From: Chthoniobacteraceae bacterium
Lineage (GTDB): Bacteria; Verrucomicrobiota; Verrucomicrobiia; Chthoniobacterales; Chthoniobacteraceae
Direction of reading: 5' to 3'
Assembly: GCA_947476045.1 (NCBI GenBank)
Contig: CANJNZ010000044.1
Coordinates: 1 to 37,589 of the forward strand
Length of the DNA stretch: 37,589 nucleotides
Under the pieces are notes generated by a model. That model ran no database searches. It had not been told where the DNA came from and worked only from the letters and a program-made list of their open reading frames with translations. Of this stretch, positions 1-37,589 are shown piece by piece. Position numbers and translations under genes: made by a program. Within the stretch, counting starts at the first letter, position 1; each line of letters starts with the position of its first letter.

Positions 1-23
1 AAAGAATGTAGCGGCCGGAGTTC

Positions 24-3000
24 ATGGGCCGGCATCGTCCACGGAGCCACTCCGAAATTCAAATGCGTGACATCCATTTTCATGCGCAACTCACGCAAAC
101 TTCGCTGCTAACAAAACACCGACCGCGCATCAACCGGACACCCGTGACTTTTTCCAATAAATTGCCGATCTATCAAGGCGGTCCATCCAATGGCTTTTTT
201 GGTGCGCTCAATCTGGTTGTGAGCGGCGGCACCAATGGCACATCCAACAAGATAGGCTTCACAGGCCAACCAACCGGCACCTACATGAGCAGGGCGGTCT
301 ATTTTGGCGGAAACGATTATGCCTATTACGATGCGGGTGGCTACGTCCGCGGCATCGACTACGGGAACGATGCCAATACCGCCACTACCGCAGGGGGAGC
401 CAGTGTCGCCAGCACGACCAACCTGAATGTCACAGGGAATATCACGGCCCAGGCGGACGGAACGAGTTTCAGCACAATCCGGCTCAACGGCTCGTCCAAC
501 TTCACTCTGGCTACCAGCGCAACCGTATCTGCTCGCAACGTGATTGACGGAGGCTTCGGCATTCTCAAGACAGGCGGTGGCACTTCCACGATCAGCGGAG
601 GCACCCTGTTGATGCCCAACGGCTACTATCAGAACGTTTCTGACGACGGAACTGCGAGCCTAGTCATCCGCGCAGATGGAACTGGGGATAATCTGATCAT
701 CAACACGAATCTGCTCAGCAGAACCTCCGCCACGGGAGCCCCGTCAGGCCTAACGGCGTGGGCCAACGCATTTCAAACGTGGGGCGCTGGCAGCGTGACC
801 CTGAATGGGAACAACACCATCAGTGGGGGAACTACCATCAATGGTGGAGGCACGCTGACACTGACTGCGCAAAACTACTTTGGAACTGCGGGTGGGTCAG
901 GGGAAATCGCCATCGGCAACTATTCCGCTGGCAACACGCTCAACATCACAGGCAGGGGCAAACTGGCCACCGGCAATGGTGGGACCGCCAACCTGAACAT
1001 TGGTCAGGGACTCTTCGGGAATAATGCACTGAATATTTCCGTGCCAGGGACTCCTGGCACCCCGACGATACGTGCTGGCACGAATAGCATGGGAAATACA
1101 ACTAGTGGCAACAGCATCAAGGTTTCCAACGGTTCGTATTTTGGGGAAAACGGGGGCGGCCTTAACATCGGCCTATCAGCCGGAGGCGACAGCAACAGCC
1201 TGACAATTACAGGCTCCAGCAGCCGGGTCCAACTCGATTTCAACAATGGCACGAGCCTCACTCTAGGCAGCATTGGCAGCAACAACACTGCAGTGGTTGA
1301 CAAGGGCGCTGTATTGCGAGTGTCCCGGTATTCTTCGGGTGGAGGCGGTGGAAGCAACAACTCACTTCTGGTAACCGGAGTGGGCACCGTATTCGCTTTC
1401 GCCGGGTCGCAAACCGGCCTGGCCATCGGATCCAGCGGCGGTTCTGGTAACTACGTGAGCGTCGAAAATGGGGCCATTCTGAATGGAGTCGGCGGCTCCC
1501 GCGGAGGCGAAGTGATGTCGATTGGATTCGGCGCCAATGCCAATAACAATTACCTCCGGGTCACGGGCACTGGGTCGCTAGTGAACCTCGCCTATTCCCC
1601 AGCGCCGTTTACAGTCAGTGGCGATGACGGTGTGAGTGTCGCTTCAAGTGGGAACCATATCGACGTATATAGTGGCGGTTTCCTCAACATGGTCCCGACC
1701 AGCGTCAGCACTTCCCTGTATGTGATGGGCACCAACTCGGCGCTCAATCTGGGCAACGGCACGGCCATCAGCACAATCAAGACGGGGGCAAGCACAGGTT
1801 TCACTGCGGGAATCGTAGTGTCTGACGCGTCGGATGCGGTGAACATCAACAGCGGTCGAATCATCGCGGGCGCGGCCGGTTCGCTCATTTCCGGTTCCGG
1901 CGGGGTAGTTCTCAACGGGCCAGCCTATATTTCCACGACTCAAACCAATTCCGCCATCTCGAGCGTGATCAGCGGCGGCAGTTCCAATAACCTGATCAAG
2001 GAAGGCACCGGGACGCTCATCCTATCGGCGGCAAACACCTACACGGGGGCGACCATTGTCGGCAACGGCACACTGGCCCTCGATTACACTGTCGTGGGCA
2101 GCAAGCTGGCCGATACCAGCACGCTGACATTGGGCGGCGGCACGCTGAACCTCACCAACGGGGCCAGTGCCCACACCGAAATTGTCGCCTCGACTGCGCT
2201 GAATGCGGGCCGCAGCGGTGTCACCCGCACCAGCGGCACCTCGGTCCTTAGCATGGGTGCGATCACGCCCGGGGTCGGTATCGTGAATTTCGGAGCGGGC
2301 TCCATCGCCACAACGAGCAGCACCAACGACGGGTCGGACAACAGTGGTATCCTCGGGCCGTGGGCTAGCGTGGCCGGCACCGGCTGGGCGGCCAATGACG
2401 GAAGCGGGAACATCGTGGCATGGACTGGCACTTATACCCAGGACACCGCTGGTGCGATCGCCGGTGTCGGCACCAACAATGTGAAAATGCTCAATGGAAC
2501 TGGCGCTTACTCCATCGCGGCGGCCACAACGATCAATACCCTGCTCAATACCGATGCAGCACCCTCCACTCTGGCCCTTGGCGGGAACAATCTAAACACC
2601 GGTGGCATCATGACCGCCACGGGAGCAGGAAGCCTGACCATTAACACCACTGGAGGCACCTTGAGCGCAGCCACTGCTGGCGCCAATCTGGTAATCAACG
2701 CCAACTCGGCGATAACGATAAATCCCGCTATCGTTGCCAACGGTTCGTCCGGCCTCGCTACGGCGGGCACGGTGACGCTCAATGGTGTGAACACCTATAC
2801 TGGGTCCACCGGCGTGGGAGGCACTTTGACCATCGGCGGTTCGGGCCAGCTCAACAGCGGTAGTTACGCAGGAGCGATCTCGATTGCAGCCGGCGGCGCT
2901 TTGGTGATGAACAGCTCTGCCAGCAATGTGCTCAGCGGAGTGGTCACTGGAGACGGTGCTATCACACAGTCCGGTGTCGGCACCACGACCCTGAGCAATG

Positions 3001-5351
3001 CTAACACCTACACCGGTGCGACCGTCGTCAACGCGGGCATTCTGAAAGCGGGTAACGCAACCGCGTTTGGCGGAGCCGCTACTGCTTCTCTGGTCTTTGG
3101 GGCTAGCAGCAGCGGGAAAGTCCAGTTGAATGGCAACGACATTTCCCTAGTGGGACTGAACACCAATGCCACCGTGGGCACACCGATCATTGAGAGCGGA
3201 TCCAGCACGCCCGGCACGGATACGCTTACCGTCTTAAGCCTGCGCGATACGACTAATCCTCACTCTGCTACTTCGGGAACTATTGGCTTGGTCAGCTATG
3301 TGAACAACACCTACAGCGGTATCTTGCAGGACGGCGGCACCCGCAAGCTTGCGCTGGTCAAGAACGGTGTCGGCACACTCACCCTCGGTGGAACAAACAC
3401 TTACTCCGGCGGCACCGTCATCAACGGCGGGACGATCGCCGTCGCCAACCAGGCGTGCTTCGGCAGCGGGACGGTTACGTTAAACAGCGGCACCGTTTTC
3501 CAGCAGACGAACTTCGTAACCAATGACGGCAGCACGAGTGCTGGAGCGATCACCAATCCGATTATTCTGGGCAGCGGCGACGCGGATAGCACCGGGGAAG
3601 TAAAGATCGTCCTCGGCACCTCTTCAAAGCCCATCTGGCTGAACGGAGGTATCTCGGGTGATGGACGGTTCCGGCTCGTCATGGATGCCACTACTGGCGG
3701 CAATACCGGTATACTGACCCTGAGCGGAGCCAACACTTTCACTGGGGGTATTATCCAAACTGCCAGCTCATTCAATCCAGGCTCGAATAACGTCAATAAC
3801 ATTTATCCTTCGGTGCAAATTGATAATGTCGCGTCCCTTGGCACAGGAATGTTCCGTGCGCAAATTAACAATGGCGTAGTGAATACCGGCGCAGGCTTCC
3901 TGAGGTCGATTGCCGATCTATCCGCCGGTGTCGCCAATGCGTTCGACATTACCGCCGGCGCACGGCTAGTTGTGGATGGCACCTCTCCAAATCACATTAA
4001 TCTGACGGGCGTGGTTTCCGGAGGTGGCAATCTGGTGAAGACTGGAACAAACACGCTGACGCTCGGCGGCGCCAACAACTTCAGCGGCACAACCACGGTA
4101 AACGCTAGCGGCGGCACGTTGCAATTTGCGAAGAGAGGTTCGCTTTATAACGCCATCACGGCGAGCTGGAACAAGACGAAAATGACCGTGGGAAGCGGCA
4201 GCACGCTGGCGTTCAATGTGGGCGGCTCAGGGGAGTTTGATACGACCGATGTAACCACGTTGCTCACCGGCCTAACGGGAGCGCTCACCAGTAACGGTAT
4301 GCTGGCTGGTTCGACCATCGGCTTTGATACCACCAACGCTTCCGGAGGGACATTCACCGTCGCAGACGCAATTGTGAATACGACTGGCACTGGCGGCGGC
4401 ACATTGGGCCTTATCAAGAAAGGCACAGGCACACTCATTCTATCGAACACAAACAGCTATACCGGCGCAACCACGATCAGCGGGGGAACACTGCAACTTG
4501 GCGACGGAAGCACCACGGGTTCGATTTCTTCAACCAGCACACTGACGAACAATGGCACCCTCGCCATCAACCGCTCCAACACTGCCACACAGGGCACGGA
4601 CTTTGGCCTGATCAGCGGCGGCACAGGTGGATTCACCCAAGTCGGAAGCGGCACCACCATCCTCGGTCTAGCCAACACCTATAACGGGGCAACGACCGTG
4701 AACGCGGGCACTTTGAACATCACCGGCAGCATTACAGGAAGCGCGACAACTGTGAACGCGGGCATCTTGAATGTGAGCGGTGCAATCAATAATGGCACGA
4801 CGCTTCTGACTGGAGGCACGTTAAATGTGTCGGGTTCAATCTCCGGCACAACAACCTTGAACGGCGGCACTTTCACCGTCGCCGACAATGTCATTTTAGG
4901 AGCTTTGGTCGTCAATGGCGTGACTTTATCTCCGGCTGGCAATGCAACCGGCGCGCTGAGCACCGGCACACTGTCATTCAACGCTGGCAGCACCTTTCAA
5001 TTTCAAATCGACTCTACGACGCCTGCGCTCGACTTGATCAGTATCACTGGGAATCTGAATATCGCGGCTGGAGCGGTGATGAATGTCAGCGATTTAGGAG
5101 CGACGGTATTGAATGAGGGTCTGTCGACTCCGATCATGACCTACAGCGGTGGCTGGTTTGGCACAGCGTTTGATGGAAGGCCTGACGACAGCATCTTCAC
5201 AATCGGGCTGAACACGTATCAAATTTCCTACAATGGTGTGGATGGAAATACAAAAGAGGTCACATTGACCGTGGTGCCTGAGCCCGGAGTGGCGGTATCC
5301 CTGCTCGGTGGCCTCGGCCTGCTCCTCGGCGTGCGCCGTCGCAGGGCTTGA
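24..5351 (+). CDS. Autotransporter-associated beta-strand-repeat protein with PEP-CTERM anchor; 5' end possibly damaged
   Basis: Predicted very large surface or secreted protein (1775 aa from the ATG at 24). Most of it is Gly/Thr/Ser/Asn-rich beta-solenoid sequence with recurring autotransporter-associated units of the form GTGTLxLSxxNTYTGxTxVxxGTL, visible near residues 660-690, 930-950, 985-1005, 1120-1140, 1230-1245, 1340-1360, 1470-1490 and 1550-1570. The C-terminus is a PEP-CTERM sorting signal: VPEP, a hydrophobic stretch, then an RRRR cluster, which in known systems is processed by an exosortase. The N-terminus is odd. It has no hydrophobic signal peptide, and the first ~50 residues are basic and unlike the family, whereas from about residue 50 the sequence resembles the interior of such proteins. 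An in-frame TAG at 9-11 prevents simple upstream extension. The 5' part may therefore be lost or frameshifted. The C-terminal assignment is firm; the start is not. Confidence 0.85.
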   Translation: MGRHRPRSHSEIQMRDIHFHAQLTQTSLLTKHRPRINRTPVTFSNKLPIYQGGPSNGFFGALNLVVSGGTNGTSNKIGFTGQPTGTYMSRAVYFGGNDYAYYDAGGYVRGIDYGNDANTATTAGGASVASTTNLNVTGNITAQADGTSFSTIRLNGSSNFTLATSATVSARNVIDGGFGILKTGGGTSTISGGTLLMPNGYYQNVSDDGTASLVIRADGTGDNLIINTNLLSRTSATGAPSGLTAWANAFQTWGAGSVTLNGNNTISGGTTINGGGTLTLTAQNYFGTAGGSGEIAIGNYSAGNTLNITGRGKLATGNGGTANLNIGQGLFGNNALNISVPGTPGTPTIRAGTNSMGNTTSGNSIKVSNGSYFGENGGGLNIGLSAGGDSNSLTITGSSSRVQLDFNNGTSLTLGSIGSNNTAVVDKGAVLRVSRYSSGGGGGSNNSLLVTGVGTVFAFAGSQTGLAIGSSGGSGNYVSVENGAILNGVGGSRGGEVMSIGFGANANNNYLRVTGTGSLVNLAYSPAPFTVSGDDGVSVASSGNHIDVYSGGFLNMVPTSVSTSLYVMGTNSALNLGNGTAISTIKTGASTGFTAGIVVSDASDAVNINSGRIIAGAAGSLISGSGGVVLNGPAYISTTQTNSAISSVISGGSSNNLIKEGTGTLILSAANTYTGATIVGNGTLALDYTVVGSKLADTSTLTLGGGTLNLTNGASAHTEIVASTALNAGRSGVTRTSGTSVLSMGAITPGVGIVNFGAGSIATTSSTNDGSDNSGILGPWASVAGTGWAANDGSGNIVAWTGTYTQDTAGAIAGVGTNNVKMLNGTGAYSIAAATTINTLLNTDAAPSTLALGGNNLNTGGIMTATGAGSLTINTTGGTLSAATAGANLVINANSAITINPAIVANGSSGLATAGTVTLNGVNTYTGSTGVGGTLTIGGSGQLNSGSYAGAISIAAGGALVMNSSASNVLSGVVTGDGAITQSGVGTTTLSNANTYTGATVVNAGILKAGNATAFGGAATASLVFGASSSGKVQLNGNDISLVGLNTNATVGTPIIESGSSTPGTDTLTVLSLRDTTNPHSATSGTIGLVSYVNNTYSGILQDGGTRKLALVKNGVGTLTLGGTNTYSGGTVINGGTIAVANQACFGSGTVTLNSGTVFQQTNFVTNDGSTSAGAITNPIILGSGDADSTGEVKIVLGTSSKPIWLNGGISGDGRFRLVMDATTGGNTGILTLSGANTFTGGIIQTASSFNPGSNNVNNIYPSVQIDNVASLGTGMFRAQINNGVVNTGAGFLRSIADLSAGVANAFDITAGARLVVDGTSPNHINLTGVVSGGGNLVKTGTNTLTLGGANNFSGTTTVNASGGTLQFAKRGSLYNAITASWNKTKMTVGSGSTLAFNVGGSGEFDTTDVTTLLTGLTGALTSNGMLAGSTIGFDTTNASGGTFTVADAIVNTTGTGGGTLGLIKKGTGTLILSNTNSYTGATTISGGTLQLGDGSTTGSISSTSTLTNNGTLAINRSNTATQGTDFGLISGGTGGFTQVGSGTTILGLANTYNGATTVNAGTLNITGSITGSATTVNAGILNVSGAINNGTTLLTGGTLNVSGSISGTTTLNGGTFTVADNVILGALVVNGVTLSPAGNATGALSTGTLSFNAGSTFQFQIDSTTPALDLISITGNLNIAAGAVMNVSDLGATVLNEGLSTPIMTYSGGWFGTAFDGRPDDSIFTIGLNTYQISYNGVDGNTKEVTLTVVPEPGVAVSLLGGLGLLLGVRRRRA

Positions 5352-5445
5352 GCTACACGTTTCTTCCCTTGCTCATATCACCCGCCACTCCCACGGGTTG
5401 AAAAAGAGCATTGAGTGATTGGGCGGTTGCGGCTCTTTTCTACGG

Positions 5446-6231
5446 ATGATGTGGCCCCGTTGGCTGTTTGCGCTTGTTGCTTTGTTTTTTGTTGCTGGAT
5501 GCAACCGCTCGGGTGCGGACTTTTTCATCGTGGCTGGAAATGCGAAGGATTTGACGGTCGGCTCGAAGGTAATGTGGCGTGGGGAAGTGGTGGGCGAGGT
5601 GGTGGCGGTGGAGCCGCAGGGCAAGGCGGTGCGCATCGGCGCGACGTTGCGAGAGACTTTCCGCGAACGGCTGCGTGCGGATTTGCGCGCCGCGCCGGTG
5701 GAGAGTGCGTTGCACGGCAAGCGCCCGGTGCTGGAGCTTTACGGCGGCGAAAACCAGAAGGCTCCGAAAATCCATCGCGGGCAGCAGGTGGCGACGGCGG
5801 GAGGGGGCGATTCGCTGACTGCCGGTTCGTGGCTCTCGCGGGACAATCTTTTCATCGCAGGCGGAATCGTGGGCGTGGTGCTGCTGTTTTTCGTGGTGCG
5901 CGGGATCATCAAGGTGCTGACGTTTTTGCTCACCATCGCGATTTGCGCGGCGGTGCTGTGGTTCACGCGCGACCGCTGGATGCAATACGGGCACGACTTC
6001 GCGGGGCCGGAGTTTGAGGCGAAGCTGAGCCGTCTCGCGGAGCAGGCGATTCATTCACCAGCCGCTGCGGAGGCATGGAGCGCCATCCAGCGCCAGCTCG
6101 CGGGCCTTGGGGAAAAGTCTGCCGATGCGGTGAAGCAGAAACTTTCGGCGAAGGCAGAGGACCTGCACAAAAAAGGCGACGACACCGCCGCCGATGAGCT
6201 GTCGCACCTCCGCGAGCGTGTAGGCAAATGA
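5446..6231 (+). CDS. MCE/MlaD-domain-like membrane lipoprotein
   Basis: 261 aa. I chose the ATG at 5446 because it gives a clean lipoprotein signal peptide ending in lipobox VAGC (Cys19); upstream TTG or GTG starts only add residues before it. After the signal, residues ~23-90 resemble one MCE/MlaD domain (LTVGSKVMWRGEVVGEVVAV), a fold used in lipid-transport periplasmic proteins. Two hydrophobic segments follow at ~138-180, then an Ala/Lys-rich helical tail. A lipobox combined with later membrane helices suggests inner-membrane attachment, with the C-terminal tail on one side of the membrane. No mlaE or mlaF partner lies nearby, so a role in lipid trafficking is only inferred from the domain. 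The stop overlaps nothing functional, although an ATG at 6228 overlaps it. Confidence 0.65.
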   Translation: MMWPRWLFALVALFFVAGCNRSGADFFIVAGNAKDLTVGSKVMWRGEVVGEVVAVEPQGKAVRIGATLRETFRERLRADLRAAPVESALHGKRPVLELYGGENQKAPKIHRGQQVATAGGGDSLTAGSWLSRDNLFIAGGIVGVVLLFFVVRGIIKVLTFLLTIAICAAVLWFTRDRWMQYGHDFAGPEFEAKLSRLAEQAIHSPAAAEAWSAIQRQLAGLGEKSADAVKQKLSAKAEDLHKKGDDTAADELSHLRERVGK

Positions 6232-6284
6232 GTGGGCTTCCGCGCAGTGTTCACATTTTATCCAACAAGCTCTTGAGCCTGAGC

Positions 6285-6313
6285 GCTCGGAATGAGTATT
6301 ACTCATTCCGAGC
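6285..6313. promoter_or_regulatory. Perfect 13-bp inverted repeat directly before a start codon
   Basis: GCTCGGAATGAGT (6285-6297) is followed by a 3-nt spacer and then its exact reverse complement (6301-6313). One base later comes the ATG at 6315. There is no T-run, so it is not a classical terminator. It could be an operator, an RNA hairpin occluding the ribosome site, or a dispersed palindromic repeat. The structure is seen directly; its role is inferred. Confidence 0.6.
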
Positions 6314-6314
6314 T

Positions 6315-7544
6315 ATGCGCCTTCCCAAAATATCCCTCATTCTCTCCACGATGTTCGTCGCCGCCTTCGCCACGGCCGCTGATGATGCGAAACTCCGGAC
6401 CGTTCATTCGCAGCCGAGCTTTGTGATTGCGACGAAGGAAGTGGAGCTCACCGTGACCAAACTCGGCGGGAACATGGGGCCGGTGACTTTTTTTCGCGAC
6501 AGCGCCCAGCCGGTGCAGCCCTACTATGTCAGCCCGTGGCAGGACGAAAAGCCGGTGAAGATGCCGGCGCCGGTGCTGGTGACGATACGCGGAGATTTTT
6601 TCTGCATACCTTTCGGCGGAAACTCCGACGTGGTCGCCGGGGAAAAACATCCGCCGCATGGCGAGGTTGCGAGCGATTCGTGGAAGTTTGTCGGGACGAA
6701 GAAGGCCGGCGATGTGACGACGCTCACGCTGGCGATGGATACGAAGGTTCGCAAGGGCCGCGTGACGAAGGAACTCTCGCTCGTCGTGGGGCAGAATGTG
6801 GTTTATTCGCGGCAAACGATTGATGGTTTCGCGGGTCGCGTGCCGCTCGGGCATCACGCCATCATGGCGATGCCGGAGAAGGAGGGCACCGTGCGGATTG
6901 CGACGAGCGCGTTTCGTTTCGGGATGACGTGCCCGTCGCTCTTCAGCGATCCAAAAAATCGCGAGTATCAGGCGCTGCAACCCGGTGCGAAATGGACGGA
7001 TCTCACGAAAGTCCCCGCAGCATGGAAGGACGCGCCGGACGCCGATCTTACGAAGCTCCCCGGTCGCTACGGTTACGCGGATCTCGTTCAGCTTGCGAAT
7101 GAGCCTTGGGAGAAAACCAACGGCCCTGCCTGGACAACGGCGACGTTTGCCGATGGTGGTTACGTGTGGTTTGCGCTGAAAGATCCGGCTGTGCTGCGGA
7201 GCACGGTTTTGTGGATGGAGAATCATGGCCGGCATGCGCATCCGTGGAATGGACGAAACAACTGTCTTGGGCTGGAGGATGTGAGCGCGTTTTTTGCGGG
7301 CGGCCTCGATCCTTCTATGAAGGAAAATGTGCTGACGAAGGAAGGTCTCGAAACGTCCGTCGAACTCAGCGCCGACAAGCCGACGTCTGTGAATTACATT
7401 CAAGGCGTGGTGAAGGTGCCGGAGGGATTTGAGAACGTGAAGACGCTCGAATTTGCACCGGGTGAAGTGACCTTTGTCTCGACTACTGGAAAGCGCGTCA
7501 CTGCTCCTGTGCGCCACGAATTTCTCAAGAGCGGCAAGCTCTAA
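6315..7544 (+). CDS. Secreted protein, possibly galactose-mutarotase/aldose-epimerase-like
   Basis: 409 aa. The ATG at 6315 yields a good Sec signal peptide (MRLPKISLILSTMFVAAFATAA), so an in-frame ATG at 6228 that would place 29 odd residues before it is rejected. The mature protein is rich in beta-strand sequence. It carries motifs reminiscent of the galactose-mutarotase-like fold (DFFCIPFGGN near residue 100, a His-rich HPPHGE just after, and NHGRHAHPWNGRNN near 305). I cannot assign a confident family; the mutarotase idea rests on these weak resemblances and on its place at the head of a sugar ABC transporter operon. Predicted to act outside the cytoplasm. A perfect palindrome sits immediately upstream of the start. 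Confidence 0.6.
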   Translation: MRLPKISLILSTMFVAAFATAADDAKLRTVHSQPSFVIATKEVELTVTKLGGNMGPVTFFRDSAQPVQPYYVSPWQDEKPVKMPAPVLVTIRGDFFCIPFGGNSDVVAGEKHPPHGEVASDSWKFVGTKKAGDVTTLTLAMDTKVRKGRVTKELSLVVGQNVVYSRQTIDGFAGRVPLGHHAIMAMPEKEGTVRIATSAFRFGMTCPSLFSDPKNREYQALQPGAKWTDLTKVPAAWKDAPDADLTKLPGRYGYADLVQLANEPWEKTNGPAWTTATFADGGYVWFALKDPAVLRSTVLWMENHGRHAHPWNGRNNCLGLEDVSAFFAGGLDPSMKENVLTKEGLETSVELSADKPTSVNYIQGVVKVPEGFENVKTLEFAPGEVTFVSTTGKRVTAPVRHEFLKSGKL

Positions 7545-7573
7545 AATCACATCCATCCATCTATCCAAAACAT

Positions 7574-8551
7574 ATGAAATACACACTACCCGCCCTCATC
7601 GCCTGCGTCCTCGGACTGTTCACTTCCTGTGACAAGCCCGCCGCCACCTCCGATTCAAAAACACCCGAGAGCAAAGCCAAAGGCACCATCGGTGTCTCGC
7701 TCGTCACGCTCGATAATCCTTTCTTCAAGGTGATCGGCGACAACATCACGGCGGAGGGAAAGAAACACGGCTACGAAACCGTCGTCCTCAGTTGCGACAA
7801 TGACCCGGCCATCCAGGGCAATCAGGTGAAGGATTTCATCGTGAAAAAAGTCCGGGCGATTGTGCTGAGTCCGCGTAATTCCAAGGCGATCATCCCGGTG
7901 ATTCAGGAGGCCAATGCAGCGGGCATCCCGGTTTTCACCGTGGACATTCCGTGCAATGAGCCCGGTGTGAAAATCGTGACGCAGGTGGCGACGGATAATT
8001 TCGCCGGAGGCAAGGAGGCGGGGAAGGCGATGATCGAGGCGCTCGGCGAGGCGGGCGGGAAAATCGGCATCCTCAGTGTGAAAGGTTCGGAGGCTTGCGA
8101 GTTGCGTGTGAAAGGATTCCGGGAGGTGATTGACGGACACAATGCGAGCAGCAAGGCGAAGATTGAAATCATGTCGGAGCTGCCCTGCGGCGGTGGCGCG
8201 AAGGACGCGGGCTACAAATCCATGGAGGATATGTTGCAGGCACATTCGGATTTGCGCGGCCTTTTCGCGATCAATGATCCGGCTGCGCTCGGCGCACGCG
8301 CTGCGTTGGAAAAAGCGGGCAAGGCGGAGCAGGTCGTTATCGTGGGATTCGACGGCCAGCCGGAGGGCAAGCAGGCGATCAAGGAGGGGAAAATTTACGC
8401 CGACCCGATCCAGTTTCCGGCGCTCATGGGCGTCAAAATTGTGGATTCCATCGTGCGCCACTCGAAGGGCGAGACGCTGCCGCCGCAGATGCTCATTCCC
8501 ACCAGCCTCTATCGCAAGGCCGACGGTCTGAAGGATCCGGAGCTCAAGTAG
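7574..8551 (+). CDS. Sugar ABC transporter substrate-binding lipoprotein (RbsB/FrcB-like)
   Basis: 325 aa. Signal peptide with a lipobox-like FTSC (Cys19), a Ser/Thr/Lys linker, then a type 1 periplasmic-binding-protein fold starting at GTIGVSLVTLDNPFFKVIGD. Family hallmarks include the first-lobe strand-helix pattern, DNDPAIQGNQVKDFI, the AIVLSPRNSKAIIPVI stretch, AGIPVFTVD and, in the second lobe, GLFAINDPAALGARAALEKAG and VVIVGFDGQPEG. These belong to the ribose/fructose/inositol class of binding proteins, which deliver a monosaccharide or polyol to a CUT2-type importer. The ligand cannot be read from sequence. ATPase and permease genes of the same class follow downstream, separated by aroE-like DNA. 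The ATG at 7574 follows the upstream stop by 29 nt. Confidence 0.9.
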   Translation: MKYTLPALIACVLGLFTSCDKPAATSDSKTPESKAKGTIGVSLVTLDNPFFKVIGDNITAEGKKHGYETVVLSCDNDPAIQGNQVKDFIVKKVRAIVLSPRNSKAIIPVIQEANAAGIPVFTVDIPCNEPGVKIVTQVATDNFAGGKEAGKAMIEALGEAGGKIGILSVKGSEACELRVKGFREVIDGHNASSKAKIEIMSELPCGGGAKDAGYKSMEDMLQAHSDLRGLFAINDPAALGARAALEKAGKAEQVVIVGFDGQPEGKQAIKEGKIYADPIQFPALMGVKIVDSIVRHSKGETLPPQMLIPTSLYRKADGLKDPELK

Positions 8552-8567
8552 CCGCCTGCGCTGACAC

Positions 8568-9419
8568 ATGAGCGAAGGAAAATTTCTCCACGAGCTGACC
8601 GGCTCGATGTCACAGGGCGCGGCGGGCAATCCCACCGTGGCGATGATCGAGGCTGCGTTCGCACACCACGGTCTGCACTGGCGTTACATCAATATGGAAG
8701 TAACGCCCGAGGATCTCGGTGCTGCTGTGCGTGGTGCGAAGGCGATGGGCTTTCGCGGTTTCAATTGCAGCCTGCCACACAAGGTCACGGTGATTCCTCA
8801 TCTCGACGGACTCGGCGAATCCGCCGCAGTGATGGGCGCGGTGAATTGCGTCGTGAGACGCGGCGAGAAATTCATCGGTGAGAATACCGACGGCAAAGGC
8901 TTTTTGAAGTCGCTCGCATCGCTCGTTGATCCGAAAGGGAAGTCCGTCGTGCTTTTCGGCGCTGGCGGCGCGGCGCGCGCCATCGCGGTGGAACTCGGTC
9001 TCGCCGGTGTGAAGCGCATCATCATTGTGAATCGTTCCGAGGCGCGCGGTGCGGAACTCGTGGCGTTGCTGCGCGACAAACTGAAACTCGATGCACAACT
9101 CGTCGTGTGGCGCGGCGACTACTCAGTGCCCGCTGGAACGGACATCGTGATCAACGGCACTTCGATTGGTCTTTACGCACCCGACGAACGACTCGCGCTC
9201 GACTTGAACTCGCTCAAGCCCGGCATGGTCGTGGCGGATGTCGTTTTCAATCCCGTCCGCACGCGCCTGCTCGAAGATGCCGCTGCACGAGGCTGCCGCG
9301 CGCTCGACGGACTCGGGATGCTCGTGAATCAGGGCATTGTCGGTGTGCAATACTGGACGGGCATCGAGCCGAACGCCGTGGTGATGCGAAAAGCCCTCGA
9401 AACCGCGATGGGTGTATGA
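8568..9419 (+). CDS. Shikimate dehydrogenase family protein (AroE-like)
   Basis: 283 aa, normal AroE length. Family motifs appear in order: a divergent substrate loop near residue 13 (GSMSQGAAGNP), NCSLPHK with the catalytic Lys72, ENTDGKG with the catalytic Asp108, the Rossmann motif GAGGAA at 131-136, VNRS after the second strand, NGTSIGL, ADVVFNPVRTRLL and GLGMLVNQG. These fit NAD(P)H-dependent reduction of 3-dehydroshikimate or a related polyol acid. The substrate loop and NCSLPHK differ from the usual SxS and NVTxPHK, so the enzyme may be a YdiB- or quinate-like variant. It lies between the sugar-binding-protein gene and its ATPase, and its stop overlaps the ATPase start (ATGA at 9416). 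That placement suggests a catabolic substrate, while the aroA/tyrA locus elsewhere does not contain it. Confidence 0.85.
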   Translation: MSEGKFLHELTGSMSQGAAGNPTVAMIEAAFAHHGLHWRYINMEVTPEDLGAAVRGAKAMGFRGFNCSLPHKVTVIPHLDGLGESAAVMGAVNCVVRRGEKFIGENTDGKGFLKSLASLVDPKGKSVVLFGAGGAARAIAVELGLAGVKRIIIVNRSEARGAELVALLRDKLKLDAQLVVWRGDYSVPAGTDIVINGTSIGLYAPDERLALDLNSLKPGMVVADVVFNPVRTRLLEDAAARGCRALDGLGMLVNQGIVGVQYWTGIEPNAVVMRKALETAMGV

Positions 9420-10906
9420 GCGAGACCGCGCCGCTCCTCGAGATGCGGGGAATTGTGAAATCATTTCCCGGCGTGCAGGCGTTGCGCGGAGTGGACCTCG
9501 GCCTTCACACTGGCGAAGTGCTCGCTCTGCTTGGTGAAAATGGCGCGGGCAAGAGCACGTTGATCAAAGTGCTCGGCGGCGCGCATCGAGCGGATGAAGG
9601 GACAATCCAGATTGACGGACGCGAGACGCCGTTTCATTCGCCACAGGATTCGCGGCGCGCGGGAGTGGCCGTGATTTACCAGGAGTTCAACCTCGTCCCC
9701 GGACTCACGGCGGTGGAGAATATCTTCCTCGGGCAGGAGGTGACGCGCGCCGGATTCATTGCGCAGAAACAGGAACGCCAGCGGGCAGCCGAAATTTTCA
9801 AGCGGCTCGGCGTGGAGATGGATCTCGATGCGCCATGCCGCTTGCTCACTACCGCGCAGCAGCAGCTCGTCGAAATCGCGAAGGCGCTCGCCTTTGATGC
9901 GCGCATCATCGTGATGGACGAGCCGAGCGCCGCGCTCACCTCGCACGAAGTCGGGCGATTGTTTGAGATCATCCGCGACCTCAAGCGGCAGGGAATCGGC
10001 ATCATCTACATCAGCCACCGGCTCGAAGAAGTTTTTACCATCGCAGACCGCGTGACGGTGCTGCGCGACGGGCGCAACGTGGGCGAACGACCCATCGCGC
10101 AGATCACGCGAGACCAGATGATCGAGATGATGGTCGGGCGGGAATTGAAGGACGAATTTCCAGCGCGTCAGTCGTCCATCGGCGCTGTGCGGCTGGAGGT
10201 CAGCGGTTTGAAAAGGGGACGCGCGGTGCGCGATGTTACCTTCACTGTGCGCCGTGGAGAAATCCTCGCGCTCACCGGCCTCGTCGGCGCGGGGCGCACG
10301 GAAACGGTGCGACTCATCTTTGGTGCCGACCCGCGCGAAGCCGGGGAAGTCCGACTCGATGGAAAGCTCCTCGCACTCCGCTCGCCGCGCGATGCGATTT
10401 CCGCAGGCATCGGTTTGCTGACGGAGGATCGCAAGTTGCAGGGACTCGTGCTCGGCCACTCGGTGCGTGAAAATTTTGGTCTGCCAAATCTCACGTGGCT
10501 CTCGCGTGGAGGCTTCGTGGATATCCGCCGCGAGCGCGAGGAATTTGGCCGCTATGTGGAGCAATTGAAAATCAAAGTGCCGGGCCAGGAGCAGCGCGCC
10601 GGGAATCTTTCCGGCGGCAATCAGCAGAAGGTCGTGCTGGCGAAATGGCTCGCGCGAAATTGCGACGTTTTGATTTTCGACGAGCCGACGCGTGGTATTG
10701 ATGTCGGCGCGAAATATGAAATTTACCTGCTGATGAACGAACTCGCCGCCGCCGGGAAGGCCATCATCATGATCAGTTCCGAACTCCCCGAAGTGCTCGG
10801 CATGGCCGACCGCATCCTCGTCATGCACGATGGTCGAGTGACCGGAGAAATCGCCGACGCGCGCTGCGCGACGCAGGAGGAAGTCATGCAACTCGCCGTG
10901 GCCTGA
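9416..10906 (+). CDS. Sugar ABC transporter ATP-binding protein, two ABC domains (RbsA/FrcA-like)
   Basis: 496 aa from the ATG overlapping the upstream stop; a longer in-frame extension to 9107 is only the shadow of the aroE-like gene. It is a tandem-domain CUT2 ATPase. Domain 1 has Walker A GENGAGKST (residues 40-48), Q-loop YQEFNLVP, a degenerate signature TTAQQQLVEIAKAL, and Walker B IIVMDEPSAALT. Domain 2 has a degenerate Walker A (TGLVGAGRTE), a canonical signature LSGGNQQKVVLAKWL (near 398-412) and Walker B VLIFDEPTRGIDVG. One degenerate and one canonical half is typical of RbsA/MglA/XylG proteins. It energises the permease encoded 4 nt downstream. Confidence 0.95.
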   Translation: MSETAPLLEMRGIVKSFPGVQALRGVDLGLHTGEVLALLGENGAGKSTLIKVLGGAHRADEGTIQIDGRETPFHSPQDSRRAGVAVIYQEFNLVPGLTAVENIFLGQEVTRAGFIAQKQERQRAAEIFKRLGVEMDLDAPCRLLTTAQQQLVEIAKALAFDARIIVMDEPSAALTSHEVGRLFEIIRDLKRQGIGIIYISHRLEEVFTIADRVTVLRDGRNVGERPIAQITRDQMIEMMVGRELKDEFPARQSSIGAVRLEVSGLKRGRAVRDVTFTVRRGEILALTGLVGAGRTETVRLIFGADPREAGEVRLDGKLLALRSPRDAISAGIGLLTEDRKLQGLVLGHSVRENFGLPNLTWLSRGGFVDIRREREEFGRYVEQLKIKVPGQEQRAGNLSGGNQQKVVLAKWLARNCDVLIFDEPTRGIDVGAKYEIYLLMNELAAAGKAIIMISSELPEVLGMADRILVMHDGRVTGEIADARCATQEEVMQLAVA

Positions 10907-10910
10907 ACGT

Positions 10911-12248
10911 ATGAAAAACTCCCGCTTTCTCGCCGACTACGGCATGGTTTTCGTCCTGCTGCTGCTCTGCGCATATTTCAGCGTGGTGACTTACAAGGAG
11001 CAGTTCCCGACCGGGGAATCCGCTGCGGAGCAGGTGAACGTGAGCATCCACGAACAGGCCGGGAAAACTCCGCGCGTGCTGGTGATTACAGGCGGTCAGC
11101 CGGGCGACGCTGAATTTGCCGACAAACTTGCACGTGACCTCGCCGCGTCCGGCGCGCAGGTGCTCGGTGTCGCGAAGGGTGAGCCCAAGGATGCTCGCGA
11201 CCTGCTGGTGAAAATCGCTGCAACCGGCGGAAAGGTGGATGCCATTGCAACGACTCAGACCGCCAGCGAGTGGGTGCTGTTCTCCGACTTGAGCGAGGAC
11301 TTCCCGTCGCTTGGAGCGCCGCGTGTGATCACGCCGCGCAGCTATCGCTGGCCGAATTTTCTGAAGTCCGAAAACCTTCTCAACATCGCCAACCAGATCG
11401 CCATCATCGCCATCATTGCCATTGGTATGACGATGGTCATCGTCACCGGCGGGATTGATCTTTCCGTGGGCAGCCTGATCGCACTTTCCTCCGTGCTCGC
11501 GACGAGATTCATCCGAGATTACGCAGGAGGGTTGGAAGCATCCACAGGTGGAATGATCCTTGCCTGCCTCGCCGCTGTTTTGTTGTGCGGAATTGTCGGC
11601 GCGTTTTCTGGCGCGATGGTCACGCGCTTCGACATCCCGCCGTTCATCGTCACGCTGGCGATGATGCTCGTCGGCAGCGGTGGCGCCTACATTCTGGCGA
11701 AAGGAGTGTCCATTTATCAGATCCCGGATTCTTTCATCTGGCTCGGACGCGGCGCGGATTTGCTCCATCTGCCCAACGCTGTCGTGCTCATGCTCGTCCT
11801 TTACGCGCTGGCCCATGTGTTGATGTCGCGGATGAAACTGGGGCGCTACCTCTACGCCGTCGGCGGCAACCGCGAGGCAGCGCGGCTCTCCGGCGTTCCT
11901 GTGCGGAGGGTGATGATGTTTGCCTACGTGGCGAGCGCGATCCTCGCGGGAGTGGGCGGCGTGATCATGGCTTCGCAGCTCAAGAGCGGTTCCGCCACCT
12001 ACGGAAATATGTATGAGCTATACGTCATCGCCGCAGCCGTGGTCGGCGGCACCAGTCTCAGCGGTGGCGAAGGCAAAATCTTCGGCACGCTGATTGGAGC
12101 GTTCACCATCGCCGTGATTCAAAACGGCATGAACCTCACCAACGTGGAAAGCTACACGCAGAAAGTCGTGCTCGGCTTCGTCATCCTCGGCGCGGTGCTG
12201 CTCGATAAAATCCGCAGAAAGGAAACCAATTTCACACGCCATGAATGA
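10911..12248 (+). CDS. Sugar ABC transporter permease (RbsC/FrcC-like) with inserted periplasmic domain
   Basis: 445 aa, well over the ~320 aa usual for RbsC. TM1 is at ~11-27. From about residue 155 the protein follows the CUT2 permease pattern (NLLNIANQ, then MTMVIVTGGIDLSVGSLIAL, and the late GGTSLSGGEGKIFGTLIGA motif). Between them lies ~115 extra residues (about 29-145) that look soluble: a strand PRVLVITGG, a helix FADKLARDLAASGA, VLGVAKGE, and DAIATTQTASEWVLF. That alternation resembles half of a Rossmann or type 1 binding-protein lobe. Given TM1 topology, the insertion should be periplasmic, where it could contact the binding protein or the sugar. The stop overlaps the next gene by 8 nt, indicating translational coupling. 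Confidence 0.92.
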   Translation: MKNSRFLADYGMVFVLLLLCAYFSVVTYKEQFPTGESAAEQVNVSIHEQAGKTPRVLVITGGQPGDAEFADKLARDLAASGAQVLGVAKGEPKDARDLLVKIAATGGKVDAIATTQTASEWVLFSDLSEDFPSLGAPRVITPRSYRWPNFLKSENLLNIANQIAIIAIIAIGMTMVIVTGGIDLSVGSLIALSSVLATRFIRDYAGGLEASTGGMILACLAAVLLCGIVGAFSGAMVTRFDIPPFIVTLAMMLVGSGGAYILAKGVSIYQIPDSFIWLGRGADLLHLPNAVVLMLVLYALAHVLMSRMKLGRYLYAVGGNREAARLSGVPVRRVMMFAYVASAILAGVGGVIMASQLKSGSATYGNMYELYVIAAAVVGGTSLSGGEGKIFGTLIGAFTIAVIQNGMNLTNVESYTQKVVLGFVILGAVLLDKIRRKETNFTRHE

Positions 12249-12858
12249 CGCCACATCGCTCGCGGACTCACTGCTCGCGGAATTAACGAAGCGCCCGGAG
12301 ATTTACATGATCGGCATCGCGGGCATTCCCGGCAGCGGTAAGACGACGCTCGCACAGGCCGTCGCGTCGCGAGTGCCCGGTGCGGTTGTCGTGCCGATGG
12401 ACGGCTATCACATCCCGCGTGCCCGGCTCGATGCCGATGGGCTGCGCCGTCGTGGTGCGGCATTCACATTCGATGGCGATATTTTTCGCGCCGACATGGA
12501 GGCGCTCCGCAAAAATCGCAGCGGAGTTTTTCCCGACTTTGACCACGCGGAAAAAGATCCGCGTGCGGATGCGATTCACGTGACGCCGGAAGCACCGCTC
12601 GTGATTGTCGAAGGCAACTACCTGTTCATGCGCGACTGGCTTTCGGAAAATCTTTTCGACCTGCGCGTCTTCATTGATTGCGATCTCGATGAGTCGGTGG
12701 AGCGGCTAACTTCGCGCCACGTGCGGACTGGCGTGACAGCGACAGCGGAGGAGGGGAGGCATCGCGCCTTGACGAGCGACCGCATGAACTCCGAGGCCAT
12801 TCTCGCCGACGGCTGCCGCGAACGTGCCCACTTGATTTTGCGTAGCAGTCGCGAATAG
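12241..12858 (+). CDS. P-loop kinase, FrcK/uridine-kinase-like
   Basis: 205 aa. Walker A GIPGSGKTT at residues 28-36 opens a phosphoribulokinase/uridine-kinase/pantothenate-kinase-type fold. Other features are VVPMDGYHIPRARLD (acceptor-binding region), a TFDGDIFRAD stretch, PDFDHAEKDP, and IVEGNYLFMRDW, the usual fourth-strand motif of this superfamily. Members encoded beside CUT2 fructose transporters are called FrcK, from the rhizobial frcBCAK operon. The order binding protein, ATPase, permease, kinase here is similar, apart from the aroE-like insertion. The inferred job is phosphorylation of the imported sugar or of a nucleoside-like metabolite; the substrate is unproven. It starts 8 nt inside the permease gene. 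Confidence 0.8.
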   Translation: MNDATSLADSLLAELTKRPEIYMIGIAGIPGSGKTTLAQAVASRVPGAVVVPMDGYHIPRARLDADGLRRRGAAFTFDGDIFRADMEALRKNRSGVFPDFDHAEKDPRADAIHVTPEAPLVIVEGNYLFMRDWLSENLFDLRVFIDCDLDESVERLTSRHVRTGVTATAEEGRHRALTSDRMNSEAILADGCRERAHLILRSSRE

Positions 12859-12870
12859 AGCAGAGCGTTC

Positions 12871-13323
12871 ATGTTCAATATCGTCCTCGTCGAACCGGAA
12901 ATCCCGCCGAACACCGGCAGCGTCGGGCGACTCTGCCTCGCGACCGGAGCGCACCTGCATCTCGTGGGGAAGCTCGGCTTTTCGCTCGATGACAGTCAGC
13001 TCAAACGCGCGGGGCTCGACTACTGGCACAAGGTGAACGTGACGCGCTGGGAGTCGCTCGACGAATTACGGGCCGCGCACGCGGAGGGGCGGTTTTTCTT
13101 TCTCACCACGAAAGCGACACGCGCCCATTGGTCGGAGAGTTTTCGCGATGGCGATTTCTTTGTCTTCGGTCGCGAGACGAAAGGGCTGCCGGAGCCGCTC
13201 CTCGCCGCGAATCGCGAGCACTGCCTCACCATCCCGATGGAGGCCGACTCCACGCGCTCGCTAAATCTTTCCACCTCCGTCGCCATCGTGCTCTACGAAG
13301 CGCTGCGGCAGACGGCGAAGTGA
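12871..13323 (+). CDS. trmL: tRNA (cytidine/uridine-2'-O-)-methyltransferase TrmL
   Basis: 150 aa, matching the compact TrmL length (~155). It is a SPOUT-class, knotted methyltransferase. Visible motifs are NIVLVEPEIPPNTGSVGRLC at the N-terminus, FFVFGRETKGLPEPLL (motif 2, SAM-binding knot) and IPMEADSTRSLNLSTSVAIV (motif 3, SAM-binding loop and dimer interface). TrmL methylates the ribose at the wobble position (34) of certain tRNA-Leu isoacceptors, using S-adenosylmethionine. It begins 12 nt after the kinase stop and is probably on the same transcript, though it has no link to sugar uptake. Confidence 0.93.
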   Translation: MFNIVLVEPEIPPNTGSVGRLCLATGAHLHLVGKLGFSLDDSQLKRAGLDYWHKVNVTRWESLDELRAAHAEGRFFFLTTKATRAHWSESFRDGDFFVFGRETKGLPEPLLAANREHCLTIPMEADSTRSLNLSTSVAIVLYEALRQTAK

Positions 13324-13369
13324 GCGGCTGCTGGAGTCGTTTTTTACAGTCTCATTGCTCGAAAGGTTT

Positions 13370-13584
13370 GGCGCGTAGCGCCTGCGACTACGGTAGCCGT
13401 GTGCTAGGAGCGTAGCGACGCAGCCCACGGATTACGCGAAGCATCCATGCACCGCGTATGCGGTGCGACAAACGGTGCCACGTGAATGGTCGCGCCGACT
13501 ACGCGGCGCTTGCCGTTTCTCATCCTTTCCGTGGGTTTCGCTGTGCTTCACCCACGGCTACCGTAGTTCCTGGCGCTACGCGCC
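13370..13584. repeat. Imperfect inverted-repeat element, 32-bp arms, with internal hairpins
   Basis: The arms 13370-13401 and 13553-13584 are reverse complements at 29 of 32 positions; the three mismatches fall within one 4-base block. Two perfect internal hairpins lie between them: GCACCGC/GCGGTGC (13449-13466, 4-nt loop) and CCGTGGGT/ACCCACGG (13529-13557). The overall form resembles a short non-autonomous palindromic repeat of the REP/MITE kind. No transposase or target-site duplication was identified. Confidence 0.7.
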
Positions 13585-13882
13585 ATAGGGCTGCCCAACA
13601 GGAGAAGTCGTATGATTTGTCAGCGAAAGGCGCGAAAGTGCGCAAAAAACCAGACCGGCACCATGGAGCGAGCGTGTGGCGAAAGCACCGGCGCGTCTTT
13701 GGCGGGGGAATGCGCCATGGGAAATCCCCATGAGCGGGAAAAGAAAGCCATCCCGCCGGATGGGAGTTCCACCCATCCCACCGTCTGCACCGCCGACGTT
13801 CCTGAGCCTTGCGGGAGCCAGGCCGCCGCTTCCGGCAGCAAACTCATTTCCCGCAGCAGCGTGATTCCGGCTTCGGGTATCC

Positions 13883-14470
13883 ATCCCGCCTGTTTCGGGA
13901 TGAATACCGCGCGCATCGGGAGCCATCCCTTTTGAAAAGGTAGCCCTACCTTTTCCCCGGCTGGCCCTACCTTTTCAAAAGGTAACGATACCTTTTCCGC
14001 GGCTGGCCCTACCTTTCCGAAAGGTAGCGATACCTTTTCCACGGCTAGCCCTACCTTTCCGAAAGGTAACGATACCTTTTCCGCGACTAGCCCTACCTTT
14101 TCAAAAGGTAGCGATACCTTTTCCGCCGCTGGCCCTACCTTTTCGAAAGGTAACAATACCTTTGCCCGGGGTAGCCCTACCTTTTCTGCGGCTGGCCATA
14201 CCTTTTCAAAAGGTAACGATACCTTTCCCCAGAGTAGCGATACCTTTTGCTGGAAGGACGATACCTTTTCCCAGAGTGACGATACCTTTTCCCGGAGTGA
14301 CGATACCTTTTCCCGGAGTGACGATACCTTTTCCCGGAGTGACGATACCTTTCCTCGGAGTGACGATACCTTTTCCCAGAGTGACGATACCATTTCCCGG
14401 AAGGACGATACCTTTTCGCGCGGGATTGCCACCTTTCCTCAGAGAAGGCCCTGTTCCTACAGAGAGCCGC
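13883..14470. repeat. 21-bp tandem repeat array, about 28 units, fixed phase
   Basis: Consecutive 21-nt units begin ATACCTTTT or CTACCTTTT. About 25 are clear (13925-14449), and degenerate units at 13883, 13904 and 14450 stay in the same register; no unit is longer or shorter than 21. In the left half, two unit types mostly alternate, giving a 42-nt super-unit: one contains an inverted repeat (CTACCTTTT/AAAAGGTAG or a variant) and the other ends in GGCTGGCC or GGCTAGCC. The right half is simpler, with units ending CCCGGAGTGACG. Because 21 = 7 codons, several frames stay open. The minus-strand frame (14432 down to 13620, GTG start) encodes heptads such as EKVSSLR and EKVSLPF; coding status is doubtful. 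Confidence 0.9.
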
Positions 14471-14498
14471 TGATGAAATCAGGAGACGTTGTTTTCTG

Positions 14499-14576
14499 TC
14501 CGCAGATGGCGCAGATTTTCGCAGAGAATGCAGGCAGGTGACTTCAAAATCTGCGCGAATCTGCGCAATCTGCGGA
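14499..14576. repeat. 27-bp imperfect inverted repeat (CCGCAGAT type)
   Basis: The arms 14499-14525 and 14550-14576 match as reverse complements at 24 of 27 positions. They are built from short words such as CGCAGATT and CTGCGCAATCTGCGG. The 24-nt spacer has no feature. Similar palindromic words recur in intergenic DNA of several environmental phyla; that statement is from memory, not from a search. Confidence 0.75.
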
Positions 14577-14619
14577 TACATCAATGTTTTTACAGAGAAT
14601 ACCGCCCATCGAACCCGGG

Positions 14620-14708
14620 CTCAATCCGCAATCCGCAATCCCAAATCCGCAATCAGTCGCCCCAATCCGCAATCCGAAATCTGCGATTGATTGACATCCC
14701 AAATCCCC
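14620..14708. repeat. Cluster of short direct repeats AATCCGCAATC/AAATCC
   Basis: At least four near-copies of AATCCGCAATC occur between 14620 and 14680, followed by AAATCTGCGATT and AAATCC words. It may be slippage-derived. It sits 40-130 nt upstream of the Roco start and no promoter could be distinguished within it. Confidence 0.6.
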
Positions 14709-14748
14709 CCCGCCTTTCATCCCCCGCCGCCACCACCCACAAAGACCC

Positions 14749-17448
14749 ATGCCCAACACACCACCATTCAGGGATAGGGAATCGGATGATGAAGTAGAGA
14801 ATGAACCCACACCGATGCGTTTAGCGCGAGCAAGGATCGAGAAGGCGCGGCGCGAAGGTGAGCGGGAAGTCTTTTTGGCCAGCTTTGGGCTCACGACACT
14901 TCCGGAGGAACTTTGGGAAATACCAGACCTACATACGCTTGATCTAGGAAACAACCTACTCACGAGCGTGCCGGAGGCGCTGGGTCAACTTACCGGACTA
15001 AAAACGCTTTACCTTCAGGACAACAAGATCAGGAACGTGCCAGAAGCACTAGGCAAGCTCACCGCGCTGCAACTGCTTGATCTTTCTATGAACCAACTTA
15101 CGAGCCTGCCAGAGGCACTGGGAAAATTGAAGGAATTGCGAATGCTTTACCTCCACGACAACCAACTCACGAAAGTGCCGGAGGCGCTGGGGCAATTAAA
15201 TGCGCTGCGAGAGCTTCATATTCAAGCCAACCAACTCACAAGCGTGCCGGACGCACTGGGACAGTTAATGGCGCTGCAAGAGCTTTATCTCTTCAATAAT
15301 CAGATCACTAGCGTGCCGGAGACGCTGGGCAAACTGACCAATCTGCGAGAGCTTTGGCTTCAAGATAACCAGCTTGCGATGCTGCCGGAGGCGCTGACCA
15401 AGCTTTGCAAAGAGGGTAGGCTCGAACGCCTTTTCCTCAACGGCAATCCGGCACTAAACCTGCCTGTGGTGCTGCTGGGGCCGACGTGGCTTGAGGCTAA
15501 CGAGAAAAATCCCCCGGCGAAACCCGCAGATATCCTCGACTACTACTTTTCGATCTGCGGCTCAGCGGGACAGGCACTGCGGGAGGTGAAGCTGATCCTC
15601 TTCGGGCGCGGGGAGGTGGGTAAGAGCTCGATGGTGGATGTGTTGCGTGGGAGGGAGTTCGTGGAGAAGCGGGCACGGACGGACGGGGTGGCAATCACAC
15701 CATGGGACGTGGAGTTGGCGGACGGGAAGGCGAAGGTCCTGCTGTGGGATTTCGGCGGACAGGAGATCATGCACGGCACACACCAGTTCTTCCTCACGCA
15801 CCGGAGCCTCTACGTGGTGATAGTGGACGGACGGCACGACCGCGCGAAGCAGGATGCGGAATACTGGCTGAAGCTGGTGCGGGCCTTTGGCGGGGAGTCG
15901 CCGGTGATGGTGGTGATGAACCGGCAGAAGGAATATCCCTTTGCAATAGATATCCAGTATTTGGCGGACAAATATGGAGTGAAGCTGGATCATTTCTTCC
16001 GCACGGACTGTGAGCGTCCGAATGATATCGCACCGCTACGCGAGGCGATTTTGGAGGAAGTGGCGCGGATGCTCGCGACGGAAGAGCGGTTTCCCAAGAA
16101 CCGATGGGAAGTGAAGACGCGGCTCGAAAAGATGAAGGAGGAAAAAGAGGACTATCTTTCCGAGGAACGCTACGCGCAGATTTGCGATGAATATGGTGTG
16201 AAGGGCGAGGAGGAGCAGGGCAAGTTGCTGCGTCGGCTCGCGGATCTCGGCACGGTGGTAAGCTTCCCGGATGACGGGAAGCTGGCGGAGTTCTCCGTGC
16301 TAAACCCGGAGTGGGCGACAGACGGCATCTACCGCGTGGTGACGAATGAGTCGCTGCGCGAGGAGAAGCATGGCCAGCTCCGCTGCGCCTCACTCCGCGA
16401 CCTGCTACCGAAGGATCGATGGCCGAAGCCGAAGCATCTCCAATACATCGTGGAACTGATGAAGAAGTTCGAGCTGTGCTTCCCCGTGGATGACTGCGAA
16501 GTCGCCGTGCTCGTGCCGGAACTACTGCCGGATAAGACGCCGCCGCTGGCAGACTGGGACGCGGCGCAATGCGTGGTCTTTCACTACAAATATACGGTGC
16601 TGCCGCACGGCGTGCTGCCACGATTCATCACGCGCACCCACGAGTTGAGCCAAGGCCGCGAACGCTGGCGCACAGGCGTTGTGCTGGCCGATGACGGCGC
16701 GGAGGCGCTGGTGAAGGCGGACTACGATGCAAACTTCGTGAGCGTGTGGGTGCGCGGGCCGCACGCGGATGGAAGGCGTGCTTTGCTGAAGGTGGTGCGG
16801 CATCACTTTGAACACATCCATGCGCGCATCAAGGAACTGAAGCCGGAAGAATTGGTAGCAGTGCCAAACTATCCAGAAGTTTTGGTTTCCTACTTGGATC
16901 TAGTGCTGGATGAAAGAGCCGGGGAGGTGAGAACACGAGTCACTATTGCCGGCGAACGTGTTGAACGTCAGATCACCGAGCTTCTCAATGGGGTTGAGAC
17001 CCGAGCCGAACGGGAAAAGAGGATGCTTGAAAGGGAGGAACCCCTCTGGAAGAAGGATATCATGAGTCTGCACATAGACAAAAGCATCCACATACATGGT
17101 GACGTGACTAACTCGCAGATCGGCCAGACGCTGACGAACTGCACGAACATGATCCAGCAGCAGGCACCGGGGGAGAAGAAGGACTTGCTCGAACAACTGC
17201 AAAGCGAAGTGAAGGCGCTCATCGAGGTGCTACCGGGTGAAAAGAAGGAGGAAGCGGCGGGCGACCTTGAGCAGTTGGTGAAAGGCGCGACGGCCACAAC
17301 CCCGAACCGGCGCTGGTATTCGGTTTCAGCCGAAGGACTGATGGAGGCGTCGAAGTTTGTGAAGGACTTCACCGGGAACATCGTGGGGACAGTGGGCACA
17401 CTCGGAAAGCTGCTGTGGCCGGATTTCAGCCTGCCCGACGAGAAATAG
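14749..17448 (+). CDS. Roco protein: leucine-rich repeats, Roc GTPase, COR, unassigned C-terminal module
   Basis: 899 aa. After a charged N-terminus, 23-residue leucine-rich repeats run from ~46 to ~240 (LxxLDLxxNxLTSVPEALGxL). The Roc GTPase follows at ~278-440: Walker A GRGEVGKSS (286-294), switch II DFGGQE (334-339), and NRQK (391-394) where NKxD is usual, so the guanine-specificity motif is altered. COR spans ~460-690, with a winged-helix-like segment and a dimerisation part. Residues ~690-760 hold a helical linker; then SIHIHGDVTNSQIGQTLTN (a short beta-turn repeat) and a helical tail (~800-899). Roco GTPases cycle as dimers and signal through attached domains, but the partner here is unknown. 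It stands alone, flanked by repeats and a convergent DUF151 gene 36 nt away. It probably acts in the cytoplasm, as it lacks any signal or TM segment. Confidence 0.93.
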   Translation: MPNTPPFRDRESDDEVENEPTPMRLARARIEKARREGEREVFLASFGLTTLPEELWEIPDLHTLDLGNNLLTSVPEALGQLTGLKTLYLQDNKIRNVPEALGKLTALQLLDLSMNQLTSLPEALGKLKELRMLYLHDNQLTKVPEALGQLNALRELHIQANQLTSVPDALGQLMALQELYLFNNQITSVPETLGKLTNLRELWLQDNQLAMLPEALTKLCKEGRLERLFLNGNPALNLPVVLLGPTWLEANEKNPPAKPADILDYYFSICGSAGQALREVKLILFGRGEVGKSSMVDVLRGREFVEKRARTDGVAITPWDVELADGKAKVLLWDFGGQEIMHGTHQFFLTHRSLYVVIVDGRHDRAKQDAEYWLKLVRAFGGESPVMVVMNRQKEYPFAIDIQYLADKYGVKLDHFFRTDCERPNDIAPLREAILEEVARMLATEERFPKNRWEVKTRLEKMKEEKEDYLSEERYAQICDEYGVKGEEEQGKLLRRLADLGTVVSFPDDGKLAEFSVLNPEWATDGIYRVVTNESLREEKHGQLRCASLRDLLPKDRWPKPKHLQYIVELMKKFELCFPVDDCEVAVLVPELLPDKTPPLADWDAAQCVVFHYKYTVLPHGVLPRFITRTHELSQGRERWRTGVVLADDGAEALVKADYDANFVSVWVRGPHADGRRALLKVVRHHFEHIHARIKELKPEELVAVPNYPEVLVSYLDLVLDERAGEVRTRVTIAGERVERQITELLNGVETRAEREKRMLEREEPLWKKDIMSLHIDKSIHIHGDVTNSQIGQTLTNCTNMIQQQAPGEKKDLLEQLQSEVKALIEVLPGEKKEEAAGDLEQLVKGATATTPNRRWYSVSAEGLMEASKFVKDFTGNIVGTVGTLGKLLWPDFSLPDEK

Positions 17449-17484
17449 AGCGCCGCCAGAGTTCTCCCGCAGCGCGAACCCAAA

Positions 17485-17943
17485 TTACTGCTGCCCTTCG
17501 CCCTGCTGCTCTTCCATTTTTTTCAAAATGTCGGAGCGGTCTTCGACTTCCTCCCACACTTCGCTGGCGACATAGACGGGTGCGCCTTGCTGGATGGCGA
17601 GGGCGATGCAGTCGCTGGGGCGTCCATCGAGTTCGATGATCTTTTTGGCGTGCAGTTCGTTTTCGGCGCTGATGATGAGGCGGGCGAAATAGGTCTCGGT
17701 TTTGAGGTCGTTGATGATGACGCGCTCCACTTTCGCGCCGAGCGCGGTGAGCAGGTGGCCGAGGAGGTCGTGCGTGAGCGGGCGTTCCTTGGGCGTGTTG
17801 TTGATGAACATGGCGATGGCTGCGCCGACGCTTTCATCCACATAGATGACGAAGACCTTGTGCTCGTTGCCGACAAAGACGGCGCGGCCGTTGTTATACG
17901 GAAGGATGGCGCGCACGTTGACGGGAACGACCTGTTTGCTCAT
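17485..17943 (-). CDS. Bifunctional nuclease / DUF151 family protein
   Basis: 152 aa on the minus strand, convergent with the Roco gene. It matches the DUF151 bifunctional-nuclease family: conserved ESVGAAIAMFINN near residues 37-49, TxDLLGxLLxxLGAKVERVIINDLK, TYFARLII, and the hallmark LDGRPSDCIALAIQQGAPVYVA. Plant and Thermotoga relatives have been described with RNase/DNase or structural roles; bacterial function is mostly unknown. The C-terminus adds a Glu/Gln-rich tail (EEQQGEGQQ). Predicted cytosolic. The upstream neighbour at 18051 is divergent, so 17944-18050 should hold both promoters. Confidence 0.9.
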   Translation of the reverse strand: MSKQVVPVNVRAILPYNNGRAVFVGNEHKVFVIYVDESVGAAIAMFINNTPKERPLTHDLLGHLLTALGAKVERVIINDLKTETYFARLIISAENELHAKKIIELDGRPSDCIALAIQQGAPVYVASEVWEEVEDRSDILKKMEEQQGEGQQ

Positions 17944-18020
17944 GCGGCGACCATAAGGGCTTCATGTGCGCGAGGCAAGAGGGCGGTATTTTTTATAACC
18001 AACAATTCCCCTTTGCGCGG

Positions 18021-18036
18021 AGCGCGGTCCCGCGCT
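18021..18036. promoter_or_regulatory. 7-bp palindrome in divergent intergenic region
   Basis: AGCGCGG, two bases, then CCGCGCT lies between the DUF151 gene and the divergent gene at 18051. A TTTTTTATAA stretch just upstream (about 17990) could hold a -10 element for either direction. Being symmetric, the palindrome could be an operator. Weak. Confidence 0.3.
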
Positions 18037-18050
18037 AACAGTCCACGCAC

Positions 18051-18710
18051 ATGGCCGATCACGCAGACAAAGTCTGGGACGAATACGACTGGGAGAGATT
18101 TCTCCAGCAGCAGGAGCAGCGCACCGAAAAATACATGGAGCTGCTCGAAAAGTATCTCGACCACCCGCAACGCGACGAAATCATCGCTCAGGAAATGGGC
18201 TGGTCCCAATTCGGACATGGGGAGGCGCGTGATTGGGAGGAGGAGATGGAGGCGAAATTCGAGCAGGAGATGTCCGACATTGAGCAAATCGCCGGTGATG
18301 ACGACGCGGAAGGGGAGGAGGATGCCGATGGCGACGCCCATCCGCTCTACCGCGAGACGCTGGCCTTTGCGCTGGAACTGGATGACATCTTTTTCGACAT
18401 GCCGTCGAATGTGCAGGAACACCCCGCGACGGTGACGCTGCAAAATCAAACATCACTCGCCGCCACCAAACTCGCTGCGGCGCTGAACGACGATGACATT
18501 GACGAACTCGGCATGAGGATCGCCTACCTGAAGCGCGCCCTTCACGCGATCAACACTTCGCTCGATGCGGTCAGTCATCTTCGCGAGGGGAATCTTATCG
18601 GGGCTGCGGAGCATGAGCGGGTGCGCGGCAGTCTTTTCAGTATCCGCGACGGGGTCGTCTCCGCGATGGGTGAATATCGCGCGGAATTCCGCAAGCGGCA
18701 TGGGCGCTAG
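18051..18710 (+). CDS. Acidic hypothetical protein
   Basis: 219 aa; not recognised. The N-terminal half is highly acidic and helical (Asp/Glu/Gln-rich, DWEEEMEAKFEQEM, then a GDDDAEGEEDADGD patch near 83-96), while the C-terminal half is helical (LAFALELDDIFFDMP; TSLAATKLAAALNDDDIDELG; VRGSLFSIRDGV). No signal peptide, TM or known motif is visible. Base composition and codon use match the neighbours, which argues for a real gene. It lies just upstream of an ECF sigma gene, separated by 24 nt, and might be co-transcribed with it. Confidence 0.75.
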   Translation: MADHADKVWDEYDWERFLQQQEQRTEKYMELLEKYLDHPQRDEIIAQEMGWSQFGHGEARDWEEEMEAKFEQEMSDIEQIAGDDDAEGEEDADGDAHPLYRETLAFALELDDIFFDMPSNVQEHPATVTLQNQTSLAATKLAAALNDDDIDELGMRIAYLKRALHAINTSLDAVSHLREGNLIGAAEHERVRGSLFSIRDGVVSAMGEYRAEFRKRHGR

Positions 18711-18734
18711 GGCGTTCACTTTTCTGAAAACGCT

Positions 18735-19367
18735 TTGAATAGTCAGGCCACCACTACGTCCAACAAAGAGCCTGCCGCTCCTGCGGACGGCCCTAGCGAC
18801 ATCGAACTCGTGGGCCGTTGTCAGCAGGGCGACACGGGCGCTTTCAATGAACTCATCACCCGTCACCGCCAACGCTGTTTCGCCATGATTTTCCACATGG
18901 TCAGAAATGAAGAAGACGCTTGGGACCTCGCCCAGGACGGCTTTGTGCGTGCGTGGAAAAGCATCGCGAATTTCCGGGGGCAGTCCGCTTTTTACACGTG
19001 GCTGCACCGCATCATTACGAATGCCGCGCTCGACTGGCTGCGCAAAAAGCAAATTCAGGGCGGGCAGGAATTTGATGACACCATCGGCCTCCGCCGCATC
19101 GAGCCCGGTGCTGTGACTGCGCCAAAGGCGGACATGCAGCCTGCCGAGCGCATCGCGGACTGTGAAGTGCGCCACAGCATTGATGCCGCGCTCGCAAAGC
19201 TCAGCCCGGAGCACCGCACGGTCATCGTGCTTCGCGAAATCGAAGGCTGCGAGTATCAGGAAATCGCCGACGCGATGGGGACGACCATCGGCACGGTGAT
19301 GTCCCGGCTTTTCTACGCGCGCAAAAAACTGCAAACCCTGCTCAAGGACACCTATGAACAACTCTGA
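18735..19367 (+). CDS. ECF-type RNA polymerase sigma factor
   Basis: 210 aa. Region 2 spans ~23-95 (ELVGRCQQGDTGAFNELITR; NEEDAWDLAQDGFVRAW with the -10 recognition helix; SAFYTWLHRIITNAALDWLRKK). Region 4 lies at ~145-205 (SPEHRTVIVLREIEGCEYQEIADAMGTTIGTVMSRLFYARKKL). An extended ~20-residue N-terminus precedes region 2. The only start that keeps region 2 intact is TTG at 18735; the first ATG lies inside region 2. The 3' end overlaps the next gene by 14 nt, as usual for a sigma/anti-sigma pair. Confidence 0.92.
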   Translation: MNSQATTTSNKEPAAPADGPSDIELVGRCQQGDTGAFNELITRHRQRCFAMIFHMVRNEEDAWDLAQDGFVRAWKSIANFRGQSAFYTWLHRIITNAALDWLRKKQIQGGQEFDDTIGLRRIEPGAVTAPKADMQPAERIADCEVRHSIDAALAKLSPEHRTVIVLREIEGCEYQEIADAMGTTIGTVMSRLFYARKKLQTLLKDTYEQL

Positions 19368-19836
19368 ACCGCTCACGCCGCACGAAGAGAAACTGACCGC
19401 CTACCTCGACGGATGTCTTTCCGCCGCCGAAGCCGCTGCTTTCGAATGCGAACACCCCGAAGTCCTCGCGGAGAAAGCGAGCACTGCACGTCTCGGCGAT
19501 GTGCTCCGCGCACACAGCGTCGCGCCCGCCATGCACCACGCGGATTTTTTTAACCACCAAATCATCCGCGAAATCGCGCCCGCATCCGCACCAGCGCGCC
19601 GGGCTGCGTGGCCGCTGTGGCGTCTCGCATTTGCCAGCGCGTGCTGCCTTTTTGCCGTGCTGGGGATTTATCAGACATTCGTGAAGGCACCCGCGCGCCC
19701 ACGTAATTTCGCGCAAGTTCTCAGCGTCACGGCGGGCGATCCCGGAATCACTGCGGAGGTCATTGATGGGGACGGCATCAGCGTCGTCTGGGTGGACGGG
19801 CTCGACTATCTCTCGAAAGACTACGTCCTCGAATGA
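19354..19836 (+). CDS. Putative anti-sigma factor, single transmembrane segment
   Basis: 160 aa; starts inside the ECF sigma gene, the classical sigma/anti-sigma arrangement. The N-terminal ~80 residues have the acidic helix layout of anti-sigma domains (PHEEKLTAYLDGCLSAAEAAAFE), but the Zn-binding HxxxCxxC is missing. One hydrophobic helix at ~88-108 would anchor it in the inner membrane, followed by a ~50-residue outer part with a DGDGISVVWVDGLDYLS motif. It likely restrains the sigma until an envelope signal. Its stop overlaps the next start (ATGA at 19833). Confidence 0.75.
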   Translation: MNNSEPLTPHEEKLTAYLDGCLSAAEAAAFECEHPEVLAEKASTARLGDVLRAHSVAPAMHHADFFNHQIIREIAPASAPARRAAWPLWRLAFASACCLFAVLGIYQTFVKAPARPRNFAQVLSVTAGDPGITAEVIDGDGISVVWVDGLDYLSKDYVLE

Positions 19837-20270
19837 ACGCGCTCCGTCTGCTCGCAGTCCTTTTTGCTTTAGCCATCGCCGCACAGGCGGAGGAAAAAGT
19901 ATGGAGCGCCGTCATCCTCGCCAGCGATCCGGCGCGTGGCGAAAAGCTCAAAGCTCCGCCAGCCGACATCGCGCCCTACGCTGCGAAGCTCACGAAGGTT
20001 TTCGGATACGAGCAATTTGAAATCCTCGGCTCGGCGACGAAGGCGATGGATAACCAGACCGAGCGCTGGCTCGTGCCCAGCCAGAACTTCTGGGTCGGAG
20101 CCTTCGCCCAGCGCGCCGCAGACGGCTACCTGCTGAAGCTCGAATTTTTCCACGACAAACGCAAAATCGTAGAAACACAGGCAAAGCTCGGCTCCGGCAC
20201 ACCGCTCTTCATCCGCGGCCCCGTCCACGCCCGTGGCCAGCTCATCGTGGTTTTTGAAGTGAGACAGTGA
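19833..20270 (+). CDS. Secreted hypothetical protein coupled to the sigma/anti-sigma genes
   Basis: 145 aa. The ATGA overlap with the anti-sigma-like gene indicates coupling. MNALRLLAVLFALAIAAQA is a clear Sec signal peptide; the mature protein (~125 aa) is periplasmic or secreted. The core carries YAAKLTKVFGYEQFEILG and a C-terminal LIVVFEVRQ strand, with no recognised domain. As the third gene after an ECF sigma/anti-sigma pair, it might be a regulatory partner or a target, which the sequence cannot decide. Confidence 0.75.
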   Translation: MNALRLLAVLFALAIAAQAEEKVWSAVILASDPARGEKLKAPPADIAPYAAKLTKVFGYEQFEILGSATKAMDNQTERWLVPSQNFWVGAFAQRAADGYLLKLEFFHDKRKIVETQAKLGSGTPLFIRGPVHARGQLIVVFEVRQ

Positions 20271-20316
20271 GTCCGCTGATGCTTGCGCTTGTTGCATGTG
20301 GTCGACAACGTAGGTC

Positions 20317-23300
20317 ATGATTTTTCGTTTTGCTTTTGCACTGGTGGCCTCGGCTGTGTTTGCGGGGGAGGATGCTGCGCTGGAGGGGCGGTTTATTTCC
20401 AATGCGCGGCAGCTCATCATTGAGGGCAAGAGGAGCGGGGAGGGGTATTTTTCGCCGGATGGGAAGCGGATGATTTTTCAAAGTGAGCGGGAGGCGGGAA
20501 ATCCGTTTTACCAGATGTATGTGCTGGATTTGCAGAGCGGGGAGACGACGCGGGTGTCGCCGGGGACGGGGAAGACGTCGTGCGGTTTTTTCCAAGCGGG
20601 GACGGGGCGGGTTTTGTTTGCGAGCACGCATGAGGATGCGGAGGCGGTGGCGAAGCAAAAGGCGGAACTGGAGTTTAGAGCGAGCGGGAAGCAGCGGCGG
20701 TATTCGTGGGATTACGATGCGGCGATGGATATTTTTTCGGCGAATGTGGATGGGACGAAGCTGGTGAATTTGACGAAGTCGCCGGGGTATGATGCGGAGG
20801 GGGCGTTTTCGCCGGACGGGAAGAAGATTGTGTTTTGTTCGCTGCGCGGGGCTTTTCCGCTGGAGAATCTCTCGGCGGAAAATCGGGCGCGCTATGAGAA
20901 GGAACCGTCGTGGTTCGGCGACATCTACATCATGGATGCGGATGGCTCGAATGTGCGGCGGCTGACGGATGCGCCGGGCTATGATGGCGGGCCGTTTTTT
21001 TCGCCCGATGGGGAGCGGATCCTCTGGCGGCGCTTCGATGCGAGCGGGATGAATGCGGACATTTTCACGATGAAGCTCGATGGGAGCGATGTGCGGCGGC
21101 TGACGGATTTTAAGGCGATGTCGTGGGCGCCGTTTTTTCATCCGAGCGGAAAGTATGTGGTATTCACGTCGAACAAGCTGGGGTTTGAAAATTTCGAGCT
21201 GTTCCTCGTAGATGCGGCGGGCGGGCGCGAGCCGGTGCGCGTGACATTCACGCCGGGCTTCGACGGGCTGCCGGTGTTTTCGCCTGATGGAAAAAAGCTG
21301 TCATGGGCGAGCGGGCGCACGTCGGACGGGAAGTCGCAGATTTTCCTCGCGGACTGGAATCACGAGGCGGCGCTGAAGGCGCTGGAGGCGGCGCCGAAGC
21401 GTGCAGTGCCGGAGAAGTCGCTTGATGAGCAAGTGCAGGAACTTGAGAAATATTTGGATGCTGCGGCTTCTGCGAAGCCTGCTGGGGGAGCGGGCGGAGG
21501 TGCTTCATTTCATGGTGGCACCATCGTGTATACGCCGTTGGGTTCATTCGCGTTACCGAGCATCGGAGGTCAACAGTTGAAGCCGGAGATTTCAGCGGAG
21601 GATGCGCAACTTGAAGTGAGCTGGCTTGCGGATGAGAAACGTGATGGCCGCGCGGTTGGTAGCGATGGCGCACGGATGGCGGCGGATTGGCTGGCGGAGT
21701 ATTTTAAGAAGGTGGGTGTGATGCCGCTGCCGGGCGTGGATGGATATTTTCACCCGTTTGAGTTTAATTCGGGCGAGCGTGTGGATGCGGCGAAGACGGC
21801 GCTCAAAATCAATGAGGGTGCGCCCTCGGTGCTCGACCGCGATTTTCGTCCGCTGCCTTTCAGCTCGAATGAGGAGGCGCGGGGTGCGGTGGTTTTTGCG
21901 GGCTACGGTCTGAACGTGCCGGAGGGGACGGGGCAGCGACGTTACAACAGTTACGAGGGGCTGGATGTGAAGGACAAGGTGGTGATCTTTCTGCGCTACG
22001 TGCCGGAGGGTGTGGATGCGCCGCGTCGTGCGCATCTGAATCGTTACGCCGGACTGCGCTACAAAGTGATGATGGCGCGCGAACGTGGCGCGAAGGGCGT
22101 GCTGGTGGTGACGGGGCCGAATTCGCCGAATGCGGGAGAGCTTTTGCCGCTGAGCGGCGACGGGAGCAATGCGGACAGCGGGTTGCCTGCGCTGAGTGTG
22201 AGCGGGGCGCTTGCCGATGCGCTGCTGAAACCGTCGGGTAAGACGGTGAAGGAATTGCAGACGTCGCTCGATGATGAAAATCCGCACGCGCAGGGAGGGT
22301 TCGCAGTGCCGGGTGTGTCCGCGACTTTCACCGCTGGCGTGATTCACGAAAAGAAGATGGATCGAAATGTGGTTGGCTGCATCAAAGTGAAGGGCGCTAC
22401 GGAATGGGTGATCATCGGCGCGCACTACGATCATCTCGGTCGCGGAAAAAATGGCGGCAGTTCGCTCGCGCGCACTGGCGAGGAGGGAAAAATTCACCCC
22501 GGTGCGGACGACAACGCGAGCGGCACAGCGATGGTGATGGAGATCGCCGCCGCGCTCGCGAAGGAGCACGCGGAGCACCCAGAAAAATTCCGCCGCAACA
22601 TGGCGTTTGCGCTGTGGAGCGGCGAGGAGTCGGGATTGCTGGGCAGTAATGCTTTTGTGGAAAAGCCGCCGCTCGATTTAAAAAACGTCGTCGCCTACAT
22701 CAACGCCGACATGGTTGGGCGGCTGCGCGAAAACAAGCTGCTCGTGCAGGCGGTGGGTTCGTCGAAGTCATGGCCGCGCATCATCGAAAAACGCAATGTC
22801 GCGGCGGGTTTCGCGCTCACGTTGCAGGAAGACCCTTATTTGCCGACCGACGTGACTTCCTTTTACCCAAAGCGCATCCCGGTGCTGAATTTTTTCACGG
22901 GCAGCCACGAGGATTATCATCGCCCGACGGACACGGCGGACAAAATCAACGCCGAGGGCATCGCGCGCATCGCGACCTTTGCGAAGGGCATCGTGCTCGA
23001 TGTGGCGCAGTCGCCGGAGCGGCCCGAGTTTTCGCGAGTCGAGCGCAAGGATCAGGGAGGAGGGCGCGATCAGATGCGCGCTTACCTCGGCAGCATCCCA
23101 GATTATGCTACCGAAGTGAAAGGAGTGAAGCTCAGCGGAGTGCGCGCCGACAGCCCCGCCGAGAAGGCCGGACTGAAAGGCGGCGATGTGATCGTGGAGT
23201 TTGCCGGGCAGAAAATCGCGAACATCTACGACTACACCTATGCGCTCGACGCCGTGAAAATCGGCCAGCCCGTGAAGGTCATCGTGGAGCGCGAAGGTAA

Positions 23301-23340
23301 GCGCGTGGAAATCACCGCGACACCCGAGGCGCGGAAGTGA
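20317..23340 (+). CDS. Secreted M28 zinc peptidase with N-terminal TolB-like propeller and C-terminal PDZ
   Basis: 1007 aa. MIFRFAFALVASAVFA is the signal peptide. Residues ~40-355 contain WD40-like/PD40 repeats (FSPDGKKIVF, FSPDGERILW, FSPDGKKLSW). A PA-type insert and the M28 core follow from ~440. Ligand and catalytic residues visible: HYDH (His703), GADDNASG (Asp731/732), SGEESG (Glu770/771), NADMVGR (Asp798) and SHEDYHRPTD (His868). These fit a two-zinc aminopeptidase or carboxypeptidase. A PDZ module ends the protein (~910-1003: GVRADSPAEKAGLKGGDVIVEFAG). The propeller may restrict substrate access. No operon partner is obvious, and codon use is uniform. Confidence 0.92.
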   Translation: MIFRFAFALVASAVFAGEDAALEGRFISNARQLIIEGKRSGEGYFSPDGKRMIFQSEREAGNPFYQMYVLDLQSGETTRVSPGTGKTSCGFFQAGTGRVLFASTHEDAEAVAKQKAELEFRASGKQRRYSWDYDAAMDIFSANVDGTKLVNLTKSPGYDAEGAFSPDGKKIVFCSLRGAFPLENLSAENRARYEKEPSWFGDIYIMDADGSNVRRLTDAPGYDGGPFFSPDGERILWRRFDASGMNADIFTMKLDGSDVRRLTDFKAMSWAPFFHPSGKYVVFTSNKLGFENFELFLVDAAGGREPVRVTFTPGFDGLPVFSPDGKKLSWASGRTSDGKSQIFLADWNHEAALKALEAAPKRAVPEKSLDEQVQELEKYLDAAASAKPAGGAGGGASFHGGTIVYTPLGSFALPSIGGQQLKPEISAEDAQLEVSWLADEKRDGRAVGSDGARMAADWLAEYFKKVGVMPLPGVDGYFHPFEFNSGERVDAAKTALKINEGAPSVLDRDFRPLPFSSNEEARGAVVFAGYGLNVPEGTGQRRYNSYEGLDVKDKVVIFLRYVPEGVDAPRRAHLNRYAGLRYKVMMARERGAKGVLVVTGPNSPNAGELLPLSGDGSNADSGLPALSVSGALADALLKPSGKTVKELQTSLDDENPHAQGGFAVPGVSATFTAGVIHEKKMDRNVVGCIKVKGATEWVIIGAHYDHLGRGKNGGSSLARTGEEGKIHPGADDNASGTAMVMEIAAALAKEHAEHPEKFRRNMAFALWSGEESGLLGSNAFVEKPPLDLKNVVAYINADMVGRLRENKLLVQAVGSSKSWPRIIEKRNVAAGFALTLQEDPYLPTDVTSFYPKRIPVLNFFTGSHEDYHRPTDTADKINAEGIARIATFAKGIVLDVAQSPERPEFSRVERKDQGGGRDQMRAYLGSIPDYATEVKGVKLSGVRADSPAEKAGLKGGDVIVEFAGQKIANIYDYTYALDAVKIGQPVKVIVEREGKRVEITATPEARK

Positions 23341-23394
23341 GCGGACGATTCTAACCTTGAGCAAGATGACTGTAACTGCTCAGCGTTATAATCT

Positions 23395-23904
23395 ATGTCC
23401 TTTGATCGATTTGAGAACGAGTATCCTGGCTTGAAGCAGGTGCCAGCAAAGCGGTCTTGGCACCGTTTTTTGATCGTTCTCGGCGTCTCCCTTCTTTACG
23501 CGTTGAGTTGTCGACTAATTTTTGGATGGGGACGCGCGAAGGATATTTTTCCAATTGTCTCGATTTCGTTTCTCACGCTCGTCCCGATGGCATTCGGTGC
23601 ACTTACCACTTTCCTCGGATATTGGCTTTGTGGCCCGTCTCGTTTCTGGGTTTATGTCGCGCCTGCGATAGTGGCCAAGTTGGGATTTATCGGCTCATTT
23701 GTGGTGCACATGGAGGCACTGCTCTGTCTCGTTGTTGCCTTTCCAATCATGTTCCCTATGGCAATTATCGGCGGACGTGCGGCGGGATGGATACTTTATC
23801 ATCGCTCGAACAAACTTTACGTCAGTATTTTCGTTTTATTGCCATTTGCGGTCGCACCGATTGAAGCACAGTGGAAAGCGGCACCTGAACTCGTTGCTAT
23901 CTAG
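23395..23904 (+). CDS. N-terminal membrane half of a gene split by an in-frame stop
   Basis: 169 aa ending at TAG 23902-23904. Four or so hydrophobic segments are visible (~26-46, 50-78, 85-110, 116-138, 143-158). Not a known transporter. The frame continues after TAG without a shift into the SRPBCC ORF below; 23395-24411 would read as one ~338-codon protein if the TAG were a sense codon. Small membrane proteins fused to SRPBCC domains exist in related bacteria, so this is more likely one disrupted gene than two. A sequencing error or stop readthrough are the alternatives. Confidence 0.65.
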   Translation: MSFDRFENEYPGLKQVPAKRSWHRFLIVLGVSLLYALSCRLIFGWGRAKDIFPIVSISFLTLVPMAFGALTTFLGYWLCGPSRFWVYVAPAIVAKLGFIGSFVVHMEALLCLVVAFPIMFPMAIIGGRAAGWILYHRSNKLYVSIFVLLPFAVAPIEAQWKAAPELVAI

Positions 23905-23982
23905 GACAGTATTCAAATCAACGCGTCGCCTACTGAAATTTGGGCTGAGATTGCGAGTGTCCGCGCCATATCGCGCGAAGAG

Positions 23983-24411
23983 GTGCCATTCAAATGGATC
24001 TACGTTCTGGATTTTCCGCGACCCATTGCGGCAACGCTGGATCACGAAGGCGTGGGAGCCCGGAGGCTCGCGACGTTCGAGCGCGGCGTGTCGTTTTATG
24101 AGACTGTCACCGAATGGAAGCCCGAGAGTTCGATTGCATTCACCATCAAGGCCGATCCGGATTTCATCCCGCACACAGCATTTGATCAGCACATCATCGT
24201 TGGCGGGCGCTTTTACGATGTCCTCGATGGGCGCTATGTCATCCAGCCCGAGGGGAACGGATGCCGACTGGTGCTCACGAGCACGCACCGGCTTTCCACG
24301 CGCTTTAATGCCTACGCCGGTTGGTGGAGTCGCTGGGTGATGAACCAGGTGCAATCTTCGATTCTCACTGTGATCAAAAAACGCGCAGAGGATCATGCCG
24401 CGCGGAAGTAG
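23983..24411 (+). CDS. SRPBCC/polyketide-cyclase-like domain, C-terminal half of the split gene
   Basis: The GTG at 23983 gives 142 aa, but the domain clearly begins further upstream: the same frame from 23905 reads DSIQINASPTEIWAEIASVR, the usual first beta strand of an SRPBCC fold. It continues with FPRPIAATLDHEGVGARRLATFE, FYETVTEWKPESSIAFTI and a C-terminal helix (AGWWSRWVMNQVQSSILTVI). The START/SRPBCC fold binds small hydrophobic ligands. If translated alone from GTG, the fold would lack its first strand, supporting the view that the natural gene starts at 23395. No function can be assigned. Confidence 0.6.
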   Translation: MPFKWIYVLDFPRPIAATLDHEGVGARRLATFERGVSFYETVTEWKPESSIAFTIKADPDFIPHTAFDQHIIVGGRFYDVLDGRYVIQPEGNGCRLVLTSTHRLSTRFNAYAGWWSRWVMNQVQSSILTVIKKRAEDHAARK

Positions 24412-24461
24412 TGAGGTTTCCACCTTGCCACCGTATGTGGGGTCTGGGCTAAAAGAGGGCG

Positions 24462-25427
24462 ATGACTTCGCCTGAAAAGCACCCGACACTGACCGTGGGC
24501 GAGTTCTACACACGACACTCGGAGTCGTTGCAACTCGAACCACTCACAGAGGCGGGCATTGGATTCCAGCGACGAATCCGCGAGCCCACGATTAACCGGC
24601 CCGGCCTGGCGCTGTGCGGTTTCTTTTCGTATTTCGCGGACAAACGCATCCAGGTTATGGGATCGGCGGAGCTTTCGTATTTAAAAAGTCTGCCGGACAA
24701 GGAAGTGAAGCAACGCTGCGAGGCGATGTGTGAGCATCCTATCCCGTGCATCGTGGTGGCGCGGCATCATCGCGTGCCGGAAGCGCTCATCATTGCGGCG
24801 CGGGATCGCGAGATAGCGGTGTTCAGCACGCCGATGGTGACGATGCGTTTCATCAATGCCGCCACACTCGCGCTGGAATTCGATTTCGCACCGCGCAAGA
24901 GCGAATACGGCAGCATGGTGGACATACAGGGTATCGGGGTGATCATCCGTGGCTCCAGTGGCATCGGAAAAAGCGAATGTGTGCTCGGTTTGCTCGAACG
25001 CGGCTATTCGCTCGTGAGCGATGACATCACGCATCTCCGCGTTGTCGAAGGGCGCGAACTGATGGGCACGAGCGCAGAGTTGACGCGGAATCACATGGAG
25101 GTGCGCGGCATTGGCGTGATCAATGTGACGGCCATTTTCGGGGTGGGCGCAATTCGTTTGGAGAAGCGGCTGGACCTCGTGGTGACGCTGAAGGACTGGC
25201 AGGAGATCGAGGAAATCGAGCGCACCGGCATCGAGCAGCAGTATTACGAAATTCTCGGTTTGTTCGTTCCTCATGTGACGGTTCCCGTTCGTTCGGGACG
25301 CGATTTAGGCCGACTGGTGGAGGTGGCTGCGCTCGACCAAAAGCTGAAGAGTCACGGACATAACAGTGCAATTGAATTCAATGAACGCTTGATGAATGCG
25401 ATGCAGCCAAAGAAGAAAGACGAGTAA
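24462..25427 (+). CDS. hprK: HPr kinase/phosphorylase
   Basis: 321 aa, usual length. The N-terminal domain carries GLALCGFFSYFADKRIQVMGSAE. The kinase domain has P-loop GSSGIGKSE (residues 164-172), SDDIT with catalytic Asp, and the HPrK signature MEVRGIGVINV; the second-site motif R(S)GRDLGRLVEVAA ends the domain. HprK phosphorylates a Ser in HPr using ATP or PPi and reverses the reaction with phosphate, coupling metabolic state to regulation. A GAGGG lies ~5 nt upstream of the ATG, one of the few SD-like sites here. hprK, ptsH and ptsI are adjacent (ptsH starts 3 nt after the stop). Confidence 0.95.
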   Translation: MTSPEKHPTLTVGEFYTRHSESLQLEPLTEAGIGFQRRIREPTINRPGLALCGFFSYFADKRIQVMGSAELSYLKSLPDKEVKQRCEAMCEHPIPCIVVARHHRVPEALIIAARDREIAVFSTPMVTMRFINAATLALEFDFAPRKSEYGSMVDIQGIGVIIRGSSGIGKSECVLGLLERGYSLVSDDITHLRVVEGRELMGTSAELTRNHMEVRGIGVINVTAIFGVGAIRLEKRLDLVVTLKDWQEIEEIERTGIEQQYYEILGLFVPHVTVPVRSGRDLGRLVEVAALDQKLKSHGHNSAIEFNERLMNAMQPKKKDE

Positions 25428-25430
25428 CCG

Positions 25431-25721
25431 ATGAGCATTCTGAAACCAAAAATCACCGTCAGCCGGGAAGTCGAGATTATCAACAAGCTCGGACTGCATG
25501 CGCGTCCGTGCTCGAAATTCGTGAAGCTGGCGGCACAATTCAAATGCGAGGTGTGGGTGGTGAAAGACGAGCAGACTGTGAACGGGAAGAGCATTATGGG
25601 GCTGATGATGCTGGCGGCGGGGCAGGGGAGTAAGCTGACGATTACTTGTGAAGGGACCGACGCCGAGGAGGCGCTGGCCGCCGTGGAAAAACTCGTGCTC
25701 ACTAAATTTGATGAAGAGTGA
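25431..25721 (+). CDS. ptsH: HPr family phosphocarrier protein
   Basis: 96 aa. It carries the EI phosphoacceptor motif [13 protein letters not shown] (His23) and the HprK target region [18 protein letters not shown] (Ser54). Both sites are intact, so it can be phosphorylated by EI on His and by HprK on Ser. The N-terminus is ~8 residues longer than E. coli HPr. It lies between hprK and ptsI, which overlaps it by 11 nt, indicating translational coupling. Confidence 0.95.
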
Positions 25722-27453
25722 AAGGCGATTCCAAGGTGTGGCAGTATCCCCGGGCATCGCACGAGGAACCGCTTACATCTATCGCCCGGACGAAGAGCTT
25801 CCACCACGGCGCAGGGTGACTGATGTCGAGTCGGAGCTGCGTCGTTTACAAGCAGCGCTCGCAGCCACTCGCCGGCAAATCATGGCGATGCAGGAGCGCG
25901 TGGCCGAACAACTCGGCGCGCATGATGCGGCGATTTTTGATGCGCATCTGCTCGTGGTCGAGGACGGCGTGTTGATGGACGAAGTGCAGAAGCTTCTCCG
26001 CACGGAGCAATGCAACGCAGAGCACGCATTTTATACCGTCGCACAGCGCTACACGAAGACGCTGGCGGAAATGGACGACGCATATTTGCGTGAGCGTTCG
26101 GTGGATATTTTCGACGTGGCGAGGCGTGTGATTCACAACTTGCTCGGGAAAGATCACGCGGGTCTTGCGGGGCTGACTTCTTCTCATGTGGTGCTCGCGC
26201 ATAATCTGACGCCCAGCGACACGGCGCAGATGAACCGCACACATGTCCTCGGCTTTGGCACGGAGGTTGGCGGGAGGACTTCGCACACGGCGATCATGGC
26301 GCGCTCGCTAAACATCCCGGCGATTGTCGGACTCCACGCTGCGCTGGGGGAAATCGAAGACGGCGCGGAGGTGTTGCTCGATGGCTATAGCGGGCTGCTC
26401 ATCGTCCATCCCGGCGAGCAGACCCTTTTTGAATACGGCGAGATGCAAAACCGCCGCAAAACCGTTGAAACGGAGCTGGGGCAGTTGCGCGAAACAGCGT
26501 CCACAATGCGCGACGGGAAGCACGTCACGCTCGCGGCAAACATCGAAGCGCCAGAGGATACGGATCAAGTGCGCGCGAGCGGTGCAGAGGGTGTGGGGCT
26601 TTTCCGCACGGAGTTCCTTTATCTCAATCGCGACGACATGCCGGGCGAAGAGGAGCAGTTTACCGCCTACCAAAAAGTCACCGAGGCGCTGTGGCCGCAT
26701 CCGGTGATTTTCCGCACCCTCGATCTCGGCGGCGATAAATTGCACGAGCAACTCCATGCGTCGCCGGAGGTGAATCCGTTTCTCGGCTGGCGGGCGATTC
26801 GCGTTTGTCTGGAGCGGCCCGATATTTTCAAGCCGCAACTCCGCGCAATCCTTCGTGCGAGCGTGCGTGGAAATGTGAAGCTGCTCATTCCGATGATTTC
26901 CGGAGTCGGTGAAATCCGGCAGACTAAGGCGCTCATCGAGGAGTGTCGCGCCGAGCTGCGCGCGGAGGGGCGTGAGTTCGACGCTGAGATGGAGGTGGGC
27001 ATCATGATCGAAGTGCCGAGCGCCGCGATCATCGCGGACGTTCTTGCGAAGGAGGTGGATTTTTTCAGCCTCGGGACAAATGATCTCGTGCAATATACCG
27101 TGGCGACGGACCGCACGAATGAGCACATCGCCCATCTTTACGAGCCCACGCATCCTGCTGTGATCCGCCTTATTAAACAAACCGTGGATGCTGCACACGC
27201 TGCCGGAATCTGGGTGGGTGTCTGCGGCGAAATGGGCGGAGACATCACGCTCACGCCGCTTCTTCTCGGACTCGGCGTGGATGAGTTGAGTTGCGGGGCC
27301 TCGGTGCTGCCGCGCGTGAAGCGCGCCGTGCGTTCGGTCGATACTGGTATTTGCCAGCGACTCGCCGCCGCGGCGCTCGCTTGCGACTCGGGTGCGGTCA
27401 TTCAGGCTGCCTGCGATGCGGTCGCACGGGAGCACTATGGTGACCTGCTATGA
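25711..27453 (+). CDS. ptsI: Phosphoenolpyruvate-protein phosphotransferase (PTS enzyme I)
   Basis: 580 aa from the ATG at 25711; a longer in-frame start at 25648 would merely read HPr in another frame. The phosphoacceptor is in [13 protein letters not shown] (His192); the PEP-binding domain shows [39 protein letters not shown] and [10 protein letters not shown] (Cys505). EI transfers phosphate from PEP to HPr. No GAF domain, so it is not PtsP. No EIIA, EIIB or EIIC is visible in this window, which fits a regulatory phosphorelay. Confidence 0.95.
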
Positions 27454-27466
27454 GCGCACCTTTTCA

Positions 27467-27486
27467 AATGCTAGAAAATTAGCATT
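27467..27486 (+). terminator. Possible weak terminator after ptsI
   Basis: AATGCTA and TAGCATT form a 7-bp stem with a 6-nt loop, followed by GCCGTTTT. It is AT-rich and the T-run is short and delayed, so termination would be weak. It starts 13 nt after the ptsI stop. Confidence 0.4.
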
Positions 27487-27501
27487 GCCGTTTTCTGCTG
27501 A

Positions 27502-27915
27502 ATGGCATATCTGTCTCGCCGATTTATGAAGCAAATGACACTCATGGGTTCCGTCCTTGTTGCAGCGCTCGCGCTGTCGGCCTGCGACCCGAAACCAAAA
27601 CCACGCCAAAAACCTGCGCCGACAGGCGACAACCCAACTGCGGCCAACACTCAAGCACCGACCACTCCGACGATTGATCCGGACAGCGTCGAGACGAAGG
27701 TCAAAACCCCCGATCCCGATCCGATTCCGAAAAACAAAATTCCCGAGCCTGCCGGCCAGCGGAATCCCGAATACGCCATCAAAGCCGAAGGCAAAACTGG
27801 ATACGTGAAGAGCCCTTACGACAATCAGGGGCGACTCATTGACGTGCGCGGTCTGCCTCCCGGCACCGAAGCCGAGTGCCCCTACACGCATCGCACCTTC
27901 CTCGTTCCTCCGTAG
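27502..27915 (+). CDS. Small lipoprotein, Pro/Lys-rich, unknown function
   Basis: 137 aa from the ATG at 27502 (an ATG at 27526 is an equally good start). A lipobox LSAC ends the signal (MKQMTLMGSVLVAALALSAC). The linker is Pro/Thr/Lys-rich with DPKPKPRQKP. The C-terminal ~45 residues (YAIKAEGKTGYVKSPYDNQGRLIDVRGLPPGTEAECPYTHRTFLVP) look globular, containing one Cys that could pair. No family recognised. It lies between ptsI and a strong terminator, apparently monocistronic. Confidence 0.8.
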   Translation: MAYLSRRFMKQMTLMGSVLVAALALSACDPKPKPRQKPAPTGDNPTAANTQAPTTPTIDPDSVETKVKTPDPDPIPKNKIPEPAGQRNPEYAIKAEGKTGYVKSPYDNQGRLIDVRGLPPGTEAECPYTHRTFLVPP

Positions 27916-27941
27916 GCCCGGATTTGCCATGTTTCTATCGT

Positions 27942-27981
27942 CCCCGGCTTGTCGGTCGCACCGCAAGCCGGGGTCTTTTTT
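27942..27981 (+). terminator. Strong rho-independent terminator immediately upstream of tyrA
   Basis: CCCCGGCTTG (27942-27951) pairs perfectly with CAAGCCGGGG (27964-27973); inside, CGGT and ACCG can add four pairs. A TCTTTTTT run follows (27974-27981). This is a textbook intrinsic terminator for the lipoprotein gene. It ends only 6 nt before the tyrA ATG at 27988. Confidence 0.9.
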
Positions 27982-27987
27982 CTCCAC

Positions 27988-28833
27988 ATGAAACGCATCG
28001 CCATTCTCGGCCCCGGACTTCTCGGCGGATCCATTGCATTGAAATTGCGAGCAGTCGGCGGCGCCCACGTATCACTGTGGGCGCGTCGTGCCGAGGCCAT
28101 TGAGGAAATCCGCGCGTGTGGATGTGCCGACATGGCGTCCACCGATGTCCGCGAAATTGTGCGTAGTGCAGATGTCGTGATTTTTTGCGTGCCGGTCGGT
28201 GCGATGCGTGCGCTGGCGCGCGAAATCGCCGGCGAACTTCGTGCGGATACCATCGTCACCGATGTAGGCAGTGTGAAGGCGAGCGTGGTTGCCGAGTTGA
28301 GTGCAATTTTCGCCGGACGTGCGCAGTTCGTCGGCAGTCACCCGATGGCAGGCAGTGAATTCACAGGACTGAAAGCAGCGCGGTCGAACCTCTTTGAAGG
28401 CACGACTTGCATTGTCACTCCGGGCGCCTCCGCCGAGGCCGCGGAGAAAGTTTCCGCATTTTGGGAAAGCCTCGGCTGCCGCGTTGTGCGGCTGGCAGCG
28501 GCGGAGCACGACGAGTGTGTCGCGCTCATCAGCCACCTGCCGCATCTCGTTGCGGGCACGCTTGTTCGCACGGTGCTTGCGAAGAACCCGCACGCATTCA
28601 ATGTCGTCGGTCCCGGCTTTCGCGACACCACGCGTGTTGCAAGCGGGCCGCCACCGCTGTGGGTTGAAATTCTTCGCGAAAATTCGACCGCAGTAGCCGC
28701 CGCGCTTGATGCCATGATTGCCAAGCTCGCCGAATTCCGCCAAACCCTCGCGCCGCAAAGCGACCCGCAGGCTCTTCACGACTTGCTCGCCGAGGCAAAA
28801 TACACACGCGACCAAATCACTTTCCCGAAATGA
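27988..28833 (+). CDS. tyrA: Prephenate dehydrogenase
   Basis: 281 aa from ATG 27988; an in-frame start at 27949 lies inside the terminator stem and adds an unlikely N-terminus. The N-terminal NAD(P)-binding motif is GPGLLGGS (residues 8-15), followed by DVGSVK, GSHPMAGSEFTG, the helical SHLPHLVAGTL and GPGFRDTTRVASG. These define TyrA, which oxidatively decarboxylates prephenate to 4-hydroxyphenylpyruvate for tyrosine. There is no ACT domain at the C-terminus, so feedback regulation by tyrosine must differ from ACT-containing forms. It overlaps aroA by 4 nt (ATGA). Confidence 0.93.
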   Translation: MKRIAILGPGLLGGSIALKLRAVGGAHVSLWARRAEAIEEIRACGCADMASTDVREIVRSADVVIFCVPVGAMRALAREIAGELRADTIVTDVGSVKASVVAELSAIFAGRAQFVGSHPMAGSEFTGLKAARSNLFEGTTCIVTPGASAEAAEKVSAFWESLGCRVVRLAAAEHDECVALISHLPHLVAGTLVRTVLAKNPHAFNVVGPGFRDTTRVASGPPPLWVEILRENSTAVAAALDAMIAKLAEFRQTLAPQSDPQALHDLLAEAKYTRDQITFPK

Positions 28834-30122
28834 CCGACTGGAAAATCCGCCGAGCACCAACGATTCACGCAGAAATCAAAGTGCCGGGCGATAAAAGCAT
28901 CTCTCACCGCTCCATCATGCTCGCCGCTCTTGCGAACGGCACCGCGACAATCACCGGCTTTCTGCCGAGCGAGGATTGTCTTTCAACGATGAAGGCATTC
29001 CAGCAACTCGGAGTGCAAATCGAGCGCGTGGACGAAACCACGCTCATCGTCCACGGAACGCGCGGAAAATTTACCGCACCGACCGGCGATATAGATTGTG
29101 GCAACTCCGGCACCACGATGCGCCTGCTCAGCGGCATCCTCGCCGCGCAGCCATTTCGTTCATGCCTCGTTGGAGATGCTTCACTTAGCAAGCGCCCGAT
29201 GAAGCGCGTCATGCAACCGCTTGCGCAGATGGGAGCGCGTATCACGGCAGAGGGCGGCGACGGCCGCGCGCCGCTCGTGATCGAGGGCGGCGATTTGAAA
29301 GGCATCGCATACAATTCACCCGTCGCCAGTGCGCAGGTGAAAAGCGCAGTTCTGCTCGCAGGTCTTTTTGCGAAAGGAACGACCAGCGTCACCGAGCCCG
29401 AGCAGTCGCGCGATCACTCGGAGCGGATGCTCGCGTGGCACGTCGCGCATCCGCGCAGAAACGGACTTACCGTGAGCGTCCTCGGCGGGCAGTCGCTGGA
29501 GTCGCGTGACTTCGATGTGCCGGGCGATATTTCCAGCGCAGCATTCTGGCTCGTCGCCGCAGCAGCGCAGCCGGGGGCGCGTTTGATGGTGAAAAACGTG
29601 GGTCTCAATCCCACACGCACCGGAATACTCGCCGTGCTCATCCGGATGGGCGCACAGGTAAACGAAATCGTGGAGAGCAGTGAAGGCGAACCGCGCGGCT
29701 CCGTGGAGGTGCTCGGCACACGCCTGAAGGCGACGACGATTGGAGGAAAGGAAATCCCCAACGTCATTGATGAGCTACCCATTCTCGCCGTTGCAGCAGC
29801 ACTGGCCGATGGACGCACGGTGATTCGTGATGCGAAGGAATTGCGTGTGAAGGAAACCGACCGCATCGCCGCTGTCGCGATGAACCTGCGCGCGTTCGGT
29901 GTTCAGGTGGACGAGCGTGAAGACGGAATGGAAATCGTTGGCGGCTGCCCGTTGCATGGAGCTGAAGTCGAGAGCTTCGGAGATCATCGCATCGCCATGT
30001 CCGCCGCAATTCTTGGACTCTTCTCGGAGGGGCAGACGATTATTCATGACACGGACTGCGTCGCCACAAGCTACCCCGGTTTTTACGAAACACTCCAGCG
30101 TGTGGCGAAGCCGGAGAAATAG
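28830..30122 (+). CDS. aroA: 3-phosphoshikimate 1-carboxyvinyltransferase (EPSP synthase)
   Basis: 430 aa. Motifs: VPGDKSISHRSIMLAALANG at the N-terminus, CGNSGTTMRLLSGILA (PEP-binding loop), DASLSKRPMKRVMQPLAQMG, SAQVKSAVLLAGLFA, LNPTRTGILAVL, DELPILAVAAALADG, LRVKETDRIAA, FGDHRIAMSAAI. It joins PEP to shikimate 3-phosphate, sixth step of the shikimate pathway. The CGNSGTTMRLL form is close to Bacillus-type enzymes rather than the E. coli LGNAGTAMRPL; that is a resemblance and does not by itself settle the class. It overlaps tyrA by 4 nt and cmk starts 2 nt after its stop. Confidence 0.95.
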   Translation: MTDWKIRRAPTIHAEIKVPGDKSISHRSIMLAALANGTATITGFLPSEDCLSTMKAFQQLGVQIERVDETTLIVHGTRGKFTAPTGDIDCGNSGTTMRLLSGILAAQPFRSCLVGDASLSKRPMKRVMQPLAQMGARITAEGGDGRAPLVIEGGDLKGIAYNSPVASAQVKSAVLLAGLFAKGTTSVTEPEQSRDHSERMLAWHVAHPRRNGLTVSVLGGQSLESRDFDVPGDISSAAFWLVAAAAQPGARLMVKNVGLNPTRTGILAVLIRMGAQVNEIVESSEGEPRGSVEVLGTRLKATTIGGKEIPNVIDELPILAVAAALADGRTVIRDAKELRVKETDRIAAVAMNLRAFGVQVDEREDGMEIVGGCPLHGAEVESFGDHRIAMSAAILGLFSEGQTIIHDTDCVATSYPGFYETLQRVAKPEK

Positions 30123-30124
30123 TC

Positions 30125-30778
30125 ATGCCCAAGGTCATCGCCATAGACGGCCCAGCCGCCAGCGGGAAAAGCAGCGTCGCACGCGCACTAGCACGCCGCA
30201 TCGGCTGGCTCTACGTGAACAGCGGCGCGATGTATCGCGCAGTCACATGGCTCGCGGTTTCGCACGGTGTGCCCTGCGATGATGCGGGAAAAGTGCTCGG
30301 CTTGCTCGATACGACGGAATTCGCCTGCGGCATGCGCGATGGAGAAAGCACGATACTACTCGATGGCGCGGATCCCGATTTGCACCTCACCGAACCCGCC
30401 GTGAACGCCAATGTATCGGCCATCGCCAGCATACCCGAGGTGCGGCGCATCCTTGTGGAAAAGCAGCGCGAATTCGCAGTGGCGAATGACATCGTGATGG
30501 AAGGACGTGACATCGGCAGCGTGGTGTTTCCCGAGACACCCTACAAATTTTACATAGACGCCAGCCCCGAGGTCCGCGCCCGCCGTCGTGCGAGCCAGGG
30601 GCTTGCCGATACGATTGCCGCGCGCGACAAAATTGACACCACACGGCGCACAAGCCCGCTCGTTATCGCAGAGGATGCCCACGTCGTGGACAGCTCGAAC
30701 CTCACAATTGACGGAGTCGTCGGAGAGATCGTCGGACGCTTGAAATTGAAGGGGCTCGTTATGCCGCCGAACGTTTGA
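30125..30778 (+). CDS. cmk: Cytidylate kinase
   Basis: 217 aa, normal size. P-loop GPAASGKSS (residues 9-17), YVNSGAMYRAVTWLA for CMP binding, then NVSAIASIPEVRRILVEKQREFA, the VMEGRDIGSVVFPETPYKFY core, RRRASQG in the lid and LVIAEDAHVVDSSNLTIDGV near the end. It phosphorylates CMP/dCMP using ATP. Placement after aroA is common in bacteria, where aroA-cmk is often an operon. A GGAG lies about 9 nt before the ATG. Confidence 0.95.
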   Translation: MPKVIAIDGPAASGKSSVARALARRIGWLYVNSGAMYRAVTWLAVSHGVPCDDAGKVLGLLDTTEFACGMRDGESTILLDGADPDLHLTEPAVNANVSAIASIPEVRRILVEKQREFAVANDIVMEGRDIGSVVFPETPYKFYIDASPEVRARRRASQGLADTIAARDKIDTTRRTSPLVIAEDAHVVDSSNLTIDGVVGEIVGRLKLKGLVMPPNV

Positions 30779-30788
30779 GTCGCAGCGC

Positions 30789-31403
30789 ATGGGCTTGATT
30801 TACAATCTCTGTTGGAACCTTGCCGGCTTCGCGGCTCGCGATTTCTTCCGTCTGCAAATTCACGGTCAGGAAAACATCATCGAAGACGGCCCGGCACTAC
30901 TTGCGATGAATCACCAGAGTTTTCTCGATCCACCGCTCGGCTCGATTTGCTGCCACCGCCAAATCCACTTCCTCGCGCGCAAGACTCTCTTCGATATTCC
31001 GTATCTGGGAAAATTGCTGCGGCACCTGAATGTAATTGGTGTGGATCGCGATGGCGCGGACATGAGTGCGCTGAAAAGCGTCATCCGCCTCGTGCGTGAT
31101 GGCGGCTGCACGATCATCTTTCCCGAAGGCACACGTTCGCGTGACGGACTACTCCAGCCTGCGAAAGCTGGCGTAGGTCTCGTCATCGCCAAGACGCTCG
31201 CGCCTGTCGTTCCGATGCGCGTCTTTGGTGCATTCGATGCTTTTCCACGCGGCAGGAAATTTCCGCGTCGCGTGCCGATTTCCGTCGTTATCGGAAAACC
31301 GCTGCGTTTCACAAAAGCGGACGTCGCAGGCGATCCACGCGAAGTCTATCAACATTTGAGCGAGCAGGTGATGTCCCGTATCGCAGAGTTGCGGCTGCCG
31401 TAG
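30789..31403 (+). CDS. plsC: 1-acyl-sn-glycerol-3-phosphate acyltransferase (PlsC family)
   Basis: 204 aa. Catalytic HX4D motif NHQSFLDPP (His42, Asp47), then LGKLLRHLNVIGVDRDG, FPEGTRSRDGLLQPAKAGVG with the substrate-binding FPEGTRS, and VPMRVFGAF. It transfers an acyl group to the sn-2 position of lysophosphatidate at the inner membrane. A weakly hydrophobic N-terminus could be a membrane association helix. It follows cmk by 10 nt, ending the tyrA-aroA-cmk-plsC run. The exact acyl acceptor is inferred from family. Confidence 0.9.
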   Translation: MGLIYNLCWNLAGFAARDFFRLQIHGQENIIEDGPALLAMNHQSFLDPPLGSICCHRQIHFLARKTLFDIPYLGKLLRHLNVIGVDRDGADMSALKSVIRLVRDGGCTIIFPEGTRSRDGLLQPAKAGVGLVIAKTLAPVVPMRVFGAFDAFPRGRKFPRRVPISVVIGKPLRFTKADVAGDPREVYQHLSEQVMSRIAELRLP

Positions 31404-31448
31404 TTCACGGTGCTTGCTTCGCGGGCGGACTGCTGGCACGTAGCCTCT

Positions 31449-32234
31449 ATGCGCGCACTTCTTTTCCTCTTCTTCGCTACTATCGCTTTCGCCGATGACG
31501 CCCCGCGCGTCTCCGCATGGAACGGCTACGAGCGTCTCGATTTCAAAGTCGCAGACCACGCGGGACTCGTCGTGAAACCGAAAACGCCGGCAGACGGAAA
31601 GCCGTGGATTTGGCGCACGGAGTTTTTCGGCCACGAGCCGCAGGGTGATATCGCGTTGCTCGCGGCTGGCTGGCACGTCGCGTATTTTCAAGTGAGCGAT
31701 ATGTATGGCGCGCCCTCGTCCATCGAATTGATGGCGAAATTTCATGAATACGTCGCGGGCACGATGGGGCTTGCGAAGCGAGTGACACTGGAAGGTTTCA
31801 GCCGGGGCGGATTGTATGCTGTGAACTTTGCCGCAGCGCATCCCGATAAAACAGCCGCTCTTTATCTCGACGCACCGGTGCTCGACATCCGCTCGTGGCC
31901 CGGCGGCAAAGGCAAGGGCAGGGGAGACAAAGGTTGCTGGCAGCAGGCGATGAAAATTTACAATCTCACCGAGGAGACAGCGCCCGCGTTTAAAGGAAAT
32001 CCGCTCGACTTTGCGGAGGCTCTCGCAAAAGCAGGTATTCCGATCATCTCAGTCTGCGGCGACGCGGACGACACGGTGCCATTCCCGGAAAATACAAAGC
32101 TGTTCGCAGAAAAATACACCGCTGCCGGAGGGAAGATAGAAGTCATCGCCAAGCCGGGCGTTAACCATCATCCTCACTCGCTCAAAGACCCCAAGCCCAT
32201 TGTGGATTTCCTTTTGAAGAATGCGCTGAAGTAG
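31449..32234 (+). CDS. Secreted alpha/beta hydrolase
   Basis: 261 aa from ATG 31449, which gives a signal peptide MRALLFLFFATIAFA; an upstream ATG at 31410 would spoil it. Nucleophile elbow GFSRGG (Ser118), acid candidates in GDADDTVPF (Asp205/207), and a His-rich NHHPH (His240-243) suggest a catalytic triad. Other features: AAGWHVAYFQVSDMYGAPSS and LYLDAPVLDIRSWPGG. An alpha/beta-hydrolase fold of the esterase/polysaccharide-lyase-accessory type is likely; substrate unknown. It is periplasmic or extracellular. It begins 45 nt after plsC and may be co-transcribed. Confidence 0.82.
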   Translation: MRALLFLFFATIAFADDAPRVSAWNGYERLDFKVADHAGLVVKPKTPADGKPWIWRTEFFGHEPQGDIALLAAGWHVAYFQVSDMYGAPSSIELMAKFHEYVAGTMGLAKRVTLEGFSRGGLYAVNFAAAHPDKTAALYLDAPVLDIRSWPGGKGKGRGDKGCWQQAMKIYNLTEETAPAFKGNPLDFAEALAKAGIPIISVCGDADDTVPFPENTKLFAEKYTAAGGKIEVIAKPGVNHHPHSLKDPKPIVDFLLKNALK

Positions 32235-32284
32235 CCCGTGCCGGCATTTACCGGCGATGGCACTTGTGCTGCTAGGTCGAGAGC

Positions 32285-32908
32285 GTGACCTTTCGTGGTT
32301 TAACCAAGCTCATTTTCGTCGCGGCGCTATTCGTTTCAGCGTTCGTGTTTTGGCCGTGGCGTGAAGTGAAGCAGCCACCGGGCGTGTTGATTCAGGGAAC
32401 ACCTCAGCAAAAAGAAATCGCACCAAAGTCGCTCCCGGAGATGGATGGCTGGAAGCTCACCGCGGTCGCGGAATACCGTCTCCATGCGCGCGTGCTCGGA
32501 ACGAAAACTTACCGCAGCGGTCCGCAATCCGGCCTTGTGCCCACGGATGTGGCGGTTGGCTGGCAAAGGATGAGTGACTCGGCTGTGCTCGATCATTTGT
32601 CGCTCTCCATGGGGAATCGGTTTTTCTTTTACGAATGGAGCGACACGCCTCCGATTTCACAGGACGAGATCAAGATTTCAGCAGCAAACAACCACGTTAT
32701 CGCCGCGACTGACGAAGTGCGCAGCGCGATTCGCTGGCTGCGCGTCGGGCAGATTGTGACAATGAAAGGCTATCTGGTGAATGCGACGAAGACTGGTGGC
32801 TGGACTTGGAATAGTTCGCTGAAGCGCGAGGACACAGGGAACGGCGCGTGCGAACTTTTCTATGTAGAGAGCGTGCGGGCTGTGAATTCGCTGGCGGATG
32901 AGGAATAG
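32285..32908 (+). CDS. Membrane-anchored hypothetical protein
   Basis: 207 aa from GTG at 32285 (no ATG nearby). One hydrophobic helix (~8-24) could be an uncleaved anchor, followed by a Pro-rich linker and a globular C-terminal part containing YRLHARVLGTKTYRSGPQSG, LVPTDVAVGWQRMSD, RFFFYEWSDTPPISQDEI and LRVGQIVTMKGYLVNA. The HARVL and WxRMSD words recall a small conserved hypothetical family of environmental bacteria, but no function is known. The stop codon overlaps the terminator below. Confidence 0.7.
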   Translation: MTFRGLTKLIFVAALFVSAFVFWPWREVKQPPGVLIQGTPQQKEIAPKSLPEMDGWKLTAVAEYRLHARVLGTKTYRSGPQSGLVPTDVAVGWQRMSDSAVLDHLSLSMGNRFFFYEWSDTPPISQDEIKISAANNHVIAATDEVRSAIRWLRVGQIVTMKGYLVNATKTGGWTWNSSLKREDTGNGACELFYVESVRAVNSLADEE

Positions 32909-32927
32909 CGAATGCCTTCGCTTTTTT
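32908..32927 (+). terminator. Short intrinsic terminator overlapping the stop codon
   Basis: GCGAA pairs with TTCGC across a TGCC loop and is followed by TTTTTT at 32922-32927. The stem is short (5 bp) but the loop and T-run are good. It overlaps the preceding TAG by one base. Confidence 0.6.
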
Positions 32928-32954
32928 GGGCAAGTCAGACAGTTTGTTCATAGA

Positions 32955-32960
32955 TATAAT
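32955..32960 (+). promoter_or_regulatory. Candidate -10 element TATAAT
   Basis: Perfect TATAAT in an AT-rich patch, just after a terminator and upstream of 33012 and 33340. The matching -35 is poor (AAGTCA at 32932-32937 with a 17-nt spacer). A sigma-70-like promoter for the downstream genes is plausible but not more. Confidence 0.35.
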
Positions 32961-33011
32961 ATTTGTTTGCAGCATGGCGCTTGCTCCTAAATATTTATAA
33001 ACGATAAAATC

Positions 33012-33317
33012 ATGCGCTTGCTCCGCCCATCCTTAGTCACTTTGGCGCTATCGCCGTTGCTACCTGTTCAGGCGGATGTCCTTGTGGCCGAGTTTTCTAT
33101 GTGGATTCCGAATACTAATGATCAAGAAAGTCCGCAACTGGTAACGAGTCAGAAGAGCGGGGAGCAGAAGGTGTTTTTACCTAGAAATTTAATGAAGCGA
33201 CATCATCTTTTTACGGAACGTAGCGGACGTGCGTCATGCTATACGTGCACGGAAGAAATAAACTCTCATAACATATTGTCATTTTTACAAAAAAAACATA
33301 TGTTGCGGACTCTGTAA
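33012..33317 (+). CDS. Doubtful short secreted protein
   Basis: 101 aa from ATG 33012. MRLLRPSLVTLALSPLLPVQA could be a signal peptide, and AEFSMWIPNT follows. The remainder is basic and unlike any family; the last 20 residues include KKHMLRTL and cover an A-rich tract. It ends 22 nt before the lamin-tail gene start, in DNA of lower GC. It could be a real small secreted protein, a remnant of a larger gene, or chance. Confidence 0.3.
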   Translation: MRLLRPSLVTLALSPLLPVQADVLVAEFSMWIPNTNDQESPQLVTSQKSGEQKVFLPRNLMKRHHLFTERSGRASCYTCTEEINSHNILSFLQKKHMLRTL

Positions 33318-33339
33318 AAACGCCGCATTATCTACCCAA

Positions 33340-36300
33340 ATGCAACCTCCAATTATCTCACTAAGAACAGGGTTCTTCTGTGCGGTATATATTTTTATCA
33401 TGGCTTTGGTTGCGCCCGCGCAGGGGGCTGTGGTGATCAATGAAATTTTGTATCGTCCGGGGACGGCATATCCTGAAGACGTGGGGAACGAATGGGTGGA
33501 ACTTCGGAATACAGGCGGTGCTTCCGTGGATGTGGGCGGCTGGCAATTCAACAAGGGGGTAAATTTCACTTTTGCAACCGGCACGACTATCCCAGCGAAC
33601 GGTTATCTCATCGTTGCTGCGGATACTGTGAAATTTCATGCTGCCTTTCCATCTGTGACGAATTACTTCGGCCCGTGGACCGGATCACTCAGCAACAGCT
33701 CGGACACGCTGCGGCTTGTGGATGCTTTCAACGTCACAGTGGATGAAGTGACTTACTACAACGAAGGTGATTGGGCGACGCGCATCCGCGAGACGACTTA
33801 TAACGGGTGGACGTGGGCCTCCAGCAACGGCAAGTCCATCGAACTGCGAAATCCCACGCTGCCTCACACGATTGGTCAAAACTGGGGCCTCAGCACCGCA
33901 AGCGTCGGCACACCCGGGGCGGCGAATAATCTGGCAGCTACGAACCTCGCGCCTTTGATAACGAATGTTACGCACTTGCCCGCAATCCCCAAGTCCACGG
34001 AAGCGGTCACGATTTCCTGTCAGCTTACTGACGAATTAGCGCCATCATCCCCTTCACTCACGGTGAGTTTGAAATGGCGCAACGATGCAACAGATCCGGC
34101 AGGAACATTTCAGACCGTAGCTATGACCAATGACGGCACTGGAAAATTTTCCGCCACACTGACAGCGAAAGCGAACCTCACCATCGTCGAGTTTTACGTA
34201 TCTGCGAGCGACGGGACAAACACGCGCACATGGCCCGCACCAACTAGCGAGGGGCAAAATGCGAACTGCCAATATCAGGTGGATGACACTGTTTCCACAC
34301 TCTACACCGCCACGAGAACGAGCGCGGACATCATCCTCACCAGAAACGCCGCCATAGCGAATGATGCCACCCTGAACATCAGTTTGGCCAACGGCACTTG
34401 CGCGGGAATTGTCGCGGCTCCTACCAGCGTTAACACGACCGCAGGTGGCTCTGTTTCCCAAGTGGAAACGGCAACTGCCGTAGGAACGATTACAACTTCC
34501 GGCAACGCCACCGTGGTAGTCACCGGAGCGGGAATTGCTGGAAGCCCGGTCACGCTTTCCGTGCCGGTGCTGAGTGGTGATACGCCGGCACAATGGGCGG
34601 AGAAGGTAACTGCAGCCATCAACGCGAACTCGGCCATCACAGATACAAACGGCTATTATCGGATGATTCTGACGGCTGCGGAAAATGCGGCTTTCGTTGC
34701 CGTCGATCAAAACAGCAACCGCGAATTCAACCAGACACTCGTCGTGGCACGAGGAGCGGAGCGAATCATCCGCTACAACGGCGCGATGCGCATCCGTGGC
34801 AACAGCAGCCGTGGATACCAGTTCAAACCATTGCGCATCTCATGGCCGGGAGACAGTCTTTGGGAAGGTGTCAGTTCCTTCAACTGCAACCCGAAGGCGA
34901 GCCACCTTCAATACGTGGGCATGAGTTTGTTCCAGAGTGCCGGCATTCTTGCGCCCAGCGGCTACCCGATTGAGCTACGCCGGAATGGGGTCGAATATAC
35001 AACGGACACAGGCGCCACGCCTGATTTCGGAAAATGGGTGCGCCTTGAGGTCGTGGACGGCGATTTTTTGAAAGCACATCTACCCAGCAGCGATTCTGGT
35101 GGCGGACTTTACTCAATCCGTCGCGACCCGCCCGGTGAGTTTTATTGGCGAACAGGGGCAGCAGTCCCCACGAATCCCAACGGCTTTCTTAATAACTGCT
35201 CCAAGCAAAATCACAGCGACGCCAACGACTGGAGCGACATGGTCAGCTTTTTCAGCACATGGCAGGCTGCTGCAGCTCCGCATTTCACGGGTGGAAATTC
35301 ACAGAGCGGGGACGTCCAGAGCGGGACTTGGAACAATACGCCGTTCAACTCTGCGGAAATCACGAGCGTTAGCAATGTCGCCGATCTCGATCAATGGGCG
35401 AAGTGGTTTGCGATGCAGACCATCATGGTGAATAGAGAAACCGGCGTTCCCAACGGAATTGATGACGATCACGACGCATACTTCATCCCAACCACCACCG
35501 GCCAGCGACGCTACCAATTTATCCCCCACGATTTGGACACCATCTTCGGGCTTGGCGACTCACCAATAGCCTACAACGGGGTCGGTCTCTTCGACATGAC
35601 CGACGAAGGCTCGGTCTTCAAACCTCTGCTGCCACTGTTCGGTAATAATACATCCACGGGCGACGATGCATTTCGCACCAAGTATTACCTCGCACTGCAA
35701 GACCTCTACGGCACCGTCATGAACGCCGACACCACGGGCAACCCTAACCCCGCCCTCTACGTTACGTTCGACAGCCTGCTCACCGGCTGGGCTCCCGCTG
35801 CCACCATCACAACGATGAAAGACTTCGCCAGACAGAGGCAGGCTTATCTTCTCGGCCTCATCAATTCACCATTCTGGAGCCAGCGCGGAGGGACAGTGGC
35901 TGCCGGCAGCACCTTCACAATTTCGCTGCGTCCAGGAAAAACTGGTATCATCAAATACACGTTGGACGGGACGGATCCAAAAACCTCCGGCACCGCAATC
36001 ACCTACTCCGGCCCCATCACCATTTCCGGTTCAGTCACCATCAACGTCCGAATCTTGGATGGCTCCAGTTGGGGAGCGCTGGATCGGGCCACATTCTACG
36101 TCACCCAGGATTTCAGCAAACTCGCAGTCACTGAAATCAACTACAACCCGCCCGCCCTGGGTGCCGTTGCCGGAGACGAAGTCGAATTTCTTGAACTCAA
36201 AAATACCGGCAACGTGAGCTTGGATCTCGGCGGTCTCACTTTCACCAACGGCATCACCTACACTTTCCCAAATAGCACCAACCTCGCACCGGGTGGATTT

Positions 36301-37589
36301 TTCATTCTCGTGAGAGACGTGACGGCAGGGCAGGCGAATTTTCACGCACGCTATCCGAATGTGCCTGTGCATGGCATCTACGCCGACAAGCTCAGTAATT
36401 CTGGAGAGACAATCACCCTCAAAACTCCTGCGGGACAGACTGTCTTTTCCATCACCTACGACGATGTGTCACCGTGGCCGCTTGCAGCAGACGGCTCCGG
36501 TTTCACAGCAGTTCCAAAGACCAATATATACAACTCCGACAACGGCGTGAACTGGCGTGCCAGTGCCAATATTTTCGGCTCACCCAATGCGGACGATCCG
36601 GCAGTGACCACCAACGTCGTCATCAATGAAGTGCTCACCAATTCCGGTCCCGGCTTTTTGGACACCATCGAACTTTACAATCCCACCAATGCCAGTGTGA
36701 ACATCGGTGACTGGTATCTCACTGATGATGCAAATACCCCAAAGAAATTCCGCATCCCGGCGAATACGCTCATCCCCGCCGGTGGCTATGCGCTGTTTGA
36801 TGAAACTCAGTTCAACCCCGCCACCCCACCTCCGGGCAATACCAAGTTCGCGCTTAACTCCGCCGGCGACGAAGTCTATATTTTCGCCGGCGATGCCGCT
36901 GGAAATCTCACCGGCTACATCCATGGATTCTCTTTTGCCGGAGCCGAGTTGAATGTTTCTTTTGGACGCATCGTCACCAGCGATGGGAATGAGTATTTTC
37001 CGCGCCAGGCCAGCAATACCTTCGGCACCGTCAACAGCGGTCCGAAAGTCGGGCCACTCGTGATCAACGAGATCATGTATCGCCCAATCGCGGGCTACGA
37101 CGAGTTCATCGAAATCCGTAACATCAGTAACGCCGCCGTCCCGCTCTACGACCCGGCAAACCCGGCAAACACATGGAAAGTGACCGGAATCGGCTACACT
37201 TTTGCAGGCAGCCAGAGCATCCCGGCGGGCGGCTACGCCCTCATCGTCGCCATGGATCCCGCGACTTTTCGCACCAAATACAACGTCCCCATCAGCGTGC
37301 ATATCTTCGGTCCTTACACCGGATCGTTACAGGATAATGGCGAGCGCATTTCGCTCGAAATGCCCGACACGCCGGTCGTCAACGTCGTCAATGGGCAAAA
37401 CGTAACCGTCGTCCCCTACGACGTCATAGACACCGTCCGCTACAGCAACCTCGCGCCGTGGCCCACCGCCGCCGACGGCACCGGCCCATCGCTCCAACGC
37501 ACCAGTTCCAGCGCCTACGGTGATGATCCTGCGAACTGGACGGCAAATGGCCTTTCCGGCGGCTTCCCGAACGGCACAAACCTACTCCC
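33340..37589 (+). CDS. Lamin-tail/CotH-type large secreted protein, truncated by the window edge
   Basis: The frame from ATG 33340 stays open to the last base (at least 1416 codons), so the 3' end lies outside. A signal peptide covers the first ~32 residues (FCAVYIFIMALVAPAQGA). A lamin-tail-like domain follows (VVINEILYRP, GNEWVELRNTG, ~33-190). The middle (~450-830) resembles CotH: YNGAMRIRGNSSRGYQFKP and FIPHDLDTIFGLG near 727. A chitobiase-type C-terminal repeat is at ~865-905 (KYTLDGTDPKTSG). Three more lamin-tail domains begin near 928, 1088 and 1238 (AVTEINYNPP, VVINEVLTN, LVINEIMYRP). CotH homologues are protein kinases of spore coats; here the DLDxxFG motif is seen, but activity is inferred. 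The protein is extracytoplasmic. Confidence 0.9.
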   Translation, partial: MQPPIISLRTGFFCAVYIFIMALVAPAQGAVVINEILYRPGTAYPEDVGNEWVELRNTGGASVDVGGWQFNKGVNFTFATGTTIPANGYLIVAADTVKFHAAFPSVTNYFGPWTGSLSNSSDTLRLVDAFNVTVDEVTYYNEGDWATRIRETTYNGWTWASSNGKSIELRNPTLPHTIGQNWGLSTASVGTPGAANNLAATNLAPLITNVTHLPAIPKSTEAVTISCQLTDELAPSSPSLTVSLKWRNDATDPAGTFQTVAMTNDGTGKFSATLTAKANLTIVEFYVSASDGTNTRTWPAPTSEGQNANCQYQVDDTVSTLYTATRTSADIILTRNAAIANDATLNISLANGTCAGIVAAPTSVNTTAGGSVSQVETATAVGTITTSGNATVVVTGAGIAGSPVTLSVPVLSGDTPAQWAEKVTAAINANSAITDTNGYYRMILTAAENAAFVAVDQNSNREFNQTLVVARGAERIIRYNGAMRIRGNSSRGYQFKPLRISWPGDSLWEGVSSFNCNPKASHLQYVGMSLFQSAGILAPSGYPIELRRNGVEYTTDTGATPDFGKWVRLEVVDGDFLKAHLPSSDSGGGLYSIRRDPPGEFYWRTGAAVPTNPNGFLNNCSKQNHSDANDWSDMVSFFSTWQAAAAPHFTGGNSQSGDVQSGTWNNTPFNSAEITSVSNVADLDQWAKWFAMQTIMVNRETGVPNGIDDDHDAYFIPTTTGQRRYQFIPHDLDTIFGLGDSPIAYNGVGLFDMTDEGSVFKPLLPLFGNNTSTGDDAFRTKYYLALQDLYGTVMNADTTGNPNPALYVTFDSLLTGWAPAATITTMKDFARQRQAYLLGLINSPFWSQRGGTVAAGSTFTISLRPGKTGIIKYTLDGTDPKTSGTAITYSGPITISGSVTINVRILDGSSWGALDRATFYVTQDFSKLAVTEINYNPPALGAVAGDEVEFLELKNTGNVSLDLGGLTFTNGITYTFPNSTNLAPGGFFILVRDVTAGQANFHARYPNVPVHGIYADKLSNSGETITLKTPAGQTVFSITYDDVSPWPLAADGSGFTAVPKTNIYNSDNGVNWRASANIFGSPNADDPAVTTNVVINEVLTNSGPGFLDTIELYNPTNASVNIGDWYLTDDANTPKKFRIPANTLIPAGGYALFDETQFNPATPPPGNTKFALNSAGDEVYIFAGDAAGNLTGYIHGFSFAGAELNVSFGRIVTSDGNEYFPRQASNTFGTVNSGPKVGPLVINEIMYRPIAGYDEFIEIRNISNAAVPLYDPANPANTWKVTGIGYTFAGSQSIPAGGYALIVAMDPATFRTKYNVPISVHIFGPYTGSLQDNGERISLEMPDTPVVNVVNGQNVTVVPYDVIDTVRYSNLAPWPTAADGTGPSLQRTSSSAYGDDPANWTANGLSGGFPNGTNLL

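Follow-up and report, generated by a model that had tools for sequence, protein, structure and literature searches.

A family of non-coding 21-bp arrays with a shared terminal module and phased dyads in Chthoniobacteraceae

The 21-bp tandem array studied here does not encode a coiled-coil protein; it is a single member of a family of non-coding arrays that share a terminal module, one 21-bp register, and a 12-bp dyad but have mostly unrelated unit sequences. The array lies in the window, the whole 37,589-nucleotide stretch of DNA that we analyzed, which is contig C44 of a 4.37-Mb MAG (genome G000). We favor, at a probability of roughly 0.6, the reading that the family is a dispersed, fast-turning-over non-coding DNA element in which the geometry of the palindromes is conserved and their sequence is not.

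Results

Layout of the array

We located the units by TRF and direct reading and observed 25 contiguous 21-bp units with zero indels at 13926-14450. Degenerate in-phase units, followed by TRF and a register listing, extend leftward to about 13750. The gap-free phase that a sequence-only reading of this DNA had described, degenerate ends included, was thus borne out. Its further claim that no indel occurs holds for the clear units, but an alignment with the closest informative relative (G001, the uncultured Spartobacteria MAG Umea_bin-08385 of the same genus) revealed one base lost from the window near 14449, in the terminal module and at the extreme edge of those units. TRF resolved the left half (13921-14186) into 6.3 copies of a 42-bp super-unit with 86% matches, and the inverted repeat CTACCTTTT/AAAAGGTAG was found in these super-units. 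The right half (14216-14417) consists of 9.6 copies of a 21-bp unit, again with 86% matches. Both halves had been read correctly from the letters, as 42-nt super-units with an inverted repeat and as near-identical single units, respectively. With TRF scores of 208-393, and with period 21 or a multiple the commonest among sampled arrays of at least 80 bp (see below), the array is far beyond chance.

The features of the element and its surroundings are as follows.

12871-13323, plus strand: trmL, left neighbor of the variable segment
13317-17485: segment of ∼4.2 kb absent from three congeners, comprising the array element and the LRR-Roc-COR gene
13620-14432, minus strand: heptad ORF, judged non-coding (neutral substitution pattern)
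13750-13938: distal (degenerate) end of the element, with the 21-bp register kept, e.g., GGGAGCCATCCC at 13918
13939-14219: 42-bp super-unit block, with a perfect dyad GGTA-N4-TACC in one unit per pair
14220-14429: block of near-identical 21-bp units, adjoining the terminal module and common to the window and G001
14406-14470, plus strand: conserved terminal module (..GCCACCTTTCCTCAGAGAAGGCCCTGTTCCTACAGAGAGCC..), the family signature (R1 match, E 6.7e-12)
14749-17448, plus strand: LRR-Roc-COR protein gene (Pfam COR-A, COR-B, Roc, LRR_4, LRR_8)
17485-17943, minus strand: bifunctional-nuclease gene, right neighbor of the variable segment

In the window register, a unit reads GGTA-N4-TACC followed by 9 bp. 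The super-unit dyad is lengthened in places to AAAAGGTAG/CTACCTTTT; in the right-hand block, the units are mostly AGTG-ACGA-TACC plus 9 bp, a dyad that is imperfect and half paired. Homologues of the window's distal end, identified by a profile search, are themselves the distal ends of other elements (G001:C258, G001:C145, G000:C2, and G000:C12).

We also observed other repeats around the array. Positions 14469-14590 hold a dispersed ∼122-bp repeat that comes close to a perfect long hairpin, its 38-nt arms being 79% complementary. Copies at 91-94% identity lie at G000:C17 (L057 6556-6677 and 10584-10704), with another in the congener G006 (L189). The 7-bp tandem repeats at 14622-14681 (CAATCCG / GATTGCG) recur beside many arrays, and few short tandem periods are as common as 7 in the sampled genome (19 clusters). 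On the left, a dispersed repeat at 13343-13615 (GCGTAGCGCC.., with inverted parts) has copies at L050, L073, and L083; unrelated sequence stands in its place in G001.

The heptad reading frame

The GTG-started minus-strand frame of 270 amino acids (14432-13620), from which a coiled-coil or fiber protein had been proposed, exists exactly as claimed. An exact seven-codon period is natural for coiled coils, the frame stays open over 270 codons, and the V and L of EKVSSLR stand at a/d spacing. Nevertheless, the substitutions were neutral, both against the orthologue and between units. In the non-repeat flank (13655-13914), 17 differences from the G001 orthologue were distributed 5, 5, and 7 over the codon positions; in the ORF frame, 5 were synonymous and 12 non-synonymous, when neutrality predicts 4.6 synonymous. 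Under the same comparison, the control gene trmL showed 13 synonymous and 6 non-synonymous differences, with 5.1 synonymous expected if neutral. Unit-to-unit differences inside the array gave synonymous counts of 11 versus 11.6 expected and 7 versus 6.8 in the ORF frame. Coding in any of the six frames was rejected on the ground of these neutral substitutions.

Furthermore, the ORF starts within the array and runs on at its C-terminal end past 13655, where homology with G001 ends. The left-half heptads contain prolines, codons do not explain the covariation of the dyad arms described below, and the sister arrays encode unrelated peptides, with no common product on read-through and, in several arrays, stops in the corresponding frame. 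A reading that stays open (..LLREM.LLPEAAA.LP.GSG..) is, on the other hand, common to five paralogous distal ends, where synonymous changes are in mild excess in the ORF frame (118 versus 92.8 expected), a count taken over pairs that are not independent. We therefore regard a real heptad gene belonging to a repeat-protein family as very improbable. The other suggestion made from the letters, that the DNA itself is the functional unit, is supported and extended by the dyads, which are phased and covary, by the conserved end module, and by the many sister arrays.

Many arrays, one period

In 1.24 Mb of sampled sequence from the window genome, we found about a dozen arrays of at least 80 bp with a fundamental period of 21 bp or its multiples, the commonest period among arrays of that length. 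The same 1.24 Mb held no array of at least 80 bp with period 19, 20, 22, or 23. The period-21 arrays have no or few indels, and their units are mostly unrelated between arrays. Unit consensuses showed a slight excess of kinship (10.22 versus 9.95 ± 0.08 matches) that came from a few related arrays, and sequence kinship was accordingly rejected as the basis of the family. G001 likewise carries many arrays of exactly 21-bp period; we saw none in 200 kb sampled from the congener G008. Some arrays stand at contig ends, which suggests that short-read assembly collapsed them. Period-21 arrays also occur in other genera of the same family and order, some of them picked up through their similarity to the window, the others being candidate relatives.

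A module at the array end

At one end of the arrays stands a module of ∼60-80 bp. A profile built from 6 seed arrays already matched the ends of further arrays. R1, a sequence-only module model made from nine sequences, detected 8 copies in the window genome and 16 in G001, and none in 38 other genomes of the family. It led us to 8 previously unseen loci, 7 of which (G001 C275, C233, C236, C138, C216, C195, and C146) have a lag-21 array directly beside the module. Beside the module at the weakest new locus, G000 C93, there was no lag-21 array. The pairing is not due to chance, because 1.43 Mb of sampled sequence contained only about 15 such arrays. Units at the new loci are as unlike as CCGTGCAAAGACTTCTTTCCG, AGTTTTAGACGGAGCATTTAA, and AGTCAGTCCGACGGCCAACGG. 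The homogeneous units adjoin the module and similarity decays distally; at C19, modules apparently stand on both sides (read by eye).

Dyad geometry and covariation

The units share one layout, a 12-bp dyad (4-bp arm, 4-bp center, 4-bp arm) and a 9-bp spacer, and their 21 bp correspond to two helical turns. Arm pairs across arrays include GGTA/TACC, GGGA/TCCC, GGGG/CCCC, AAAG/CTTT, and AGTC/GACT, with GGTG/CACC in genera farther off. At the fixed phase, the arms AAAG, AAGC, ATGG, CTAA, GGGA, GGGG, and GGTA pair fully; AGTC is a further paired type, in C70b. In the degenerate tail of C19, the phase is perfect and GGTA/TACC, GGGA/TCCC, and other pairs alternate, while centers and spacers vary.

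Most arrays have the dyad in a constant phase relative to the module. Measured from the module motif, the commonest dyad phase was 17 (mod 21), at ten loci with 2 to 11 dyads each. The window has phase 19, not 17, and C12, C3, C25, C145, and C2 also deviate, perhaps owing to indels near the motif or to a different motif having been picked. We scored a module-anchored grid of center lengths 0-13 and all 21 phases on ten arrays outside the model's seeds, and the eight best cells all fell on two sets of concentric symmetry axes 10.5 bp (one helical turn) apart.

The two arms also covary. In A3, a set of 35 non-redundant units picked regardless of pairing, the 4-4-4 dyad had 30 cells changed on both sides versus 10.9 ± 2.6 in shuffled sets, and its covariation score was 0.553 versus 0.217 ± 0.040 shuffled (0 of 500) and at most 0.278 in slid controls. 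The rows are related, and units within one array are not independent. The score in A1 (39 units including the window) was 0.312 versus 0.205 ± 0.025. Both phase 17 and the 4-4-4 layout came from inspection of these same data; the grid, the slid controls, and the loci found by the module guard against this in part. Without phase anchoring, palindrome enrichment in units was weak.

Dyads are imperfect in the window's most homogeneous block (14220-14408) and in the amplified units of C33, G1C5, and G1C146; amplification therefore does not need the dyad. A mismatch strand test counted 48 G-T versus 30 A-C cells (p = 0.05), and homologous arrays contributed many of the former. Isolated GGNA-N4-TNCC sites numbered 157 with a 4-bp center, versus 88 with 3 bp and 67 with 5 bp. 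This excess about equals what the arrays hold, and we therefore saw no dispersed regulon and rejected one built of isolated dyad sites.

Turnover and genomic position

G006 has trmL directly beside the bifunctional-nuclease gene, and the sequence on either side is 93-97% identical; the two genes are likewise adjacent in G004 and G008. Extra DNA between them is common to the window and G001 only; the 4.2-kb segment may reflect either insertion or loss. The leucine-rich part of the LRR-Roc-COR protein is only ∼53% identical in G001, with neighboring genes at 92-95% (DNA).

The G001 orthologue of the window array keeps the same register but has about 9 units versus 25, a difference in whole-unit steps, and most of the super-units (block 13939-14219) are missing from it. 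The C12 element and its G001 orthologue both lie upstream of the same gene; the gene side is 90% identical over 989 bp and the module side 82%, and the arrays measure about 444 versus about 65 bp and are made of different units. Array C23 is missing at the orthologous sites in both G001 and G006, as seen in a flank search whose query was joined by hand from several flanks and interpreted for the C23 and C3 parts only. Copy number and unit sequence thus change quickly at orthologous sites, in whole 21-bp steps. The idea that absence from relatives would mark a local slippage accident proved too simple: single arrays do come and go, but the family persists at many loci.

Many copies precede genes. 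At 6 of 6 loci found for a paralogous 233-aa family (MKRQ.YYPSRI..), the order was module, array, start codon (L080 5320-6018, L093 1397-2098, L100 16938-17636, L132 5415-6113, L207, and L211), and at some of these loci a small XRE-type gene stands farther upstream. A gene also reads away from the array at C12/G001:C145, C2 (20-40 kb), C59, and C19. In the window, the corresponding array side faces the trmL end, and it is the module side that has the LRR-Roc-COR gene; this copy thus has no gene in that position.

The upstream XRE-type helix-turn-helix genes, recognized by eye, include L080 4225-4482 and L093 330-587, ahead of module-array-gene units, and nearly identical XRE-type proteins stand beside arrays of unlike sequence. 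A second gene family (MTKDYIPNKDDDFD.., L062 6713-7378) likewise follows an array.

Discussion

We propose that units would multiply next to the module, by slippage, unequal exchange, or hairpin-assisted template switching. With their axes ∼10.5 bp apart, the dyads would maintain a strand-symmetric arrangement along one helical face, and they may extrude small hairpins or bind a dimeric protein that responds to shape more than to sequence. Because the array lies just upstream of a gene in many copies, it is probably a fast-evolving cis-acting spacer or landing strip for nearby genes, a role for the cell that we infer. Among the points against this reading, the palindromy could be a mutational by-product and not a function, and the window itself has no gene on the expected side. 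A more ambitious version is less likely than not. It would make the arrays a new bacterial repeat system of an end module and phase-locked palindromic 21-bp units, in which selection acts on geometry and leaves sequence free. A dedicated or hairpin-assisted process would add units at the module end, and the arrays would serve as fast-evolving cis elements upstream of particular gene families.

The by-product argument leads to a selfish or neutral minisatellite, in which slippage makes the units and hairpin-templated correction or strand switching makes them palindromic, with no benefit to the cell. Arrays are gained, lost, and turned over quickly, near relatives have the empty arrangement, amplified units may carry broken dyads, and the arrays are strand symmetric, with G-T not clearly preferred over A-C. 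However, some constraint must be at work if otherwise unrelated arrays are to have the same module and a fixed phase, 4-bp arms offer little length for hairpin-templated correction, and the arrays recur directly upstream of one gene family. We judge this account unlikely, though a serious contender, and give roughly one chance in four to the symmetry having arisen by mutation alone. Covariation of arms around free loops also resembles RNA, and many arrays sit just upstream of an ATG, as would suit a transcript that folds into a row of small hairpins, within either a leader or a non-coding RNA. Against such an RNA, an Rfam search gave no match, a simple scan of the window stretch showed no promoter-like site, stems of 4 bp are weak and some are A/T-only, and G-T cells are not clearly favored on one strand; we hold it to be improbable.

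Comparison with known repeats places the non-coding element family near several systems. Bacterial minisatellites (VNTRs) are likewise tandem and intergenic and shift copy number in whole units between relatives, as the window array does (25 versus about 9 units in the same register). VNTR loci of one genome, however, differ in period and share no end sequence, whereas the present arrays, with unrelated units, agree exactly in period and have a terminal module and a phase-locked dyad in common. REP/BIME elements, associated with RAYT (Y1) transposases, are also short dispersed intergenic palindromes, sometimes clustered, but their sequence is conserved and has a GTAG head. In the present family, symmetry and spacing alone persist, with arms as different as GGTA, GGGA, GGGG, ATGG, AAAG, AAGC, CTAA, and AGTC and no conserved palindrome or GTAG-type head. 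Y1_Tnp (PF01797) is present in 10 of 10 genomes of the genus and modules in two of them; a Y1 transposase, found with or without modules, was set aside as a probable driver. CRISPR arrays resemble the family in having a conserved end sequence, with units that are homogeneous close to it and degenerate at a distance, but the present units are contiguous, with no unique spacers between identical repeats, and their sequence changes by locus. No Cas gene was noticed in the window ORF list. The family therefore lacks the defining REP/BIME and CRISPR features examined and exceeds an ordinary minisatellite.

Iterons of plasmid origins are also direct repeats of about 21-22 bp on one helical face; the present arrays differ in lying on a chromosome-like contig, in having up to about 25 units, and in a sequence that differs per locus. 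No Rep gene was recognized in the window (ORF list by eye, Pfam on six ORFs). The 22-bp iterons of an Acinetobacter baumannii RepM plasmid (NZ_CP087338.1, L188 3001-3106) contain the window-unit 14-mer CGATACCTTTTCCC, probably by chance. The plasmid match was set aside, as it amounts to iterons sharing the 14-mer and is inflated by periodicity. A literature search for 21-bp arrays in Spartobacteria and Verrucomicrobia, with most subscription journals outside its scope, found no description.

Bacterial repeat families are usually recognized by conserved sequence. In this one, period, phase, and symmetry alone persist, and sequence-based finders would therefore list the arrays as unrelated minisatellites or repeat proteins; the terminal module offers a handle for finding all copies. 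Should the geometry be kept by selection, something in these cells would recognize the shape of the DNA, or hairpins extruded from it, across hundreds of base pairs. Should it be kept by mutation, the arrays would document, in nature, strand switching templated by hairpins. In both cases, an explanation is at hand for heptad proteins misannotated in these MAGs.

Follow-up and report, generated by a model that had tools for sequence, protein, structure and literature searches.

Bacterial proteins in which leucine-rich repeats (LRRs), a Roc-type AP-GTPase, and a COR domain are followed by a variable tail have already been described. In Kaur and colleagues (2021; PMC8195603), such LRR-AP-GTPase-COR proteins carry at least 24 C-terminal domains (including TIR, GT4, caspase, and EADs) and are predicted to counter invaders through a rapidly changing output domain at the C terminus. 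For the core of the protein studied here, the closest solved relatives are the Chlorobium tepidum Roco structures (CtRoco; 6hlu and 8r4b). A comparison of working principle only is offered by the Rpn gene-within-gene toxin-antitoxins: in these PD-(D/E)XK nucleases, which are unrelated in sequence to Rocos, a small helical C-terminal oligomerization domain is translated separately and binds the full-length anti-phage protein (PMC10327210).

The window, a 37,589-nucleotide stretch of DNA from a Chthoniobacteraceae bacterium (contig C44 of a 4.4-Mb genome), contains the single Roco gene of that genome (Table 1). The initial annotation had proposed an LRR-Roc-COR architecture with an altered G4 motif, and our analysis bears out both points. 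Pfam places all four core domains well above its cut-off (LRR at residues ~40–240, Roc at 281–392, and both COR domains), and Roc is followed by COR-A and COR-B, the arrangement by which the Roco family is recognized. The G1 (GRGEVGKS) and G3 (DFGGQ) motifs of the Roc domain are intact in the alignment. From the LRRs through COR-B, the protein aligns with CtRoco; the best-stretch alignments end at residue 757 (6hlu) or 818 (8r4b), leaving most of the helical module uncovered. The N-to-C order is that of the counter-invader proteins, and the window family likewise combines LRR, Roc, and COR with an exchangeable C-terminal domain, TIR being among its outputs. Compared with those proteins, the window protein differs in having a DUF4404-related tail with no Pfam match, NRQK at G4, and a single Roco in its genome.

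Table 1. Coordinates (window numbering) of the Roco gene and its parts.
Feature	Position	Strand	Evidence
Complete Roco gene, LRR-Roc-CORA-CORB-C module	14749..17448	+	899-aa ORF; Pfam
Leucine-rich repeats, residues ~40–235, putative sensor	14866..15453	+	Pfam LRR_4/LRR_8; AF2 model
Roc GTPase-like domain, residues ~278–400	15580..15948	+	Pfam Roc E 6.5e-22; alignment
Altered G4 motif NRQK replacing NKxD, residues 391–394	15919..15930	+	Alignments; family comparison
COR-A domain, residues 449–593	16093..16527	+	Pfam E 1.9e-32
COR-B domain, residues 608–748	16570..16992	+	Pfam E 6e-28
Candidate internal start: AAGGA (17053–17057), ATG at 17062 (Met772)	17053..17064	+	Met position common to most homologues; weak in this copy
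Exchangeable C-terminal module, residues 772–899: GD-turn strand-like motif and DUF4404-related five-helix domain	17062..17445	+	
IHIHGDVTNSQIGQ motif, residues 780–793	17086..17127	+	Sequence; alignment

Homologues were collected by protein and profile searches, the collection scans using a profile from a closer alignment, and their Roc-COR regions fall into clades A (with the window gene), B (Roco-TIR), C, and D. Most come from metagenome-assembled genomes (MAGs), and for L048 (Rhodoferax) and L051 (Lentisphaera) the organism labels may stem from wrongly binned contigs. The nearest named relative, L046, is from a Verrucomicrobiota MAG of the same order; its gene is cut off where the contig ends, and the N-terminal repeats are missing.

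The canonical guanine motif NKxD, which is usual in the Roco family without defining it, is absent from the window protein. NRQK directly follows the strand at residues 386–391, the place of G4, and aligns with the NKID of CtRoco; no alternative [NT][KR]xD was found within residues 270–450. Since all four clade-A sequences (window, L046, L051, and L054) have NRQK, it is not a sequencing error, and the change is real and fixed. Related clades have NRQD, NKAD, NKCD, or NKWN. A shifted reading as NRQ-KE, with the glutamate as the acidic residue, was rejected: the family alignments show NKxDE, and therefore the aspartate itself has been replaced. Because variation at G4-G5 has already been recorded in Rocos (PMC6337361), the motif alone establishes no new principle. 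Genome G085 carries an additional, strongly divergent Roco (L035, 9809–13051), in which THGG occupies the G4 position and the tail is another one.

At the C terminus, an extra module made of a short beta repeat and a helical domain had been annotated at about residues 780–899. The module and its helical domain are real; the beta repeat is not borne out by the models. AlphaFold2 models built with ten homologues show five helices (pLDDT about 87 across residues 789–890) behind a disordered lead-in, with the first helix beginning near residue 789 and IHIHGDVTNSQIGQ modeled as low-confidence coil rather than strands. Relatives carry longer GD-turn strings at this place (VQGDYIKGDKP..IHIGGDVTNSQ). 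Searches of the 128-aa module (residues 772–899) against Pfam, NCBIfam, and PADLOC returned nothing beyond chance: the PADLOC matches (E 0.009–0.024) were at chance level, and Pfam matches to Trypan_glycop/PAP1 (E 0.007–0.06) lay below the cut-off. With the modeled module as query, Foldseek found nothing in PDB or BFVD at E 0.001 or better. VIA matches to talin R13, THATCH, MLKL, and Rx-CC were taken to be common helical-bundle arrangements.

A genome search with the module profile matched a free-standing protein assigned by Pfam to DUF4404 (PF14357). Against a profile of 18 DUF4404 proteins, the module scored 39.0 in hhalign (E 4e-6), compared with 14.9 for the reversed profile, while shuffled profiles reached no more than 17.2, and the two families find each other in reciprocal HMM searches. 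Since the score exceeds these controls, the five-helix domain is, on profile comparison, a remote relative of DUF4404 by common ancestry, lying outside Pfam's own cut-off: the PF14357 model did not match the window module in a scan at E up to 10, and among the matches listed no module member reaches that model. Both are helical domains of the same order, but the module lacks the FExSHP motif, and the DUF4404 proteins found here are short and stand alone. In the literature searched, we found no mention of DUF4404 and no experimental work on bacterial Rocos bearing this tail.

The module has moved between Roco backbones. Each Roc-COR clade is monophyletic with 100/100 support, on a long stem, and the clades are 25%–33% identical to one another in Roc-COR; their modules are 52%–62% identical. 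The module tree recovers the clades in 0/200 bootstrap trees. Slow evolution does not explain this, since within clades the module (mean identity 60%) is less conserved than Roc-COR (71%) and is therefore not the slower-evolving part. Vertical descent at such rates does not give the contrast; the module has been passed between, or repeatedly captured by, Roco backbones. On this short alignment, no single AU test rejected monophyly of the modules by clade (p 0.06–0.21), and the identity contrast stands independently of them. Two older versions (L028 and L069) are about 25%–34% identical to other copies in both parts. Near the start of the module (~17110–17160), the codons for NSQVGQTLTNC are unusually alike across clades (Gly is GGC in 12/13), which could reflect recent exchange or an RNA-level signal.

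What occupies the tail position varies in kind. In L031 and L034, strongly hydrophobic transmembrane segments replace the module on Roc-COR backbones 57%–73% identical to module-bearing clade C. C-terminal TIR domains are present in L029 and L030 by Pfam, and TIR-like C-terminal sequence in L032 and L033. In clade B, TIR and the module co-occur in the order Roco-TIR-module (L026 by Pfam, L048 and L052 by sequence). Further copies stand behind an AAA_14 ATPase (L070) and behind an unassigned 480-aa protein on a Nitrosomonas plasmid (L045). In the latter gene, the 3′ end and downstream sequence are duplicated just downstream (8488–8622), so that the last third of the module is doubled.

From these observations we propose, with a probability of roughly 45%, that the window gene encodes an NLR-like Roco switch whose DUF4404-related tail most likely serves as an assembly or adaptor module triggering a cell-autonomous, probably anti-invader response. 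In this scheme, the LRRs would sense a ligand, and the Roc-COR core would shift conformation with the bound nucleotide and pass the change to the C-terminal output position, which in the window gene is filled by the small DUF4404-related helical module. The module may then oligomerize with its own copies or with TIR-bearing partners, and this assembly would trigger the response. The initial annotation had read the tail as that of a conflict-type protein and had taken a solitary Roco gene beside a repeat array as a sign of a defense module. The first idea holds in part: the module extends beyond orthologous Rocos, being found in four Roc-COR clades, behind AAA_14, in the plasmid protein, and in separate ORFs, and the architecture matches that of the counter-invader proteins (PMC8195603); a genomic link to defense did not emerge here. 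The second idea found no support at this locus, given the housekeeping neighbors, the lack of PADLOC matches among ten neighbors tested at related loci, and an array that resembles a minisatellite with copies elsewhere in the genome. What carries the defense reading is thus the architecture, the patchy distribution, and the swapping of tails, and not the gene neighborhood. The module was found in 4/213 genomes of the order, 4/387 of the phylum sample, and 3/294 sampled Planctomycetota; it was absent from 348 other Pseudomonadota genomes sampled, and a search of viral contigs and phage records gave no match. Against the proposed scheme stand the lack of defense genes beside this locus and among the ten neighbors tested at related loci, the single Roco of the window's genome, and the fact that no module homologue has a known function, DUF4404 itself being uncharacterized.

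The genes around the window Roco serve housekeeping or the cell surface (shikimate dehydrogenase, SpoU methylase, bifunctional nuclease, HPr kinase, EPSP synthase, and others), with no defense genes found adjoining the locus. Among ten neighbors at related loci, there were no PADLOC matches; the genes are similar, with one IS110 transposase. Association with defense genes, which the published counter-invader description does not require, was thus not seen at the loci tested, and the sole defense-like context is that of the distant plasmid homologue L045, which lies near methyltransferase and TnsA-type genes. At L044, an IS110-family transposase (8852–9910) adjoins a module-bearing Roco. The window also encodes a 1775-aa autotransporter-like surface protein with passenger-associated-transport repeats (PATR; 24–5351). 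Upstream of the Roco gene lie ~23 copies of a 21-bp unit (13921–14417); the genome has stretches resembling it on three further contigs (C3, C70, and C12), and the array looks like a dispersed minisatellite outside the Roco system.

An unlikely alternative is that the module is also translated by itself from Met772 and that the free module would bind and restrain or tune the full-length Roco, much as RpnS does with RpnL (PMC10327210). Met or GTG stands at the head of the module in 16/18 aligned copies, some of them only 25%–31% identical, the start codon being absent in L044 and L052. In 10/11 loci that have a Gly codon within 8 codons upstream of this Met, the last such codon is the GGAG-like GGA, which makes up 6%–32% of Gly codons in the genes tested; the enrichment (P 2e-7) comes from a test designed after the pattern had been seen and from related sequences. 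The sole exception is L052, which likewise has no start codon. Pairing with the anti-Shine-Dalgarno sequence is stronger before the module Met than before other in-frame ATGs (−5.5 versus −3.0 kcal/mol, p 0.001). When the seven upstream codons were resampled synonymously, however, the Shine-Dalgarno signal did not reach significance (p 0.06–0.18), and another Gly column of the module is also codon-conserved (GGC in 12/13). In L046, L042, and L054 no clear Shine-Dalgarno sequence is present, and the window copy has no upstream Gly, with a modest AAGGA four bases from the ATG (p 0.29).

Separate module genes lend this alternative further support. In L053, from a Gemmataceae MAG, the TGA stop of a Roco-TIR gene and the ATG of a module gene of 154 residues overlap as ATGA (7929–7932). 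As this comes from a single MAG assembly, a frameshift error is possible; the exact ATGA junction has the look of a real gene border. Another free-standing module ORF in that genome, of up to 186 aa, lies close to the end of a short contig on which no Roco is visible. A second module copy that could act as a partner in trans was not found in 11/12 module-bearing genomes tested; G589 has two. Taken together, these data hint at internal initiation at the module Met, which is a live hypothesis. A broader version, in which an NLR-like Roco would carry its own regulator as an inner gene, the module acting both as tail and as a free assembly-controlling protein, with NRQK no longer selecting guanine in the standard way, seems to us improbable.

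It is likewise doubtful that the protein is an ordinary signaling Roco with no role in conflict, its tail scaffolding a housekeeping partner. Such a role would suit the housekeeping neighbors, the lack of PADLOC matches, and the solitary gene, but patchy distribution, swapping of TIR tails, and cross-clade module exchange would be unusual for a housekeeping gene. We consider it quite improbable that the module acts as the effector in its own right, as a membrane-damaging helical bundle standing in for the transmembrane or TIR tails of sister proteins: it does share its position with transmembrane tails on backbones 57%–73% identical in Roc-COR, distant copies have a hydrophobic last helix (KD 1.45–2.03), and its helical-bundle matches include MLKL (Z 5.7) and Rx-CC (Z 5.1), but such scores fall inside the range quoted as noise for helical bundles, that helix lacks strong hydrophobicity in the window copy (0.84), and the TIR domain that accompanies the module in clade B would make a second effector redundant.

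The human Parkinson protein LRRK2 is a cousin of this immune-sensor-like protein, and the family presented here shows clearly an output module that has jumped between LRRK2-like switches of bacteria. It also ties an uncharacterized helical family, DUF4404, to NLR-like proteins, and the fixed NRQK opens nucleotide specificity within the Roco family to direct testing. Should the internal start prove real, Rocos would join the few defense-type genes that encode their own regulator inside their reading frame.
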